From assembly GCF_000516515.1 (NCBI RefSeq), contig NZ_KI911784.1:1768881-1832880 (forward strand): a stretch of DNA of 64,000 bases, read 5' to 3'. The notes beneath the pieces are model-generated. The model saw only the letters and a list, made by a program, of their open reading frames with translations. It made no database searches and was not told the origin of the DNA. The stretch is from Chloroflexus sp. Y-396-1 (GTDB taxonomy: Bacteria > Chloroflexota > Chloroflexia > Chloroflexales > Chloroflexaceae). Both the position numbers and the translations under genes were made by a program. Positions 1-64,000 of the stretch are shown here, one piece after another; positions within the stretch are counted from its first letter, which is position 1; each line of letters opens with the position of its first letter.

Positions 1-164
1 CCCGGTACATGATCGGGCATCCTGGGCATCGGAGATATAACTGTAAGCGTACTGACCCAGAAGGGCACAGCAGCACTACCTCCTAACAGGATTCATCCGT
101 CATGGACATGACGACAAGATACCCGTCTAGGCACTAACACCCGAACCCAGCAGATCACCCCACA
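1..164. other. Intergenic left edge with short palindromes
   Basis: No gene is seen. A 7-bp inverted repeat with a 2-base loop (CGTCATG, GA, CATGACG) lies at 98-113. Before it, around 63-80, is a partial copy of the GGCACAGC-type palindrome found again near 44.6 and 46.8 kb. Confidence 0.5.
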
Positions 165-371
165 TCAATCGGCTGCGCAATCGTTCGGCTGATCTTGGTG
201 GTGATTCCGCGGCGACCACTCTTTTTCTTCTACAATGATTTCAATAGTCTTAAACCGGCGTCCACTTTCAGGGTCGTACCGATAACGAACGCAGACAAGC
301 TTATCTCCATACATCGCTTGCAGCTTCTTAGTACCGCGCTGGCCGGGTTTCAATTTGAGACGAGTGCGCAT
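165..371 (-). CDS. Small conserved basic protein of unknown function (68 aa)
   Basis: A 68-residue soluble, lysine/arginine-rich protein. It has a conserved-looking core (KPGQRGTKKL, then LVCVRYRYD, then a hydrophobic strand ending in EEKEW) and a charged, low-complexity tail. Similar short proteins with this opening occur in many bacteria as conserved hypotheticals. I know no function, and the beta-rich basic core would suit a nucleic-acid contact only as a guess. A GGAG sequence lies 7 bases before the ATG, which supports the start. It lies downstream of pyrG on the same strand with about 107 bases between, so it could be the last gene of that transcript. Confidence 0.65.
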   Translation of the reverse strand: MRTRLKLKPGQRGTKKLQAMYGDKLVCVRYRYDPESGRRFKTIEIIVEEKEWSPRNHHQDQPNDCAAD

Positions 372-478
372 TGGTGGCTCCGTGGCATATTAGCGACAGT
401 TCTTTGTCGTACTATACCGATCTGTGTTACCATATCATTACCGCAGCGCTGGTATATACCTGACACTATTTTTTCTGA

Positions 479-2420
<1,942 letters not shown>

Positions 2421-3092
2421 CTATCCGTGTATCGGGCGAAGAAAAATGATCCTGGTCTGCTCTTCATCCTCCGGCAAGGCATTGGCATTGATCACAAACT
2501 TATCTTCAGCGGTATACTCTTTCAATCCCATCTCGCTGATAAACCGCTCGATTGGGGCCAGCGGTGGATCGAAATTGGTTTGCCCCATTGCATAGTGCAT
2601 TGGTATCACAAAGCGTGGCTCGATTTGGCTGATAACATTACTGGCCAGTGCTGGCCCAATCGTCTCACCACCACCAACCGGGACAAACAGCACATCAACA
2701 TTCGAGCCAATCTCTTCGAGCTGGCTCGTCGTTAGCTCGTGGCCAAGGTCGCCAAGGTGACAGAAGACCAGATCATCGAGGTGAATGATGTACACCGTAT
2801 TGAAACCACGTTCAGCACCCTTCACCTGATCATGAAAAGTACGCACACCGGTAATCAAGACCCCGCCAATCTCGTATTCACCGGGACCATCAACAACAAA
2901 AACACGATCACGCAGGGGACGCACCGCACTGGAATTGTCGTGATCAGGATGGTGATGACTTACAGTCACAATAGATGCTGTTGGCCGTCCGAGATCGAAA
3001 CCGATAGAACGATGATAGGGATCGCAAACGATCGTGCCATCCCGACCGCGAATTCGGAAACAAGCATGACCGAGAAATTGCACTTCTGGCAT
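2421..3092 (-). CDS. Metallo-beta-lactamase-fold metal-dependent hydrolase (UPF0173-like)
   Basis: A 223-aa soluble protein of the short metallo-beta-lactamase-fold group. It begins with FLGHACFRI, has the metal motif HHHPDHD near residue 47, an HDQVKG loop near 85, a CHLGDLGH stretch near 112, and a late histidine in IPMHYAMG near 167. These are the ligand positions expected for a two-metal hydrolase. The physiological substrate of this family is unknown. AAGGAG lies 6 bases before the ATG. It precedes pyrG on the same strand, but a 300-base gap suggests separate expression. Confidence 0.85.
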   Translation of the reverse strand: MPEVQFLGHACFRIRGRDGTIVCDPYHRSIGFDLGRPTASIVTVSHHHPDHDNSSAVRPLRDRVFVVDGPGEYEIGGVLITGVRTFHDQVKGAERGFNTVYIIHLDDLVFCHLGDLGHELTTSQLEEIGSNVDVLFVPVGGGETIGPALASNVISQIEPRFVIPMHYAMGQTNFDPPLAPIERFISEMGLKEYTAEDKFVINANALPEDEEQTRIIFLRPIHG

Positions 3093-3629
3093 AGAACTCC
3101 TTACGCTGCCTCGTGGAAACGATTAGGATACCTCTGAAAATGTGTCTGAACCATGCTCCGCTTGTCTGGGAGCGTGGGCCTCGGACCCGCGAACTGTCAT
3201 GAGTGGAGATATTGTCTTTCTATTTTCCTCACTTTGCGGCTGCGCAGTACACGGCTCGCGACGCCTCGTCCTCTCTGACCACGTCTCTTTCACACGGTAA
3301 AAGGACAGGAGAGCGTGAATGAAGGTTTAGAACCTACCCCTACCACTCAACCCTGTTTCTTAACTCCTACCTGCTCTTTCCGCTCATACGACCGCCAGGC
3401 ACAGAAAAAACCTGGAACAGTCCAATCAAAGGCGTACAAGTATTGATCTGTTTCAAGCTGCCATAGCATGTATATTGTATGTGAAATACTGTTATACAGA
3501 AAGCCTCTGATCTCACCCGTATTTCTCACAGCGGTATCCCATTGCTGAAGATGACCGGCAAGTCTCAACACCCTAATTATAACAGGTACATTATATTGAT
3601 GATCGTGGAACGGTTGTTTTCATCTTTCA
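3093..3629. other. Intergenic region with a palindromic repeat
   Basis: A copy of the GC-rich palindrome lies at 3171-3191. A 74-codon open frame on the minus strand (3347-3571) has protein-like composition (many Trp and Tyr) but no recognisable motif or clear ribosome site. It may be a further relic of the neighbouring decayed restriction locus. Otherwise nothing is seen. Confidence 0.45.
3171..3191. repeat. GC-rich palindromic repeat, copy 1
   Basis: AGCGTGGGCCTCGGACCCGC belongs to a family of short imperfect palindromes seen also near 14.48, 33.19, 39.02 and 46.95 kb. All copies are in non-coding DNA. Confidence 0.5.
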
Positions 3630-3960
3630 GAAAGGTCTAGAAGATGTTCACCATTAATGGATGCGGAGAGCCGGTTCTTTGGCGATCAAAACTACTGTAT
3701 CCTATGCAATATTATGCAAACATTTCATCATCACTTTTCGGAATGAAAACACAGTTACAAATATCGGATTTAGTGATACGCCCCGAAATAATCCCTTAAG
3801 TTCGTTATGCCGTTTGATGTCAATGGAGCCATAACTCGTCACTGCTTCGATCAGAAACAGACTGTTCTTAGTTTCGAGGTGTACAATCACATCAGGCATT
3901 TTGCCATGTTCATTAACAATTCAGTGCTGAGTCGTGTCATAAACTGCGCAATATACCATG
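3630..3960 (-). pseudogene. Remnant of a BsuBI/PstI-type restriction endonuclease
   Basis: The minus strand encodes the typical C-terminal core of this type II endonuclease family: VNEHGKMPDVIVH, then FLIEAVTSYGSI, then KRHNELKGLF. These are the family's active-site strands (PDV and the E-x-V-T-S segment). The frame is broken. A TGA interrupts it upstream of VNEHGK, a TAG stands after HNIA where the family has a tryptophan, and a one-base shift is needed to continue from RIH into INGEHLLDL. The N-terminal half and a cognate methylase gene are not visible. The longest intact stretch is 65 codons (3702-3899). It is a clear relic and not a working nuclease. Confidence 0.75.
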
Positions 3961-4210
3961 GAGTAAAAAAACTGACCATGTTCTGCCTGAGTCGCCTTGC
4001 TGTGGACTGCCGCCATACACGGCCATCAATGATATTCAAGGATGTTGTTCTGAAATGAGGAACCAACCAAGATGTTTTTGCTCATAGTATCGGCTATAAC
4101 GGCACTTACAAACAGGTGAGGAAGACAGATTCCATCTTCATGAGTTACGACACCATCGGTTTCTAAACACCTTTGCCGTTTTGGTGAAAAAGTATTGACC
4201 ACAACAAACG

Positions 4211-4891
4211 CTAGTCATTGTCAGTATATTCTGACTTATCATCGGCTGGCCGCACCTCGCGCCATAAACGGACTAGTATCGGCCTGATCAGGTCGATTGC
4301 AAACCCACGGCGCAGTAAGTATCCACCCAAGCGCCGTTGGAATGTATTCCAGTCGGGGCTGGCCGCGTATCGTGACAAAACGGCACGCGCAGCCATTTCG
4401 GCACGAGTTTCTTCATCGGACTCGTCTTCTTCACTACTCAGCGCTGACTCGATCAATGCCGGATCGATACCCTTTTGGCGAAGCTCGGCTCGTAACGCTT
4501 GTTCACCGCGACGAGACAGTGCCCGTCGCTGAGCGACCCAGCGGCTGGCGAAGTCGGCATCGTTGAGTAAGCCTAGCTCCTGCAGGCGGGTAATGATCTG
4601 GGTACAAATCTCTTCGCTAAAGCCTTTACGCTGTAAAAAGCGATAGACCTCATAGCTGGAGCGTGCCCGTCGCTCAATCTGACGCAACGCCTGTTGCATT
4701 GCCTGATCGGCCTGTTCGCAGGCAACGAGTTGTGCCCAGCTCTGCTCATCAAGATAGACGCCGACAGCCAGACGGGTGCGGGCGAGGGTGTTGAGGCTGA
4801 TCCCTATCGCAAATTCATGATCGATAAAGATATTGACGCGCTGGGGATCGTTATGCTGTTGGCGAATAGCAGTGACAGTTCCGACAGGCAT
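4211..4891 (-). CDS. recX: Regulatory protein RecX
   Basis: Small modulator that binds RecA filaments and limits their activity. The protein has 226 aa and is mostly helical. Its tandem three-helix repeats are seen in QALRQIERRARSSYEVYRFL, LQELGLLNDADFASRWV and the later ALSSEEDESDEETRA-LLRRGF region. The motif NDADFASRWVAQR is typical of RecX. The acidic insert SEEDESDEE near residue 150 is a little unusual. It lies downstream of recA on the same strand but 1.4 kb away, so it is probably not cotranscribed with it, unlike in many bacteria. The ribosome site is weak. Confidence 0.92.
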   Translation of the reverse strand: MPVGTVTAIRQQHNDPQRVNIFIDHEFAIGISLNTLARTRLAVGVYLDEQSWAQLVACEQADQAMQQALRQIERRARSSYEVYRFLQRKGFSEEICTQIITRLQELGLLNDADFASRWVAQRRALSRRGEQALRAELRQKGIDPALIESALSSEEDESDEETRAEMAARAVLSRYAASPDWNTFQRRLGGYLLRRGFAIDLIRPILVRLWREVRPADDKSEYTDND

Positions 4892-6268
4892 GATGGTATG
4901 TCCGACACGCGCTTTTACCTATGCAGGAAGGGAAATGATTTCCTGTTCTGCCGTGAGATGGTTCATGGGCGAGATACTATCGCCATTACAGGATTCTACC
5001 AATTCGTTGCATATCAGACGTCTTTCGGCAATCTGCTACTACAGGACGATCAGGTTTGAAACTGCGTCCCACTGGTACAGAGATGTTCAACGTCTTCAGT
5101 ATCCGTGCTGCGAAGCACGACTGGCGTACCTCACATTCTCCCTCCAATCCTTCTTCTCCCTATGGGGAAGGTGGAGATTGAAAGGGGTTGGAAAGCAATC
5201 CTTATCGCTCACTTCTCTCTCCTGCCATCACTACTGCCAGGAAAGGAGAGAACGTTGAAAAGCCTTACTCCCAGTATAGAATAGAAACGGTGGTCATTAC
5301 CGAGAAGTGGTACGGTATCCATTAGCAGGTTTCCAGCCAGGTTTCACGTTGAACAGCTATGCCCTCGGCCTCTCGCTACTAACGTTGCAGAGACGTATCC
5401 TTCCCTAACCTCACGCTCTGGTAAGCTAGTATTATAAAGCACTTCTACCGTCACATACCTAATACCGATCCCGTTCGCGAAAACCGTGTATCTTGGTCAC
5501 GTGCCTCTGGATCACTCCCTGGCCCCCGCTTGCGGGGATATTGGAGGGTACCAGCGGCGCTAGCAGGATGATACACTGCTTACACAGACAGGATTGGTAT
5601 AAGAGCATGATCAACAACCCAGATTTCTTTTTGGGAACGTACCATTCCCGTACAACCACTACGTTAGAATGCCAACGTTCTGTTCCGCCATTCGTCGCAC
5701 GTCCCCTCTGCCGAGCGGGCAGCGCTAGGTGCTACGCGAGACGGGTTGGGTGAGCAACGTTCACCCCGCGCTGCACCTTCTCCCTCCCGCTCCCCGTGGA
5801 GGAGCGGAAGGGAGCTAGGGGGAAGATGAGGGGCGCCAAGCGTGCTCCGTAGCACCGGCCCTGAAACTGTCGAAACCCTGTTCTATCACGTCACGGAGCC
5901 GCATGCGTTGCCTGCCAGCGCTCCCCAAAACCACTCTATTGCGTACCATTGTCGAGCCTTATCAACAGCTCAGGTTTTTGATCGTGCTCTATGAAGAAGT
6001 ACCTTTCCCTAGCCTCACGGTATCGGTATACCCTTCCTTTGAGCACACAAACGAGGAAGGATTTGGGAAAATGCAATCGATATTCACTGCAACGCACGTC
6101 ATCGATACCGACGATCTTTCACTCCCTCGAACTGTCAATTTGGAAAGACGGCGATCAATGTCCGTCGTAACGCAATGCTCATACCTTTATCAGTACCGGC
6201 TTTAGCAAGCGTTCCGACTGCACAGGCGAGCATTTGTAATCTCTCCACAAAGGCTGCCGGCGTGTGCG
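4892..6268. other. Long recX-recA gap without a convincing gene
   Basis: Almost 1.4 kb without a supported gene. It holds a repeat of the AACGTTGAAAA family (5209-5264), a short hairpin CGTGCT-GCGA-AGCACG near 5106-5121, and polypurine/polypyrimidine inverted stretches around 5140-5180 and 5775-5820 that resemble others near 37.07 and 53.4 kb. Open frames here have no ribosome site and non-protein-like composition. Confidence 0.55.
5209..5264 (+). repeat. Dispersed repeat family B, copy 1
   Basis: A pyrimidine-rich arm (TCACTTCTCTCTCC), a loop with CATCACTACTG, a purine-rich arm (AGGAAAGGAGAG) and the conserved tail AACGTTGAAAAGCC. Matching copies lie at 8106-8155 and, inverted, at 58600-58655. 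Confidence 0.6.
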
Positions 6269-7351
6269 TTACTCTTCAAAGATGGTGTCTTCATCAATAT
6301 CAGCACTCGGTGCAATAACCGCCGGATTCGTCAGCGCCTGCGCCTTGATCAAGCGTTCGATCTCGTCGGTCAGGGCGGGATTATTCTTCAAAAACTCACG
6401 GACATTCTCGCGCCCCTGGCCGAGACGATCCTCGCCAAGGTAGAACCAGGCGCCGCTCTTACGAATAATCCCCAGCTCGGTACCGATATCGATAATATTC
6501 CCTTCGCGGGAGATCCCTTCGTTTGCCAGAATATCGAATTCAGCCTGACGGAACGGTGGCGCAACTTTGTTTTTGATCACCTTAACCCGCACGCGCGAGC
6601 CAATCGCCTCCTGGCCTTGCTTGAGAGTCTCGATGCGGCGAATGTCGAGTCGTACTGAGGCATAGAACTTCAACGCCTGGCCGCCAGTCGTTGTTTCTGG
6701 CGAACCAAACATCACCCCAATCTTCATTCGTAGTTGGTTGATGAAGATAACAACCGTACGGCTCTTGCTGATTGCACCGGACAGCTTGCGCAAGGCCTGG
6801 CTCATCAAGCGGGCTTGCATACCGGGCATCGAGTCGCCCATCTCTCCTTCAATCTCGGCCCGAGGGACGAGGGCAGCTACCGAGTCGATAACAATGACAT
6901 CAATTGCGTTCGAGCGCACCAGCATCTCGCAGATTTCTAGCGCTTGTTCACCGGTATCCGGTTGCGAGACGAGCAGATCGTCGATTTTAACCCCACATCG
7001 CGCCGCGTAGACTGGATCAAAGGCATGCTCGGCGTCGATAAAGGCACAGATACCACCCATCTTCTGCGCTTCTGCAATAATGTGCTGGGCCAGAGTAGTC
7101 TTGCCGCTGCTCTCGGGGCCAAAGATTTCGACAACGCGCCCTCGAGGGACGCCACCAATGCCCAGGGCGATGTCAAGAGCGATTGAACCGGTAGGGATGG
7201 CTTCGATAGCCAACCGGCTGCTCGCCTCGCCCATCTTCATAATCGAGCCTTTACCAAACTTGCGGTCGATCTGCGCCATCGTTGCCGCGAGCGCTTTTTC
7301 TTTCTCCGGGGTGATAGCCATCGCGGGCGCTCCTCCATTACTCTTGCTCAC
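6269..7351 (-). CDS. recA: Recombinase RecA
   Basis: ATP-dependent strand-exchange protein for homologous recombination and SOS induction. It has 360 aa, with Walker [10 protein letters not shown] at 77-85, Walker [11 protein letters not shown], the L1/L2 DNA-binding regions (including the [22 protein letters not shown] segment) and an acidic C-terminal tail ([10 protein letters not shown]). The start is a GTG preceded by AGGAG with good spacing. An ATG ten codons later, behind GGAGGAG, is the alternative. A very good promoter inside a double operator lies about 70 bases upstream, so LexA control is expected. Confidence 0.98.
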
Positions 7352-7412
7352 TCGTTTACTCCTCTTGCTATGCTGCCGATGGGGAGGGCGCTGTCAACGT
7401 TATTGCCTGCCC

Positions 7413-7445
7413 CGTACATATGTGCTATTATAGCACATATGTACG
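7413..7445 (-). promoter_or_regulatory. Double LexA-type SOS operator of recA
   Basis: A perfect inverted repeat of two 15-base arms (GTACATATGTGCTAT and its complement) around one base, spanning 7414-7444. Each arm holds an ACATATGT core. The 14-mers at 7413-7426 and 7432-7445 each match 11 of 14 bases of the Bacillus-type SOS box CGAACATATGTTCG. The two core centres are 19 bases apart and flank the -10 element, so bound LexA would block RNA polymerase. Confidence 0.75.
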
Positions 7446-7455
7446 AATTCAGCAA
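7427..7455 (-). promoter_or_regulatory. recA promoter (-35 and -10)
   Basis: On the recA strand the -35 is TTGCTG (7450-7455) and the -10 is a perfect TATAAT (7427-7432), with a 17-base spacer. Transcription should begin near 7420, about 70 bases before the GTG start. The -10 is exactly at the centre of the operator palindrome. Confidence 0.8.
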
Positions 7456-7573
7456 GAGGGATCACACTGTTATTTGCCTCCCTATTAGTATAACGCGCTC
7501 ATCGCTGCTTTGGTACACTTTTGTGTTGTTTCCAGGAGCGCCGTCTGGGACGCAACGGTGCTGCGCCCCGAAT

Positions 7574-7610
7574 TACGGGTGGAATCCGATGGGCAGGTTG
7601 GGGTATGGCG
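7574..7610 (+). repeat. GC-rich direct repeat, copy 1
   Basis: TACGGGTGGAATCCGATGGG followed by CAGGTTGGGGTATGGCG. It is repeated with a few changes at 7738-7771. Both copies are preceded by CCCC-rich sequence (CGCCCCGAAT and GTGCCCC). Confidence 0.5.
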
Positions 7611-7737
7611 CCGCCATTGGCGATCGTATTGCCACCGTTGGTACGATCGTCCCAGCCATCATCCCCACCCCGATGCGACCGGCCCCCGTCCCGACATTCC
7701 TGCCCCCGCCATTATCCCCGTCTCGGCGTCGTGCCCC

Positions 7738-7771
7738 TACGGGCGGAACCCGATGGGTGTGGGGTACAGCG
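7738..7771 (+). repeat. GC-rich direct repeat, copy 2
   Basis: TACGGGCGGAACCCGATGGG followed by TGTGGGGTACAGCG, about 165 bases downstream of copy 1. Confidence 0.5.
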
Positions 7772-8105
7772 TCATCGGAGACACACCACCGTCTAGGCGA
7801 GGCGGCGCCTCATCCCTTCCTTGCTAGCGAACGAACGGAGTGCCACGATCAATAAACGTCATCCAGACTTCCAGAATGCTCCCGATCCACGCAGTTTCCT
7901 CGAACGCGCGGGACACCGGTCTGCATTGTACAGTGTGTGGGGCGGCGTATTAACACCCCATCACCCCCAACCCCCAAGCAGGGGTGAACCCAACTTCTGC
8001 CGATGCAGTGACGCGCATGATCGGTAAGACAATTGAGGAGTTGGGTAAACCACCATCAGAACGAGAAGCTGCGGACGGGTTGGCAACCTACTCTTTCCGC
8101 ACCCC

Positions 8106-8155
8106 CTTCTTCTCTCATCTCACCACTGCTGGTCGGGAAGAAACGTTGAAAAGCC
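8106..8155 (+). repeat. Dispersed repeat family B, copy 2
   Basis: CTTCTTCTCTCATCTCACCACTG, a short purine arm and the tail AACGTTGAAAAGCC, which is identical to the tail of the copy at 5209-5264. Confidence 0.6.
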
Positions 8156-8248
8156 CTGCTCAAAGGGTAACATCAGGGGAACGTATGGTAACTTGAGTTG
8201 TGGTATATTGCAAGTAGTTTACGAAGGTATTCATCAGGAGCATATCAC

Positions 8249-8740
8249 ATGGTTAAACGAATTCCACCCGGCCCTGGTCAGGAATCGGTCTGGGATTACC
8301 CGCGCCCACCGCGACTAGAGCCGACATCACGGCGTATCAGGGTACTATTTGCCGGTATCACTCTGGTTGACAGTCGGCGTGCAATCCGGGTTTTGGAAAC
8401 CAGTCATCCACCGGTCTATTACGTGCCAACAGATGATATTCGCATGGAGTTTTTACGTCCGAATCTGGCGCGTTCATTTTGTGAGTTTAAGGGAATAGCG
8501 TCTTATTACGATGTTGTAGTAGGCGAGCGCATTGCGCTGCAAGCCGCGTGGTCGTACCTTAATCCCACACCGACGTTCGAGGCGATCCGGGGACATCTCG
8601 CCTTTTACGCCGCGCCAATGGATGCATGTTATGTCGATGATGAGTTGGTGACGCCTCAACCAGGTGGCTTCTATGGCGGTTGGATTACCAGTGATATTGT
8701 TGGTCCGTTTAAGGGCGAGCCTGGAACGTGGGGATGGTAG
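8249..8740 (+). CDS. DUF427 domain protein
   Basis: A 163-aa cytoplasmic protein with a full DUF427 fold: RRIRVLFAGITLVDSRRAIRVLET, then HPPVYYVPTDDIRM, then the YYDVVVG segment, then AAWSYLNPTP and the aromatic AFYAAPMDACYVDDE. The domain is small and beta-rich, is common in bacteria and has no established biochemical role. I chose the ATG with CAGGAG 8 bases upstream; a longer frame starting at 8198 has no ribosome site. The C-terminus (GGWITSDIVGPFKGEPGTWGW) is typical of family members. It stands alone, upstream of an ABC transporter operon. Confidence 0.85.
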   Translation: MVKRIPPGPGQESVWDYPRPPRLEPTSRRIRVLFAGITLVDSRRAIRVLETSHPPVYYVPTDDIRMEFLRPNLARSFCEFKGIASYYDVVVGERIALQAAWSYLNPTPTFEAIRGHLAFYAAPMDACYVDDELVTPQPGGFYGGWITSDIVGPFKGEPGTWGW

Positions 8741-8869
8741 TTCGGGGTTGACCGGCCTGCATACAATGCGACGGAGTTACCCTGGGATGCAGGGTAGGAA
8801 TGTGACCGGCACTAACGTTGCGAGCCGTTCGCTGTTGAACCAACCGTATTGGTAATGAAAGGAATGCAG

Positions 8870-10489
8870 ATGAGTTTATCAGAAGAGCAGCAACACGTGT
8901 TACAGGCTGCCCGCGCAGAGGTGCTGTCCGGGCGAATGAGCCGCCGCGCGTTCTTACGCCTAGGTCTGGCGCTTGGGTTATCAGCAGGAGCTACTGCACT
9001 GGTTGCATGTGGTGGCCCGTCAGCACCAGCACCAACGGCAACTGCACTAACGGCTGCCAGTAGTGGACCAACCGGTCGGTTACGGGTTGCTAGCGAGATT
9101 CCTGTTCAGCTTGATCCGGCTTTTGCCTCATCTGATGCTGAAATCTTGATCCTCAACCATGTGTACGATTACCTGGTTGATATTGATGCGGCTAATGCGA
9201 TCGTTCCCCGTTTAGCCCGTGAATGGACGATCAGCGAAGATGGTTTACGCTATCGGCTCGTGTTGGCACCGGGAGTGACCTTTCACGATGGCAGTCCGTT
9301 GACCGCGGCTGATGTGGTCTGGACGTTCAATCGGTTGCGAGATCCGGCGTTGCAATTACCAACTGCCGATCTCTACGCGAACATTGCCGATATTGCTGCC
9401 GATGGGGATAATGCGGTTGTTTTTACTCTTGCCGAAGCAAACCCCTTTTTCCTCTATGATCTTTCTGATAACCACGCATTGGTACTGCGCGCCGAGAGTG
9501 AGAACCCGGCAACAGCATTCAACGGAACAGGCCCGTTCCGCGTTGTCGAGTATCGTACCGAAAACCGCATTGAACTTGCAGCTAATACGACCTATTTTCA
9601 GGCCGGGAAGCCGGCAGTTGCCAATCTTGAGATTATTTTCTTCGCCGATCAGGCGGCAGCCGTTGATGCGCTGCGCGGTGGTCAAGTCGATCTGGTGTTA
9701 CGTATGCCAACGCCGCTCTTCCAGACCTTGCAACAAGAGAGCGGTATTGTGACCGTGCAAACGCCAACCAACGGCTTCGATCTGGTACGATTGCGTGCTG
9801 ATCGTGAGCCTGGCAATAAGCCAGAGGTCATCCGGGCGCTGAAGCTGGCAACCGACCGCGAAGCAATTTTTCGCCAGGTGAAAGCCGGACTAGGCGCTAT
9901 TGGTCGTGATAGTCCGATTGGGCCGCTGTTTAGCGCATACTATTCTGAAGAAACCCCTCTTCCGCCGCGCGATCCGGCGGCAGCACGCGAATTGCTTGCC
10001 CGTGCCGGTTATGCTAATGGCTTGCAGCTTGATCTTCACGTACCTGATTCGGGTGATCGCCCTGATCTGGCAGTAGTGTTGAAGGAGCAGTGGGCTGAAG
10101 CAGGGATCAATGTCAATGTGATTGTCGAGCCAGAAAGTGTCTATTACGGTGATAACGGCTGGTTAGAGGTCGATCTGGGGATCACCGGTTGGGGTTCACG
10201 ACCGGTACCTCAGTTCTACCTCGATGTGATGCTGGTGAGTGGTGCTATATGGAATGAGAGCCGCTTCAGCGATCCGGAGTTTGATGCGTTGGCTGCAACG
10301 GCTCGAACGACTCTCGATGAGGCTGAGCGCGTGCGTGCCTACCGTGAAATTCAACGGATTCTGATCGAACGCGGCCCGATCATTATTCCCTATTTCTTTG
10401 CTCAGCTTAGTGCTCATCGGGTCGGGTTGCGCGGCTATGTCGCCAAGGCGTTTCCCGGACGTACCGATCTGGCTACGATTGCAGTGTAG
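8870..10489 (+). CDS. ABC transporter substrate-binding protein, family 5 (peptide/nickel type)
   Basis: Extracytoplasmic binding lipoprotein for a peptide, opine or nickel-type ABC importer. It has about 539 aa. The N-terminus has a twin-arginine-like SRRAFLRLG, a hydrophobic stretch and a lipobox ending LVAC, then an Ala/Pro/Thr-rich linker. The mature part shows the family 5 signature LAREWTISEDGLRYRLVL, followed by FHDGSPLTAADVVWTFNR. I prefer the ATG at 8870 because AAAGG lies 7 bases upstream; upstream in-frame starts at 8849 and 8855 are possible. The first gene of a transporter operon with the permease and ATPase genes that follow. The substrate cannot be told from sequence. Confidence 0.92.
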   Translation: MSLSEEQQHVLQAARAEVLSGRMSRRAFLRLGLALGLSAGATALVACGGPSAPAPTATALTAASSGPTGRLRVASEIPVQLDPAFASSDAEILILNHVYDYLVDIDAANAIVPRLAREWTISEDGLRYRLVLAPGVTFHDGSPLTAADVVWTFNRLRDPALQLPTADLYANIADIAADGDNAVVFTLAEANPFFLYDLSDNHALVLRAESENPATAFNGTGPFRVVEYRTENRIELAANTTYFQAGKPAVANLEIIFFADQAAAVDALRGGQVDLVLRMPTPLFQTLQQESGIVTVQTPTNGFDLVRLRADREPGNKPEVIRALKLATDREAIFRQVKAGLGAIGRDSPIGPLFSAYYSEETPLPPRDPAAARELLARAGYANGLQLDLHVPDSGDRPDLAVVLKEQWAEAGINVNVIVEPESVYYGDNGWLEVDLGITGWGSRPVPQFYLDVMLVSGAIWNESRFSDPEFDALAATARTTLDEAERVRAYREIQRILIERGPIIIPYFFAQLSAHRVGLRGYVAKAFPGRTDLATIAV

Positions 10490-10597
10490 GGTTAGTAGTA
10501 TAGTGAGTGATGTTTCGGATAAATTTACCACAGAGAACACAGAAGGTACAGAAACGAAACAACTCTCTGTGTAAATGAGTAGTTCAGTGATATTGGC
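10490..10597. repeat. CACAGAG inverted repeat in the transporter operon
   Basis: The gap between the binding protein and the first permease contains TTACCACAGAGAACACAGAA and, 28 bases further, CTCTCTGTGT. CACAGAG and CTCTGTG can form a long-looped hairpin. Such an element between a binding-protein gene and its permeases often lowers downstream expression; here that is inference. Confidence 0.4.
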
Positions 10598-11434
10598 ATG
10601 ATGTTAAGCCGATTTGTGCGGGCTTTTTTCGCCGATCTGGCAACAGCAACCGGTACAACCATTGTCATCTTATTCCTTGGATTAGCCTTATTCGGGCCAT
10701 GGATTGCGCCGTACAGTCCGACAGCGCAAAATGCCAGTGCAATCAGGTTGCCACCCTCAACGACGCATGTGCTCGGTACCGACCGGCTCGGTCGTGATTT
10801 GCTCAGCCGGATCATTTACGGCGCCCGAGATATTTTATTGCTCGCCGGTGGTGGGACGATACTGGCAGTGCTGTCAGGTACGCTCATTGGTGTGAGCGTG
10901 ACCTATCTGGGTGGCTGGCTTGAAGAGCTTGTGTTTCGGATTTTTGATGGCTTGCTCGCTCTTCCGGCACTGTTACTTGCCTTGCTCCTACTAGGCACTG
11001 TCGGCCCTTCACGTAGCGGGGTGCTTTTGGTAATTGTGGTTGTTTATACCCCCATCGTTGCCCGCGTGGTGCGCAGTGTCGTGTTGAGTCTCAAGCCGCG
11101 AGGTTTTATCGAAGCCGCCCGTATGCGCGGTGAGCGCCTTGGGTATATCCTCTGGCGTGAGCTATTGCCACTGGTAGCGCCAACACTGGCAGTTGAGGCA
11201 GCGCTTCGCTTTTCATACGCGATCTTCCTGGTTGCTTCGCTTGGCTTTCTCGGTGTTGGTGTACAACCGCCAAGCCCCGATTGGGGGTTGATGGTGCTTG
11301 AAGCGCGCAATGAGTTTGCCCTTGCTCCATGGTCACTCTACGCACCAGCAGCCGCCATTGCGTTGCTGGTGATTGGCGTCAATTTAATGGCCGAGGGTGT
11401 GAGGCGGGCAATACGCGAAGATGTCACAAGGTAG
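10598..11434 (+). CDS. ABC transporter permease, DppC-like
   Basis: Inner-membrane permease of 278 aa with about six membrane segments. It has an N-terminal helix followed by GPWIAPYSP and the family motif HVLGTDRLGRDLLSRIIYGAR, typical of DppC/OppC proteins. The EAA loop is around ARVVRSVVLSLKPRGFIEAARMRGE, where it contacts the ATPase. It ends 3 bases before the ATPase gene, so the two are translationally linked. It forms a heterodimeric channel with the DppB-like permease at the end of the operon. Confidence 0.93.
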   Translation: MMLSRFVRAFFADLATATGTTIVILFLGLALFGPWIAPYSPTAQNASAIRLPPSTTHVLGTDRLGRDLLSRIIYGARDILLLAGGGTILAVLSGTLIGVSVTYLGGWLEELVFRIFDGLLALPALLLALLLLGTVGPSRSGVLLVIVVVYTPIVARVVRSVVLSLKPRGFIEAARMRGERLGYILWRELLPLVAPTLAVEAALRFSYAIFLVASLGFLGVGVQPPSPDWGLMVLEARNEFALAPWSLYAPAAAIALLVIGVNLMAEGVRRAIREDVTR

Positions 11435-11436
11435 CA

Positions 11437-13458
11437 ATGACAACACCGGTATTAACAGTAAACAATCTAACAGTAGCTTACCGTGTTGGGCGACGGGAAT
11501 TAGCGGTTGTGCGCGAAGTGAGTCTGGCGGTTCATGAAGGTGAAATTCTAGGGATCGTCGGTGAAAGTGGCAGCGGGAAGAGCACGCTGGGTCTGGCGAT
11601 CTTGCAGGCACTGCCATCTGCCGGGCGTATTAGTGCAGGGCAGGTGTTCCTCGATGGGGTTGAACTGACTAGTTTATCTGGAAGCGCACGCCGTGCTCTG
11701 TGGGCAAATTCATTGCGCCTGGTGCCTCAAAATCCGCTGGCATCCCTGAATCCAACGATGCGAATCGGTGAGCAACTGATTGAAGCTATCGGTGGTGATC
11801 GCCCGACAGCAACAGCACAAGCGATAGACGTGCTGAAGCGTGTTCATATTATTGATCCCACACGTGTCATGCGCAGCTATCCGCACGAGTTGAGTGGCGG
11901 TATGCAGCAACGGGTCATGATCGCAATGGCCTTGCACGGCGCGCCACGTCTCCTCGTGCTCGACGAGCCAACAACCAGTCTTGATGTGACGACTGAAGCA
12001 GCAGTAATCGATTTGTTAGCCGAATTGATCGCCGAAAAGCAGCCAGCCACGATCTTCATTTCGCACAATCTCGGCCTGGTTGCCCGTCTTGCCGCTCGTA
12101 CTGCGGTAATGTATGCTGGAGAGTTAGTAGAAGTTGCACCAACGATGTCGCTATTTGCACAGCCGCGGCATCCTTACACGCAGGGATTACTGCGTAGTCT
12201 GCCACGACCGGGGTTGCGCTACAATCAGCACCCCCTACAACCGATAGATGGTACTATTCCGGCTCCCGGCACATTACCATCGGGTTGTGTCTTTGCGCCA
12301 CGTTGCACCCTCGCCGATGATCGCTGTCGGCGCGAACAACCACCACTGGTTGTTACCGCTACACACCACCTTAGCCGTTGTCACTACTGGCAACAGGTAC
12401 CGCAGAGCACCTCACTACCGTCAGTCGCGGCTCCATCGGCATCGTCAAACGACAACGGTGACGTATTTCTTACCGCCCATCAACTGACCAAAACAATTCC
12501 TCGGCGGCAATCGTTGTTCGATAAACTCCGTGGTCAACCAGCTCCGGTAGTGAAGGCACTAGCCGGCGTTGACCTAACGGTGCACCGCAACCGCATTTTG
12601 GGCGTCGTCGGTGAGAGTGGTAGTGGTAAAACAACTCTAGCCCGCTGTCTAATCGGCCTGAGCGAACCTTCCAGCGGTACGATCAAGCTGCTCGACATAC
12701 CGCTGGCACCCAATATTCAACGGCGCAGTCGCGAAGAGCTACGTCGTTTACAGATGGTCTTGCAGAACCCACAAGAGGCGTTGAATCCGGCGCTGACTGT
12801 CGGTGAAACCTTGCTGCGCCCCCTGATTCGATTGGGCAGAATGAATCGCCGCGAAGCTCGTCAACGAATACCCGAACTATTACGACTGGTAAAGCTTCCA
12901 CCAGACTACATAGATCGCCGACCAGCACAACTGAGTGGTGGCGAGAAACAACGGGTTGCGATCGCGCGAGCGCTGGCCACCATGCCCGATCTGCTTCTCC
13001 TCGACGAGGCTGTCTCGGCGCTTGACGTCTCGGTGCAGGCTGCCGTGCTTAATCTACTGGCAGAAGTGAAGGAACGTACCGGGATTTCCTATCTCTTTAT
13101 TACCCATGATCTGGCGGTAGTGAGCTATCTGGCCGATGAAGTTGTGGTAATGTACCGCGGCCAAATCGTCGAATCAGGGCCAGTGCAGGCTGTACTGGCT
13201 CCACCACTGCACCCTTACACAGAGGCATTATTGACGGCTACCAGCAGTCGGGGTGTCCGCCTACGTGAAGTGGAAGAACCGGACTCACTACCCGAAAACG
13301 GTTGTCCATTTTACAGACGCTGCCCACGCACACCCGGCGACATCTGTATCACCACACCACCACCGTGGCAGGAGGCGGGCAATGGTCATCGGATTCGCTG
13401 TCATATTCCATTAGAAGAGCTACACCTATTTCAGCATTCAATTCTTATTGAATTATGA
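11437..13458 (+). CDS. Fused double ABC ATPase (DppD-DppF type)
   Basis: One 673-aa protein with two complete ATPase domains that are usually separate DppD and DppF subunits. The first domain has GESGSGKST, LSGGMQQR and LLVLDEPTTSLD. It is followed by the peptide-transporter C-terminal extension with its cysteines (CVFAPRCTLADDRC, then CHYW). The second has GESGSGKTT, LSGGEKQRVAIARAL and LLLLDEAVSALD, and a second cysteine extension (CPFYRRCPRTPGDIC). Both sites look able to hydrolyse ATP. The start is the ATG just after the permease stop; a longer open frame from 11329 overlaps the permease and is rejected. The next permease overlaps by 4 bp. Confidence 0.93.
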   Translation: MTTPVLTVNNLTVAYRVGRRELAVVREVSLAVHEGEILGIVGESGSGKSTLGLAILQALPSAGRISAGQVFLDGVELTSLSGSARRALWANSLRLVPQNPLASLNPTMRIGEQLIEAIGGDRPTATAQAIDVLKRVHIIDPTRVMRSYPHELSGGMQQRVMIAMALHGAPRLLVLDEPTTSLDVTTEAAVIDLLAELIAEKQPATIFISHNLGLVARLAARTAVMYAGELVEVAPTMSLFAQPRHPYTQGLLRSLPRPGLRYNQHPLQPIDGTIPAPGTLPSGCVFAPRCTLADDRCRREQPPLVVTATHHLSRCHYWQQVPQSTSLPSVAAPSASSNDNGDVFLTAHQLTKTIPRRQSLFDKLRGQPAPVVKALAGVDLTVHRNRILGVVGESGSGKTTLARCLIGLSEPSSGTIKLLDIPLAPNIQRRSREELRRLQMVLQNPQEALNPALTVGETLLRPLIRLGRMNRREARQRIPELLRLVKLPPDYIDRRPAQLSGGEKQRVAIARALATMPDLLLLDEAVSALDVSVQAAVLNLLAEVKERTGISYLFITHDLAVVSYLADEVVVMYRGQIVESGPVQAVLAPPLHPYTEALLTATSSRGVRLREVEEPDSLPENGCPFYRRCPRTPGDICITTPPPWQEAGNGHRIRCHIPLEELHLFQHSILIEL

Positions 13459-14411
13459 TTCGATATTTGTTGCGTCGTCTGATCTTACTCGGCGGTACCA
13501 TTCTAATCAGCTCGCTGATCATCTTTCTGATTTGCCGTCTATTACCCGGCGATGTCGCCCGTGTTCTGCTTGGCCGCGAAGCAGGTGAAGCAGCACTGGC
13601 TGCCCTGCGTGCCGAACTGGGTCTTGATCGACCGTTACCGATACAATACCTCGACTGGCTGATTGGCTTTGTCAGTGGCGATTGGGGAATTGCCTACAGT
13701 ACCCGCCAACCGATACGACCAATGGTCTTAGAGCGCCTGGCCAATTCACTGCTTTTAGCCGGGGCAACGTTGATGTTATCACTCCCGTTAGGAATTGCAC
13801 TAGGGGTATGGGCGGGTTGGCGAGCAGGGAAACTCGACGACACCCTGATCAGTGTCTCAACCCTAGCCGTGACCGGTTTACCAGAATTTGTGACCGGATT
13901 ATTGCTTATCGATCTCTTCGCCTTCCGCCTGCGCTGGCTGCCGGCCAATTCCTCCATCCGCCCAGACACACCATTCTTCGCGATACTTCCCCAGTTACTG
14001 CTACCGGCAATTACGGCAACCCTCGTCTTACTAGCCTACATCGCCCGTCTGACCCGTGCCGGAGTAATCAGCGAACTAGAACAAGAATACACGCGCACAG
14101 CCCTGTTGAAGGGCTTGTCTCCACTGACGATGCTACGCCGCCATGTCCTGCGTAACGCCCTATTACCGACCATCACTGTGGTGGCAATCAGCCTCGGCTG
14201 GCTGATCAGTGGCCTGATTGTGGTTGAAAATGTGTACAACTATCCGGGAATTGGGCGTCTGTTAACCTTTGCCATTGATCGGCGTGATCTTCTCTTGTTA
14301 CAGGCAGTAGCAATGGTGACGGTCATCATTTTTGCGGTTGCCAATCTGCTGGCCGATCTGATGTACGCTCTCCTCGATCCACGAATCCGGCTGGGGGGCG
14401 AGGATCGATAG
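13455..14411 (+). CDS. ABC transporter permease, DppB-like
   Basis: A 318-aa membrane permease with six predicted helices. It starts with MIRYLLRRLILLGGTILISS, then ICRLLPGD, and has the DppB-type loop ELGLDRPLPIQYLDWL followed by GDWGIAYSTRQPI. The EAA loop is around LLKGLSPLTMLRRHVLRNALLPTI. The ATGA overlap with the ATPase gene shows translational coupling. The order binding protein, DppC, ATPase, DppB places the DppB-type subunit last; in most operons it directly follows the binding protein. Confidence 0.93.
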   Translation: MIRYLLRRLILLGGTILISSLIIFLICRLLPGDVARVLLGREAGEAALAALRAELGLDRPLPIQYLDWLIGFVSGDWGIAYSTRQPIRPMVLERLANSLLLAGATLMLSLPLGIALGVWAGWRAGKLDDTLISVSTLAVTGLPEFVTGLLLIDLFAFRLRWLPANSSIRPDTPFFAILPQLLLPAITATLVLLAYIARLTRAGVISELEQEYTRTALLKGLSPLTMLRRHVLRNALLPTITVVAISLGWLISGLIVVENVYNYPGIGRLLTFAIDRRDLLLLQAVAMVTVIIFAVANLLADLMYALLDPRIRLGGEDR

Positions 14412-14869
14412 ACGAATCACGTCATCCTTTCCAGCGTGATTACTCAGAATCACCGTTGGAGTGCAGTCCCTGGGTGCGCGGACCTCCGGCCCGCATCGTA
14501 CGGTATATAGCCGGAAACCATTGTTTAGCGTACAAACACACTATACCCCACTTACGGCCCCACCCCTGTCATCGGAGGTTGAACCCTCTCCTCGCATACC
14601 TCTACCGGTTGGAAAAACCGCTGAAAAGTCCCGAGCTAACAGAACACGCACCCTCATCAGTCTTGTAAACAGCACCCCGGTGGGGCTACACGCAGGAATT
14701 GCACCAATTTTCAATAAAATGCGTATCTTTTTGTGATCTCAAACGCTATCTTTAATAGGACACAACATCTGTGAGTCGCTGCTTGTGGGCAAGGGCAGCA
14801 CACACTCTACAGGTGAGAGATACTGACAAGAACAACACCGTTCACCTATGAAGTGTACCTGGAGAAACT
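14412..14869. other. Intergenic region after the ABC operon
   Basis: It holds a 7-bp stem-loop just after the operon (AATCACG at 14415-14421 with CGTGATT at 14435-14441), a GC-rich palindromic repeat (14472-14494) and a CCGCTGAAAAGTCC sequence near 14618 that resembles the AACGTTGAAAA repeats. No gene is seen. Confidence 0.5.
14472..14494. repeat. GC-rich palindromic repeat, copy 2
   Basis: GGTGCGCGGACCTCCGGCCC then GC. The inverted copies at 33184-33210 and 39010-39031 read almost the same on the other strand. Confidence 0.55.
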
Positions 14870-16387
14870 ATGCTCGCCAAAGTTCTAAGCTGTGCTGTCA
14901 TCGGTCTTGATGGCGTATTGGTCGCGGTTGAAGTTGACGTATCCGGTGGCTTACCCGCCTTCAGTGTTGTCGGTCTGGGTGATGCTGCCGTCCATGAAAG
15001 TCGTGATCGGGTGCGTTCGGCTATACGTAACAGCGGTATGACTTTTCCGATGCGTCGAATTACTGCTAATCTAGCGCCAGCCGATCTGCGTAAAGTCGGC
15101 CCGGCCTACGATCTCCCAATTGCGCTCGGCTTACTGCTAGCTACCGAGCAACTTGTAGGCGACGTGAGTGATGCCGTCTTCATCGGTGAATTGGGGTTAG
15201 ATGGGACACTGCGCCATACCGATGGCATTCTACCAATGGCAGCGGTCGCCCGCGCGCACGGCATTTCGACCATTTACCTACCAGCAGAAGATGCGGCGGA
15301 AGCCGCCCTGATAGAGGGCTTGCGCATCATACCGGTACGCTCGTTACGCGAGCTTATCACCCATTTGAGCGGCGAGCAGCCCTTGCAACCGTACCGGGGC
15401 ACAACCGGCTTCACCCCAACGATCCCAACCGGTACCGTTGACTTTGCCGACGTTCGCGGACAAGAACATGTCAAGCGTGCGTTAGAGATAGCAGCAGCCG
15501 GCGGACACAACATCTTGATGAGCGGTCCGCCGGGTTCTGGCAAGACTATGCTGGCCAGGGCACTTCACTCAATTCTACCGCCGCTCAGTTTCGCTGAAGC
15601 GCTGGAAGTAACCAAAATCTACAGTGTTGCCGGTCAACTCCCACGCGATACACCGCTCATCCGGGAACGACCCTTCTGCGCACCGCACCACACCGTCTCA
15701 ACGGCTGGCCTCGTCGGTGGTGGCAGTCGCGTGCGTCCAGGCATGATCTCTCTGGCCCATCGCGGCATCCTATTCCTCGACGAGATGCCAGAGTTCGGAA
15801 ATCGGCTCGAAGTCTTGCGGCAACCGCTCGAAGATCGGGTTGTAACCCTCAGCCGGGCGCACGGCAGCATCACCTATCCGGCGGCCTTTATGCTGGTTGC
15901 AGCACAAAACCCCTGCCCTTGCGGCTGGTATGGTGATCCCGAACGCACCTGCACCTGTTCACCGACGCTGGTCAGTCGCTACCAACGTCGGGTCAGCGGA
16001 CCTCTACTTGATCGGATCGACATTCATGTTGAGGCGCCGCGGGTCAAGTACGACAAACTCAGCAGTCTGGCTACTGGTGAACCATCAGCGACCGTTCGCG
16101 AACGGGTTATCGCTGCCCGCCACCGCCAGACCGAGCGCCTACGTGGTCATCCGCGTTGTCAAAGCAACGCCGATCTCGGCCCGGTCGAGATTCGGGCATT
16201 CTGTGCACTAGACAGTGCCGGTCAATCACTCCTCAAATCGGCGGTGCAGCGACTCAACCTCTCAGCGCGCAGCTATCATCGTATCCTCCGCCTGGCCCGC
16301 ACTATTGCCGATCTGACCGGTGTCGAACAGATTGCGGCAGTCCATGTTGCCGAGGCAATCCAGTATCGACCGCGGCAGGTCGAGTAG
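14870..16387 (+). CDS. comM: YifB/ComM family magnesium chelatase-like AAA+ ATPase
   Basis: A 505-aa AAA+ protein. In transforming bacteria ComM is a helicase-like factor that promotes branch migration during DNA uptake; its role outside competence is not settled. The N-terminal Lon-like fold (MLAKVLSCAVIGLDG, then VDVSGGLPAFSVVGLGDAAV) is followed by the ATPase with Walker A GPPGSGKTML, Walker B ILFLDEMPEF, and the zinc-like cysteine cluster NPCPCGWYGDPERTCTC. The C-terminal lid carries SARSYHRILRLARTIADL. GGAGAAACT precedes the ATG. It is a single gene, and the next gene is convergent. Confidence 0.95.
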   Translation: MLAKVLSCAVIGLDGVLVAVEVDVSGGLPAFSVVGLGDAAVHESRDRVRSAIRNSGMTFPMRRITANLAPADLRKVGPAYDLPIALGLLLATEQLVGDVSDAVFIGELGLDGTLRHTDGILPMAAVARAHGISTIYLPAEDAAEAALIEGLRIIPVRSLRELITHLSGEQPLQPYRGTTGFTPTIPTGTVDFADVRGQEHVKRALEIAAAGGHNILMSGPPGSGKTMLARALHSILPPLSFAEALEVTKIYSVAGQLPRDTPLIRERPFCAPHHTVSTAGLVGGGSRVRPGMISLAHRGILFLDEMPEFGNRLEVLRQPLEDRVVTLSRAHGSITYPAAFMLVAAQNPCPCGWYGDPERTCTCSPTLVSRYQRRVSGPLLDRIDIHVEAPRVKYDKLSSLATGEPSATVRERVIAARHRQTERLRGHPRCQSNADLGPVEIRAFCALDSAGQSLLKSAVQRLNLSARSYHRILRLARTIADLTGVEQIAAVHVAEAIQYRPRQVE

Positions 16388-16430
16388 GGAGGGGGGGATG
16401 AGCGATGGGTAAGCTGGTACAGCAAGTAGA

Positions 16431-16967
16431 CTACTCTTCAACTACAGCACTGGCGAACAAAATACCAACAAGGGGCCAGTCTTCATAACCAGGTCCACGA
16501 ACAAACTGGTTGCGATCAAACGATGTACCAGTCAAATCACCCAACATGATAGCTACTCTGTCACCGACAAATGTATCAACCAACGGTGCGTTAAAGGTTC
16601 CGTCTGAGCCGATAGTCGTCGTAGCAATGTCAATTGCACCGCGGGTAATGTTCACAATCCGGATTGGTACTCCAGCAGGACCGCTACCGGTAATTCGACC
16701 ACTCGACAACCGAACAGGCTGGTCAATAGTGAATCTTGGACCTTCAGGCAGATCGCGGTATGATGGTAGCGGGTATGGATCATTTGAATTAGCAGTGGGT
16801 GGAGGTGGTAACGGATAAGCGCCTGGATAGGCCAGCACTGTTGGAATAGACATAGCAGTGGGGGTACTCACTGCATCGGGATTCGATGATGCACAGGCAG
16901 TTAAGATCAGCATGACCATAATCAATAGGGACCGCCAAAGCAAGTACGTATAGCGCACGGATTTCAA
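16431..16967 (-). CDS. Small secreted lipoprotein of unknown function
   Basis: About 178 aa, with a hydrophobic signal (LLWRSLLIMVMLILTAC) and a lipobox ending LTAC. A Pro/Thr/Tyr-rich linker (YPGAYPLPPPP) follows, then a beta-rich domain with RLSSGRITGSGPAGVPIRIVN, SDGTFNAPL and VGDRVAIMLGD. This looks like a small carboxypeptidase-regulatory or Ig-like sandwich. A perfect GGAGGTAAC lies inside the first codons of the longer ATG frame (start 16979). It is spaced correctly for the in-frame TTG at 16967, which I choose. It lies downstream of the secreted repeat protein with a 12-bp stem-loop between. Confidence 0.7.
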   Translation of the reverse strand: MKSVRYTYLLWRSLLIMVMLILTACASSNPDAVSTPTAMSIPTVLAYPGAYPLPPPPTANSNDPYPLPSYRDLPEGPRFTIDQPVRLSSGRITGSGPAGVPIRIVNITRGAIDIATTTIGSDGTFNAPLVDTFVGDRVAIMLGDLTGTSFDRNQFVRGPGYEDWPLVGILFASAVVEE

Positions 16968-17023
16968 AGTTACCTCCATGGTTATAAGGTTACAAAGCAA
17001 TAGAAATTTCTCGTAAATTATAG

Positions 17024-17060
17024 TAACCAAGCGATAAGAAAACATCTCATCGCTTGGTTA
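17024..17060 (-). terminator. 12-bp stem-loop between the two surface-protein genes
   Basis: TAACCAAGCGAT pairs perfectly with ATCGCTTGGTTA around a 13-base loop. It lies 35 bases after the stop of the secreted repeat protein on the same strand. The following CTATAATTT is only mildly T-rich, so it may be a weak terminator or an mRNA 3'-end stabiliser. Confidence 0.5.
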
Positions 17061-17094
17061 GTCTCGATGATAATACCGATTAGCTGTCTTTTAC

Positions 17095-18603
17095 CTAAGT
17101 GTTCGGTAAATTAAACGCTTCATAATTCTTTGTATTCAAATTAGGTTGTACGGTACCAAACTGTGCAGTTTCCTGGGCAATACCCACGATCTTTCCTCCT
17201 GACGGAACAGTAACGGTGACTGCACAATTCTGACCGAAAGGAACACTGCCCATAAGCGGTGCGCCAGCAAAACCACTAAAGTTGAAGCTAGAGCCTGGTG
17301 TAATTGGATTGGTAGTGACAGTTACGGGTGAACTGGTACCACACTTAAAGGTAGCGGTCATCGCAACACTGCTCGTTCCAACATTCTGTACCACTAAGGC
17401 TGAAGTAACACCCGCTACATTGCGCTTGAACAATGGTGCTGCTATCCGATTGGTTGCCGAATCCTCTCCGAAGCAAGTATAGGCTGTCGCCCGCACTGGC
17501 GTACCACTAAAGTTTGACTCGTTAACTACCCCAACGAGAATATTATCGGTCGAACCCACCAGCTCAACAGTGGCAGCCGCCAGATTACCATCTGGCATGC
17601 CTCCCATTGTACCTGGATTAAAGCGTGAGAAAACAACCGAACCATTAGCCGGAATAGTAACTCCATTTTGGGTATAAGTAGAGCCCGCATTCGCCCCCTG
17701 ATATACCTGGTAGGTCACATTAACAGTGACGTTTGCATTGGAGGTATTTGCAATTGTCATCCCAGTGGTCCGACCAACAAACTCACTTTTAATCACAGGG
17801 CAATAAATCTTATTGTCTGCTTCTGTATTAGCAAACATTGAAGCTGCCAATACTAGTTGTGCAGGCGACTGAGCGGTCTGAAACTCAATGTACGCACCTA
17901 CAATGCTGCCTGACGAAGAGGTGATCGACAATGCACCAAAGCAGGGTGAAGTGTTGGCATTGCTGCCACATCCTGTACTAGCCATCGGTGGTGTAAAATC
18001 GTTTGGAACCAGGAACACTGAACGGTTAGCCGAAATAGTTAGTGCTTTCGTATGAACACTGCCATTGTTTGCACGAATTGTTGCAGTGATGTTTGCGTCG
18101 CTACCGGCAGCTTGAATAGAGAACACCGTCGTGCGGTTAAAGAAGTTATTCTTGACCACAGGATAGAATAATGATGTCCCAGCTTGTGAAGCACCACGGA
18201 AAAACTCTGCTGCATTGCCACCACTGACACCTAGACCGGGAAATGCACTGAGCTGATTATTCTGAATTGAGCCAATGGCAACTACAGGTTGATCTGAGGA
18301 AATAACCGCTGATCCACTTCCTGACGCGAGAGGGGGAGATACGTCAACTGTTCCAGAAGCGTTATTACCACCAGCAACGAACACTTTCGATGCACCGACA
18401 TCGAGGGTAAAACTTGCAGTAGAAGCACTACCGGTACCTTGAGGATAGACTGCCAGATTGACATTGGCTGTTGCACCACCAACATTTTGAATAGTAGCTG
18501 TGGAATACCAGCCGGTGCCTGGCAGAGCCTGGGCGTAGACAACCGAAGACACACTTAAAACGATAGCCATTGAGAGTAGACAGAGAAGTAACCTTCGCCG
18601 CAT
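17095..18603 (-). CDS. Secreted surface protein with four tandem beta-sandwich-like repeats
   Basis: A 502-aa exported protein with signal peptide RRRLLLCLLSMAIVLSVSS ending VYAQA. The mature part is rich in Ser, Thr, Asn, Gly and Val and almost free of charge. It consists of about four repeats of 100-130 residues. Each opens with a P-V-hydrophobic-K-N/S-x-F-x-R/V-T-T/S pattern (YPVVKNNFFNRTTVFSIQ; CPVIKSEFVGRTTGMTIANT; APLFKRNVAGVTSALVVQNVG) and ends with an NGSVVFSRF-like strand; the first repeat begins TGWYSTATIQNVGG. I know no named family. GGAGG lies 7-8 bases before the chosen ATG, and a longer frame from 18687 lacks a site. It follows the glycan operon and may be its target. Confidence 0.8.
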   Translation of the reverse strand: MRRRLLLCLLSMAIVLSVSSVVYAQALPGTGWYSTATIQNVGGATANVNLAVYPQGTGSASTASFTLDVGASKVFVAGGNNASGTVDVSPPLASGSGSAVISSDQPVVAIGSIQNNQLSAFPGLGVSGGNAAEFFRGASQAGTSLFYPVVKNNFFNRTTVFSIQAAGSDANITATIRANNGSVHTKALTISANRSVFLVPNDFTPPMASTGCGSNANTSPCFGALSITSSSGSIVGAYIEFQTAQSPAQLVLAASMFANTEADNKIYCPVIKSEFVGRTTGMTIANTSNANVTVNVTYQVYQGANAGSTYTQNGVTIPANGSVVFSRFNPGTMGGMPDGNLAAATVELVGSTDNILVGVVNESNFSGTPVRATAYTCFGEDSATNRIAAPLFKRNVAGVTSALVVQNVGTSSVAMTATFKCGTSSPVTVTTNPITPGSSFNFSGFAGAPLMGSVPFGQNCAVTVTVPSGGKIVGIAQETAQFGTVQPNLNTKNYEAFNLPNT

Positions 18604-18736
18604 ACCAAAACCTCCTTCTAATCTAATCAGATGACGATGACGATCCTTCGCGTTATTCGCGTTACAACAATATGATGACTCCTTCACAACAACAATAACT
18701 CGAAAGTATTAGTTGCTCCACACACATGGGCTACTC

Positions 18737-20413
18737 TTATTCGAGGTACCCAAGATCCCGCAGACGATCAAGCACCTCTTGCTCTTCCTCAGCACTTTCC
18801 CAATCAACATTGTTTAGAGGTCGGCGTAAATCTCCGGTAGATGTAGTACTTACCTCAGTAGACTGTTGATGAGACTGTTTAACAAATGTCTTAGATAGAA
18901 ACTCGGTTAGAATCCGCCCATCCTGTTCGGGTGACGTTGGTATTCCTAGAAGACACATAATAGTTGGAGCAACATCGACAATCTGTGCTTCAGGTAGCCT
19001 GCCATGATTTGGAACAGTTGGGCCGCACATTGCCAGCAATCCAAGTGGACGATGGATACCAGTAAAGTTTGAACCAGGTGAAGCAAAAATCTGCTGACCA
19101 GCCATTTCGCGCCATGATTGAGCAACATAACTCATTCCACGCATAATGACATTGAGATCTGGCCCGTAATCCGCATACGGGCCATGGTATAAATCCTTAC
19201 CACGATATACAGCATCAACCACTGGTTGACCGTTGTCAGTCAACTGGAAAAGGGCTGTAGTGATTTCATCGAGAAGAGACTCATATTCAACACCAGGCGC
19301 AACGATCCCCTGCGGCTCGCGACCGCGAAGATTGACATAAACTTGACCAATATTACCAAAACTATATGCTTTCGTTTTTTGCCAATCAATCGTGTCGGCC
19401 AGCAAGTTGATAGTAGAAGGAGCAAGACGACGCTGCCAAGCGATTGGTATGCGCTGACGCAGCCATATCCAGAATGCACTATTCAAACGTGGAGAAAGAC
19501 GTTCACGGGTAATGCCAATGGTGATAGCCAGTTGTCGTAACCAATTTTCGCTAAATCGGGGAGTACGACGTTTCAGCCATCCATGTTGTTCTAGCCAGAC
19601 ATTCAAAAAAACTTCCCGGTGAAGTGGTCCTCCACCATGATCTGAAACCAACACAATTGTCGTTTCTGGACCAGCCATGTGCATGAGCCGTCCAATCTCT
19701 TCATCAAGCAAGCGATGTACTTTCAAGATAGCAGGCCCAAACCTCGCAGCTTTTTCAGGGTCATGAAGCGGATGGGTTGGATCCATGTGATGCCAGAAAA
19801 ATGTCTCTACCTCGTCAATTGCCCGGTATACGATCATGCCCAATTGCCAAGGTGTACGTTCCATGAGGCGAAGCATTGCATCAGTCTGGCTTCGTGTCAC
19901 ACGGGCAAGTTCAATCAACCACTGTTGTTCACGGCCAGGGGCAAATTCTGTTTCCGGCTCGATCTGATAGCCCCATGCCAGCAGTTCATCTCGTAGATGG
20001 CGAGGATGGGTAAACTGACCACTCACCGGTGCTCCAAGACCTGAAACCATGATCCCATTAACAGGAATGGGAGGATACGTCATCGGCACATTAAGAGCCA
20101 GAACAAACTTACCATACTCACTGGCATAATCAAATATGGTCTTATACGTGGTCTGATCGCGGCGAGTACTGACAATATGATAACTACCTGGTGCAAGGCG
20201 AACAAAGTCGAAGATACCATGTTTACCTGGATTCAAACCACTGATCAGCGATGTCCAGGCGGGTGGTGACATAACAGGAATCGTTGAACGTAGTGGCGCA
20301 AAACTACCCCGATTCAGTACAGCGCCAATGTGTTTTAGCCATCCTGCATCAACCCAAGGCTTAATGAGATCGAGATCAGCGGCATCAAGGCCGATAATTA
20401 AGACGCGGCTCAT
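18737..20413 (-). CDS. Alkaline phosphatase superfamily phosphohydrolase (type I phosphodiesterase-like)
   Basis: A 558-aa cytoplasmic-looking enzyme of the alkaline phosphatase/nucleotide pyrophosphatase superfamily. The N-terminal metal Asp is in VLIIGLDAADLDL, the nucleophile loop is VMSPPAWTSLISGLNPGKHGIF, and later metal ligands are in VLVSDHGGG and in FTGIHRPLG. A C-terminal 60-residue tail (about 495-558) is acidic and charged. There is no signal peptide. Enzymes of this type cleave or transfer phosphodiesters; the substrate is unknown. It overlaps the flippase gene by 4 bp and is a distant paralogue of the protein at 23738-25141. Confidence 0.85.
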   Translation of the reverse strand: MSRVLIIGLDAADLDLIKPWVDAGWLKHIGAVLNRGSFAPLRSTIPVMSPPAWTSLISGLNPGKHGIFDFVRLAPGSYHIVSTRRDQTTYKTIFDYASEYGKFVLALNVPMTYPPIPVNGIMVSGLGAPVSGQFTHPRHLRDELLAWGYQIEPETEFAPGREQQWLIELARVTRSQTDAMLRLMERTPWQLGMIVYRAIDEVETFFWHHMDPTHPLHDPEKAARFGPAILKVHRLLDEEIGRLMHMAGPETTIVLVSDHGGGPLHREVFLNVWLEQHGWLKRRTPRFSENWLRQLAITIGITRERLSPRLNSAFWIWLRQRIPIAWQRRLAPSTINLLADTIDWQKTKAYSFGNIGQVYVNLRGREPQGIVAPGVEYESLLDEITTALFQLTDNGQPVVDAVYRGKDLYHGPYADYGPDLNVIMRGMSYVAQSWREMAGQQIFASPGSNFTGIHRPLGLLAMCGPTVPNHGRLPEAQIVDVAPTIMCLLGIPTSPEQDGRILTEFLSKTFVKQSHQQSTEVSTTSTGDLRRPLNNVDWESAEEEQEVLDRLRDLGYLE

Positions 20414-21882
20414 ATTTCACCTCTTATTACACGGTGGTTGCGAATATGCAATAAGCGCCAGAACGCCTGCAGCTCTTCTTTTTGAAATCCACCAAAAAGA
20501 CATAAAGAAAAGATGTAAACGAATGCTCCAATAATCACTTCAATCACCCATGAGAAATGCAACCAACCATTAAGCAAGAAAAAGATGATCGTAATAATAG
20601 TTGTACCGACGGCAGGCCACACCATTGACCAGATTGGGAAGGAGTAAATCTCCCGACGCACAATCCAGAAACACCACCAGAAGACCAGTGCAGCCGAACA
20701 GACCTTCGCTATAGCAGCACCTATAACACTGAACATTGGTTGGAGGGTAAGATTCAACCCTACATTCAGTAGTACACCAGCCAACTGTGGAAGAACTGCA
20801 CGGTGTTGAATGCCGGCTGTGAGCATCAATCGTCCGTTAGGAACAAGGAGCATTGTCCAAAGAAACGACCAAATCAAAACTTGCAAGATTGGTATTGAAA
20901 GGATAAATGACTGGCGATACATCATTGAAACGATTTCTGGCGCAATGAAAGTAATAAGTAAACAACAAAACAATGCCCCATACAGAGCTATACGCATAAA
21001 AATCGTGTATAAACGTAAAGATTTTTCTCGATCCATGTAAAATGTAGCAGAAAAAATAGACAAAATAATTTGACGCAAAGTATTAGGCATGATCAGTAGT
21101 GCATTAAGTATTGTAGCCGCAGCATTATATGAACCGACTAAGATAATATCATTTGAACCACCTCCAGAAAGCAATAAACTATCAAAATTACCTTCCAGCG
21201 CAGCCATTAATGCCATCAGCAAGAGCGGGGTTTCTGCATGAACGTAGCGTTTCCACAATTGTTTTTGCAGAGCGACAGAAGGCCAAAAAAAATACTTTCC
21301 AATCATTAAAAATCCAATAAGCATCCCCATCCAACTCGTTACAACAACAATCACGGCCACAGTAGCACTATTGCCACCGAGTACAATAAGTGCTGCTCCC
21401 AAGCAAACCCGCGCCAGACCGGTCAGCGCGTTGAGACCAACGATATAATAAACACGATTGGCCGCAATGAAAAAAGACTGAAACAGATTGGTGAGACTTT
21501 CAGGGATTATGGTTGAGCCAAGTAAACCAATGACCAGCACGGTATATTGATCATAGGCACTATACGTAACCAACCATAAGAACAACCCACCATAAATAAG
21601 GATAGCCGTGAAAGCGCGAGCCAGCAGAAAATTGCCTAATGTTATTCGGCTACTAGCAAGATCATGTGAAGCGTCGCGGTTGAGTAATTGTTCGAGACCA
21701 CCCAAACAAAAAGCTGTTAATAATCCTGTATACACGAAGCCGATACTGAAAGTACTTGCTTCAATCGGAGTTGTCTTCCATGTTAGTAGTATGAAAAAGA
21801 TAGTATTTGACATCCGGGACAACAGTTCGGCAATTATAGCCAGAGTGGTACCCTGGAATGCACGCCATAGCCAGTATTTCAT
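20410..21882 (-). CDS. Polysaccharide flippase (MATE/MVF superfamily, Wzx-like)
   Basis: A 490-aa polytopic membrane protein with about 12-14 helices. It moves lipid-linked glycans across the membrane in related systems. The N-terminus WLWRAFQGTTLAIIAELLSRMSN and the GGLEQLLNRDA loop fit the polysaccharide-transporter family. The gene is strikingly AT-rich: 21001-21060 has 17 G or C in 60 by my count, against well over half in recA. This suggests relaxed constraint or foreign origin. It overlaps both the methyltransferase (upstream) and phosphohydrolase (downstream) genes by 4 bp. Confidence 0.85.
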   Translation of the reverse strand: MKYWLWRAFQGTTLAIIAELLSRMSNTIFFILLTWKTTPIEASTFSIGFVYTGLLTAFCLGGLEQLLNRDASHDLASSRITLGNFLLARAFTAILIYGGLFLWLVTYSAYDQYTVLVIGLLGSTIIPESLTNLFQSFFIAANRVYYIVGLNALTGLARVCLGAALIVLGGNSATVAVIVVVTSWMGMLIGFLMIGKYFFWPSVALQKQLWKRYVHAETPLLLMALMAALEGNFDSLLLSGGGSNDIILVGSYNAAATILNALLIMPNTLRQIILSIFSATFYMDREKSLRLYTIFMRIALYGALFCCLLITFIAPEIVSMMYRQSFILSIPILQVLIWSFLWTMLLVPNGRLMLTAGIQHRAVLPQLAGVLLNVGLNLTLQPMFSVIGAAIAKVCSAALVFWWCFWIVRREIYSFPIWSMVWPAVGTTIITIIFFLLNGWLHFSWVIEVIIGAFVYIFSLCLFGGFQKEELQAFWRLLHIRNHRVIRGEI

Positions 21883-22859
21883 CTTTTGGAATGACTTTCT
21901 GCTAAACTTGCAACGGGTGGCGAAGGTGGAGTCCAGGTTATTGGTGCTGCAATTACATTACCATATCCGCGATGGACGAGGTGCGTTTGATGAATGTAAA
22001 TTGCCGATTCATACGGGCTTGATACCGGCTCGATACAATTTCGTAACGAGTGATACCGCCAAAATCGATAACCAAACTGACTAAGTAGCTCCCAGATTAC
22101 TACCTGACGGCCAAATTTACGATTGAATTCGCACACAATTAACGGTTGGCGCGGCTGTTGAAATAGAGCAGTTGCATACCTTAACACAATATCTTCAGCA
22201 CCTTCTACATCGATTACAATCAAATCAACCTTATCAATGAAATGCTGCTTTAACCACGTATCTAGCCGCGCCACTGGCACACGCTCATATGGCTGTAAGG
22301 GTTGCTGCGCCAATAATGATGACTGCAGAGTTGAGGATTCCAAAAAGATTCGCGTCTCTCCGTCGACATCACCGAAAGCCAGACGATAGGTAGTGATGTT
22401 TTCCGGCACAAGACCACGCAACTGATTCCACGCAACATTCAGTTGTAGGTGTTGGTATGTTTTTAACACTGGCTCAAAAGCATACACATGTCCCTCTGGT
22501 AGAAGCTGAGCCAGTGCCAGTGTATACACCCCAATATGTGCACCAATATTCAATGCGATCATATCAGCTCGAACCAAAGCTGGCAGTAGAAAAAATTCGG
22601 CCTCATACAATGGTGTCTGATATACGAAAAGCGGGTATTCATGACGCAACGACGTGACAAGAATCTCTATCTCTGGCCTATAAGGTATGTGAATAATTGT
22701 CGGTTGGTCTATTGTTTTGGTAAAACGCCGCCAGTACCATCTAATCATGCGGGCGAGGAGATTACGCCATGGTATATGTCCGGATGGATAGACATGACTT
22801 CTAACCCAGCACCACTCGTATAGTTGCCGAGTGATCGGGAAATGTTGCCATAGTGTCAT
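21879..22859 (-). CDS. FkbM family methyltransferase
   Basis: A 326-aa SAM-dependent O-methyltransferase, probably acting on a sugar or other small hydroxylated group. Its central domain (about 95-260) has the SAM motif LNIGAHIGVYTLALAQ, then GHVYAFEPV, and the acidic VDLIVIDVEGAE motif typical of FkbM. The N-terminal 90 residues are basic and aromatic with no clear domain. It lies between a glycosyltransferase and the flippase with 4-bp overlaps on both sides, which points to decoration of the glycan before export. Confidence 0.88.
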   Translation of the reverse strand: MTLWQHFPITRQLYEWCWVRSHVYPSGHIPWRNLLARMIRWYWRRFTKTIDQPTIIHIPYRPEIEILVTSLRHEYPLFVYQTPLYEAEFFLLPALVRADMIALNIGAHIGVYTLALAQLLPEGHVYAFEPVLKTYQHLQLNVAWNQLRGLVPENITTYRLAFGDVDGETRIFLESSTLQSSLLAQQPLQPYERVPVARLDTWLKQHFIDKVDLIVIDVEGAEDIVLRYATALFQQPRQPLIVCEFNRKFGRQVVIWELLSQFGYRFWRYHSLRNCIEPVSSPYESAIYIHQTHLVHRGYGNVIAAPITWTPPSPPVASLAESHSKR

Positions 22860-23728
22860 GATTGTATCCCATTTGCCAATCCATCATACCATGCCAGACG
22901 ACTCCAGAGTATACCGGGCAATATATGTGGATAGGCCCGTAACTCAGGATATTTAAGCCATCGTTCAATGCAGTCGATCACTGCTAAAAGTGGTGCAATT
23001 GCACGCAAGATATCTGGCCGACCACAAGCCAGATCAGTGCGCCGGTATCGCCCTGTTAATTCAGGATATCGAGGATAGATTGTAGCATAACTCCGTCCAA
23101 ACGAAGACAAATGGCGCCAGACGTCACCACTGGTAAGACGATGATGACGATGTTCAACTGCCGCGCTCGGCTCGAAAAATAGTCGATAACCGCGTTTTCT
23201 GATACGAAATGAAAGATCGGCGTCCTCCCCTGAAGCACCGAAAAAACGCTCATCAAATCCACCTAGATCAAGGAAGAGACTACGACGAATACTTAAGTTT
23301 AAACTAGGCAGGTATGGTCGTTCACCACGCGGCTGGCTGGTTAAAAATGGCGCGAAGACAGCTAGATTATCACAGAGATGCCAGTAATGACGATCATGAA
23401 TAGCAATGCCCCCACCAACTACCGCCTCACTCTGAAGGTGAGCTTGCACATGTTGGTGCAGACATTGGGGATAAGCGAGACAGTCAGCATCAATGAAGCA
23501 GACAATATCGCCATATGCAGCAGTTGCACCCCGATTTCGTGCAACTGCTGCACTTACCGATTTAGGAGTTTCAATAAAACGTACCAGCGGATAGTTCTTG
23601 ATACGCTGTTGATCATCGCGCCCCACCACAATGATTTCACAAGGAGATGTTTGCTGCTGATGCAATGATTGCAAGACAGCATCAATGAGTGGTGAATTTA
23701 AATTAGGAATAACAACTGACACTTTCAT
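22856..23728 (-). CDS. Family 2 glycosyltransferase
   Basis: A 290-aa GT-A fold glycosyltransferase. It has MKVSVVIPNLNSP, the nucleotide-binding CFIDADCLAYP (the DxD-like motif) and the acceptor/catalytic stretch LDLGGFDERFFGASGEDADLS. No membrane segment is obvious, although the C-terminal 60 residues are hydrophobic enough to associate with membrane. It closely resembles the glycosyltransferase at 25138-26034, sharing CDNL, LPSLNLSIRRSLF, GGFDERF and GEDxDxSxRxRxxG. It overlaps the FkbM gene by 4 bp and follows the second phosphohydrolase gene by 9 bases. Confidence 0.9.
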   Translation of the reverse strand: MKVSVVIPNLNSPLIDAVLQSLHQQQTSPCEIIVVGRDDQQRIKNYPLVRFIETPKSVSAAVARNRGATAAYGDIVCFIDADCLAYPQCLHQHVQAHLQSEAVVGGGIAIHDRHYWHLCDNLAVFAPFLTSQPRGERPYLPSLNLSIRRSLFLDLGGFDERFFGASGEDADLSFRIRKRGYRLFFEPSAAVEHRHHRLTSGDVWRHLSSFGRSYATIYPRYPELTGRYRRTDLACGRPDILRAIAPLLAVIDCIERWLKYPELRAYPHILPGILWSRLAWYDGLANGIQS

Positions 23729-23737
23729 CTTTCTGGC

Positions 23738-25141
23738 TCACCATTCTCGACATCGACCAATCATTGTGTTCGGTATCGGTTGATCAAGATACTGCAAGAT
23801 GGTTGGTGCAACATCGTAAATGGTAATGTCTTCCACACCCGCTGTTTCACGACTGTGGCGTGGATTATAGAATATATACATTCCAAACTGCGCATGATTG
23901 GCATCATCAGGTCCGGTATCATTTTCAAACGTATAGATATTTTCGTGACCGACGCTACCAATCGATCTCCAGTCAAGATCACCGAAGTAGACTATCAGGT
24001 CGGGGGCAATACCACGTATCTGTCGATAAATGGCTTCTGGTTTGAAGACACGATTATTCATTAACTGCCCACGATGATCTCGTAAGTTCGATAGCTTGAT
24101 AGCAATCTCATCGCGAATTGTCTCATATTCGTACTCACCAATGGTACCCTGTGGTTCACGTCCGGCGACATTCAAAAAGATGCGACCATAATACCCGCCT
24201 GCCCCCCAGGCTCGAGTAGCTTTCCAGTTGATTCGGCATTGTTCGAGCGGCGTGGGACGCCGTGGATAGTCATCTAAAACAAGGTATCCTTCACGGATCA
24301 ACCAATCGTTTAAGCAGACCCCTCCCTGCATTGCTTTAGCCCCGTGATCGGAGATGATTAAAACTGCTGTGTTATCATCAATAACATTCAGAATTTCACC
24401 GATCTTTTGATCAATAAATTGATAGTAATCGTGAATAGCATGAGCGAAAGGACTCCCAGGAACATATTTTGGATGTGAGGGATCCATGTCTTTCCAAAAC
24501 CCATGGTGAATTCGATCTACGCCCATCTCAACCACGACAAAAAAATCATACGACTGACGTTTGAGCAATTGGCGGCAGATCGTGAAACGCTGTTCAGCCA
24601 GACGGTAGATATTTCGTAGAATTCGCGGCTTATCCGCCGAACGGAAATCTGGTACATCAACCAGGAACTCTTCACCGATCCAGCTCAGAATCTCGTCACG
24701 TAGAGCCAACGGATAGGTAAACTGGCTTTGCGCGTTTGGTGTTAAGAAACAACTAACCAACTCACCATTTATAGGGGACACGGGATAGGTAGGGGGAACA
24801 CTAATAACACCAACTCGTTTACCTGCTGAGCCAAGGATATCCCACAAACGGGGAACCGGCACAGAGCGAGAAGTAACTGTTGCCATTCTCGTGTAACTAT
24901 AATCAGCCCGATTCCGAAATCCATAAATACCAAGTTGGCCTGGATCCTGGCTGCTCATCATACAGGCCCAAGCAGGAACTGTAATCGCCGGAATACAACT
25001 CTCCATACGTCCATAGATGCCACGTTCCATCAAGGAGCGTAGTACTGGAAGATCATTACGCCAGTGCGAAAAGATTAGTTCTGGTGCTGCGCAATCAAGG
25101 CCAATGATCAATAGCTTCTCTGCACGAGGATTCGTTGTCAT
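23738..25141 (-). CDS. Alkaline phosphatase superfamily phosphohydrolase, second copy
   Basis: A 467-aa member of the same superfamily as the 18737-20413 product. The metal Asp is in LLIIGLDCAAPEL, the nucleophile loop is AITVPAWACMMSSQDPGQLGIYGF, followed by NRADYSYTR, and the metal site is VLIISDHGAK. Where the other copy and most family members have PGKHGI, this one has PGQLGI, a known variant in a prokaryotic subgroup. There is no signal peptide. Overlaps the upstream glycosyltransferase by 4 bp (ATGA). Substrate unknown; its place in a glycan operon suggests an activated-sugar or lipid phosphodiester. Confidence 0.85.
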   Translation of the reverse strand: MTTNPRAEKLLIIGLDCAAPELIFSHWRNDLPVLRSLMERGIYGRMESCIPAITVPAWACMMSSQDPGQLGIYGFRNRADYSYTRMATVTSRSVPVPRLWDILGSAGKRVGVISVPPTYPVSPINGELVSCFLTPNAQSQFTYPLALRDEILSWIGEEFLVDVPDFRSADKPRILRNIYRLAEQRFTICRQLLKRQSYDFFVVVEMGVDRIHHGFWKDMDPSHPKYVPGSPFAHAIHDYYQFIDQKIGEILNVIDDNTAVLIISDHGAKAMQGGVCLNDWLIREGYLVLDDYPRRPTPLEQCRINWKATRAWGAGGYYGRIFLNVAGREPQGTIGEYEYETIRDEIAIKLSNLRDHRGQLMNNRVFKPEAIYRQIRGIAPDLIVYFGDLDWRSIGSVGHENIYTFENDTGPDDANHAQFGMYIFYNPRHSRETAGVEDITIYDVAPTILQYLDQPIPNTMIGRCREW

Positions 25142-26034
25142 ATAGGATCATTCCTTTGCAATAGTAGCATCTCGCCGTATCCCCAGTACCAGGCGCTTTT
25201 CCCTAACGCCATCCCAGGAAGGCAGTGCCAAAATGACCGAAGCTGCGGATAGCGATAGTACAATCGTAACATATCTGCCACTGACAGTAGTGGCGCAACT
25301 GATAGTAACAACCATACCCACGGTCGCAGCCCATTAGGCAACGCAGACCGGCCAAGCTGGCGATGACGCTGATGCAGGAGAACCTGAATTCGACCAAACG
25401 AACGTAAGTGATCGATGACTGCGGCGACATTAACTCGCTGAGGACGATGATACACGATAGCGTCGGAGGCAAAGAATAAATGGTGCCCGTACTCGCGCAG
25501 TCGAAGACTAAAATCGATATCTTCCCCTGCCGCTCCACCAAATCGCTCATCGAAGCCGCCAATAGCAATGAAGAGTGAGCGCCGTATGCTCAAGTTTAGA
25601 CTTGGCAAATACGCTCGATCACCTGACGGCATTATGTTCAAGAAAGAGGTAAACGATAGAAGATTATCACATAATCGCCAGTAAGCATCATCTCTTTCAA
25701 CTGCAATGCTACCTCCTACCACCATTCGGCCACTCGTATGGAGTGCAAGATGACGTTCTACAAGATAGGGATGTGCGATGCAATCCGAGTCAATGAATAG
25801 TAACACATCACCACTTGCAATCTGAGCACCGAGATTTCGAGCTACTGCAGCGGCAACTGGCCGACTAGTTGGAACAAATCGCGCTGGCGGAATGACTTGA
25901 TCAGGTGTACATTGGCCGACAACGATAATTTCGCGAATGTGAGAACTCGCTGTTTGTCGGTCTAACGACATAATAACGTCACGGAGCATTGAGGAATGAA
26001 GGGTAGGAATAACAATCGATATGTTCACCGTCAA
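25138..26034 (-). CDS. Family 2 glycosyltransferase, first gene of the glycan operon
   Basis: A 298-aa GT-A glycosyltransferase with NISIVIPTLHSS, the DxD-like LLFIDSDCIAHP, and GGFDERFGGAAGEDIDFSLR. It is a close paralogue of the 22856-23728 gene. Each copy is adjacent to a phosphohydrolase gene, so a two-gene module seems to have been duplicated. It is the most upstream gene of the minus-strand block. A divergent methyltransferase gene starts 87 bases away, so the control region is shared. Confidence 0.9.
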   Translation of the reverse strand: MTVNISIVIPTLHSSMLRDVIMSLDRQTASSHIREIIVVGQCTPDQVIPPARFVPTSRPVAAAVARNLGAQIASGDVLLFIDSDCIAHPYLVERHLALHTSGRMVVGGSIAVERDDAYWRLCDNLLSFTSFLNIMPSGDRAYLPSLNLSIRRSLFIAIGGFDERFGGAAGEDIDFSLRLREYGHHLFFASDAIVYHRPQRVNVAAVIDHLRSFGRIQVLLHQRHRQLGRSALPNGLRPWVWLLLSVAPLLSVADMLRLYYRYPQLRSFWHCLPGMALGKSAWYWGYGEMLLLQRNDPI

Positions 26035-26055
26035 CCTTTATTTTTGAGGTCAGGC

Positions 26056-26084
26056 TTGCAGCATTTTCAAGCCACTGATATTAT
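26056..26084 (+). promoter_or_regulatory. Promoter of the divergent methyltransferase gene
   Basis: TTGCAG (26056-26061), 17-base spacer, TATTAT (26079-26084) on the plus strand, 37 bases before the ATG at 26121, which has AGGAG upstream. Confidence 0.6.
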
Positions 26085-26120
26085 ACACGGCGATTATAGC
26101 ACCATCTAGGAGAGTCGACC

Positions 26121-26930
26121 ATGAGTATCAATCCAATTGATGATCGGTTAGGCAAGCACCTTTCGCCGGGTGATCGTCACTATCGTGCTTTCGTAAGCCA
26201 TCCTGACAACTATGATATTGTTGCTGCACTACAATTTAATTTGCTAACCTCACTGGGTTTACGTGAACATCATTATCTCCTTGATATTGGATGCGGATCA
26301 CTGCGTGGTGGACGATTGTTCATTCCATATTTGCTGAGTGGTCATTATTTCGGGATTGAACCAGAACAATGGTTAATTGAGGAAGGTATCAAACATGAGC
26401 TAGGGGAATCCATTCTTGCGGTAAAGCAGCCATCGTTCGCTCACGACCGCTCGTTCAATCTTGAAGTATTTGGAAGAACGTTTGATTTTCTTTTGGCACA
26501 GTCGATCTTTTCACACGCATCAGCCTTACAGATCAAAGCATGTGTCGCTTCTGCCAAGAAGGTGATGAAACCTGATGCCATCTTTGTGGCTAACTTTGTG
26601 GAGAGTAATGAAAATTACACTGGTCATGAATGGGTATACCCTGGTGGATCATACTATACACTAGATTTTATGTGCAGGTTGGTCGAGGAGCAAGGAATGA
26701 CTTGCATACCAATTCATTGGCCGCATCCAGTGGGACTGCGCTGGATTTTGATCGTACATCCTCAACAAGCAAACCGTCAGTTTCTAAAGGATATGGATGT
26801 TGTGACCTTACGAGCCGAACGTGATGCTGCTCTCGCTCGTCTCTGTAAAATTGAATCACATCCTTATGTCATGTTTGGGCGAACTGTACGTCGCTGGTTA
26901 TATGCGTTATTGCAACGTCGAACACACTGA
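26121..26930 (+). CDS. Class I SAM-dependent methyltransferase
   Basis: A 269-aa methyltransferase with the glycine-rich SAM loop LLDIGCGSLRGGRLFIPYL, then YFGIEPEQWLIEEG, and a later FLLAQSIFSHAS motif. Such proteins, often found in glycan or lipopeptide clusters, methylate small molecules. An N-terminal 55-residue segment precedes the domain and a basic C-terminal tail follows. AGGAG is placed well before the ATG, and a promoter is visible. It is transcribed away from the glycan block, and a decayed transposase follows immediately. Confidence 0.85.
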   Translation: MSINPIDDRLGKHLSPGDRHYRAFVSHPDNYDIVAALQFNLLTSLGLREHHYLLDIGCGSLRGGRLFIPYLLSGHYFGIEPEQWLIEEGIKHELGESILAVKQPSFAHDRSFNLEVFGRTFDFLLAQSIFSHASALQIKACVASAKKVMKPDAIFVANFVESNENYTGHEWVYPGGSYYTLDFMCRLVEEQGMTCIPIHWPHPVGLRWILIVHPQQANRQFLKDMDVVTLRAERDAALARLCKIESHPYVMFGRTVRRWLYALLQRRTH

Positions 26931-26966
26931 TCAATGTTAGGAAATATTTACATCCAAGTATCGTTC

Positions 26967-27627
26967 TGTCAGAGTACAGATATTATCAAAGACTGTCATA
27001 ACGCGCAAGGCCAGCAACAGTTCTGGCGCAAAGATTGTAATAAACGAGCTACACTCACGCCCAAGCATCGCTATACCGAAGATAAGGATATAAGACATTA
27101 TCAATGCTTGTGACCAGAGCTCCAATATGAGGGGCATTTCGCTCATCTTTTCTGGGCAATCAACAAACGCTCGCCAGGTGACTAAAAAAGACGCTACAAA
27201 TCCGTCTAACACGAGACAGTGCTTCCTACTATGATGCAACGGAATGAGATGAACGATTGTCACTTGTGTGAAAGAATCATAAGAAACACTGGATACGGGT
27301 TACTTTCTGTCGTTGTACTCGGCAAGTGATAGCCTTTGCCGTTGGGGACTGCGGTGATGCTAATTCAACGTGCTTTGGAGCCGAAGTATATGGGCAATAT
27401 CGCTCGTTTAGTGATTTTTGGGAATCCTATCGTAAAGTTTCTCCAGAAGCAACACATTTTAGGAAAACAGGCTAGATAGAATAACCTTGTAGAACAGTGG
27501 AGCAACAAATGTCATCAACTGAATGTCTGTTGTAGACGAAAAACTCTGTCTTCTGCCGAAAGTAATTTCTATCAAGAATTGACAACCAGGATTCTTATCG
27601 TTCATCATCATCTAAAATATTTCTTCC
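26967..27627 (+). pseudogene. Broken IS1-family transposase
   Basis: Four consecutive segments in different frames give a continuous IS1 transposase. First is the zinc/HTH part CQSTDIIKDCHNAQGQQQF, then WRKDCNKRATLTPKHRYTE (from 26967). Next is MRGISLIFSGQSTNARQVTKK (27118-27234). The catalytic part follows: CRCTRQVIAFAVGDC and SFSDFWESYRKVSPEATH (27290-27475). Last is VEQWSNKCHQLN, RRKTLSSAES and TTRILIVHHHLKYF (27486-27627). At least three frameshifts and several stops separate them. No terminal inverted repeats or target duplication were found by eye. The whole is about 660 bp and clearly inactive. Confidence 0.8.
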
Positions 27628-27691
27628 AATCTAACCAATACTCAGAACATATTGCTTTGCAATGTTCGAGTAACCTCTGCTTTAGCACAAG

Positions 27692-29755
27692 TTATTTCAC
27701 TCCCACCTCCTCCTCCAAACGCTCGATCTCGGCTAACCACGTTGCGGCACTGGAATCGCTTGGCGCCCGCCAGTCGCCACGCGGAGAGAGTGAACCGCCT
27801 GAACCGACTTTGGGGCCATTTGGCATTGCCGAGCGTTTGAACTGGCTGATCTGGAAGAAACGGTAGACGAAGACTTTTAGCCAGCGTAGGATGGTTGGCA
27901 AATCATACGATCGACGTTCATTCGCCGGCAGACCTTCCGGCCATTCTCCTGCCGAAGCGTCCCCCCACGCATGAAGCGCCAGAAAAGTAACTTTGCTCGG
28001 ACGAAAGCCGTACCGGGTGATGTAGTAGAGGTTGAAGTCCTGGAGAGCGTATGGCCCTACGATCTCTTCGGTGCGTTGCGCCGGTTTGTCATCGCTGTTG
28101 GCTGCCGCCGGTACCAGTTCTGGTGAGATTTCGGTCGCCAGAATGGATGCCAGCACACGGTTAGCTGTTTCTCCCAGTTCGCCGCTCCGAATGACGTATC
28201 GGATCAGGTGTTGGATGAGCGTTTTCGGTACTGAGGCGTTTACATTGTAGTGGGACATCTGGTCGCCAACGCCATACGTACACCAGCCGAGTGCAAGTTC
28301 GCTTAGATCACCGGTACCGATAACAATCGCATTGTGGTAGTTGGCCAGGCGAAACAGGTGCGATATGCGTTCGCCAGCCTGTACATTCTCGAAGGTAACG
28401 TCGTATATTGGTTCGCCTTCGCCGGCCGGATGACCAAGATCGCGAAGCATTTGCAGTGCCGATGGCCGAATATCGATTTCGTTAGCGCTAACGCCGAGTG
28501 CCGCCATGAGCGCAAGGGCATTACGCCGAGTCTGGCTGCTGGTGGCAAAGCCGGGCATGGTGTAGGCCAGGACGTTCTGGCGGGGTAATCCCAGTCGATC
28601 CATCGCTCGTGTCGCAACGATCAGGGCCTGGGTGCTGTCGAGGCCACCGGAGACGCCGATGACTACTTTTTGAACGCGGGCGCTGCGCATGCGCTGGATT
28701 AGACCGTGGACCTGAATGTTGTAGGCTTCGTAGCAACGTTCATCACGGGTAGCCGGATCGTTTGGTACAAATGGGAAGCGGGCAACAACGCGACGAAGAT
28801 CGCTGACTATCGGGGGGGTGATGTTCACTGAAATGTGCCGCATCTGCCGCAGGTACGACAGGTAATCACCGATACAGTCGCTGAAACTGGTCTGACGCAT
28901 GCGATCTTGTTGCAGGCGTTCGAGATCAACATCGGCAAAGATGATCTGCTCTTCATCGCAAAAACGCCGTGACTCAGCCAGTAGTTCACCGTTTTCACAA
29001 ATGAGTGCGTGACCATCCCACGCCAGATCGGTGGTGCTCTCTCCCAGCCCGGCTGCCGAATAGAGATAGGCAGCAATAGTACGCGCCGATTGGCTCGTAC
29101 ATAATGCCCGCCGGTAGTCGGCTTTGCCAATGGTGATGTTCGAGGCCGATAGATTGCAGAGAACGGTTGCACCGGCCAGTGCTGCAAAGGTACTGGGAGG
29201 GACGGGAGTCCATAGGTCTTCGCAGATTTCAACATGAACTGCCAGGCCGGGGATGGTTGCCACGTCGTAGATCAAGTTCGTGCCAAATGGAACTTGCTGA
29301 CCGTTTACGCGGATCGTGTTGCCAATGGCGTCACGGGCAGCAGCAAAATGGCGTTTTTCGTAAAATTCGCGATAGTTGGGCAGATAACTCTTCGGGGTGA
29401 CACCAACGATGTGCCCATTTGCAATCGCTACGGCACAGTTGAAAAGACGCCCCTCATGACGGAGCGGTGCTCCGACAAGCAGTATGGCGTTAATCGTATG
29501 CGAAGCAAGGACTATCGTTTGCAATGCACGTTCAACTGCATCAAGAAGTGTGGTCTGCTGAAAGAGATCGTCGTTGCTATAAGCTGAGATGCCTAGTTCA
29601 GGAAAGAGAACCAGAATTGCCCCTTCAGCAGCAGCGCGGCGCGCCAGTGCGATAGTGCGTTCAGCGTTGAAGTCCGGCTCGGCAATCCGTACTGCCGGAA
29701 TCGCAACTGCTAACCGGGCCAGGCCATGCCGGTAAATGGAAGAAAAAGGTTGCAT
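27692..29755 (-). CDS. nadE: Glutamine-dependent NAD+ synthetase
   Basis: Converts nicotinic acid adenine dinucleotide to NAD+ with ATP and glutamine. It has 687 aa, the usual two-domain length. The N-terminal nitrilase-fold glutaminase (about 1-290) has [10 protein letters not shown] (catalytic Glu) and HVEICEDLW (catalytic Cys). The C-terminal synthetase has the pyrophosphatase loop [13 protein letters not shown] and the long insert ending [12 protein letters not shown] precedes the ATG. The last 35 residues (from about [16 protein letters not shown]) are typical of this long form. It is a single gene. Confidence 0.97.
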
Positions 29756-30292
29756 ACGACCTCTATTCTGGTATTAGGACTCTTGTGCACTTATCTTCAG
29801 ATGGCTAGCAATGCCGAAGAACCGGTGTCATCGGTATTTGGTGAATGGTATCATTAGTATACCTGTCCGGCAAACGCTATACAATAGAGGGTGAGAGAAC
29901 AAAGAGAAGAAGAGACGGCTTCCTAACCTATGGTGAAGAAGCGCGCCGCTTTCTGTCTTAGGGTAGCGGATAAAACCCTCGTTGGTGCACCGATTGCGCC
30001 CGTCCCGCATTGGCAGAGGTGAAACCTACGGAGATAGGGTGCTGATGCGCCAACAGATGGCTTTCGGACACGCACTGCACAACATAGGACGCTCATTCGC
30101 AATCGCGATGGGTGATACTCGTCGGTGTCGCTCGGCTACTGAACCGTTCGCGGTCATTGAACGGAACTGATAACATACGGTTCAGAAACCAGCATATCCG
30201 GCTATCGAGCAATTCAGATGTGAAACCCACGCGACGCTTGACCACGTTCATCCCTGGCACATGGATGGTACGCACGCAGAAAGGAGGAAGCA
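29756..30292. other. Intergenic region with a family C repeat
   Basis: Between the divergent nadE and aldehyde dehydrogenase genes. A family C repeat lies at 30113-30162. No gene is seen; short open frames here are not protein-like. Confidence 0.5.
30113..30162 (+). repeat. Dispersed repeat family C, copy 1
   Basis: GATACTCGTCGGTGTCGCTC, then GGCTACTGAACCGTTCGCGG and TCATTGAAC. It matches 39070-39117 (same strand) and 44712-44753 (opposite strand). Confidence 0.6.
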
Positions 30293-31753
30293 ATGACGCT
30301 AACAGGCGAAGAAGTTCTCACCACCCTGCCATTTCTTTTGCTGATCAACGGTGAGTGGCGTGAAGCGAACAACGGCGCAACCTTTGCCGTCACCAATCCG
30401 GCCAACGGTTCGGTGCTGGGGTATGTCCCTGATGCCGGAGTAGAAGAGACACGGGCTGCAATTGCAGCAGCCGTGGCCGCCCAGCCCGGTTGGGCTGCCA
30501 CACCAGCGGGCGAGCGGGCAACGCTGTTACGGCGGGTTGCCACGATGATGCTTGAACGCCAGCAAGAGCTGGCAACAATCATGACGCTCGAACAGGGAAA
30601 ACCTCTGGCCGAAGCGCGTGGTGAGATCGCCTACGCTGCCAGCTTTCTCAATTGGTTTGCCGGTGAGGCCGAACGAATTTATGGCATGACGATTCCCGCT
30701 TCGACGAATAGCAAGCGCATTCTGGTGTTGCGCCAACCGGTAGGTGTGGTGGCAATGATTACACCGTGGAATTTTCCGAGCGCAATGATTACCCGCAAAT
30801 TAGGACCGGCACTCGCTGCTGGTTGCACCGTCATCTGTAAACCAGCCGAACAAACTCCGCTCTCGGCACTGGCACTGGGTCAGCTCTTCACCGAAGTCGG
30901 TGCGCCGCCCGGCGTAGTCAATATCATCACCTGCCGCGATCCGCGTCCCTTCGCTGATACGATCTTCACCGATACGCGCGTGCGTAAAATTAGCTTTACC
31001 GGTAGCACTGAGGTTGGCAAGGAATTGATGCGTCGTTCGGCAGATACGCTGAAACGGATCTCGCTGGAACTAGGCGGAAATGCACCGTTTATCGTGTTTG
31101 CCGATGCCGATCTCGATGCCGCAGTGCGTGGTGCCGTCGCCTCGAAGTTTCGCAATGCCGGGCAAACCTGTGTTTGCGCAAACCGGATTTTTGTCCAGCG
31201 TCCGATTTACGCGACCTTCGCCGAACGGTTTGCCGCCGAAGTGAGCCGTCTGACGGTTGGCGATGGGTTGCAACCAGGGGTCAATATCGGCCCGCTGATC
31301 GATGAGCAGGCACGTCAGAAAGTGGAGCGCCACGTGCATGACGCATTGGTTAGTGGAGCACGGTTGTTAGTTGGTGGTGGGCCAGCACCACTGGGCGGTA
31401 ATTTCTGGTTACCAACCGTGTTGCTCGATGCCCGTAGTGATATGCTGGTGGCTCGTGAAGAGACCTTTGGCCCGGTAGCGCCACTGATCCCGTTCGACGA
31501 TGAAGCAGAAGTGATCCGAATGGCAAATGATACACCGTATGGCCTGGCAGCGTATGCCTTCACCCGCGACGTGGGTCGGGTTTGGCGGCTGGCCGAAGGA
31601 TTGGAGTACGGTATCATCGGGATCAACGATCCAATTCCTTCTACTGCGCAGGCGCCGTTTGGTGGAGTGAAGCAGAGTGGGATTGGGCGTGAAGGTGGGC
31701 CAACCGGAATTGATGAATACCTGGATATTAAGTATGTCTCAATTGGTATCTGA
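30293..31753 (+). CDS. gabD: NAD(P)-dependent aldehyde dehydrogenase, succinate-semialdehyde dehydrogenase type
   Basis: Oxidises an aldehyde, probably succinate semialdehyde, to the acid. It has 486 aa. The cofactor and catalytic motifs are intact: MITPWNFPSAMITRKLGPAL, SFTGSTEVGKELM, the general-base glutamate in LELGGNAPFIVF and the catalytic cysteine in GQTCVCANR. The C-terminal GVKQSGIGREGG and EYLDIKYV match the GabD group, but related substrates cannot be excluded. AAAGGAGG lies right before the ATG. The next gene, an amine oxidase, overlaps its 3' end by 20 bp, suggesting a joint amine-to-acid pathway. Confidence 0.88.
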   Translation: MTLTGEEVLTTLPFLLLINGEWREANNGATFAVTNPANGSVLGYVPDAGVEETRAAIAAAVAAQPGWAATPAGERATLLRRVATMMLERQQELATIMTLEQGKPLAEARGEIAYAASFLNWFAGEAERIYGMTIPASTNSKRILVLRQPVGVVAMITPWNFPSAMITRKLGPALAAGCTVICKPAEQTPLSALALGQLFTEVGAPPGVVNIITCRDPRPFADTIFTDTRVRKISFTGSTEVGKELMRRSADTLKRISLELGGNAPFIVFADADLDAAVRGAVASKFRNAGQTCVCANRIFVQRPIYATFAERFAAEVSRLTVGDGLQPGVNIGPLIDEQARQKVERHVHDALVSGARLLVGGGPAPLGGNFWLPTVLLDARSDMLVAREETFGPVAPLIPFDDEAEVIRMANDTPYGLAAYAFTRDVGRVWRLAEGLEYGIIGINDPIPSTAQAPFGGVKQSGIGREGGPTGIDEYLDIKYVSIGI

Positions 31754-33014
31754 GACGTTTGATGTGGTAGTGGTAGGGGCCGGTGCTGCCGGATTAGCAG
31801 CGGCCCGCACCTTGCACGATGCCGGCGTGCGAGTCGTGGTCGTAGAAGCGCGTCCACGCACTGGGGGGCGGATCTGGACAGATCGCAGTTATGGGCCGTA
31901 TCCGATTGAGTTGGGCGCCGAGTTGATCCACGGTGCACAGACCAGCACGGTTGAGCTGGCGATGATGGCCGGTCTGACCCTGGATGAAGTAGATCGGTAC
32001 AACGGTTTGCGTTGGGGAACACCGGCCCGACCGCTGAGTGCGTTGCCATCAGACGATCCGCAGCGCCGATCCATTGAGCAGGCCCGTGCGCTCTGGAATA
32101 CGTTGGCTGTTCGTTACGCCGATCATACGCCAGACCGCTCGTTAGCCGCCGATCTTTATCATCTTGGGCTTGATCCGGCAGGTTTGGCGATTGCCGATGT
32201 CGTGTTGGCGCAGACCTGTTGTGCAGAGTTGGAATCGCTCAGTTGTGTTGATCTGGCACGCGAACAGCGTGGTGATCGCGCCGGCCCTCGTGAATTTCGC
32301 CTGCGTGAACGGTACGATACCCTGTTGTCATGGCTGGCACAGGGTCTCGATATACGGTTAGGCATGCCGGTGCGGGCGATTATCAGTCGCGATGACGAGG
32401 TGCTTGTCGAGGCGCCAGCCATAGTACTGCGTGCCCGCCATTGTATCGTCACAGCGCCGGTAGCAGTACTGGCGGCGGGGATGATTCGCTTTGAGCCACC
32501 ATTATCAGCTTCTAAACAGGCAGCAATCGCGGCATTTCGCACGCTGCCGGCAACGAAACACTTCTTCTGGTTCGATACGCCGCTCTGGGATGAAGGGTTT
32601 GCCTACGCCGCTCATCCGGGTCTGTTCGCTCGTTGGTGGACACCAGCCCATCCCGATGTGCGTGCACCATTGCTCTGTTGTTATGTGACAGCGAGTCGGG
32701 CAGCGATGCTTGATCGATTACCGACAGCGGCAGTGCGCTCGCTCGGTCTGGCCGAACTAAGCAAATTGTTAGGGCGTGATGACGTTCCAGCACGATGTGT
32801 TGGTTTTCGACGCTATCGTTGGGCTACCGACGAGTATGCGCGCGGTGGCTATGCGCATCTTGCGCCGGGGCTAGCCTGGGCCCGACCAGCGTTAGCAGCA
32901 GCAGAGGGTCGTCTGCATTTCGCGGGCGAGGCTACCGCTTACGACAGTAATCCGCAGACAGTTCATGGCGCTATCGATAGTGGCCGCCGGGCGGCCAGGG
33001 AGTGTCTCTGTTAG
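31734..33014 (+). CDS. FAD-dependent amine oxidase
   Basis: A 426-aa flavoprotein of the monoamine/polyamine oxidase family that oxidatively deaminates an amine to an aldehyde. The FAD-binding N-terminus is FDVVVVGAGAAGLAAARTL, followed by VVEARPRTGGRIWTDR. The C-terminal FAD motif is LHFAGEATAYDSNPQTVHGA. There is no signal peptide. I use the ATG at 31734, where homologous sequence begins; the upstream extension to 31677 only repeats the aldehyde dehydrogenase gene in another frame. The aldehyde it makes could feed the preceding dehydrogenase (inference). Confidence 0.87.
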   Translation: MSQLVSETFDVVVVGAGAAGLAAARTLHDAGVRVVVVEARPRTGGRIWTDRSYGPYPIELGAELIHGAQTSTVELAMMAGLTLDEVDRYNGLRWGTPARPLSALPSDDPQRRSIEQARALWNTLAVRYADHTPDRSLAADLYHLGLDPAGLAIADVVLAQTCCAELESLSCVDLAREQRGDRAGPREFRLRERYDTLLSWLAQGLDIRLGMPVRAIISRDDEVLVEAPAIVLRARHCIVTAPVAVLAAGMIRFEPPLSASKQAAIAAFRTLPATKHFFWFDTPLWDEGFAYAAHPGLFARWWTPAHPDVRAPLLCCYVTASRAAMLDRLPTAAVRSLGLAELSKLLGRDDVPARCVGFRRYRWATDEYARGGYAHLAPGLAWARPALAAAEGRLHFAGEATAYDSNPQTVHGAIDSGRRAARECLC

Positions 33015-33372
33015 TGTCGCTGTTTATATCTGAAGAATCCTCTTGCCTAAGCTGTGTCGGGGTTATATAACTGCTAAGCGATGCTTCAGCAGCTCATTGA
33101 TAATCCCCACGTCCTGCAAGGAGTTCTCAGATACACGCTGAACAGTCTCTTGTCTGGATCGTCGGCGGGTCGCGGTGCACTGCACCTGCGGGCCGCAGGC
33201 CCGCGCACCTAGCTTCCGCCATAACCTCTTATCTGGGGTCGGCGGGTGGCGATTTTAGCATTGAAGAGGACAAGCGGAACACTGGCGAGTCGTTTGGAAC
33301 GATAATCAGTTATGTCTCATTCCGTCTTGCTATCAAAAAGCTGACGCGAAACGAGTTGGAAAGGAATAAGGT
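33015..33372. other. Intergenic region with palindromic and direct repeats
   Basis: It holds the GC-rich palindrome at 33184-33210. Two similar stretches flank it: CTCTTGTCTGGATCGTCGGC from 33149 and CCTCTTATCTGGGGTCGGCG from about 33228. No gene is seen. Confidence 0.45.
33184..33210. repeat. GC-rich palindromic repeat, copy 3
   Basis: CCTGCGGGCCGCAGGCCCGC then GCACC. It is nearly self-complementary and is the inverse of the copy at 14472-14494. Confidence 0.55.
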
Positions 33373-34950
33373 ATGGAACTGATAGACCGACTGCGGGCAG
33401 CGCTCCAGGCTGCCGGTATCCCGGCCACCGACGCCGACTTTGCCGGAATTATTGAAAAAGGGTTTCTCAGTCGATTTCCCGATGTGGAACGGTTGCTTAA
33501 CGCAGTTGATCACGAACAGTTGCCCGATATGCTCGATGCCATGAGCTTACCGCCAATGCCTACGCCTCCTGAAGGTGAAATGGTAACGACTGACGATCCA
33601 ACCACCATTTTGGGCATTGCCGGACAATTACGGCAACGAACCATTTCAGCAGTCGAACTGGTTGAACAGGCCCTGGAACAGATTGCCAACCACGATGCTG
33701 CGCTCAATGCATTTCAGATTGTAATGGCCGAGAGTGCGCTGGCCGATGCACGTGCTGCTGATGCTGAATTAGCTGCTGGAAAAGTTCGTAGCCTATTGCA
33801 TGGCGTACCGATCGCGGTTAAAGACCTGTTTGATGTTGCTGGATATCCAACCGCAGCCGGATCACGGATTCGAGCCGGGTGCATAGCAGTTCAAGATGCT
33901 ACGGTTGTTGCTCGATTGAGGGCCGCAGGCGCAATTATTATCGGCAAGACCCGTATGTCGGAATTTGCTTACTCACCTGGATCAAATAACGCTCACTATG
34001 GGCCAACTGCCAACCCTTACGACCCTCAACGTGATAGTGGTGGTAGCAGTAGTGGAAGTGGCGTCGCAACGGCTACAGGTATGGCCTTTGCTGCATTGGG
34101 CACCGATACTGGTGGCTCTATCCGAATTCCTGCTGCCCATTGCGGGATCGTCGGTCTCAAACCAACTCACGGTCGGGTTAGTCTGGCCGGCGGCTTTCCC
34201 CTCTCGTGGTCACTCGATCATGCCGGTCCGCTGGCCCGTTCGGTTACCGATACAGCACTATTGTTTCGGATCATTGCCGGGCCTGACCCACGTGACCCGC
34301 GCACCTTACGCCCAGCACCAGACCCTGTGATTGGTCACCTGACTGGCGGAGTACGCGATTTACGTATAGGATTGCTCACGGCTGATGGGAGCGGACAAGT
34401 GATGGCTGGCGCCGCAGAACTGGCAGCGATGCAGCAGGCCGCCGATGCACTGGCCGGACAAGGCGCTCATGTCATACCTATCGAAGTGCCAGAACTGGAA
34501 GAGCTGCGGTTGCTCAACCAGGCTCTGCTGGCAATGGAAGCTGCCGCATTACATCTACCCTGGTTGCGCAGTCGGCTTGATGACTACGGTGAGTTCATGC
34601 GCCATCGGATTCTGGCCGCGTTCATCTACGCACCGGTCGACGTCACGCGCGTGCAGCAGGCACGCGCAGGGCTACGCCGACGAGTAGCAGAGCGATTGCA
34701 CCATATCGATCTGCTGATTACCCCGGTGACGCCAGGACCGGCGCCTGCATTGGGTGTACCAACACCAACCTCATTTACTGGGCCTTGGAACTTTCTCGGC
34801 TGGCCAGCGCTCAGCCTACCAACCGGTATAGGTGATGATGGTTTGCCTCGTGCAGCACAGTTAATCGCTCGCCCATGGCATGAGGCACTTCTCCTCCGCG
34901 CAGCATTTGCCGCCGAGCAAGTGCTAGGACGACCTGCACCATCAATGTAA
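33373..34950 (+). CDS. Amidase (amidase signature family)
   Basis: Hydrolyses an amide bond; the substrate is unknown. It has 525 aa. The Ser-cisSer-Lys triad is complete: Lys in [17 protein letters not shown], the cis-serine in the glycine/serine-rich [14 protein letters not shown], and the nucleophile in [22 protein letters not shown]. About 70 residues before the amidase domain (to [10 protein letters not shown]) form a small helical region not needed in the core family. GatA of the tRNA amidotransferase has the same signature but normally lies with gatB/gatC, which are absent here. GGAAAGGAATAAGGT precedes the ATG. Confidence 0.88.
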
Positions 34951-35029
34951 CACGATGCGCTATGCTACAATTGGCGTTGGCGTCGCACAGCGTTGAAGCG
35001 ACGTAGAGCAGCATTGAGGAGCGGCTGCA

Positions 35030-36808
35030 ATGTTTCGGACAGTATTGGTTGTCAATCGTGGTGAAATTGCCCTGCGCATTATGCGCGCCTGCCGGGAGTT
35101 GGGCTTGCGTTGCGTGGCCGTCTATTCGGAGGCGGATCGCGACGCCCCGCACGTGGCGTATGCCGATGATGCATTTTTGATCGGTCCGCCATCACCGGCT
35201 GAGAGTTATCTTAACATCGAAGCTATCATTCGCGCTGCCAAGGCTACCGGCGCCGAGGCGATCCATCCTGGTTATGGCTTTCTAGCGGAGAATGCCAATT
35301 TTGTACGAGCAGTTACAGCGGCCGGTCTGATCTTCATCGGTCCTCCTGCTGAAGCGATGGAGCGGATGGGTGGTAAGACCGCTGCCCGACGAGAAGCTAC
35401 CGCTGCTGGCGTACCGGTCGTACCCGGCGTGCTCGAACCGGTAACCAGTGCGGCGGAGGTACTTCGCCTAGGGAAGGAATTTGGGTATCCGATTGCCATT
35501 AAGGCTGTTGGCGGGGGCGGCGGACGTGGGTTGCGCGTGGTTCGTTCGCCGGCCGAGGTTGATGAAGCCTTTGCATCGGCTCGTCGTGAAGCCGAAGTTG
35601 CCTTCAAGAACGGTGAACTGTACGTTGAAAAGTATCTCGATAATCCCCGCCATATCGAGATACAAATCTTAGCCGATCAGTACGGGAATGCGGTTGCATT
35701 AGGAGAGCGTGACTGTTCGGTGCAGCGGCGGCATCAAAAGTTAATCGAAGAATGTCCTTCACCAGCCCTGACCCCTGAACTTCGAGCGGAGATGGGGGCT
35801 GCTGCGGTACGACTGGCCAAGGCGGTTGGCTATGTGAGCGCTGGGACGCTGGAGTTTCTGTATCAAGATGGACGCTACTACTTCCTTGAAATGAATACGC
35901 GCATTCAGGTCGAGCACACTGTGACCGAGATGGTCTACGGTGTCGATCTGGTCGCAGCGCAGATTCGCATTGCGCAAGGCGAGAAGCTCTGGCTCCGGCA
36001 AGAGGAGCTAACACCTCGTGGTCACGCGATCGAATGTCGGATCAACGCCGAAGATCCGCTTCAAAACTTCCGTCCGGCACTAGGAACGATTGGCGAATAC
36101 CACGAACCGGTCGGGTTGGGCGTGCGGGTTGATAGTGGGGTGCGCGCCTACTACACGGTACCGTCACACTACGACTCACTGCTGGCTAAATTGATCACTT
36201 GGGGCAGCAATCGGCAAGAAGCCATTGCCCGTATGCGGCGCGCACTGGCCGAATATCGCATTGAGGGCGTTACCACGATCATTCCCTTCCATCGGGCAGC
36301 GCTCGAGCATCCGGTTTTTGTGGCCGGTGAAGCAACCGTAAATTTCATCCCCCGTCACCCTGAACTTTTCACGCGGACTGCTGAGCTTATGCCGCCATCA
36401 ACGGAAGTGGTGACACCTGAGCCACCTTCAGAGCCACGTCGGTTTACCGTTGAAGTGAATGGTCGCCGCTTCGGAGTGGCCGTTTTCGGCAATGGTATGA
36501 GCGCGGCGCCGGTTCAGGCGGCAGCACGCACCGCTTTGCCCCGTCGAGCGACGCCGAAGAAGGCGAAATTGGCCGTACCGGTGGATGGTGTGATCAGTCC
36601 GATTCAGGGACGAGTTGTTGCAGTGCGGGTTGCTCACGGTCAGACCGTAGAGGCTGGTCAGGTCCTCTTTATCGTAGAAGCAATGAAAATGGAGAACGAG
36701 ATAACGGCTCCGCACAGCGGGACAATAGGCGAGGTACGGGTCGAGGTTGGTTCAACAGTCGAGGCTGGGGCGGTGTTGGCGACGTATACCTCGCAAGCCC
36801 AATCCTGA
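35030..36808 (+). CDS. Biotin carboxylase fused to biotin carboxyl carrier domain (acyl-CoA carboxylase alpha subunit)
   Basis: Carboxylates biotin with ATP and bicarbonate for an acetyl- or propionyl-CoA carboxylase. It has 592 aa. The biotin carboxylase part (about 1-450) opens FRTVLVVNRGEIALRIMRAC and has the ATP-grasp glycine loop KAVGGGGGRGLRVV and LEMNTRIQVEHTVTEMVYG. A short linker leads to a C-terminal biotinyl domain (about 520-592) with the biotin lysine in VEAMKMENEI. In Chloroflexus-type organisms such carboxylases serve both fatty-acid synthesis and the 3-hydroxypropionate bicycle. No carboxyltransferase subunit is nearby. A stem-loop terminator follows at 36864. Confidence 0.93.
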   Translation: MFRTVLVVNRGEIALRIMRACRELGLRCVAVYSEADRDAPHVAYADDAFLIGPPSPAESYLNIEAIIRAAKATGAEAIHPGYGFLAENANFVRAVTAAGLIFIGPPAEAMERMGGKTAARREATAAGVPVVPGVLEPVTSAAEVLRLGKEFGYPIAIKAVGGGGGRGLRVVRSPAEVDEAFASARREAEVAFKNGELYVEKYLDNPRHIEIQILADQYGNAVALGERDCSVQRRHQKLIEECPSPALTPELRAEMGAAAVRLAKAVGYVSAGTLEFLYQDGRYYFLEMNTRIQVEHTVTEMVYGVDLVAAQIRIAQGEKLWLRQEELTPRGHAIECRINAEDPLQNFRPALGTIGEYHEPVGLGVRVDSGVRAYYTVPSHYDSLLAKLITWGSNRQEAIARMRRALAEYRIEGVTTIIPFHRAALEHPVFVAGEATVNFIPRHPELFTRTAELMPPSTEVVTPEPPSEPRRFTVEVNGRRFGVAVFGNGMSAAPVQAAARTALPRRATPKKAKLAVPVDGVISPIQGRVVAVRVAHGQTVEAGQVLFIVEAMKMENEITAPHSGTIGEVRVEVGSTVEAGAVLATYTSQAQS

Positions 36809-36863
36809 GATACCTGATGCCGCGTGACCAAGATTGGGCCGCGAACGGTTCGCTCTTGTCGCT

Positions 36864-36894
36864 TGGAGTGCTGAAGCATGGCTTTAGCACTCCA
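36864..36894 (+). terminator. Stem-loop terminator after the carboxylase gene
   Basis: TGGAGTGCTGAAGC pairs with GCTTTAGCACTCCA with one mismatch. A modest T-rich tail (ATAGAGTTT) follows. It lies 55 bases past the stop codon. Confidence 0.55.
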
Positions 36895-37147
36895 TAGAGT
36901 TTAGTCTCATCATCGTTCTGGTTCCGCTCTGGATACCACTCCCGGCTAAGAAACTGGTGTCCCATCCCACTCCATGAATGCCTCAGTACGAGGCAGGCGG
37001 TGAATAGATGGGTTCGTTGCGATCCGAGGCTGGCATGACCCAACGCTGCCTGACCGAATGAGTATGCCTCCCCTCTCCCCCTGTGGAAGAGGAAGGAAGC
37101 TGGGGTAGGTGCAGTATCTGAACGCACTTTGCAGCATGTTCACTGAA

Positions 37148-37158
37148 AACGTTGAAAA
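37148..37158 (+). repeat. AACGTTGAAAA core, partial family B repeat
   Basis: ACTGAAAACGTTGAAAACTCCTGC contains the same tail as the family B copies but lacks the pyrimidine arm. A similar partial copy is at 58963-58973. Confidence 0.4.
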
Positions 37159-37256
37159 CTCCTGCTAATGACCTCTCCGTTCGCTCTCCTCAGTGAGTTT
37201 ACATAGAATGTACAGGTGTAGTGCTGCTGTGCGTCGGCTAGTGTCCATGTTGGCGA

Positions 37257-38426
37257 TCATTTCGCACATGAGGTTACTGTTCGTAATTGTGCTACCAAGT
37301 CAGGTAACAGATCGAGCACAATATCGATCTGCTCATCAGTCGTTTGTCTCCCCAACGAGAAACGAATCGAACCGTTTGCTTCTTCAGGCGATAACCCCAT
37401 GGCCAGTAAAACATGCGATGGTTCAAGAGAACCGGACGTACATGCGCTGCCAGAACTGGCACAGATACCACGCTGGTCGAGCAATAGTAAGAGGCTTTCG
37501 GTTTCAATACAGGCAAAGCCTAGATTCACGATAGACGGTAAGCGCGATCCACGATCACCGTTCAGCCACGATTGGGGAACACGAGATAACACCCCATCAA
37601 TCAGTCGTTCACTTAACGCACGCAATCGGCTAGCGTGGGTTGTACGCTCGCTCTCGGCTATCGTCAGTGCTTTGGCTAAGCCAACAATCCCGGCAACATT
37701 CTCGGTACCGGCTCGCCGACGGCGCTCCTGAGCACCACCGTTAATCTGCGGAACCAGCGGCGTCCCACGACGCAGGTAGAGTAACCCAACTCCTTGCGGC
37801 CCATAAAACTTATGCGCAGTGAGACTAAGCAGATCAACCCCCAAAGCGTTGACGTCAAGCGACAATTGACCAGGCGCCTGCACCGCATCGGTATGAAAGA
37901 GCACACCGCGTTCACGACAGATAGCGGCTAATTCGGTAATCGGCTGGATAACACCGGTTTCGTTGTTGGCGTACATCACCGAGACGAGCGCGGTTTCGGG
38001 GCGGATTGCAGCACTGAGATCGGCAGGATTCACTCGGCCGTTGCGATCAACCGGTAAGAGGGTCACGGTAAAACCCTCATATTCGACCAGGTAATCGAGC
38101 GCATGTAAGACTGCATGATGTTCGATCGTGCTACTGATCAGATGATTCTTCCCTTGCGCACGCAACGCCATTGCTACCCCTTTGAGGGCCAGATTAATAC
38201 TCTCACTGCCACCACTGGTAAAGACAATCTCTTTCGGCTGACACCCCAACACCAGCGCGACCTGTTCACGCGCATCGTCTAACGCTTGCAGAGCTGCTCT
38301 GCCTACCTGATGGATACTGGAAGCATTTCCACTCATTCCAGAGAGGAACGGCAGCATTGCCTCTAAAACCCTTGGGTCGAGAGGTGTGGTGGCAGCGTGG
38401 TCGAGGTAGATCAGACGATTGTGCAT
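37257..38426 (-). CDS. Cysteine desulfurase (NifS/IscS group)
   Basis: A PLP enzyme that takes sulfur from cysteine for Fe-S cluster and thiolated-tRNA synthesis. It has about 389 aa. It opens IYLDHAATTPLDPRVLEAML, has the PLP lysine in LTAHKFYGPQGVGLLYLRRG and the catalytic cysteine loop SSGSACTSGSLEPSHVL, which is the long flexible loop of group I enzymes. I chose the second ATG because GGAGAG is correctly spaced from it; the first ATG (38432) sits directly on that site. A small Csx15-like gene precedes it on the same strand with about 20 bases between, so they are probably cotranscribed. No iscU-like scaffold gene is seen nearby. Confidence 0.94.
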   Translation of the reverse strand: MHNRLIYLDHAATTPLDPRVLEAMLPFLSGMSGNASSIHQVGRAALQALDDAREQVALVLGCQPKEIVFTSGGSESINLALKGVAMALRAQGKNHLISSTIEHHAVLHALDYLVEYEGFTVTLLPVDRNGRVNPADLSAAIRPETALVSVMYANNETGVIQPITELAAICRERGVLFHTDAVQAPGQLSLDVNALGVDLLSLTAHKFYGPQGVGLLYLRRGTPLVPQINGGAQERRRRAGTENVAGIVGLAKALTIAESERTTHASRLRALSERLIDGVLSRVPQSWLNGDRGSRLPSIVNLGFACIETESLLLLLDQRGICASSGSACTSGSLEPSHVLLAMGLSPEEANGSIRFSLGRQTTDEQIDIVLDLLPDLVAQLRTVTSCAK

Positions 38427-38446
38427 AAGCATCTCTCCGCCATCAA

Positions 38447-38833
38447 TTACTGGGATCGGCGAGTACGTGCTTCATCGCGCAGTACCTGGAGGTTGAGAAT
38501 TTCAGCTACTTCATAGCGGGGTGGCATAGCACCGGTAACCGGCCGAATGCGCAATACTGGCGGAAAATAGCCCATACGGCCGTGCAGTTCGGCCAATAGC
38601 GCCGCAGCACTGAAGTTGAGAGCCGGTAGATTGATCAAAATGGCTTCGCTTTGCCACTGTTGGGCTGACAATCCCGCTGCATTAGCCATCGCAACAATTT
38701 GTGGCGCCAATGGTTGTTGCTGATCAATCTGACTAGGAATATCGATCACCCGCTCAATAGCATGCCCGGTAAGGGCGACGATCTGCTCTTGCTGTTCTGG
38801 GGTAATGGGGTGAGAATAATTTAGTACAATCAT
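38447..38833 (-). CDS. Conserved small protein, Csx15-like
   Basis: A 128-aa soluble protein opening MIVLNYSHPITPEQQEQIVAL, with VDIPSQID-like and LLAELHGRMGYFPPVLRIRP stretches and the conserved tail PPRYEVAEILNLQVLRDEAR. From memory this pattern matches proteins of Chloroflexi and Thermus named CRISPR-associated Csx15; I cannot check this here. No repeat array, cas gene or other CRISPR marker occurs in the window, and the gene instead lies just upstream of a cysteine desulfurase. The CRISPR link is therefore doubtful for this copy. AGGAAAATATT precedes the ATG. Confidence 0.65.
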   Translation of the reverse strand: MIVLNYSHPITPEQQEQIVALTGHAIERVIDIPSQIDQQQPLAPQIVAMANAAGLSAQQWQSEAILINLPALNFSAAALLAELHGRMGYFPPVLRIRPVTGAMPPRYEVAEILNLQVLRDEARTRRSQ

Positions 38834-39009
38834 AATATTTTCCTGTTAGACAATATTGTTCTACCCTATATTGTAGCGCAGACTAGTTAGAAGTGTGTCG
38901 ATGAGGTACGACGAATTTTGGCTTAATTCATCGATAACGGTGTGAGCCGTCAAGAGGCAGGGACGGGAGAGCTTTTCCAACCGAGGAGAACGGCTGTCCT
39001 CACAAGATA

Positions 39010-39031
39010 CGGGCCAGAGGTCCGCGCTCCT
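39010..39031. repeat. GC-rich palindromic repeat, copy 4
   Basis: CGGGCCAGAGGTCCGCGCTCC. On the other strand it reads GGAGCGCGGACCTCTGGCCC, close to the copy at 14472-14494. Confidence 0.55.
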
Positions 39032-39069
39032 AGAGGAAGTGGGCGGGGTAGGTATCATCAGCGGCCCGT

Positions 39070-39117
39070 GATGTGCGTCGGTATCGCTCCATTGTTGGAC
39101 CGTTCGGTTATTGAACA
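39070..39117 (+). repeat. Dispersed repeat family C, copy 2
   Basis: GATGTGCGTCGGTATCGCTC, then CATTGTTGGACCGTTCGGTT and ATTGAAC, sharing both ends with the copy at 30113-30162. Confidence 0.6.
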
Positions 39118-39334
39118 CAACCCAAAGCTGCAAGCTCTGCAAGGCCCTACTTTGATGGTGATTACCATTTCCAGGAAAGCCTTCAGATGATACAATAAGG
39201 ATCGATGAAAGAAACCCGACACGAGTTCGTTTGTAGCGAGGGGGAGCTGGGGAAACGGCACCACAGACTATCACCTTCCTCGATTTTTGCGCACTCTGCT
39301 ATGTTACAAAAACTGCTGAGACATTCTCACTTGA

Positions 39335-39421
39335 ACGTATCAGCGAGAGCGATACGTCTGTTGCAGCGGAAGGTGGCGAGAGCTACCATGCGTTCGCAAA
39401 TAGCAAAACCCGACCTTTTTA
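39335..39421 (+). promoter_or_regulatory. Structured leader upstream of trpC
   Basis: Two hairpins in a row, ACGTATC/GATACGT (39335-39357) and GGTGGC-GAGA-GCTACC (39372-39387), followed by CCCGACC and a six-T run (39416-39421) just before the ribosome site. The arrangement could be a transcription attenuator, but I cannot show a terminator stem directly before the T run. Confidence 0.3.
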
Positions 39422-39435
39422 GCAGGTGACGATCC

Positions 39436-40245
39436 ATGAGTGAAACCATCTTGGAACGGATACTGGCTCACAAACGAATCGAGGTACAACGCCAGCAGGC
39501 CAAAATCCCACTCGATGTGTTGCAAGAGCGAATTCAACGTGCACCACCGCTTCGCGACTTCGCGGCTGCCCTCCGGCGAACACCGGCCACAGCACTCATC
39601 GCCGAAGTCAAAAAGGCCTCACCTAGCCGTGGTGTGTTGCTGACCAATTTCGACCATCTCGCGCTGGCTCGTACATACGTTACTAATGGCGCGGCTGCGA
39701 TCTCGGTTCTCACCGATCAACGGTTCTTTCAGGGTAGCCTGACCTACCTTGCCGGTATCCGTGTTCTGCCCGAAGTACAGACTACGGGAACCCCCTTGTT
39801 GCGTAAAGATTTCATTATCGATCCGTATCAGGTTTACGAAGCACGTGCGTATGGCGCCGACGCAATCTTGTTGATCGTAGCCGCTCTCGATGACCAAACG
39901 CTGGTGCATCTCTTTACCCTTACCCGCGAACTGGGGATGCATGCCTTGATCGAGGTACATACCGTCGGTGAACTTGAACGAGCACTGAAGATACATCCTC
40001 CCATTATTGGGGTGAACAATCGTGACCTCCATCGTTTCGTAACCGACCGCACAACCACCAAAGTGATAGCGGAACATCTACCGGTTGGGCCACAGCGACC
40101 AATCCTGGTAAGCGAGAGTGGTATTTTCACACCCGACCATGTTGCTGAAGTACGCAGCTATGGCGCTGACGCAATCCTGGTCGGGGAAGCATTGGTTACG
40201 GCATCTGACATCGGGGCCCAGGTACGGATGCTAGCAAGTGCTTGA
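39436..40245 (+). CDS. trpC: Indole-3-glycerol phosphate synthase
   Basis: Closes the indole ring in tryptophan synthesis, converting the carboxyphenylamino-deoxyribulose phosphate to indole-3-glycerol phosphate. It has 269 aa and a TIM-barrel fold. Signatures present are ALIAEVKKASPSRG (catalytic Lys), ISVLTDQRFFQGSL, LLRKDFIIDPYQVYEARAYGAD, ALIEVHTVGELERAL, IIGVNNRDLHRF and LVSESGIFTPDHV. It is not next to other trp genes here. AGGTGACGATCC precedes the ATG. The leader has possible attenuator structure. Confidence 0.97.
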   Translation: MSETILERILAHKRIEVQRQQAKIPLDVLQERIQRAPPLRDFAAALRRTPATALIAEVKKASPSRGVLLTNFDHLALARTYVTNGAAAISVLTDQRFFQGSLTYLAGIRVLPEVQTTGTPLLRKDFIIDPYQVYEARAYGADAILLIVAALDDQTLVHLFTLTRELGMHALIEVHTVGELERALKIHPPIIGVNNRDLHRFVTDRTTTKVIAEHLPVGPQRPILVSESGIFTPDHVAEVRSYGADAILVGEALVTASDIGAQVRMLASA

Positions 40246-40321
40246 TGTACTGGGACGTTCACACTGTATCAGTCATTAGACTGACCCGGTAGGAGCAACA
40301 TTTGGAAGTGAGGAGCAAGGA

Positions 40322-40720
40322 GTGACAGCAGTGCAACGGTGTCCTGGCTGTGGTCAGACGATAAGCGGCACGGAGCGATTTTGTCCGGCTTGTGGTCATC
40401 GACTACATAGCCATCAAGACAACCTCTCACCGGCCATCAACACCACGATACCGCTCGTACCGGCGCACAATAGCCGAATGGCGATTGCCAGCCTCATTTG
40501 CGGCGTGATGACGTGGATTCTCTTTTTCATCCCCCTCTTGTTGGCCATTCCAGCCGTGATCTGCGGTCACCTGGGGCACAGCGCAGTCAAACGTGGGAAT
40601 GGCGCCGTGACCGGCAAGGGAATTGCACTCATTGGCATGGTATTAGGGTATGCACATCTTGTACTGACGGTACTGGCATTCTGTGTGTTGATTGTCATCG
40701 TGTTTGGGACCAATCTGTAG
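40322..40720 (+). CDS. Zinc-ribbon DUF4190 membrane protein
   Basis: A 132-aa protein with an N-terminal zinc ribbon of two CxxC pairs (CPGCGQTISGTERFCPACGH), a short disordered linker and two membrane helices: IASLICGVMTWILFFIPLLL and LIGMVLGYAHLVLTVLAFCVLIVIV. This matches the DUF4190 arrangement, in which GHLGHSAVKRG is the characteristic loop. Function unknown; such proteins are small inner-membrane components. The start is GTG with GGAGCAAGG upstream. A strong hairpin directly follows, shared with the convergent hpf gene. Confidence 0.8.
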   Translation: MTAVQRCPGCGQTISGTERFCPACGHRLHSHQDNLSPAINTTIPLVPAHNSRMAIASLICGVMTWILFFIPLLLAIPAVICGHLGHSAVKRGNGAVTGKGIALIGMVLGYAHLVLTVLAFCVLIVIVFGTNL

Positions 40721-40727
40721 TCAAAAC

Positions 40728-40751
40728 GGCGAGATGGCAAGCCATCTCGCC
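40728..40751 (-). terminator. Perfect 11-bp terminator hairpin between convergent genes
   Basis: GGCGAGATGGC, AA, GCCATCTCGCC. On the minus strand it is followed by GTTTTGAC, giving a short T run, so it mainly ends the hpf transcript. It may also act on the plus strand. Confidence 0.75.
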
Positions 40752-40771
40752 ATGTAGGAAGGGTTAAAGCA

Positions 40772-41365
40772 CTAACCAACTTCCGGTATAATCACCCCGT
40801 AATTTCCATCGCGTCGTCGATACAAGACGTTTATTTGCATCGTTTCAGCATTCTGGAAGATAAAGAAGTTGTGACCGAGCAATTCCATCTGTTCAATCGC
40901 ATCATCGAGAAACATCGGGCGGAGACGGAACGTCTTGGTTCGGATAACTCGCGGTGTAGCCTCGGCCTCACCTGGTGCAGCAATCGCCGCAGCTTCTGCC
41001 TCGGCGATAGCAACTTCTTCAGCCGGAGTCAGACCGTTCGGGGCACGGCGCTGCTCGCGGCTACGTCGCCAGTATTTCTCTTTGTAGCGTGAAATCTGGC
41101 GTTGCAGCACCTCTTGCACCTCATCAATTGCGGCATAAAGGTCAGGTGCACGCTCTTCAGCCCGCAAAATCACGCCGTGTTCGGCAACCAGTGTCGTCTG
41201 TACACGATAGACTTCACCAGCATTACGTTGTTGTTCGTGTTGTACTTCGACGGTGATACTGGTAATGCCATGAAGATAACGCTCAAGCTTCGCGAGCTTC
41301 TCTTCGATATGTGCACGTTGACGTTCCGAAATCTTGCCGTTCCGGCTCTTGATAGTCAGTTCCAT
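40772..41365 (-). CDS. hpf: Long-form ribosome hibernation promoting factor
   Basis: Binds the small ribosomal subunit and joins 70S ribosomes into inactive 100S dimers under starvation or darkness. It has about 197 aa, the long form. The N-terminal domain (about 1-100) is the beta-alpha-beta ribosome-binding fold (MELTIKSRNGKISERQRAHI, then LERYLHGITSITVEVQHE). A charged linker follows, then the C-terminal dimerisation domain (about 135-197) with VIRTKTFRLRPMFLDDAIEQ and HNFFIFQNAETMQINVLYRR. GGAGG is correctly spaced for the second ATG at 41365, not the one at 41377. The long leader contains an intrinsic terminator. Confidence 0.95.
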   Translation of the reverse strand: MELTIKSRNGKISERQRAHIEEKLAKLERYLHGITSITVEVQHEQQRNAGEVYRVQTTLVAEHGVILRAEERAPDLYAAIDEVQEVLQRQISRYKEKYWRRSREQRRAPNGLTPAEEVAIAEAEAAAIAAPGEAEATPRVIRTKTFRLRPMFLDDAIEQMELLGHNFFIFQNAETMQINVLYRRRDGNYGVIIPEVG

Positions 41366-41385
41366 CGTGTCCTCCATCCGCTGAG

Positions 41386-41405
41386 GCCCATCGACAAGGA
41401 TGGGC
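41386..41405 (-). promoter_or_regulatory. Hairpin close to the hpf ribosome site
   Basis: GCCCATC pairs with GATGGGC around a 6-base loop, 20 bases upstream of the hpf start codon. Confidence 0.45.
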
Positions 41406-41423
41406 AGGGCGATAAAAACAACC

Positions 41424-41453
41424 CGGCCCCCGCCGTTAGCACGGCGAGGACCG
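41424..41453 (-). terminator. Intrinsic terminator or attenuator upstream of hpf
   Basis: On the minus strand CGGTCCTCGCCGT pairs with ACGGCGGGGGCCG (13 bp with two G-T pairs) around a GCTA loop. GGTTGTTTTT follows. It lies 60 bases before the hpf start codon and about 190 bases after the upstream gene ends. Either it ends the upstream transcript, or hpf is attenuated. Confidence 0.65.
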
Positions 41454-41603
41454 AGCTATTTCTCAAAAGGATATCAATTGCGTTGTCAGGCTGACCAATG
41501 TGGTCATAAGGCCTCATATCGCAAGGGAACGCTACTACTTCGTAGCACCCATCAGATGGCTTTGTTCGTATTCTACTACGCGATTGCCTCTCTCGCAAGA
41601 TAG

Positions 41604-41622
41604 GAACAGTGAGAAACTGTTC
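41604..41622 (-). terminator. Short inverted repeat after the metallo-beta-lactamase gene pair
   Basis: GAACAGT, GAGAA, ACTGTTC lies about 23 bases past the stop codon of the 41645-42487 gene. No strong T run follows. A TGCTATTAT extended -10-like sequence on the same strand (about 41627-41635) could start the hpf transcript. Confidence 0.4.
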
Positions 41623-41644
41623 ACTGTGCAGTATAATAGCAACG

Positions 41645-42487
41645 CTACACTACCAGCTCCATACCTTCTGCAGCAGCAAGCAATTGCAATGCACTTCCCT
41701 GCGCGGTGAGCATTTGGCGAAAACGGTTAACAATGGCATCTAGCTCATCATCGGTGCGAGTGGGGGCATGGTGGAAAAGGACTAGACGATCTACTTCTGC
41801 GGCCTGAGCCGTTTCAATCGCATCTTCGATCCTGCTATGACCGTAATCTTCCACCTCTTCTGAACGCAAGTACGGAGCGCTATGGATCAGCACATGGGCG
41901 CGACGAGCAAATGCAATCGCAGCCTCACGAATGCCACTTTCGCTATAACGCACATCGGTAATGTAGACCAGCGCTCGCCCACGTTCTTCCAAACGGTAGG
42001 CCCAGATCGGTGAGTGCGGACGGTATGAGAGTGGCATGGCGCGAATAGTCAGTTGACCGACAATGAATGGTTCAGTAGAAATGGGCGTGAAGCGATGGGT
42101 AGCACCGATATGGGCAAGACCAAAAACCGGCGAATAGACTGGCGAGAGCATGCCATCGTAGACCATTTGCAATGAGCCGCGGGTGCTATCAGGACCGTAA
42201 ATGTCAAGACGATTACCGGGGATGTGCACAACACCGGGAAAAGGGAGACCGAGAATGTGATCCCAATAGGTGTGAGAGATCAACAAGGTCAACGTTCCAC
42301 GGCCACGGCCAAATTCGCCTTGCATCAATTCATCGCCTAGCATGCAAAAGCCGGTACCGGTATCGAGGACAATCAGTTCACCCTGATCACCGGTCACTGC
42401 GGTACAGCAGGTATTCCCGCCATAACGAAGCATTGAGGCATCGGGAGTTGGGACGTAGCCGCGGACTCCCCAGAAGCGCACCTTCAT
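41645..42487 (-). CDS. Metallo-beta-lactamase-fold protein with altered metal ligands
   Basis: A 280-aa protein, a tandem paralogue of the upstream 42484-43392 gene, of the PhnP/cyclic-phosphodiesterase-like group. It opens MKVRFWGVRGYVPTPDASML then RYGGNTCCTAV. Where the paralogue has the metal motif HTHWDH, this protein has HTYWDH; where the paralogue has YDAQFT, it has HSAPYL. One His and one Asp ligand are thus replaced by Tyr and Ser. The late LVLFHHAP histidines remain. It may bind one metal, or be a non-catalytic partner. Its ATG overlaps the upstream stop by 4 bp. Confidence 0.85.
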   Translation of the reverse strand: MKVRFWGVRGYVPTPDASMLRYGGNTCCTAVTGDQGELIVLDTGTGFCMLGDELMQGEFGRGRGTLTLLISHTYWDHILGLPFPGVVHIPGNRLDIYGPDSTRGSLQMVYDGMLSPVYSPVFGLAHIGATHRFTPISTEPFIVGQLTIRAMPLSYRPHSPIWAYRLEERGRALVYITDVRYSESGIREAAIAFARRAHVLIHSAPYLRSEEVEDYGHSRIEDAIETAQAAEVDRLVLFHHAPTRTDDELDAIVNRFRQMLTAQGSALQLLAAAEGMELVV

Positions 42488-43392
42488 GGTCTCCTCTCCA
42501 GTTCCATGCCCTCAAACGCTGCTGTAACCAATAATCCGGATGCTGCTAGCGACTGTTGTTCAGCAACGATCTGATCTAACTCGGCGTCAGTACGGTGAGG
42601 ATCGTGGTGAAACAGGATTAACTGGCGCACGTGGGCTGCTTCAGCAATTTCACGAGCTTGAGAGGCGCTACTATGCCCCCAGTGCGGAAAGCGGGCGTAT
42701 TGCGCATCAGTAAACTGGGCATCGTAGATCAGCCAATCGGCGCCGTAAGCCAGTTCGAGAATGGCCTCTTTCATCGCCGCCAGTTCTCGTAGTTCGCTCT
42801 GACTACGCGCCGTCGGTTGACCAGTCCACTCAATCCGTTGTTCGCCAAACAGCACGGTATGAAATGGGCCGGTATCAGGAATAAAGGTTAATACCCCACG
42901 TGATGTTTCGAGACGATAGGCCAATGCCCGATACGGATGATTGGCCAGTGCAGTGTATACCTTAACCGGCCCCAATTCAAACTCAGACCCAGCGCCAATC
43001 TCGAAAAAGTTAAGTTGTGCACGCAAATCATCGAACTGGAGGGGAAAGAGCGGATCACTCAACGCACCCGCTAAGGTTGTCCGCAAACTCGATTGCGTGC
43101 GGGCTAGACCATAGATATCGAGGTTCACATTGGGATCGAATAACGGTGCAAAAAAGGGGAAACCTATGATATGATCCCAATGGGTATGTGTTATCAAGAG
43201 ATCGTACTGGCGCGGTTGTACAGGCAGTCGGCGTAAAGCCTCACTCAACATTCGTAGGCCGGTACCGGCGTCAAGAATGATGTAGTGCCCGTCTACTTCT
43301 ACTTCGACACAGGTTGTATTGCCGCCATATCGCAACATGTGAGCATGAGCGACAGGATACGAGCCACGTGTACCCCAGATACGAACTCTCAT
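42484..43392 (-). CDS. Metallo-beta-lactamase-fold hydrolase
   Basis: About 302 aa, of the PhnP/cyclic nucleotide phosphodiesterase-like group, acting on a phosphate ester of unknown nature. It opens MRVRIWGTRGSYPVAHAHML then RYGGNTTCVEV, and has the intact motif LITHTHWDHIIGFPF, then FIPDTGPF, LIYDAQFTDAQY, WGHSSASQA and LILFHHDPHRTD. All usual ligands of a two-metal site are present. I start it at the ATG where homologous sequence begins (43392); no good ribosome site is visible there, and ATG codons at 43404 and 43461 are alternatives. It forms a two-gene unit with the altered paralogue. Confidence 0.87.
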   Translation of the reverse strand: MRVRIWGTRGSYPVAHAHMLRYGGNTTCVEVEVDGHYIILDAGTGLRMLSEALRRLPVQPRQYDLLITHTHWDHIIGFPFFAPLFDPNVNLDIYGLARTQSSLRTTLAGALSDPLFPLQFDDLRAQLNFFEIGAGSEFELGPVKVYTALANHPYRALAYRLETSRGVLTFIPDTGPFHTVLFGEQRIEWTGQPTARSQSELRELAAMKEAILELAYGADWLIYDAQFTDAQYARFPHWGHSSASQAREIAEAAHVRQLILFHHDPHRTDAELDQIVAEQQSLAASGLLVTAAFEGMELERRP

Positions 43393-43540
43393 GGATGCGT
43401 CCATGCAATGTCTTGTGCTGACAAAACCAGATGCACAATAAAATACAGCACTGCATCTCACAGTTTACAGCATAAACGCAGTTTGTGAATGGTTTTTAGA
43501 GTATCATTTTCTTTATGGAAGCCGAAGGAAAGGATGATCA

Positions 43541-44293
43541 ATGGCTCGCTTTCGCGTTGGTGTTCAACTCCACCCCCAGCACACCACCTGGGAGTCGTAC
43601 CGCAATGCTGTTCGCTACGCCGAAGAAATTGGCTGTGATACGATCTGGAACTGGGATCACTTCTTCCCACTCTACGGCCCACCCGATGGCCCCCATTTCG
43701 AGGGTTGGACTCTGCTTACGGCAATGGCGGTTATCACTCAGCGGGCCGAGGTTGGGTGTCTCGTGACATGCAACAGCTATCGCAATCCGGCATTACTCTC
43801 GAATATGGCGAAGACGGTTGATCATATTAGTGGTGGACGACTAATCCTTGGTCTTGGCGCTGGATGGTTTGAACGAGATTATACGACATTTGGTTACGAG
43901 TTTGGTACCGCTGCTGATCGCTTGCGGGCGCTACGCAATGCGTTGCCGATCATTAAAGAGCGTTGGGCTGTTGATCAACCACCACCGCTGCGTCGGATTC
44001 CGATATTGATCGGTGGTGGTGGCGAAAAAGTGACGCTGCGGATCACAGCCGAACATGCCGACATCTGGCATGGTTTTGGTCCGATTGAGAACTTTAAGCG
44101 CAAGAATGCGATCCTCGATCAATGGTGTGCCCAAATTGGCCGCGACCCGGCAACTATTGAACGCAGTGTATCACCTCGTGCCGGTGAACCCATTGAGCCA
44201 TACCTCGAAGCAGGGGCAACCCATATCATTATCGGGATGGGGGAACCATGGGATTTTGCACCGGTTGAGGCGTTGCTGAAGCTGCGTGGGTAA
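43541..44293 (+). CDS. LLM-class F420-type oxidoreductase
   Basis: A 250-aa luciferase-like monooxygenase fold (TIM barrel) enzyme that would use coenzyme F420 or FMN. It has VQLHPQHTTWESYRNAVRYA, the WNWDHFFPLYG motif, ISGGRLILGLGAGWFERDYT, and IPILIGGGGEKVTLRITAEHAD, as in F420-dependent family members. At 250 aa it is shorter than typical 290-330 aa members but seems complete, ending at EALLKLRG. GAAGGAAAGG precedes the ATG. It stands alone and diverges from the metallo-beta-lactamase pair. The substrate is unknown. Confidence 0.87.
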   Translation: MARFRVGVQLHPQHTTWESYRNAVRYAEEIGCDTIWNWDHFFPLYGPPDGPHFEGWTLLTAMAVITQRAEVGCLVTCNSYRNPALLSNMAKTVDHISGGRLILGLGAGWFERDYTTFGYEFGTAADRLRALRNALPIIKERWAVDQPPPLRRIPILIGGGGEKVTLRITAEHADIWHGFGPIENFKRKNAILDQWCAQIGRDPATIERSVSPRAGEPIEPYLEAGATHIIIGMGEPWDFAPVEALLKLRG

Positions 44294-44608
44294 GACGTTG
44301 TGGAGCAGAAGGCAGACGGTCGATCAACATGAGATCGCATCGTCACAGTAGTACTGTACCCATCCGCGAAGGAGGATCGTCATCGGCCAACCGGTAGTAG
44401 GGAGAAGGGATCGTCGCAGCGCATCTCAGGCTTGAACGTACCGTAAGAGAGATATGCTACCGCAGCGCCTACAGCGGTTTTGAGTCGCATGTCTAAGTAC
44501 CTACCCGACCATCTTGTCGTTACGTCCACGACGTGGTGAACCCTGTCACCCTGTCAGTAGCTCCCACACGATGGACGACCGACCCGGCGTCGATGTCATC
44601 TCGGGTAG

Positions 44609-44630
44609 AGGCACAGCGGCGCTGCGCCCC
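44609..44630. repeat. GGCACAGCGGCGCTG palindrome, copy 1
   Basis: AGGCACAGCGGCGCTGCGCC then CC. It is nearly self-complementary and matches 46753-46774. Confidence 0.5.
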
Positions 44631-44711
44631 TACCGGTAGGAGCTGCCCACCCTCGCATCGACAATGACCACGATGCTTACCCGCATGTTCTGGAGCGAGA
44701 TATTTCGGATA

Positions 44712-44753
44712 GGCTCGAAATGGTTCAACAACGGAGCGACGCCGACCAACATC
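44712..44753 (-). repeat. Dispersed repeat family C, copy 3 (inverted)
   Basis: Read on the minus strand: GATGTTGGTCGGCGTCGCTC, then CGTTGTTGAACCATTTCGAG and CC. The adjoining GAGCCTATCCGAA also recurs at 46698-46710. Confidence 0.6.
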
Positions 44754-45149
44754 ACACACCTATTCACGATGATCCGCGACCCACAGGCTTCTCCGGAAGT
44801 GCGGTCCTTTAGCCCACGCTGTGCAGTCCATGGCCGGAAATCATTGCTTGGCTCATCAGCGCGCTATCGGGCGGATTGGAAACCTGTCTCTACCGCTGCA
44901 ACGACGGGCATAATCAACGAGAATAATGAAGGTCTGGTCGCAGATTGCCGTCGTGTCTAAGAGCAGCGCATTTCCACGTTCACTGCTAACGAATTAGGAA
45001 CCCGCATCTCCTGCTCTTCTCAGAACTCTCATCTCTCCTCTTTCACTACTGCGGTGTAGAGACAGAACTTTGAGAATCCTTATCGCTCTGGGGTAAGTTG
45101 TTGCAGTGAACTCCTGTCGCTGAACTAACTTAAGAGTCATACCTTCCTT

Positions 45150-45326
45150 CTACCCCATCACCAACAAAAATTGCTCAGATCGATCCTTATCAATGGTGAC
45201 TGCACGTACCGGGATTGTCGAATCAACCGGTCTCGTCCCCGTGCACTGAACATTCAAGCTCTGAATCGTTACGCTTGGTGCAGTAGCGGCTATGGTCGTA
45301 CCAACCCTAGATGACCACGTAACGTC
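45150..45326 (-). pseudogene. Orphan C-terminal gene fragment
   Basis: A stop-free frame of about 60 codons without a plausible start codon reads like real protein: VTWSSRVGTTIAATAPSVTI, then QSLNVQCTGTRPVDSTIPVR and AVTIDKDRSEQFLLVMG, then stop. Just upstream, another frame reads RLSVKNVTWIIDRP, as if a frameshift had split the gene. I do not recognise the family; the pattern of short beta strands suggests an extracytoplasmic domain. It is probably the decayed 3' end of a lost gene. Confidence 0.4.
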
Positions 45327-45473
45327 AATGGTCGATCAATGATCCATGTGACATTTTTCACAGAAAGACGTGCTATGTTGCCTTATACTTGCGGATGACC
45401 TTGGCGCAAGATCGATCAAGCAGAACTGGTTAGCCGAACCCAAAACGGTTCCAAGTTCGAGGGAAAGGTGCTG

Positions 45474-46592
45474 ATGATGAACCGTTCGATATACGTTATC
45501 GTATGGCGGATCGTATTTGCGGCCAGCGTGATGGTCATGATGGTTAGTGCGCTTTGGGCCGGACTACTGCGCATCGGATGGGCGCTCCCACTATCGTCAG
45601 TGGCCGGAATGCACGGACAGCTCTTTATCGGTGGGATGCTGGGAACTGTGATAGGGCTGGAGCGGGCCATTGCCGTTGGCCGATCCTGGGCGTTTGCTGG
45701 ACCAATCTTGACCCTTCTCGGTGGATTAGGATTACTGGCTGGCCTGCCGATGACCTTTAGTGCACTGCTTATCAGTGGTGGAAGCCTCGGCTTGTTGGTC
45801 ATCTTCGCACTGTTGCTCAAGCGCCAGCCAGCCCGGTTTCTGATCACGATGGCTCTTGGCGCACTAGCATGGTTTGGTGGGAACCTGCTCTGGCTCAGTG
45901 GTCAACCATTAGCAGTTGCCTCACTCTGGTGGGTTGGCTTCCTTACCCTAACCATCTTCGGAGAGCGGCTCGAGCTGGGACGATTACGCCAATTACCAAC
46001 CCGTGCCTTCTGGAGTTTTAGCCTGAGCGTATGCCTGCTCGGTCTGGGCCTGATCTGGGGGTTGTTTGACTACATCAACGGATCACGTATAACAGGAACA
46101 GGCTTACTCGGTAGTGGTTTGTGGCTGTTAACATACGACATTGGCCGACGCACTATTCATCGTCCTGGTTTACCCCGTTTCAGCGCGGCATGTATGCTTT
46201 CGGGCAGCGCCTGGCTCGCATTTGGCGGTCTACTCATGACGATTGTCGGTGGAACCTACGGTGGCCTCCTTTACGATGCAGTGCTGCATAGCATCTTTGT
46301 TGGTTTTGTGTTCGCCATGATTTTTGGTCATGCACCGATCATTATTCCGGCGCTACTTAACCTACCCGTCCGCTTTAGCGGTTGGACATACTTCCCATTA
46401 GGGTTATTGCACCTGTCGCTGCTCTTGCGTGTTGCCGGTGATTTGCTGCCGGTAATCGAATGGCGACGCTGGGGAGGCATGCTTAATGCGGTAAGTATTT
46501 TGGTCTACCTCTTCATGACCGCAATAATCATAGTGGTAAGTATGCGTCAGCGATCATTGACTGTGATGAGTGTGACGAACAAGATCACATAG
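45474..46592 (+). CDS. Polytopic membrane protein, NnrS-like
   Basis: About 372 aa with roughly 10-12 membrane helices. It has the GMHGQLFIGGMLGTVIGLERA motif and a later LHSIFVGFVFAMIFGHAPII motif, in which paired histidines lie in helices. This resembles NnrS and other heme-copper oxidase-like small membrane proteins that may bind heme or copper. The function is unknown, and a link to nitric oxide or copper handling is only family inference. The open frame begins with GTG at 45468; I chose the ATG at 45474, and the next ATG (45477) is equally possible. It stands alone. Confidence 0.7.
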   Translation: MMNRSIYVIVWRIVFAASVMVMMVSALWAGLLRIGWALPLSSVAGMHGQLFIGGMLGTVIGLERAIAVGRSWAFAGPILTLLGGLGLLAGLPMTFSALLISGGSLGLLVIFALLLKRQPARFLITMALGALAWFGGNLLWLSGQPLAVASLWWVGFLTLTIFGERLELGRLRQLPTRAFWSFSLSVCLLGLGLIWGLFDYINGSRITGTGLLGSGLWLLTYDIGRRTIHRPGLPRFSAACMLSGSAWLAFGGLLMTIVGGTYGGLLYDAVLHSIFVGFVFAMIFGHAPIIIPALLNLPVRFSGWTYFPLGLLHLSLLLRVAGDLLPVIEWRRWGGMLNAVSILVYLFMTAIIIVVSMRQRSLTVMSVTNKIT

Positions 46593-46752
46593 AGTGTAAT
46601 CGGGCACCCATCATTAGTTCGACATGACTCGCCTACATTGTTCGCAGGCGCCCTGACGTGATCAGCGAGCGATTTATTCTAGTGAGACAGCACCTTAGAG
46701 CCTATCCGAATAATCGTCTCACGGTACGACGGATGACACCTGATAGATGTAC

Positions 46753-46774
46753 GGGCACAGCGGCGCTGTGGCCC
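46753..46774. repeat. GGCACAGCGGCGCTG palindrome, copy 2
   Basis: GGGCACAGCGGCGCTGTGGC then CC, an imperfect palindrome sharing its core with 44609-44630. Confidence 0.5.
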
Positions 46775-46937
46775 AACCGATCTTCTTCTGTGACAGGGTA
46801 TTCCGGATCGGCATTTACAGACCATAAGCGATGTCGTGCTCCGATATGTCTAGCGGGGCACGACAATGCCGTGCCCTTCCTCATGCCCTTTAAGCCACGG
46901 GTTTCATGCATTGTAAAGTGACCATAAGTTATTCAGT

Positions 46938-46962
46938 GAGCGTGGGCCAGAGGCCTACGCAC
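46938..46962. repeat. GC-rich palindromic repeat, copy 5
   Basis: GAGCGTGGGCCAGAGGCCTA then CGCACC, resembling the copies at 3171-3191 and 39010-39031. Confidence 0.5.
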
Positions 46963-47048
46963 CGGTATCGTAGAACGCGGCACTCGTCCTGAGTTACGAC
47001 TGGCACTCCTCATTTTCCCTCTCCAGCAACATCCCATCACTGCCGCCC

Positions 47049-48767
47049 CTATGACATCTCCGCTTGTCCAGCTCGCCGAAAATCACGTATCAGTAAGCGC
47101 AACCGGCGCTGGCCGTTCCATTCATCGGCCTCTAACTGATAAGCCAGATCGATCTGGGAATGGCGCCGTAAAGGTTCGGCAAAACGTCCGAAGTGAAAGC
47201 CGATGGCTTCGAGTACCGTATCACCAACCCGTACTCGCATCCGTAAGTGCGAACCGTCGCTGGTCGGTTGCGGATCAATAACCGTCACGTTTGGAGTCAT
47301 CAGTACAGGCTGAGGATTCCCCTGACCAAATGGCTCGAGCTGACGTAAGGCAGCGTACAGCTCCCATGAGATGTCACTCAGGGGCACAACGGCATCAATC
47401 AGCAGGCGTGGAACAAGTTGCTCATCCGACAAACGTTGTCGGCCCAGTGCCAGTAACCGTTGCTCTAGCGTTGCAATCTGAGGAGTAGCGATCGTGAAAC
47501 CAGCCGCCGCCGCATGCCCACCGTAACGCACAAACAGTTCGGCACACTCATCGAACAAATCGATAATGCTAAAACCAGGTATCGAACGCGCCGATCCACG
47601 GGAAGTTTCCTCCCCTTGCTCGATCACGACCACCGGTCGATGGTAAGTCTCGACCAGGCGCGCAGCGACTAAACCAATCACGCCAGCATTGAAACTCGGA
47701 TGGGCAATCACGATCAAGGGATGTTCAGCCCGACCGTGCTGAGACACCAGTGTTTCAGCCGTCGTTTGTAACCGGCGCGTGAGAGATTGGCGCTCGCGAT
47801 TCGTGGCATTTAACTCGGCAGCCAGCACGTCCGCCCTGGTACGATCAGTTGCCAGCAACAATTCGTAAGCGCGTTGAGCATCGGCCAACCGCCCGGCAGC
47901 GTTGAGTCGTGGCGCCAGCGCAAAAGCAATCGTGCCACTATCGATCATCCCCAGTGTTAGTCCGGCAGCCGCCACCAGTGCCTGCACTCCCGGACGCCTA
48001 CTTTCGTTGAGTGCAATCAAGCCAGCACGTACCAATATTCGATTCTCATCGTACAGCGGCCCCATGTCGGCAACTGTACCCAGGGCGACCAGATCGAGGA
48101 GATCACGTCCGCGCAGGTTGGCCGGTCGTTTTCCGTAACGAGCCAGGGCCTGCACCAGCTTGAACGCAATCCCTACTCCAACCAATCCCTTGAAGGGATA
48201 CGCACAGTCGGGTTGTCGCGGATTCACAACGGTCAATGCTGGTGGCAACGTGGCCGGCGGATGATGATGGTCAGTCACGATTACATCAAGGCCAAGGCGA
48301 TTGGCCTCGGCGACTTCTGCGTAGTTCGAGATACCACAATCAACCGTGATCAGCAGCCTGACTCCGTCGGCAGCTAACTGACCGATCGCCAGATTGTTGA
48401 GACCGTAGCCTTCACGGGCACGATGAGGAATATACGGGCGAATCCGTCCACCCATCGCACTGATCGCCTGGGTTAGTAATGCCACAGCGGTAATCCCATC
48501 GACATCAAAATCACCATAAACGGCCATCAGTTCGTCGCGATCGATAGCCTCAGCAATGCGGCCTGCGGCATCTGCCATTCCACGCATTGCGAAGGGATTG
48601 TGTAAGCCGTTGCTATAATCGGCTGTCAAGAAGGCCATGGCAGTGTCAGGCTCACGCAACCCTCGTTGGTAGAGAAGCGTGGCAAGCAATGGATGAAGGC
48701 CGAGTTGTCCAACAAACGCATCAGGTGCTGCCGGACGGATTTCCCAACGCTGACGGCGCGCTGACAT
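47049..48767 (-). CDS. recJ: Single-stranded-DNA-specific exonuclease RecJ
   Basis: A 5'-3' exonuclease on single-stranded DNA, used in recombination and mismatch repair. It has 572 aa, the usual core length. The DHH-family motifs are intact: VYGDFDVDGITAVALL, HRAREGYGLN, LLITVDCGISNY and VIVTDHHHPP. The DHHA1 and nucleic-acid-binding parts follow, with RFGEE-like loops replaced by VRYGGHAAAAGFTI, then the OB domain (VRVGDTVLEAIGFHFGRFAE). The ribosome site before the ATG is AGGAGAAG. It is a single gene on the minus strand. Confidence 0.96.
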   Translation of the reverse strand: MSARRQRWEIRPAAPDAFVGQLGLHPLLATLLYQRGLREPDTAMAFLTADYSNGLHNPFAMRGMADAAGRIAEAIDRDELMAVYGDFDVDGITAVALLTQAISAMGGRIRPYIPHRAREGYGLNNLAIGQLAADGVRLLITVDCGISNYAEVAEANRLGLDVIVTDHHHPPATLPPALTVVNPRQPDCAYPFKGLVGVGIAFKLVQALARYGKRPANLRGRDLLDLVALGTVADMGPLYDENRILVRAGLIALNESRRPGVQALVAAAGLTLGMIDSGTIAFALAPRLNAAGRLADAQRAYELLLATDRTRADVLAAELNATNRERQSLTRRLQTTAETLVSQHGRAEHPLIVIAHPSFNAGVIGLVAARLVETYHRPVVVIEQGEETSRGSARSIPGFSIIDLFDECAELFVRYGGHAAAAGFTIATPQIATLEQRLLALGRQRLSDEQLVPRLLIDAVVPLSDISWELYAALRQLEPFGQGNPQPVLMTPNVTVIDPQPTSDGSHLRMRVRVGDTVLEAIGFHFGRFAEPLRRHSQIDLAYQLEADEWNGQRRLRLLIRDFRRAGQAEMS

Positions 48768-49211
48768 ATCTCTTCTCCTGAAGCAAGGTGCTCGCTAGCA
48801 AGCGGTAATTATTATACGTCGTTTTCGTGTAACCAAAGAGGCTAAGCGTGTGGCAGAGCATTCTCTTTTCTGGTAGTAAGCGGTACTTGACGTTCTTCCC
48901 CTAGTCATTCTCCCCCTTTCTCGCTTCTTGTTGGTCTGTTCAGCGTTTTCAGGTTTTGGTGGGTTTCCGGTAAACATCGTTCACCCTAATCCACATGGTT
49001 GCTGAGGAGCACTGAAGCGCCCTATAGGGCTGGTCGTCGCGTTCTACTCGCTTGAAGGACTGCCGTGAGGAGCATACTATACAGTTTGCCCAAACGGATT
49101 TGGGCTCGGTCATTTGCTGGCTTTTACATGCATGATTGTCGGTACTGGTAATATTGGTGTACTATGATATGAATCGTACATTACAATAAAAAATTACACC
49201 TATTTTTAACT
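48768..49211. other. Intergenic region upstream of the sensor pair
   Basis: Between the divergent recJ and binding-protein genes. A TGAAAACGCTGAAC sequence on the minus strand near 48937-48950 resembles the AACGTTGAAAA repeats. AT-rich stretches at 49130-49200 probably carry the promoter of the next gene, but no convincing -35/-10 pair stands out. Confidence 0.45.
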
Positions 49212-50264
49212 ATGCTGCCACGAATCTTGACATCGATCCTTCTATGCTACATCTTGACAGGATGCACAACAACACCACCAGTACCTTCACCAACTCCCAT
49301 GCTGTCTGAGCTACGCTTGCTCGACAGCTATTCGACCAGTGATCTGCCGGTATTTAATACATTCAGTGCCGAAACTGGGATCGCGATCACGTCTCATCTA
49401 TATAGTACGAGCGAAGAAGCGTACCGCTTCCTGACCACAACGGATCAAGCGTATGATGTGATAATTGTTAGCGATACGCTGGTTCATCGGCTGCGTCGTG
49501 AACAACGGTTGGCTGTGTTGAATCATGCGCAACTACCAAATCTTGTCCATCTTGATCCAATGTTTGCCAAATCGAATGGTGATCCAGATTATCGCTTCTG
49601 TGTTCCGTACCGGTGGAGCGTATTGGGATTTGGTTACCGGCAATCAGCAACCGGTCGTGCGATCAACAATTGGGATGATGTGTTCGATCCCGCATACCCC
49701 GATCGCATAGGAGTACCGGATGAAGCACGGTTGAGCATGGGGATGGCCCTAATCAAATCAGGATTCAGCCCAAACTCCAGTGATCCGGCAGCAATTGCCG
49801 CTGCTCGCAACTGGTGGTTGAGCGTGGCCCACCAGATCAATCGCTTTACCACCAGTAATGAGCAGGAGTTGTTGCAACGTGATGAGCTTGATATTGTCGT
49901 GGCACGAAGTGGTGATATATTGCAAATAGCCCGTGACGATGCTGACATCCGATTTACGATTCCGGAAGAGGGTTCTATCCTTATCACTGATAGTCTCTGT
50001 GTACCGGCCAATGCCGTTCATCAATCTATTGCCGAACAGCTTATCAATTTCGTTCTCACACCTGAACACAGCGCTGCGCTTGCCAATATGAGTCGTTACG
50101 GTACGCCGAACCAAGCGGCATTACCGCTTATCGATGCAGAACTACGTGCCTCCCTCAATCAGTATATAGCTCAAGAGCAAGCTGGTTTGCTGTTTCACCT
50201 GACCGATGTTGACCCTGCGGTACTGGAACTCTATCGTGCTGCCTGGACAGAGGTACAACCGTGA
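49212..50264 (+). CDS. PotD-like extracellular solute-binding lipoprotein
   Basis: A 350-aa secreted lipoprotein with a short signal (ILTSILLCYILTGC) and a lipobox ending LTGC. It has the type of fold used for polyamine- or iron-like ligands: VIIVSDTLVHRLRREQRLA, the VPYRWSVLGFGYR hinge motif, NNWDDVFDPAYPDRIGVPDE and TDSLCVPANAVH. No permease or ATPase is nearby. The gene overlaps a hybrid sensor kinase by 4 bp, so I infer that it senses its ligand for that kinase instead of importing it. No ribosome site is visible before the ATG. Confidence 0.85.
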   Translation: MLPRILTSILLCYILTGCTTTPPVPSPTPMLSELRLLDSYSTSDLPVFNTFSAETGIAITSHLYSTSEEAYRFLTTTDQAYDVIIVSDTLVHRLRREQRLAVLNHAQLPNLVHLDPMFAKSNGDPDYRFCVPYRWSVLGFGYRQSATGRAINNWDDVFDPAYPDRIGVPDEARLSMGMALIKSGFSPNSSDPAAIAAARNWWLSVAHQINRFTTSNEQELLQRDELDIVVARSGDILQIARDDADIRFTIPEEGSILITDSLCVPANAVHQSIAEQLINFVLTPEHSAALANMSRYGTPNQAALPLIDAELRASLNQYIAQEQAGLLFHLTDVDPAVLELYRAAWTEVQP

Positions 50265-53200
50265 CCACGCCAACCCCTTCCCTTCGTCGTCGCCTTAACA
50301 TTAGCATCATTGGCGCGATTGCAATGTCACTGCTGATGACGCTAATCGGGCTAGGCTGGCAGTTCAAGCTCCGCGAGCAGATTGTGCAGCGCCAGCAGGA
50401 TCTCGCTCAGATGCGTGAAGCGATGCTTAACCTCAAAACGGCCTTTCTGATCGCTCGTCAGTATGATTATCAGCTTATCGAGATTGTCAGCCACAATCTG
50501 TCGGAGCCAACCGTAACAGCAAAGCACACGGCAGCCCTGACAGAGGTACGGGCCGCGACAGAGAGATTCAACACTGCCATTAGTGATTCGCCGGAACTTG
50601 AATCGGATCGGCAGCAGCTCAACCATCTGCTGGATCAATATCAGACGACGGTGATGCAGATTACTGACCAGATCGATCTGCGCCAGCGGAGTGGCGGCAT
50701 TGAACAAACATTAGGCCTGGCGCGCCGCGAACTCTGGCAAAGCCTTGCACGGAATGAGAGCAATACATTTTTGATCAGACTTGCACTTGAAGAGCAAGCC
50801 TATCTCTCAACACGACGCCAGGAATACATTGATAATATTCGGATTCAGATCAACAATTTACAAGCATTCATCTCTCTCTTACCCGATTCTGAGCAACAGG
50901 TTGTGCAACGGCAGCTTGCCGATTATACATCATTGTTTACTCAGTTAACCAAACTCGATCAACAGCTATCTCACTACACTTCACGACTAGAGTATCAAAC
51001 AGAAGATTTAATAAAAGTTGTAGAAAACATTGATCAAATCCTTAGTTATGAACAACACGAAATCACAAATATCTCAGAAACCAGTAACTGGATCGGTTTA
51101 GGATTAGTGTTATGGATGGTTTTCAGTAGTACCACGATCTTTATCGTGCTTGGTAGATTGATTAATCGCTATTTCACCAAACCCCTGATCGAATTAACCA
51201 CCGCTGCCCAACGGGTAGCCGAAGGCTGGCGTGACACGCCGATCCCCCTGATCGGTACCGATGAGATTGGCGATCTGGCACGAGCACTGGCCCGCTTGAC
51301 TGCTGCGCTGAATGATACTATTGCCAGACTAGAAGAACGTATCGATCAGCGAACCGACCAGTTACAGCGCGCCCTGAAAGAAAAAGATGCGCTCCTGGTA
51401 CAGGAACAGCGTCGGATAAAGCGCGAACAAGCCCTGGTTGAACTCGGTTCACGGTTGAGCACAGCACATGACGCTGCCGAAGTCTACCGTCGTGTCGTTG
51501 ACGCACTGGCTACTGCAAAAGAGAACGCAGACCGCATTGGGATATATACCCGTGAGCCAGATGGCGTCGAATGGGTACCTCGTGCCGTCGTTGGCTATCA
51601 ACAACACGCATCAACTGTGTTGCGCCTACCGGTGTTCGATGTACCGGCACACCGTCCATTCTATATCCCAGACTTACGACAGCATGAGATGCAAAGTTTG
51701 CCTGGTATATCGGGATCGGCGATATTTATTGTCTTCTCAACCGACCCCTACCCAGAGGCCCTGCTTATCGTCTATCGTCCACAACCCCATGCCTTTACCG
51801 ATGACGAAATTGACCATCTGGGCATCGCCGCACGACTGGCCGAGCAAGCATTGACTCGCATTCGCCTGGTCGCCTCGTTGCGGCAAGCCAAAGAACGGGC
51901 TGAAGAAACCAATCGTGAACGTAGTAAACTCTTAGCGCGTCTCGATCACGACATACGTAACCCGCTGAATACCATTATCGCCCTGAGTGAAAACCTGCGC
52001 GATGCTTTCGCCGAAGAATATTCAGTGTTCAGCGAAGACCTGGAGAAAATCGGCAATGCCGGACGGCGCTTGCTGGCACGTCTAAACGTACTTCTCGATA
52101 GCGCCAAAATTGAAACTGGCGCGTTTGAGTTACGACCAGAACCTTTCATCTTTGATACGCTGCTCGATAAGGTGTTGGCCGAGGTGACACCGCTTATCCG
52201 TCAACAGCGTAACCGACTCGCAATTGAACGCCCACCACAAGTAGGCACCATTGTCGCCGATCTGAACCGGTTGTGGCAGGTGCTGCTCTATCCCTTACAG
52301 TTTGTCGCCACAACAACACAGCTCGGGGTCATTACCCTAAGCGTTCAACGCTCTACCGACGACAATCACGGCGCGATCATAGAGGTGACAATAAGCGATA
52401 CCGGCGCTGCCCTTAGTGAAGAGCAGATAGATGCCCTGCTCACTCCTTTTGCCCCTCCACCAGAAACACCCCGTCCTATCGATGCCGGTCATAACCTGGC
52501 ACTATGCTATCAGTTGTGTACGTTAATGGGGGGAACGTTTCAGCTTACCTCATCTAGGCCGCGTGGTGTGACCTTTCATATCCGTATCCCGGTAAACACT
52601 GCCGACGAGACGGTTCAGCCAATGTATCCAACGTTCCTGTCCCAACCCGACGTATTGGTGATTACTAAAACGGACTCTCATGTGTTGCAGGCTGCCCTGG
52701 AGCAGCTCGGCTGGCAAGTACAATGTGAAACAATGCTTACCGACGCTATCACGAACCTTCCTGAACCACCGACAGCGATACTTGTTGACGCAGAGCAGCA
52801 GGAGCTGGCAGAACGTATCTTATCCACTGCTGGTTGGCAGCAGGTGCCGGTCATCTGGTTGACCGACAACGTTGACGATAGCAGTACCACCTGTGCATTG
52901 TGGCCCGGAGACCCAAATGACGTTATTCAGACCCTCCAGACAGTGTTATCCCGCCGCTCGACACTGCCATCCGCTCGTCATATCCTTGTCATTGAGGATG
53001 AAATATCGACTCGCCTCATTATCCGACGTGTCCTAGAAAGTGACGGTTGGAAGGTGATCGAAGCAGGTAGCGGTCAGCTCGGTGCGATGCTATGGCGCAT
53101 AACCCAACCACAATTGGTTATTCTCGATCTGATACTCCCTGATAGTGACGGGATAGCACTTTTGCGCGAAATACGCACCGAACTGAACACGCCAGTTGTG

Positions 53201-53338
53201 ATTGTCACAGCACGACTTTTACAGAATGAAGAACTGGAGATGCTTGCCGCAGTAGGAGCGGTCGTTTTGCAAAAGGGACGGTATCGCCGTAGTGATTTGC
53301 TTGAGCTGGTGCGTAAATTGATGCAGAGAAATAAGTAG
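50261..53338 (+). CDS. Hybrid sensor histidine kinase with degenerate ATP-binding domain
   Basis: A 1025-aa membrane sensor. Domains in order: TM1 (about 15-33), an extracytoplasmic helical region of about 240 aa, TM2 (about 278-298), HAMP (about 300-355), coiled coil, GAF (about 390-540), HisKA with phospho-acceptor His563 in LDHDIRNPLNT, an ATPase domain, a receiver-like domain lacking the acidic pair (VITKTD), and a canonical receiver (about 905-1023; IEDE, Asp956, TAR, QKG). The ATPase domain lacks the N-box Asn (VLLYPLQFVATTT), the G1 second Gly (DTGAALS) and the G2 Gly-x-Gly (GHNLAL). It is coupled to the upstream binding-protein gene. It may depend on another kinase. Confidence 0.88.
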   Translation: MTTPTPSLRRRLNISIIGAIAMSLLMTLIGLGWQFKLREQIVQRQQDLAQMREAMLNLKTAFLIARQYDYQLIEIVSHNLSEPTVTAKHTAALTEVRAATERFNTAISDSPELESDRQQLNHLLDQYQTTVMQITDQIDLRQRSGGIEQTLGLARRELWQSLARNESNTFLIRLALEEQAYLSTRRQEYIDNIRIQINNLQAFISLLPDSEQQVVQRQLADYTSLFTQLTKLDQQLSHYTSRLEYQTEDLIKVVENIDQILSYEQHEITNISETSNWIGLGLVLWMVFSSTTIFIVLGRLINRYFTKPLIELTTAAQRVAEGWRDTPIPLIGTDEIGDLARALARLTAALNDTIARLEERIDQRTDQLQRALKEKDALLVQEQRRIKREQALVELGSRLSTAHDAAEVYRRVVDALATAKENADRIGIYTREPDGVEWVPRAVVGYQQHASTVLRLPVFDVPAHRPFYIPDLRQHEMQSLPGISGSAIFIVFSTDPYPEALLIVYRPQPHAFTDDEIDHLGIAARLAEQALTRIRLVASLRQAKERAEETNRERSKLLARLDHDIRNPLNTIIALSENLRDAFAEEYSVFSEDLEKIGNAGRRLLARLNVLLDSAKIETGAFELRPEPFIFDTLLDKVLAEVTPLIRQQRNRLAIERPPQVGTIVADLNRLWQVLLYPLQFVATTTQLGVITLSVQRSTDDNHGAIIEVTISDTGAALSEEQIDALLTPFAPPPETPRPIDAGHNLALCYQLCTLMGGTFQLTSSRPRGVTFHIRIPVNTADETVQPMYPTFLSQPDVLVITKTDSHVLQAALEQLGWQVQCETMLTDAITNLPEPPTAILVDAEQQELAERILSTAGWQQVPVIWLTDNVDDSSTTCALWPGDPNDVIQTLQTVLSRRSTLPSARHILVIEDEISTRLIIRRVLESDGWKVIEAGSGQLGAMLWRITQPQLVILDLILPDSDGIALLREIRTELNTPVVIVTARLLQNEELEMLAAVGAVVLQKGRYRRSDLLELVRKLMQRNK

Positions 53339-53619
53339 AGATTTTCAACAATTTTCAGCCGCGGTTGCCTGCGATCACGGCGATCCCTCAACGAGAAGAA
53401 GGGAGTGGGTGTAGAAACTTGTCTCTCCCACGTGGGGCGGAGCAGCGATTTGCAGCGACGGTACACTCCTTCCCCCTACCCACTTTCCGCTCCTACCAGA
53501 GGAGCTTCAGGGGGCGAGTGAACCTGCCCCCTGAAAGTCGTGCCCCAGCATAACCACACGACGCGCACCAGCAACCTCATCATAAGGTGGTGAGCAATAT
53601 CTGTAACGTTCCCTCCTCG
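53339..53619. other. Gap between convergent genes
   Basis: It contains a TTTTCAACAATTTTCAG sequence near 53342-53358 that resembles the AACGTTGAAAA repeats inverted, and the stem-loop at 53506-53535. No gene is seen. Confidence 0.45.
53506..53535. terminator. Perfect 10-bp stem-loop between convergent genes
   Basis: TTCAGGGGGC, GAGTGAACCT, GCCCCCTGAA. No long T run follows on either strand, so it may work with Rho or stabilise 3' ends. It separates the sensor kinase gene from gpmI. Confidence 0.5.
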
Positions 53620-55251
53620 CTACACCGCACCAGCGTGACGTACAATGAGACTCTGGCCGGTCATGTCGGGTGCGGGCGGTAATTCCAGCAGCTCAAGCAA
53701 CGTTGGTGCGACATCGGCCAGGCGCCCACCACTCCGCAGGGTAATTGCTTCTTTACCGTAACCTGGACCACCGATCAGGAAACAGGGCACCGGATTGGTG
53801 GTATGAGCCGTATGTGGACCACCGGTCTCCGGATCGATCATCTGTTCAGCGTTCCCGTGATCGGCAATCACCAATGCCACGCCACCTCGTTCCAGGATGG
53901 CCGGAACCACACGTGCCAGACCGGCGTCAACCGCTTCACAGGCTTTGATGACAGCCGGAATACTACCGGTATGACCAACCATATCAGGGTTCGCATAATT
54001 GACGACGATGAAATCGTACTGATCGCTATTAATCGCTGCCAGCAACGCCTCAGTTACTTCGGGGGCGCTCATCTCTGGTTTCAAGTCGTAAGTAGCGACT
54101 TTCGGCGAGGGAATAAGCTGGCGATCCTCGCCGGGAAACGGTTCTTCACGTCCTCCATTGAGAAAGAAGGTCACGTGCGGATACTTCTCTGTCTCAGCGA
54201 TATGGAATTGGCGCAGGCCGGCCTGACTAATGACAGCGGCCAGCGGGCTGGTCACGTAGCGTGGGGGAAAAGCGACCAGCACCGGCAATCCCTCTTCATA
54301 CTGAGTCATGGTGACGAAACAGAGATCGCGTAATTGCCGTTCACGCTGCCAGATATGCGATGGCAACGGCTGCCCTTCAGCCTTTTGACGTTCATAATGC
54401 TGTCGGATACGCTCGTTAATGTCCGGATCAACGAAGGCGCGGGTCAACTGTCGCCCGCGATCAGGGCGAAAGTTGGTGAAGATAACTGCATCGCCGTCTC
54501 GCACCGTTGCCGTCGGTTCACCGTTTGCAGTGACGATCACGGTAGGTAAGACAAACTCGTCGCTAATATCTTGGGCATAGGCGGCTTCAATGGCAGCCCG
54601 CGCCGAGGGAGCTTTCTCACCCACACCGTTAACCAATGCGGCGTATGCCCGTCCGGTACGTTCCCACCGCTTATCGCGATCCATCGCATAGTAGCGCCCT
54701 GAGACGGTAGCGATTGTGCCAACTCCCAGCCGGGCGATCACACCTTCCAATGTATCGAGGAAACCCAATGCACTTCGCGGCAGAACGTCGCGCCCATCGA
54801 GAAAGAGGTGTAAATAGACGCGCTGAAGGTGATGGCGATGCGCCAGTTCGAGCAGGGCATGGAGATGATCTTCGTGAGCATGTACCCCACCGGGGCCAAA
54901 CAATCCCATCAGATGCAATGCCGAATTGTGTTGTTTCACGTGTTCGACAGCTTGAAGCAGAGCTGGATTCGTGAAAAAATCACCATCAGCGATCGCTTTA
55001 CTAATCCGGGTCAGTTCTTGATACACCACAAAGCCGGCACCAATATTGAGATGACCAACTTCGGAGTTCCCAATTTGCCCGGCCGGTAAACCGACATCAA
55101 GACCCGAAGCCCCTAACGTCGTAAAGGGGCATGTTGCCATCCACTGATCAACGTGCGGCGTATCGGCCAGATCGGCCGCATTGCCGGGGCCGGGTGGTGC
55201 AATCCCCCAGCCATCCATGATAATCAATACCACCGGACGTGGACGTGTCAT
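53620..55251 (-). CDS. gpmI: 2,3-bisphosphoglycerate-independent phosphoglycerate mutase
   Basis: Interconverts 3- and 2-phosphoglycerate in glycolysis and gluconeogenesis. It has 543 aa. It opens PVVLIIMDGWGIAPPGPGNA (metal Asp) with GNSEVGHLNIGAGFVVYQEL carrying the catalytic Ser, FLDGRDVLPRSALGFL, FTNFRPDRGRQLTRAF, the KYPHVTFFLNGG motif and VIADHGNAEQM. All metal ligands look present. It is the last gene of a minus-strand run with a small membrane protein 12 bases upstream. Confidence 0.97.
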   Translation of the reverse strand: MTRPRPVVLIIMDGWGIAPPGPGNAADLADTPHVDQWMATCPFTTLGASGLDVGLPAGQIGNSEVGHLNIGAGFVVYQELTRISKAIADGDFFTNPALLQAVEHVKQHNSALHLMGLFGPGGVHAHEDHLHALLELAHRHHLQRVYLHLFLDGRDVLPRSALGFLDTLEGVIARLGVGTIATVSGRYYAMDRDKRWERTGRAYAALVNGVGEKAPSARAAIEAAYAQDISDEFVLPTVIVTANGEPTATVRDGDAVIFTNFRPDRGRQLTRAFVDPDINERIRQHYERQKAEGQPLPSHIWQRERQLRDLCFVTMTQYEEGLPVLVAFPPRYVTSPLAAVISQAGLRQFHIAETEKYPHVTFFLNGGREEPFPGEDRQLIPSPKVATYDLKPEMSAPEVTEALLAAINSDQYDFIVVNYANPDMVGHTGSIPAVIKACEAVDAGLARVVPAILERGGVALVIADHGNAEQMIDPETGGPHTAHTTNPVPCFLIGGPGYGKEAITLRSGGRLADVAPTLLELLELPPAPDMTGQSLIVRHAGAV

Positions 55252-55263
55252 TGTATATGCTCC

Positions 55264-55512
55264 TTATCCCAAACCCAACGCGACTTGTACGATCCGCCAC
55301 GCTGCTAGCAACCCAAGCAGGGCGACACCTAGTATTGGAACAACGGTCAGGAAGAGACTCCAGATACGTTCACCAGATGAGGGGTTTGTGCTGATGAAGC
55401 CGCGCAGTAATTCACGCCGAATTGCCTGCCAACCGCCCCAGAGTGTTGCAATTGCCAGAACAGCAAATACGAACGCTGCCCCCAATGCGATCAGAGAACC
55501 GAGTAAAGCCAT
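55264..55512 (-). CDS. Small two-helix membrane protein
   Basis: An 82-aa protein with two membrane segments: LLGSLIALGAAFVFAVLAIA and FLTVVPILGVALLGLLAAW, joined by a basic, polar loop (RRELLRGFISTNPSSGERIW). No family is recognised. GGAGGCAACT fits the ATG at 55512; the longer frame to 55554 has the site inside it. It lies between glcE and gpmI with gaps of 38 and 12 bases, so cotranscription is likely. Confidence 0.65.
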   Translation of the reverse strand: MALLGSLIALGAAFVFAVLAIATLWGGWQAIRRELLRGFISTNPSSGERIWSLFLTVVPILGVALLGLLAAWRIVQVALGLG

Positions 55513-55550
55513 AGTTGCCTCCATAAGCAACAAACGGAGCGTGCTACCCT

Positions 55551-56735
55551 TCATTCAAGTAACCACCGGCCTGGATTGAGAATCCCAGCCGGATCCCAGC
55601 GTTGACGTAAGGCCCGCATGAGATCGATGGTCGATGGCACAACGCCCCAGCGATCAACGACTATTGAACTACGTTCGACAACCGCATACCCTCCCATCAC
55701 GCCGAGGGTTTGTCGTAGAGCAGGCAGGCGCGCAGCCGCTGTCTCGGCGCAACCGGCGACAATCAGACCGAGACCGGGAAATACCAGTATATGAGCAGGT
55801 TCCAAAATTGTCAGCGCATCTATTGCCCTGGGGAGCATACTGTCAGGAACACCGATCCGTAATAACAGGTCAGCGGTTGGCATCTGATAACCAATACGCC
55901 ACCGTGTGCGATCTTCATATTGCGTCATCAGCGCAGTGGCGTTAGCGCAAGCGGTAGTTGCCAGCGCCAATTGCCGCTCGACAGCGGCTGCAACACCGGC
56001 GAAGCGTGCCATCAGCGTGATAGTATTAGCCACCTCGATAACCAGAGCCACCGGTTGTAAGGGGGGCTGGCGCATAGCCATCGCAAGGCGCCATGCCGAA
56101 GGAAAGTCGAGAACCGTCGCGTGCAACGATGCCATCTGGGCTGGCAATGGTGCCACTTTGAAGGTCACACTCGCAATTACACCAAGCGTACCACACGCAC
56201 CGAGATGTAATTTGTGACTATCATAACCAGTAACATTTTTGACTACCCGTCCCCCGCTACGCACGATCCGTCCGTCACCAAGCACGACCTGCATACCGAG
56301 GATCCATTCCCGCGGGCCACCATACCCCAACCGCAGCGGCCCCCAGGCGGCGGTTGCCAGGAGACCACCGATCGTGGCCGCAGGCGGTGTTGGTGGATCC
56401 CAGGGTAGCCACTGACCGCGTTCAGACAGTAGTGTTTGGACAGCTTCCAGTGATATTCCGGCTTCAACCATCACTACCAGATCGGCAGGATGGTACTCGA
56501 TCACGCGATGCAATTGTCGTAAATCGAGTGCCACATCGTATCGTCGTGGAGGATCAACAATAAACTGGCGCGTACCGGCTCCCCATGGTACGACCGCAGT
56601 ATGCGTGTGCGTTGCTTCCGCCAGCAGATCACCAACTTCAGTGACGGTTGTAGGTTGCACGACTCGTTGCGGCTGGCGATCCCCCAAGGTATACGTTGTC
56701 GGCAACGGTATTGCCCGGTCAGATAACGCATTCAT
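55551..56735 (-). CDS. glcE: Glycolate oxidase FAD-binding subunit GlcE
   Basis: The FAD-binding subunit partner of GlcD in a glycolate (or lactate) dehydrogenase. About 394 aa. It has the PCMH-type flavin motif in VVPWGAGTRQFIVDPP, IGGLLATAAWGPLRLGYGGP, VVKNVTGYDSHKLHLGACGTLGVI and the C-terminal RQRWDPAGILNPGRW. I use the ATG at 56735 because GAGG lies 5 bases before it, just after the glcD stop; a GTG at 56753 would overlap glcD by 10 bp. It lies directly downstream of glcD. Confidence 0.92.
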   Translation of the reverse strand: MNALSDRAIPLPTTYTLGDRQPQRVVQPTTVTEVGDLLAEATHTHTAVVPWGAGTRQFIVDPPRRYDVALDLRQLHRVIEYHPADLVVMVEAGISLEAVQTLLSERGQWLPWDPPTPPAATIGGLLATAAWGPLRLGYGGPREWILGMQVVLGDGRIVRSGGRVVKNVTGYDSHKLHLGACGTLGVIASVTFKVAPLPAQMASLHATVLDFPSAWRLAMAMRQPPLQPVALVIEVANTITLMARFAGVAAAVERQLALATTACANATALMTQYEDRTRWRIGYQMPTADLLLRIGVPDSMLPRAIDALTILEPAHILVFPGLGLIVAGCAETAAARLPALRQTLGVMGGYAVVERSSIVVDRWGVVPSTIDLMRALRQRWDPAGILNPGRWLLE

Positions 56736-56743
56736 TACAGCCT

Positions 56744-58195
56744 CTAAATCCACGCTCCGCGGTCAATCGCCCGCAACGCCCCACGAGCATAGCGAATATC
56801 AGCACAACTGCTACCACTTGGCAACAGTTTACACGGGTTCATCACATTGCCTGTATCAAACACAGCCCGCAGATCGGCAAAAGCCGCCAGATCAGCCGGG
56901 CCAAAAATCCAGCCCAAGTAATCACGCTTCTCAATACCAATACCATGCTCGCCACTGATCGTCCCACCAGCCGCAACGCATGCCTGGAGAATCTCTTCAC
57001 TTGCCGCAACTGCCCGATCCAGCACACCAGGATGACGCAGATCGAAGAGCAAGAGCGGATGCAAATTGCCATCACCGGCGTGGAAAATGTTAACAATAGT
57101 GATTTGGTGGCGCTTCGCCACTTCTTCGGTTAGGCGTAGCAATTCAGGGAGACGCGACCGCGGTACCACACCATCCTGAATGTGGTAATGGGGCGCAATA
57201 CGGGCGCAGGCGGCCAGTGCGCCCTTGCGGCCTGCCCACAACCTGGCACGCTGCGCCTCATCTTGTGCAGCACGCAGTTCACGCACCCCGAACGAGCGAC
57301 AGATCGCCTCGATCTGTTGCGCCTGCTCGATCACCTCTTCACGCAAACCATCGATTTCGATCAACAGCACCGCCCGTGCGTCGGCCGGATAGCCCGCCTG
57401 TACTGCCGCCTCAACAGCAGCAATTCCCTGTCCAACTAACATCTCAAGCGCCGCAGGAATGATCCCATCGGCAATGATAGCCGACACCGTAGCACTGGCC
57501 GCGTCGAGATCATCATAGATGGCGAGAAAGGTGTAGATCGCTTCAGGGTTTGGCGTCAATCTTACCAACGCCTCGGTAATGATCCCAAGTGTTCCTTCAC
57601 TCCCGACAACCACCCCCAGTAAATCATAGCCGGGAGCATCGAGCGTTGCACTACCCACCTCGATCACACGCCCGTTACCCAAAACAACAGTCGTAGCCAG
57701 CACATGATTGGTTGTGACCCCGTATTTGAGACAGTGGGGGCCGCCAGCGTTGGTCGCAATGTTGCCACCGATTGTACTGGCGCGCTGACTACTGGGATCA
57801 GGGGCGAAATGGAGACCATAGGGCGCGGCAGCCAGACTCAGATCGGTGTTGACTACGCCAGGCTGTACGCGAGCAGTGCGCGCCACCGGATCAATGGCCA
57901 AAATACGATTAAGACGGGCCAGCGAAATGACCAGACCACCCTGTTCAGGAACCGAGCCACCTGCCAGACCGGTACCGGCGCCACGAGCAATGATTGGTGC
58001 ACCGATCTGTGCGGCAACCCGCACACATGCGGCGACTTCAGCCGTTGTACGAGGCACCACAACCACTTCTGGCATTCCCTGGTCAAGGGCCGACCCATCG
58101 TATTCGTAGAGCATCAGCTCTTCAGGACGCCGTAAAACGATAGATGGATCAACAACTTGGAGCAGGGCAGCAATCAAACCATCACGCACCGTCAT
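56744..58195 (-). CDS. glcD: Glycolate oxidase subunit GlcD (FAD-linked oxidase)
   Basis: The catalytic FAD subunit, oxidising glycolate or another 2-hydroxyacid to the 2-oxoacid. About 483 aa. It has GSALDQGMPEVVVVPRTTAE, the flavin-binding GAPIIARGAGTGLAGG, NAGGPHCLKYGVTTNHVLA, GSEGTLGIITEALVRLTPNP and the C-terminal GTISGEHGIGIEKRDYL. The frame could be extended to 58420, but that part copies the upstream membrane-protein gene in another frame. The ATG at 58195 overlaps that gene by 4 bp and is clearly right. No glcF iron-sulfur subunit gene is present nearby. Confidence 0.93.
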   Translation of the reverse strand: MTVRDGLIAALLQVVDPSIVLRRPEELMLYEYDGSALDQGMPEVVVVPRTTAEVAACVRVAAQIGAPIIARGAGTGLAGGSVPEQGGLVISLARLNRILAIDPVARTARVQPGVVNTDLSLAAAPYGLHFAPDPSSQRASTIGGNIATNAGGPHCLKYGVTTNHVLATTVVLGNGRVIEVGSATLDAPGYDLLGVVVGSEGTLGIITEALVRLTPNPEAIYTFLAIYDDLDAASATVSAIIADGIIPAALEMLVGQGIAAVEAAVQAGYPADARAVLLIEIDGLREEVIEQAQQIEAICRSFGVRELRAAQDEAQRARLWAGRKGALAACARIAPHYHIQDGVVPRSRLPELLRLTEEVAKRHQITIVNIFHAGDGNLHPLLLFDLRHPGVLDRAVAASEEILQACVAAGGTISGEHGIGIEKRDYLGWIFGPADLAAFADLRAVFDTGNVMNPCKLLPSGSSCADIRYARGALRAIDRGAWI

Positions 58196-58542
58196 TTTGT
58201 CCGCACCCGACGCTTCAAATCCAAAACCGGTCGGCGAAAGCTGAGAATATCGAGTGTCCCTCGCGGGTACAAGCGCAACACAAGCGCCAATCCGCGTGGG
58301 TGGCGCCGCCAAATACCGGCCAACGCCAGGCCGATGAGGATCGGTGTCATGACCCAGACCAGTACCGGCGTACCGTTGTTGATCACGATTGATCCAAGGC
58401 CAATTCCCACCAGCAACCACTGGACAACCGGTAAGAGCAGCATCCGCTCACGAATATGGAAGAAGGCAACCGTATAGGCCACCACATACCAAACCGATAC
58501 CAGAATCATCATGATCAGCAACCAGGAAAGCAGATCAGACAT
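58192..58542 (-). CDS. Small membrane protein at the head of the glcDE operon
   Basis: About 116 aa, with three to four hydrophobic segments: LLSWLLIMMILVSVWYVVAY, LLLPVVQWLLVGIGLGSIV and VLVWVMTPILIGLALAGIW. A basic C-terminal tail follows (LRLYPRGTLDILSFRRPVLD). No family is recognised. I chose the ATG at 58542 (GGGGG site 5 bases upstream); the extension to 58608 lacks one. It overlaps glcD by 4 bp, so its translation is coupled to the dehydrogenase and it may anchor or insulate that complex (inference). Confidence 0.68.
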   Translation of the reverse strand: MSDLLSWLLIMMILVSVWYVVAYTVAFFHIRERMLLLPVVQWLLVGIGLGSIVINNGTPVLVWVMTPILIGLALAGIWRRHPRGLALVLRLYPRGTLDILSFRRPVLDLKRRVRTK

Positions 58543-58599
58543 ACATGCCCCCTCAGGCTCTGTGCTCGAGTTGTTAAGGGCATGATAACACACTCCAGA

Positions 58600-58655
58600 G
58601 CGTTGCAACGTTCTTGCTCTCCTCGTCAGTGGTGAGGTAGGAAAGAGGAGTGAGC
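58600..58655 (-). repeat. Dispersed repeat family B, copy 3 (inverted)
   Basis: Read on the minus strand: GCTCACTCCTCTTTCCTACC, then TCACCACTGACGAGGAGAGC and AAGAACGTTGCAACGC. It matches the copies at 5209 and 8106 in arms, loop and tail. Confidence 0.6.
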
Positions 58656-59060
58656 AGGAAGGACAGGTGCCTCATTCACTCGCTAGAATGTGCGCTGGTG
58701 ATTCTGGAGTGGTTAATACCGGACATTATTCTCAAACTACTGAGGCCCATACTTCAGCAATCCACAATGGGCGTAGGTTGTGCTGACCTTCACCACACTG
58801 CTTCCGTATGCCTTGAGGATACGAGGTAGCGTGTTGAATGAGACAAGGGGATAGGGAAAGGTGAGGGTGCCAGGCACGCATATGGCAAATGGCACAGGCA
58901 GTGGATCGCCGTGAGCAGTGTACTGATGTTCATAGGCTTATCTCCATTCTCAGATCACTAAAAACGTTGAAAACACCTGAATCCACCCGGTCTGAGATGA
59001 AATGTGAATCGTCTGTGTTATAATCAGCGAGCGATTATCAGACATATGGAGTATTCAGGC
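58609..59060. other. Intergenic region upstream of the glycosyltransferase gene
   Basis: It holds part of the inverted family B repeat, a partial AACGTTGAAAA core (58963-58973) and a TATAAT -10 box at 59019-59024. No gene is seen. Confidence 0.5.
59019..59024 (+). promoter_or_regulatory. -10 box of the glycosyltransferase gene
   Basis: TATAAT in GTGTTATAATCAG. No good -35 is seen 17 bases upstream. A start near 59031 gives a 30-base leader and excludes the upstream in-frame start at 59004. Confidence 0.45.
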
Positions 59061-59819
59061 ATGGAAAACCGACCGAGTATTAGCGTGTTCTTTCCCGCTT
59101 GTAACGATGCCGGTACGATTGGCAGTATGGTTGTAGCGGCTATCGAGACGTTGGAAGAAATCACTGATGATTACGAAGTGATTGTGGTCGAGAATGGCAG
59201 CACCGATTATACTCTCGACGTTCTTGAGTCGCTAGCCAAACATTATGATCGGTTGAAAGTATATAGCTATCGCCAGGCGCTTGGCTATGGTGGCGCATTA
59301 CGAGTTGGCTTTGCAAAGGCAACAAAGGACCTGATCTTTTATACCGATGGCGATGCCCAGTACGATCCACGTGAACTGAAACTGCTCTTACCGGCGTTGC
59401 GCGATGATGTTGATGTGGTGAATGGTTGGAAGATTGATCGAGGTGATCCGCTCCATCGGATCATCATTGGGCGCATTTATCATCACACGGTTAAATTACT
59501 CTTCGGCTTTAAGTTACGGGATGTTGATTGTGATTTTCGTCTAATCCGCCGTCACGTCTTCGAGAATATTGAACTGGAGTCGGATAGCGGGACGATCTGT
59601 CTTGAACTGGTCAAGAAATTACAGGATGCCGGATACCGCTTTGCTGAAGTACCGGTGCACCATTATCATCGCACGTATGGCAAAAGCCAGTTCTTTAACT
59701 TTCCAAGATTGTGGCGCACCTTTGTCCAACTTATCGGGCTGTGGTGGAAGCTAGTCGTTCGGCGCGAACACATGCGCGGGCGGAAGAAACGTGCCGCCAT
59801 TGAGGAAGTGCGCTCCTAA
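59061..59819 (+). CDS. Family 2 glycosyltransferase (dolichyl-phosphate-mannose-synthase-like)
   Basis: About 252 aa, similar to bacterial polyprenyl-phosphate sugar transferases. It has ISVFFPACNDAGTIGSMVVA, YEVIVVENGSTDYTLDVLES, the DxD motif in LIFYTDGDAQYDPRELKLLL, and DCDFRLIRRHVF. No C-terminal membrane helices are obvious apart from LWRTFVQLIGLWWKLVV, so it is probably soluble or membrane-associated. I chose the ATG at 59061 because of GGAG upstream and the -10 box at 59019. It overlaps the convergent regulator gene by 4 bp at its 3' end. It is unrelated in context to the glycan block. Confidence 0.88.
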   Translation: MENRPSISVFFPACNDAGTIGSMVVAAIETLEEITDDYEVIVVENGSTDYTLDVLESLAKHYDRLKVYSYRQALGYGGALRVGFAKATKDLIFYTDGDAQYDPRELKLLLPALRDDVDVVNGWKIDRGDPLHRIIIGRIYHHTVKLLFGFKLRDVDCDFRLIRRHVFENIELESDSGTICLELVKKLQDAGYRFAEVPVHHYHRTYGKSQFFNFPRLWRTFVQLIGLWWKLVVRREHMRGRKKRAAIEEVRS

Positions 59820-60472
59820 CTTTGAGCCAGTTCGCGCAACCGCGACGGATTAAGTAATGTAATTCCCGAACTATCGACATCGAGCAGCCGTGCGTCACGG
59901 AACTGATTGATAACCTTCGTAACCGTTTCGCGGTAAGCGTTGATCATGTCGGCAAGCTGCTGATGGGTACGCCGCGGTAGACGCGGCGGCTGGGGGGTGG
60001 CAACCTGCTGAGTCTCTGACATCTCGAGCAACACTGACGCCAGCCGGGCCGGTACCGACTTAAAGGCTACCTCCTCGATCCGGCGACTTACCACCAGACG
60101 TTGTTGACCGACCAGTTCAAGCATTGCGGTTGCCAGAACACCATCCCTGGCTATAACACGTAGTAGTTCGGCCCGTGGCACAGCTAATGCCCGCACTGGC
60201 GTTAAGGCCTCGGCAAAGGTATCGTAGGCCGCATCGCGCTCTACGACGCTTAGACCGAAAGGCTGCCCATCCTCAACGACGCGCACGGTGAGCAATCGCC
60301 CCTCACGTGAAGCGAGGTGTAAACCAACTTGCCCATTTACCAGCAGGTAAAGGGTTTGGGCCGGTTGGGCTGGCGTGTAGATTGTACTGTGTCTGCGAAA
60401 TGACTGTGCCTGACCGAGATGTCGCAGACGTTCCCAGACGATCGCTTCTGCCTCAGACAACCGTGACGTCAT
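59816..60472 (-). CDS. Crp/Fnr family transcription regulator
   Basis: A 218-aa regulator with an N-terminal cyclic-nucleotide-type beta roll (about 20-125), including YLLVNGQVGLHLASREGRLL and VVEDGQPFGLSVV, a dimerisation helix and a C-terminal winged helix-turn-helix with QQLADMINAYRETVTKVINQ. The HTH matches the Crp pattern (RETV). It lacks the N-terminal cysteine cluster of Fnr, so it would not sense oxygen through iron-sulfur. The effector is unknown. A divergent binding-protein gene starts 123 bases away and may be a target. Confidence 0.9.
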   Translation of the reverse strand: MTSRLSEAEAIVWERLRHLGQAQSFRRHSTIYTPAQPAQTLYLLVNGQVGLHLASREGRLLTVRVVEDGQPFGLSVVERDAAYDTFAEALTPVRALAVPRAELLRVIARDGVLATAMLELVGQQRLVVSRRIEEVAFKSVPARLASVLLEMSETQQVATPQPPRLPRRTHQQLADMINAYRETVTKVINQFRDARLLDVDSSGITLLNPSRLRELAQS

Positions 60473-60582
60473 AGTACCTTCCCTTTCCGTGCCCTGGTAT
60501 CTGGCCGGATTGTTGTTGCTGTGTTGCTACTGTATTGTACCACAAGGTTTCGGTACATGCTGCCTGATAAAATGAGCATTGG

Positions 60583-60588
60583 TATAAT
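60583..60588 (+). promoter_or_regulatory. -10 box of a predicted leaderless gene
   Basis: A perfect TATAAT ends 6 bases before the ATG at 60595, so transcription should begin at or beside the A of the start codon. No ribosome site is present. The -35 region is weak. Confidence 0.6.
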
Positions 60589-60594
60589 AATCGT

Positions 60595-62298
60595 ATGGAT
60601 CATCATTTGTTTGCGAATCACAACCGACTACTGCTGATCTGGCTGATTGGGTTGAGCCTCTGGCTGACTGCCTGCACGACACCTTTGCCGCCAACACCAA
60701 CTGCTCCTATGCCAACGGCAACCTTACCACCGACGGCAACACCCTTACCGCGTGGTGGAATAGTGACGATCCGCCTTGCCGCTGACATTACCAGCCTGCG
60801 TCCGTGGCAACCTCGTTCACGTGATGAAGAGCATCTCATTAGCTTACTGTACAACGGTCTGATGCGACTCGATGCCGATCTGTGGCCAACACCCGATCTG
60901 GCCGAGCGATTGGATATCGATGCCGACGGACGCAGATTGACGTTTACCTTGCGCCCTAATTTGCGCTGGCACGATGGCGAACCTCTCACCGCTGCCGATG
61001 TGCTGTTTACGCTCGAAGCATTGCGTAATATCCCTGAAACCAGCACAGCGCTGCTGGCCGATCTGCGCTACATCGTCACTGCGGTTGCACCCGATGAACG
61101 CACTGTTATTATCGAGCTGCGCAGTCGCTACGCCCCTATCCTAAGCCTACTGGCCATGCCTGTGCTTCCGCGCCACCTGTTTGTCGAACGCGATCTGAGC
61201 CAGATCAATTTTCTCGATCAACCCATCGGAAGTGGGCCTTTTCGCCTGACCGCACATCAGACCGGTGTGAGCCTGACGCTCGAACGATTCGATCAGTATC
61301 ACCACGGTGCGCCACTCCTTGATCGAGTGATCCTGAAAGTTATTCCTGAAGCTGCCCTGAGCCAACGGGCACTACGTGATGGCCAATTGCAAGTAGCCGA
61401 ACTACCCTGGGGAAGTCAAGACACCCTCAGCGATGTGACAACCTTGCGCAGCGGCAGCATTCCTGAAAATGGCGTCTATTTTTTGGCGTTCAATCTGCGT
61501 CCGGGCCGACCATTTGCCGATGTACGTCTACGCCAGGCGCTGGCAACCGCTATCGATCTGCCACGGCTGGTCGAAACGGCAACCAAAGGGGTGGGGATTC
61601 CGGTTGGCAATGGCGCATTGCCTGGCAGTTGGGCCGATGTCACTCCACCGCCTCCCAGCGGCGATCTGCCCGCCGCACGGGCTATGCTCGATGCGGCGGG
61701 CTGGACTCTCCCTGCCGGCGCAACAATACGACAGCGCGAAGGAGTACCCTTGATCGCACGCCTCTACGTTCGCAACGATGATGAACGGCGACTGGTAGCA
61801 GCGCGCCGGATAGCCGAAATTGCGGCCAGCATTGGTATTCAGATCGTGGTAGAACCGGCTGATTTCGCAACGGTGATTTTAGCGCGTTATGTTGCGCCTT
61901 ACGATTTTGATCTCTTGCTGGGAAGCTGGATTAACGGCGCCGGTGATCCATTGTTTGCCGATACTATGTTCTACGATCCCGATGACTTTGCTCTCTTCCA
62001 TTCCAGTCAGCTTGAACAAGGGCCGGGAGATACCCGTGCGACACGGAATTTCGTTGGTTTTAATGATGCAATCTACGATGAGCAGGCCCTGATTGCCCGG
62101 CAGCTCTACACGCTCGACGAACGGCGCAGTGCGATTGCTCAGGCCCAGGCTCGGCTGGCCGAGACGTTGCCGTATCTGTATTTGTGGGTTGACCGCACGG
62201 CAGTCATTGTTGATACACGCCTGCACACGCTTGACGGGCCAATCGATCTGACAACGCCGCGTTATCTGTGGAATATCGAGCGCTGGTATATTCGGTAA
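60595..62298 (+). CDS. ABC transporter substrate-binding lipoprotein, family 5, orphan
   Basis: A 567-aa binding protein of the peptide/nickel type. The N-terminus has a hydrophobic signal (LLLIWLIGLSLWLTAC) and a lipobox ending LTAC, then a Pro/Thr-rich linker. The mature part shows LAERLDIDADGRRLTFTLRP, RWHDGEPLTAADVLFTLEAL, GPFRLTAHQTGVSLTLERF and the family 5 hinge regions. No permease or ATPase of an ABC transporter adjoins it; the next gene is a different P-loop protein. It may share the transporter at 10.6-14.4 kb or act elsewhere. Start predicted to be leaderless. Confidence 0.87.
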   Translation: MDHHLFANHNRLLLIWLIGLSLWLTACTTPLPPTPTAPMPTATLPPTATPLPRGGIVTIRLAADITSLRPWQPRSRDEEHLISLLYNGLMRLDADLWPTPDLAERLDIDADGRRLTFTLRPNLRWHDGEPLTAADVLFTLEALRNIPETSTALLADLRYIVTAVAPDERTVIIELRSRYAPILSLLAMPVLPRHLFVERDLSQINFLDQPIGSGPFRLTAHQTGVSLTLERFDQYHHGAPLLDRVILKVIPEAALSQRALRDGQLQVAELPWGSQDTLSDVTTLRSGSIPENGVYFLAFNLRPGRPFADVRLRQALATAIDLPRLVETATKGVGIPVGNGALPGSWADVTPPPPSGDLPAARAMLDAAGWTLPAGATIRQREGVPLIARLYVRNDDERRLVAARRIAEIAASIGIQIVVEPADFATVILARYVAPYDFDLLLGSWINGAGDPLFADTMFYDPDDFALFHSSQLEQGPGDTRATRNFVGFNDAIYDEQALIARQLYTLDERRSAIAQAQARLAETLPYLYLWVDRTAVIVDTRLHTLDGPIDLTTPRYLWNIERWYIR

Positions 62299-62319
62299 CA
62301 CTGGTGGAGGCAGACAGGA

Positions 62320-63372
62320 ATGACCAATCCCTTCAGTGAACGCGGACGGATCACCGATCCTGCCAGGTTTGTCGGGCGATGGCGTGAGTTAGGTGCTGCC
62401 TGTGAACAGCTCGAACGACGGCGTCCGCTGTTACTGTACGGGCCGAGCGGAAGTGGCCGTTCATCATTGCTGACCCATCTGGCTCAGGCGGCAGGCGCTG
62501 TGCTGGAAATTCCTAATCTCAATGCGTTTTACCTCGATCTGTCGCTGCTTCCCGATGCCACTACCACGTATGGGCTGATCGTGCGCGCCCTTGGGGGTAA
62601 CGAACCGACGATCACCGTCCTTGAACAACGGCTGGCAGCCAGCGGTCGTCCGGTGTTGATTTGTCTTGATGGAGTAGAATCGGCGATTGCCGCCGGTTGG
62701 GGAACCGAACTGCTCGAACGGCTAGGCCGGCTGGCCCGGCGGAGTGCTCCTGGCTACCACGGTGTAGCCGGGCCAACTGGTCAGAGCCTGGCCTACGATC
62801 TAATGGTCGTAGGTGCAGTGCGTGGCGCGCCACCATTGCTGAGTGAACCCTTCGCCACAGTGCGTCTCGGTCCGCTCAGTTTCGCCGAAGCTCGCTTGCT
62901 GCTCGACAGTTACCTCGCCGAGGGTGAACAGCTCTTTAGCGCCGATGAGGTGCGTGAACTGATGGCGCTTAGTGCCGGTCAACCGGCCTTCTTACAACGT
63001 GCCGCTTATCATCTGTACGAAACCCGTCGTCGGCCAACATACCGTTGGCGCAAGGCGTATCGGGCAGAGTTACGTGAACATCCACCAGTAGATAATCCCT
63101 TACCACCGGCTATTTTCGAGACTGACGAGGATGAAGATGAGGAGGATTCATCACCACCAGAGTGGCAGACTGAAGAGGCACCGCTGGCACCACGTCGCCC
63201 GCGGCTGCCTCCGCCTCCAGATGATGATCTGCGCCCCCTATTGGCGGCAGTTGGCCCATTGCTGGTTGGACTGGTCGGTTCGCAGGTCAGTAACTCGTGG
63301 CCGGTCGGGGTCGCAATTGGCGTTGCCGGATACCTCTCAGTCATTATCTGGAACAAATACGGTCATAAGTAG
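62320..63372 (+). CDS. P-loop ATPase (ORC/STAND-like) with acidic linker and C-terminal membrane anchor
   Basis: A 350-aa protein. The opening NPFSERGRITDPARFVGRWREL is typical of AAA-16-like ATPases. Walker A is LLYGPSGSGRSSLLTHL (about 45-56) and Walker B is PVLICLDGVESA. A helical region with the usual LSFAEARLLLDSYLAEGEQL and GQPAFLQRAAYHLYE follows, ending near 250. The next 60 residues are very acidic then Pro/Arg-rich (TDEDEDEEDSSPPEW, PRRPRLPPPPDDD). One membrane helix lies near the C-terminus (about 310-345). It lies 22 bases after the binding-protein gene, so they are probably cotranscribed. Function unknown. Confidence 0.75.
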   Translation: MTNPFSERGRITDPARFVGRWRELGAACEQLERRRPLLLYGPSGSGRSSLLTHLAQAAGAVLEIPNLNAFYLDLSLLPDATTTYGLIVRALGGNEPTITVLEQRLAASGRPVLICLDGVESAIAAGWGTELLERLGRLARRSAPGYHGVAGPTGQSLAYDLMVVGAVRGAPPLLSEPFATVRLGPLSFAEARLLLDSYLAEGEQLFSADEVRELMALSAGQPAFLQRAAYHLYETRRRPTYRWRKAYRAELREHPPVDNPLPPAIFETDEDEDEEDSSPPEWQTEEAPLAPRRPRLPPPPDDDLRPLLAAVGPLLVGLVGSQVSNSWPVGVAIGVAGYLSVIIWNKYGHK

Positions 63373-63390
63373 TTAGTCAATCATCGTTGC

Positions 63391-64000
63391 TCAGTCGCCG
63401 GCAAGAAGAGCGACGCGGGAATCGCCCGAATACTGGCTCTGACATCTAGTGGGAAAGCTACAGGCAATCAACTCCTCAACCATACCGCGACGAGAACCGT
63501 TGCAGTTAATTTTACGACTGGCTAAGACCACATCGACCTGGCAGGCACTGGCATACAACTGACGAGCCAGCGCGGTTGACGAGTTCGAGAGCATCACAAA
63601 ACAATTACGGGCAGCCAGTTGATGAAACACCTGTGCTAATCGACGCTGCTCGGTTTCATCGAAGCCGCGCCTGGTGTAACTCGTAAACGATGCTGTTGAA
63701 CTAACCGGTACATACGGTGGGTCAAAGTAGATGAAATCGCCCGGTTGAGCCGTATCAAGCACCGTAGCGAAATCAGCAACCCGTAGGTCAACATTGTGTA
63801 AGGCCCGGCTGACTTCACGGAGATTATCGCTATCGACGATCAGTGGATTTTTGTAGTAACCAAAGGGGGCATTGAATTGGCCTTTGTTGTTAAGCCGGTA
63901 CAGGCCATTGTAACACGTGCGATTAAGAAAGATGGTACGCGCTGCGCGTTCCACCCGTGGCCGATGAGCGAAATCCGGTCGGCGATCCCAACTGCGAATC
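63391..64000 (-). CDS. DNA adenine methylase (D12 class), partial at window edge
   Basis: The C-terminal two-thirds of an N6-adenine DNA methyltransferase. The frame stays open to the window edge, reading IRSWDRRPDFAHRP, then RVERAARTIFLNRTCYNGLY. It has the target-recognition stretch NNKGQFNAPFGYY, the catalytic motif DFIYFDPPYVPVSS (DPPY) and the late FVMLSNSST and INCNGSRRG motifs. The N-terminal FxGGG SAM motif must lie outside. GTG at 63954 is an internal start and is rejected. The last 20 residues (QYSGDSRVALLAGD) look like a tail. It may be a solitary regulator of replication or repair, or part of an unseen restriction system. Confidence 0.88.
   Translation of the reverse strand, partial: IRSWDRRPDFAHRPRVERAARTIFLNRTCYNGLYRLNNKGQFNAPFGYYKNPLIVDSDNLREVSRALHNVDLRVADFATVLDTAQPGDFIYFDPPYVPVSSTASFTSYTRRGFDETEQRRLAQVFHQLAARNCFVMLSNSSTALARQLYASACQVDVVLASRKINCNGSRRGMVEELIACSFPTRCQSQYSGDSRVALLAGD

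What the first reader, a model, noticed from the sequence alone, without database searches (positions are those of the whole stretch)
18737..26034. Glycan operon with two paired glycosyltransferase/phosphohydrolase modules
Six minus-strand genes are joined by 4-bp overlaps and one 9-base gap: GT2, phosphohydrolase, GT2, FkbM methyltransferase, flippase, phosphohydrolase. The two GT2 proteins share long blocks of identity, and both phosphohydrolases belong to the alkaline phosphatase superfamily. Soluble enzymes of that superfamily, duplicated inside a flippase operon, are not a standard part of Wzx/Wzy systems. They could make or trim a phosphodiester-linked glycan or recycle the lipid carrier.
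Basis: partly seen in the sequence, partly recalled or inferred. Interest (0 to 1): 0.6.

Follow-up and report, generated by a model that had tools for sequence, protein, structure and literature searches.

The report
Likely sugar-sulfating operon in a bacterium
A cluster of sugar-building genes in a Chloroflexus-type bacterium carries two phosphatase-like enzymes, one of which has relatives in several bacterial phyla that sit among the genes for making activated sulfate, so the pair probably helps to put sulfate on surface sugars; the only experimental precedent found for this enzyme superfamily doing that is in an archaeon.

Summary
'Paired modules' is half right: the GT2s are 47% identical, PH1 and PH2 only 28%. 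Gene neighbourhoods point to sulfation, not to phosphodiester glycans or carrier recycling. Relatives of PH1 (51-63% identity) lie beside ATP sulfurylase and/or APS kinase in 44 of 80 loci, same strand in all 38 scored; the window's PH1 branches among Sat-PH1-CysC sequences; and in one relative (G044) the flippase-PH2-secreted-protein cassette runs straight on into Sat-CysC and PH1. The only experimental precedent I found is archaeal: Agl30 and Agl31 of Halobacterium, of the same superfamily, sulfate N-glycans. A C-terminal tail (RLxxLGY), unnamed as far as I know, is shared by PH2, sulfatase-like proteins, many stand-alone CysC beside PH1, haloarchaeal relatives and one PAPS-reductase-family protein. 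Best reading: PH1 and PH2 act in PAPS-dependent glycan sulfation, probably as sulfotransferases; PAP(S) hydrolysis is the main rival for PH1. Absence of classical sulfotransferases in relatives is weak support only. No activity has been shown.

The parts
25138..26028 (-). GT2a, glycosyltransferase family 2 (GTG start at 26028; TTG at 26034 also possible)
   Evidence: PF10111 1.3e-14, PF00535 1.2e-11; 47% identical to GT2b
23738..25141 (-). PH1, soluble-looking alkaline-phosphatase-superfamily (NPP-like) enzyme; metal and nucleophile residues D16, T54, D209, H213, D265, H266, H416
   Evidence: PF01663 1.5e-42; six of the seven residues invariant and D16 in at least 90% of 19 aligned sequences (numbers); model pLDDT 86, best PDB matches are NPPs, Z 29.8; relatives in Sat-PH1-CysC operons
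22856..23728 (-). GT2b, glycosyltransferase family 2, paralogue of GT2a
   Evidence: PF00535 1.2e-16; kept beside PH1 in G004 and G042
21879..22859 (-). FkbM-family methyltransferase (sugar O-methylation likely)
   Evidence: PF05050 5.8e-19, TIGR01444 5.3e-25
20410..21882 (-). flippase of the polysaccharide-export (Wzx-like) family
   Evidence: PF01943 2.5e-08
18737..20413 (-). PH2, soluble-looking alkaline-phosphatase-superfamily enzyme: D10, S49, D200, D258, H259, H454 kept; the His of the D-x3-H metal motif is Thr204 here
   Evidence: PF01663 2.7e-31; alignment of 16 (numbers); model pLDDT 81, best PDB matches are NPPs, Z 31.7
18740..18796 (-). C-terminal tail of PH2 (SAEEEQEVLDRLRDLGYLE), modelled as a helix after a low-confidence linker
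   Evidence: RL..LGY invariant in 16 of 16 PH2; helix 541-553 after residues 519-538 with pLDDT under 50; same tail on CysC, sulfatase-like and haloarchaeal proteins
17095..18687 (-). secreted-looking protein, 530-aa frame (a more likely start lies near 18603, by eye); candidate surface protein or glycan acceptor
   Evidence: no Pfam match; follows PH2 in G042, G044, G040 and G057; 13 N-x-S/T sites
16431..17045 (-). small lipoprotein-like protein (lipobox LTAC read by eye)
   Evidence: no Pfam match; follows the 530-aa gene in the same four relatives
26121..26930 (+). divergent methyltransferase-like gene, also present next to the G042 operon
   Evidence: PF08242 just under cut-off; 54% match at L040:15494-16327

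Best explanation
The operon assembles a short, methylated, lipid-linked surface glycan in the cytoplasm (two GT2s, FkbM), sulfates it there, and flips it outward with the Wzx-like flippase, possibly for the secreted protein encoded downstream. PH1 and PH2 are the sulfation enzymes. They use an NPP-type (alkaline-phosphatase-superfamily) active site on PAPS: the Thr/Ser nucleophile would take the sulfo group from PAPS (or position PAPS for direct transfer) and hand it to a sugar hydroxyl. PH1, very conserved, does the step tied to the nucleotide; PH2, variable, deals with the particular acceptor. PAPS would come from the Sat-CysC enzymes encoded elsewhere in this genome. The C-terminal tail of PH2 is probably a docking peptide to a shared partner of sulfate activation. 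SHOWN here: gene order, families, predicted fold, conserved residues, co-location of PH1 relatives with Sat/CysC, the shared tail. INFERRED: sulfotransfer itself, the acceptor, docking, order of steps. My odds: link to sulfation about 0.75; PH1 and/or PH2 being the transferase itself about 0.5.
For: (1) Of 80 genome-contig loci found with a PH1 alignment, 44 hold Sat and/or CysC within 8 kb, under eight phylum-level labels; nearest such gene on the same strand in 38 of 38 scored, gap at most 100 bp in 28 of 38, Sat and PH1 in one open frame in 13; PH1 frame not in the ORF set in 5. A rough chance expectation (two such genes in 5 Mb, +-8 kb) is under 1% per locus (my estimate). (2) In G044 the window's cassette and sulfate activation form one co-directional run: methyltransferase, flippase (26%), PH2 (41%), 530-aa protein (32%), 204-aa protein (27%), a 213-aa gene, Sat-CysC, PH1 (50%). 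(3) The window's PH1 falls with PH1s of sat-PH1-cysC operons: {window, G004, G042, G040} SH-aLRT 98, adding G049 and G052 89. (4) Precedent: Agl30 and Agl31 of Hbt. salinarum, AP-superfamily proteins of the aglB cluster, sulfate the N-glycan by deletion and heterologous expression (PMC11980604, sections 17, 18, 23 read). (5) PH2-type genes share loci with PH1 in other phyla: 11 of 80, some with GT and flippase genes. (6) Nucleophile and metal ligands are kept in PH1. (7) The tail joins PH2 to CysC, sulfatase-like and PAPS-reductase-family proteins. (8) This genome has Sat-CysC (C1:1541752) and CysC (C1:430589). (9) Weak: PH1 is next to Sat/CysC in 17 of 27 PH1 genomes of 61 (hand count; G060 by a cut Sat); 12 of these 17 have no PF13469 or PF00685 match, against 2 of the other 10 (Fisher 0.018), and G008, G036 and G051 also have no PF01507 match; see the counter-evidence.
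Against: No activity is shown. No Sat or CysC lies in the window operon itself, nor near 36 of the 80 loci, including all 17 cyanobacterial ones. Lack of classical sulfotransferases is common anyway: 19 of the 34 genomes without PH1 also have no PF13469 or PF00685 match (hand count), and G001 has Sat-CysC but no PH1, no such sulfotransferase and no PF01507 match, so an orphan PAPS synthase does not by itself point to PH1. In four of the ten PH1 genomes counted as 'not adjacent' (G002, G013, G022, G030) PH1 lies within about 330 bases of a contig end. In the own genus a PF00685 protein follows the Sat-CysC fusion in seven of eight genomes, so PAPS there already has a user. In haloarchaeal plasmids the PH1-like genes read (8 of 59 records) lie in glycan clusters without an annotated CysC, and the two haloarchaeal CysC loci read carry an annotated classical sulfotransferase and no tail. 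Closest solved structures are nucleotide phosphodiesterases, so hydrolysis of PAPS or PAP is at least as natural chemically for PH1. PH2 of the window lacks one metal-ligand His (T204), which could mean altered or lost activity. PH1 relatives also sit beside Lgt, which this model does not explain.
Confidence: 0.5

Rival explanations
1. PH1 is a PAP phosphatase or PAPS/APS hydrolase that clears or recycles the nucleotide of sulfate activation; PH2 and the sulfatase-like proteins are the transferases (or something else).
For: PH1 is the constant part of the Sat-PH1-CysC operon and 51-63% identical across phyla in the 80 loci, as expected for an enzyme of a small constant substrate; PH2 is only 32-36% identical to its relatives outside the order's close kin. 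NPP-like fold, the family of AMP/ATP-cleaving enzymes.
Against: Relatives of the CysQ (inositol-phosphatase) type exist in all 61 genomes, though none over the curated cut-off, so the need for another PAP phosphatase is not shown. In 12 of 17 genomes with the pairing no PF00685/PF13469 protein was found that would make PAP. In the window operon PH1 lies between two GT2 genes, away from Sat/CysC.
Confidence: 0.27
2. PH1 and PH2 move or cut phosphate groups: phosphoethanolamine/phosphoglycerol transfer (LtaS, EptA, PIG-N type) or trimming of a phosphodiester glycan.
For: PF01663 membership and NPP-like fold; loss of one metal-ligand His in PH2 recalls one-metal transferases (recalled, not tested); Lgt, whose substrate is phosphatidylglycerol (recalled), lies beside many PH1 genes.
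Against: No membrane anchor seen in either protein (by eye), whereas LtaS and EptA are membrane enzymes (recalled); operon partners of PH1 are Sat and CysC, which have no role in phosphate transfer to glycans.
Confidence: 0.15
3. PH1/PH2 recycle the lipid carrier or remove stalled intermediates (housekeeping pyrophosphatase role).
For: Position in a flippase operon.
Against: Undecaprenyl pyrophosphate phosphatases are membrane proteins of other families (recalled); the link to Sat/CysC is unexplained.
Confidence: 0.04
4. The tail RLxxLGY is only an inherited oddity of one enzyme superfamily and says nothing about docking or sulfation.
For: Most carriers seen are alkaline-phosphatase-superfamily proteins; no genome-wide count was possible; CysC itself often ends in a similar native stretch.
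Against: Also, as an added stretch, on stand-alone CysC near PH1 (18 of 31 by reading the rows) and on a PF01507 protein, which are other folds; absent from PHc (0 of 10) and from nearly all PH1 (2 of 71 carry it) within the superfamily.
Confidence: 0.25

Closest known systems
Agl30 and Agl31 (VNG1056C, VNG1057C), N-glycan sulfotransferases of Halobacterium salinarum (PMC11980604)
   Same: Alkaline-phosphatase-superfamily proteins inside a glycan-assembly gene cluster; Agl31 soluble and cytosolic; glycan also methylated.
Nucleotide pyrophosphatases/phosphodiesterases (Xac NPP, ENPP1-7)
   Same: Fold over the catalytic domain of the models (Z 29.8, rmsd 3.3 over 339 residues for PH1; Z 31.7, rmsd 3.6 over 347 for PH2); nucleophile and metal-ligand pattern by motif.
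   Different: About 12-19% identity; different genomic context; PH2 of the window lacks one metal-ligand His.
PAPS synthase loci (Sat-CysC) with classical PF00685/PF13469 sulfotransferases
   Same: PAPS supply beside an enzyme that may transfer the sulfo group; seven of eight genomes of the own genus have a PF00685 protein at this place.
   Different: In 17 relatives of other genera PH1 lies at this place, and 12 of these have no PF00685/PF13469 match; but such a lack is also common without PH1 (19 of 34).
Wzx/Wzy-type and other flippase-dependent surface glycan operons
   Same: GT2s, methyltransferase, Wzx-like flippase.
   Different: No polymerase or chain-length gene recognised in the operon; NPP-like PH2 and two secreted proteins are constant parts, PH1 an optional one.

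Membership tests
Alkaline phosphatase superfamily, NPP-like branch (PF01663) | Pfam match over the curated cut-off | tested here: met
   PH1 146.9 and PH2 109.9 bits against 23
Alkaline phosphatase superfamily, NPP-like branch (PF01663) | Thr/Ser nucleophile and six metal ligands, PH1 | tested here: met
   D16, T54, D209, H213, D265, H266, H416; all but D16 invariant in 19 rows, D16 in at least 90% (matched to NPP by motif, recalled)
Alkaline phosphatase superfamily, NPP-like branch (PF01663) | same residues, PH2 | tested here: not met
   Five of six ligands and a Ser at the nucleophile position kept; His of D-x3-H is Thr204 in the window, Thr in G004 and G042, Ser in G040, His in the other 12 of 16
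Alkaline phosphatase superfamily, NPP-like branch (PF01663) | fold | tested here: met
   PDB matches of the models to NPPs, Z 29.8 and 31.7
AP-superfamily glycan sulfotransferase (Agl30/Agl31 kind) | lies in a glycan-assembly cluster | tested here: met
AP-superfamily glycan sulfotransferase (Agl30/Agl31 kind) | PAPS supply in the same genome | tested here: met
   Sat-CysC at C1:1541752 and CysC at C1:430589
AP-superfamily glycan sulfotransferase (Agl30/Agl31 kind) | sequence kinship with Agl30/Agl31 | not tested
   their sequences are not held, to centre a search on haloarchaea, was not accepted
AP-superfamily glycan sulfotransferase (Agl30/Agl31 kind) | loss of glycan sulfate on deletion | not testable with these tools
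   bench work
Formylglycine sulfatase | C/S-x-P-x-R motif | tested here: not met
   PH1 ITVPAW, PH2 MSPPAW; the sulfatase-like neighbours of PH1 have T-(I/V/M)-P-(S/A)-H at this place in 11 of 14 rows, the other 3 not read
Classical PAPS sulfotransferase (PF00685/PF13469) | Pfam match | tested here: not met
   no such match in any of the six operon proteins
CysQ PAP phosphatase (inositol-phosphatase fold) | family match | tested here: not met
   PH1 matches PF01663, not this family
Wzx/Wzy glycan system | Wzx-type flippase | tested here: met
   PF01943
Wzx/Wzy glycan system | Wzy polymerase in the operon | tested here: not met
   none among the ten proteins of the stretch scanned; the rest of the genome was not searched
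LtaS/EptA-type transferase | membrane-anchored catalytic domain | tested here: inconclusive
   no hydrophobic N-terminal anchor seen by eye; no predictor run

The most novel reading that the evidence does not exclude
Bacteria and haloarchaea share a sulfation machinery built on NPP-like/sulfatase-like enzymes instead of classical sulfotransferases. Its members of several unrelated folds (APS kinase, PAPS-reductase-family protein, PH2, sulfatase-like) carry one and the same C-terminal helix tail (VExRLxxLGYxE) that docks them to a common partner, so that activated sulfate is passed on within a complex; where CysC is fused to Sat the tail is missing because fusion does the same job.
Probability: 0.25. 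Interest if true: 0.88.

Novelty: new variant of a known kind. Interest (0 to 1): 0.7.

Why it matters
Sulfotransferase searches in microbes rely largely on the P-loop sulfotransferase families. If NPP-like enzymes transfer sulfate in several phyla, many sulfated bacterial glycans and their makers may have been overlooked, and a large group of genes called 'alkaline phosphatase family protein' would get a testable role. The Halobacterium precedent would become a case of a wide route, and Sat-PH1-CysC operons give a simple in vitro test. The shared tail offers an independent handle: a marker for sulfation partners and a docking hypothesis that can be tested with two purified proteins.

Tried and rejected
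Rejected: nucleophile loss in PH1. I first took the Ala of PAWAC for the catalytic position; counting to the conserved Gly showed that the Thr of ITVPAW, kept in all PH1 rows that reach there, is the nucleophile position. Rejected: PH1 and PH2 as a recent duplicate pair (28%). Solved-structure search by sequence gave nothing useful (best phosphonoacetate hydrolase, E 0.29). NCBIfam gave no name for either hydrolase or the secreted genes. Searches for PF03567 and PF19798 in the 12 genomes found nothing, but their controls did not ring either, so they prove nothing. CysQ search was uninformative: below cut-off in all 61. phmmer with ten reference frames found no classical sulfotransferase or PAPS reductase in the 80 loci, but the query set was small and of uneven quality and there was no positive control. 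Haloarchaeal plasmid CysC hits led to annotated classical sulfotransferases, not to PH1-like genes. The argument 'PAPS synthase without a known user' was weakened on recount: 19 of 34 genomes without PH1 also lack PF00685/PF13469, and G001 has the synthase without PH1 or any user found. Literature: searches (listings) turned up only PMC11980604 as a link between this superfamily and sulfotransfer; PMC11625862 was seen in passages only, in which 'alkaline phosphatase' does not occur. The fold search lists of 50 rows do not test other families.

L143 bears a Gracilibacteria title but is the same contig as G023 of the own order's family. The extended tail of CysC was read by eye (18 of 31 near PH1; the regular expression there gave 19, of which two are native CysC ends, and it missed one), 0 of 21 elsewhere (the expression marked one native end), 0 of 17 fused; rows sharing the last 60 residues were counted once. 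Tail counts over the 80 loci with the loosest expression: PH2 11 of 11, sulfatase-like 13 of 14, PHc 0 of 10, PH1 2 of 71, unassigned frames 1 of 595 (frames shorter than 350 aa for PH2, PHc and sulfatase-like, 300 for PH1 and 150 for unassigned were dropped).

Full report
WHAT IS THERE. The window lies in a 4.89-Mb single-contig genome (G000:C1:1768881-1832880). The six genes of the finding exist with the stated junctions, and Pfam confirms every family named. GT2a and GT2b are 47% identical; PH1 and PH2 share 28%. After PH2 (49 bases to the frame) comes a further co-directional gene for a 530-aa secreted-looking protein, then a 204-aa lipoprotein-like gene; neither has a Pfam match.

THE CONSERVED UNIT. 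In G042 the order PH1-GT2-two methyltransferases-flippase-PH2-530-aa protein-204-aa protein-methyltransferase recurs; in G004 a 6.9-kb contig shows PH1-GT2-FkbM-flippase-PH2 at 62-78% identity. In G044 one co-directional run reads methyltransferase, flippase (26%, by BLAST only; Pfam found nothing), PH2 (41%), 530-aa protein (32%), 204-aa protein (27%), a 213-aa gene, Sat-CysC fusion, PH1 (50%): the window's cassette running on into sulfate activation. G040 has PH2-530-204 on one contig and PH1 between Sat and CysC on another. G057 has GT2-PH2-flippase-296aa-530-204, and PH1 beside Sat-CysC elsewhere. So PH2-530-204 is the constant core, and PH1 either lies in the glycan operon or with sulfate activation. 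In one search whole-length PH2 matches in one stretch occur in nine of 61 genomes, seven of which also have PH1 (not G032, G045).

WHAT PH1 KEEPS COMPANY WITH. The first hint was that neighbours of PH1 in relatives are ATP sulfurylase and APS kinase. A genome-contig scan with a 19-sequence alignment gave 80 loci (558 relatives before the cut). In 44 of 80 there is Sat and/or CysC in the held +-8 kb: Chloroflexota 31 of 38, Verrucomicrobia 3 of 7, Methylomirabilota 2 of 2, KSB1, Omnitrophota, Poribacteria and Zipacnadia 1 of 1 each, Deltaproteobacteria 1 of 3, unclassified 3 of 4; Cyanobacteria 0 of 17; five other labels (Acidobacteria, Planctomycetes, Gracilibacteria, Thermoleophilia, Blastocatellia) 0 of 1 each. 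Where PH1 and a separate Sat/CysC gene could both be scored the strand agreed in 38 of 38, with gaps of at most 100 bp in 28; in 13 loci Sat and PH1 are in one open frame. Typical orders are Sat-PH1-CysC, in part followed by a third NPP-like protein (PHc, 9 of 80), and sulfatase-like-Lgt-PH1, in part with Sat-CysC. In a tree of 93 rows the window's PH1, with those of G004 and G042, groups with the G040 Sat-PH1-CysC sequence (98) and next with G049 and G052 (89). The glycan-operon PH1 therefore looks recruited from a sulfate-activation operon (inference).

WHO USES THE PAPS? In 61 genomes, PH1 (about 50% identity or more) occurs in 27 and is next to Sat/CysC in 17 (G060 by a Sat cut at a contig end). 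Twelve of the 17 have no match to PF13469 or PF00685; G040, G044, G049, G052 and G057 have one. Of the other ten PH1 genomes only G020 and G023 have none. G008, G036 and G051 (97-100% complete) also lack any PF01507 match. In the own genus the Sat-CysC fusion is followed by a PF00685 protein in seven of eight genomes (own), as if PH1 and the classical enzyme alternate at this place. But this is weak support. The genomes are related and some are draft; four of the ten 'not adjacent' cases end at a contig edge; other sulfotransferase families could not be tested with working controls; 19 of the 34 genomes without PH1 also lack both families; and G001 has Sat-CysC without PH1, classical sulfotransferase or PF01507.

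STRUCTURE AND ACTIVE SITE. PH1 models well (pLDDT 86.3, pTM 0.89), and its best solved relatives are NPPs (Xac NPP Z 29.8, rmsd 3.3 over 339; ENPP4 and ENPP5 with AMP close behind). PH2 (pLDDT 80.7) gives the same family (Z 31.7, rmsd 3.6 over 347). NPPs bind adenine nucleotides, so PAPS/PAP as substrate is plausible, but the fold does not tell transfer from hydrolysis. PH1 keeps the Thr nucleophile and all six metal ligands by motif. PH2 of the window has Thr in place of one His; the change is shared by G004 and G042 (Thr) and G040 (Ser), while 12 of 16 PH2 have His.

THE PRECEDENT. In Halobacterium salinarum two AP-superfamily proteins of the aglB cluster sulfate the N-linked tetrasaccharide: deletion cuts sulfation, and expression in Haloferax volcanii sulfates that host's glycan; one is membrane-bound, one soluble (PMC11980604: sections 17, 18 and 23 read in full, abstract seen). 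This makes an NPP-like glycan sulfotransferase conceivable. It does not show that PH1 or PH2 is one; their kinship to Agl30/Agl31 within the superfamily was not tested.

THE TAIL. PH2 ends in DRLRDLGYLE. All 16 aligned PH2 keep R-L-x-x-L-G-Y although the relatives are only 31-78% identical to the window's; the model shows a helix after a low-confidence linker. The same ending is found on sulfatase-like neighbours of PH1 (13 of 14), on PHc never (0 of 10), on PH1 rarely (2 of 71), on other frames 1 of 595, and as an extra 19-47 residues on stand-alone CysC next to PH1 (18 of 31), but not on CysC elsewhere (0 of 21) or fused to Sat (0 of 17) (read by eye; Fisher 5e-6 for the first comparison, not corrected for kinship). 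In eight haloarchaeal plasmid glycan clusters, chosen as PH1 tblastn hits (8 of 59 records), 12 of 15 annotated whole AP/sulfatase proteins end with it and two more have it five residues before the end. Of 164 other frames in these eight and two CysC loci only two carry it, a further sulfatase and a PF01507 (PAPS-reductase-family) protein; the two haloarchaeal CysC and two classical sulfotransferases do not. In the window only PH2 has it among 51 frames. I know of no name for this tail (recall; the searches did not show one). Docking is my inference.

JUDGEMENT. Which of PH1 and PH2 moves the sulfo group, if either, is open. The PAP/PAPS-hydrolase reading of PH1 is the strongest rival. On the final recount the sulfotransferase-absence argument became weaker and the G044 run was added as stronger evidence; I left the odds as they were.

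Noticed in passing
L042:17283-17909, L047:1545-2171, L084:7746-8351 and others; L059:7697-8668: Stand-alone APS kinases beside PH1, and one haloarchaeal PAPS-reductase-family protein, carry a C-terminal tail ending RLxxLGY like that of PH2.
   Followed up: partly
L036:12393-16188 (own genome C1:4167392-4171187), also L049, L083, L103, L108, L141: A cassette sulfatase-like (T-x-P-S-H instead of the formylglycine motif) - Lgt - PH1 is conserved between Chloroflexota and Cyanobacteria; why the lipoprotein diacylglyceryl transferase sits there is unexplained.
   Followed up: partly
L155:2574-5066 (own genome C1:1540573-1543065): A second sulfation locus in the same genome: Sat-CysC fusion followed directly by a classical PF00685 sulfotransferase.
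   Followed up: partly
L042:17906-19999, L047:2168-4846, L095, L096, L098, L111: Sat and PH1 lie in one continuous open frame, an apparent ATP sulfurylase-PH1 fusion, in 13 of the 44 loci scored and in G049 and G052.
   Followed up: partly
L044:13867-17280: A ribonucleotide reductase frame with ATP-cone, intein splicing and LAGLIDADG domains upstream of the G044 operon.
   Followed up: no
L120, L121, L124, L127, L131, L146: Verrucomicrobial contigs and one with an acidobacterial title carry PH1 and PH2 side by side or one gene apart; glycosyltransferase, HlyD/OEP export and flippase genes were identified in those scanned (L120, L121, L124).
   Followed up: partly
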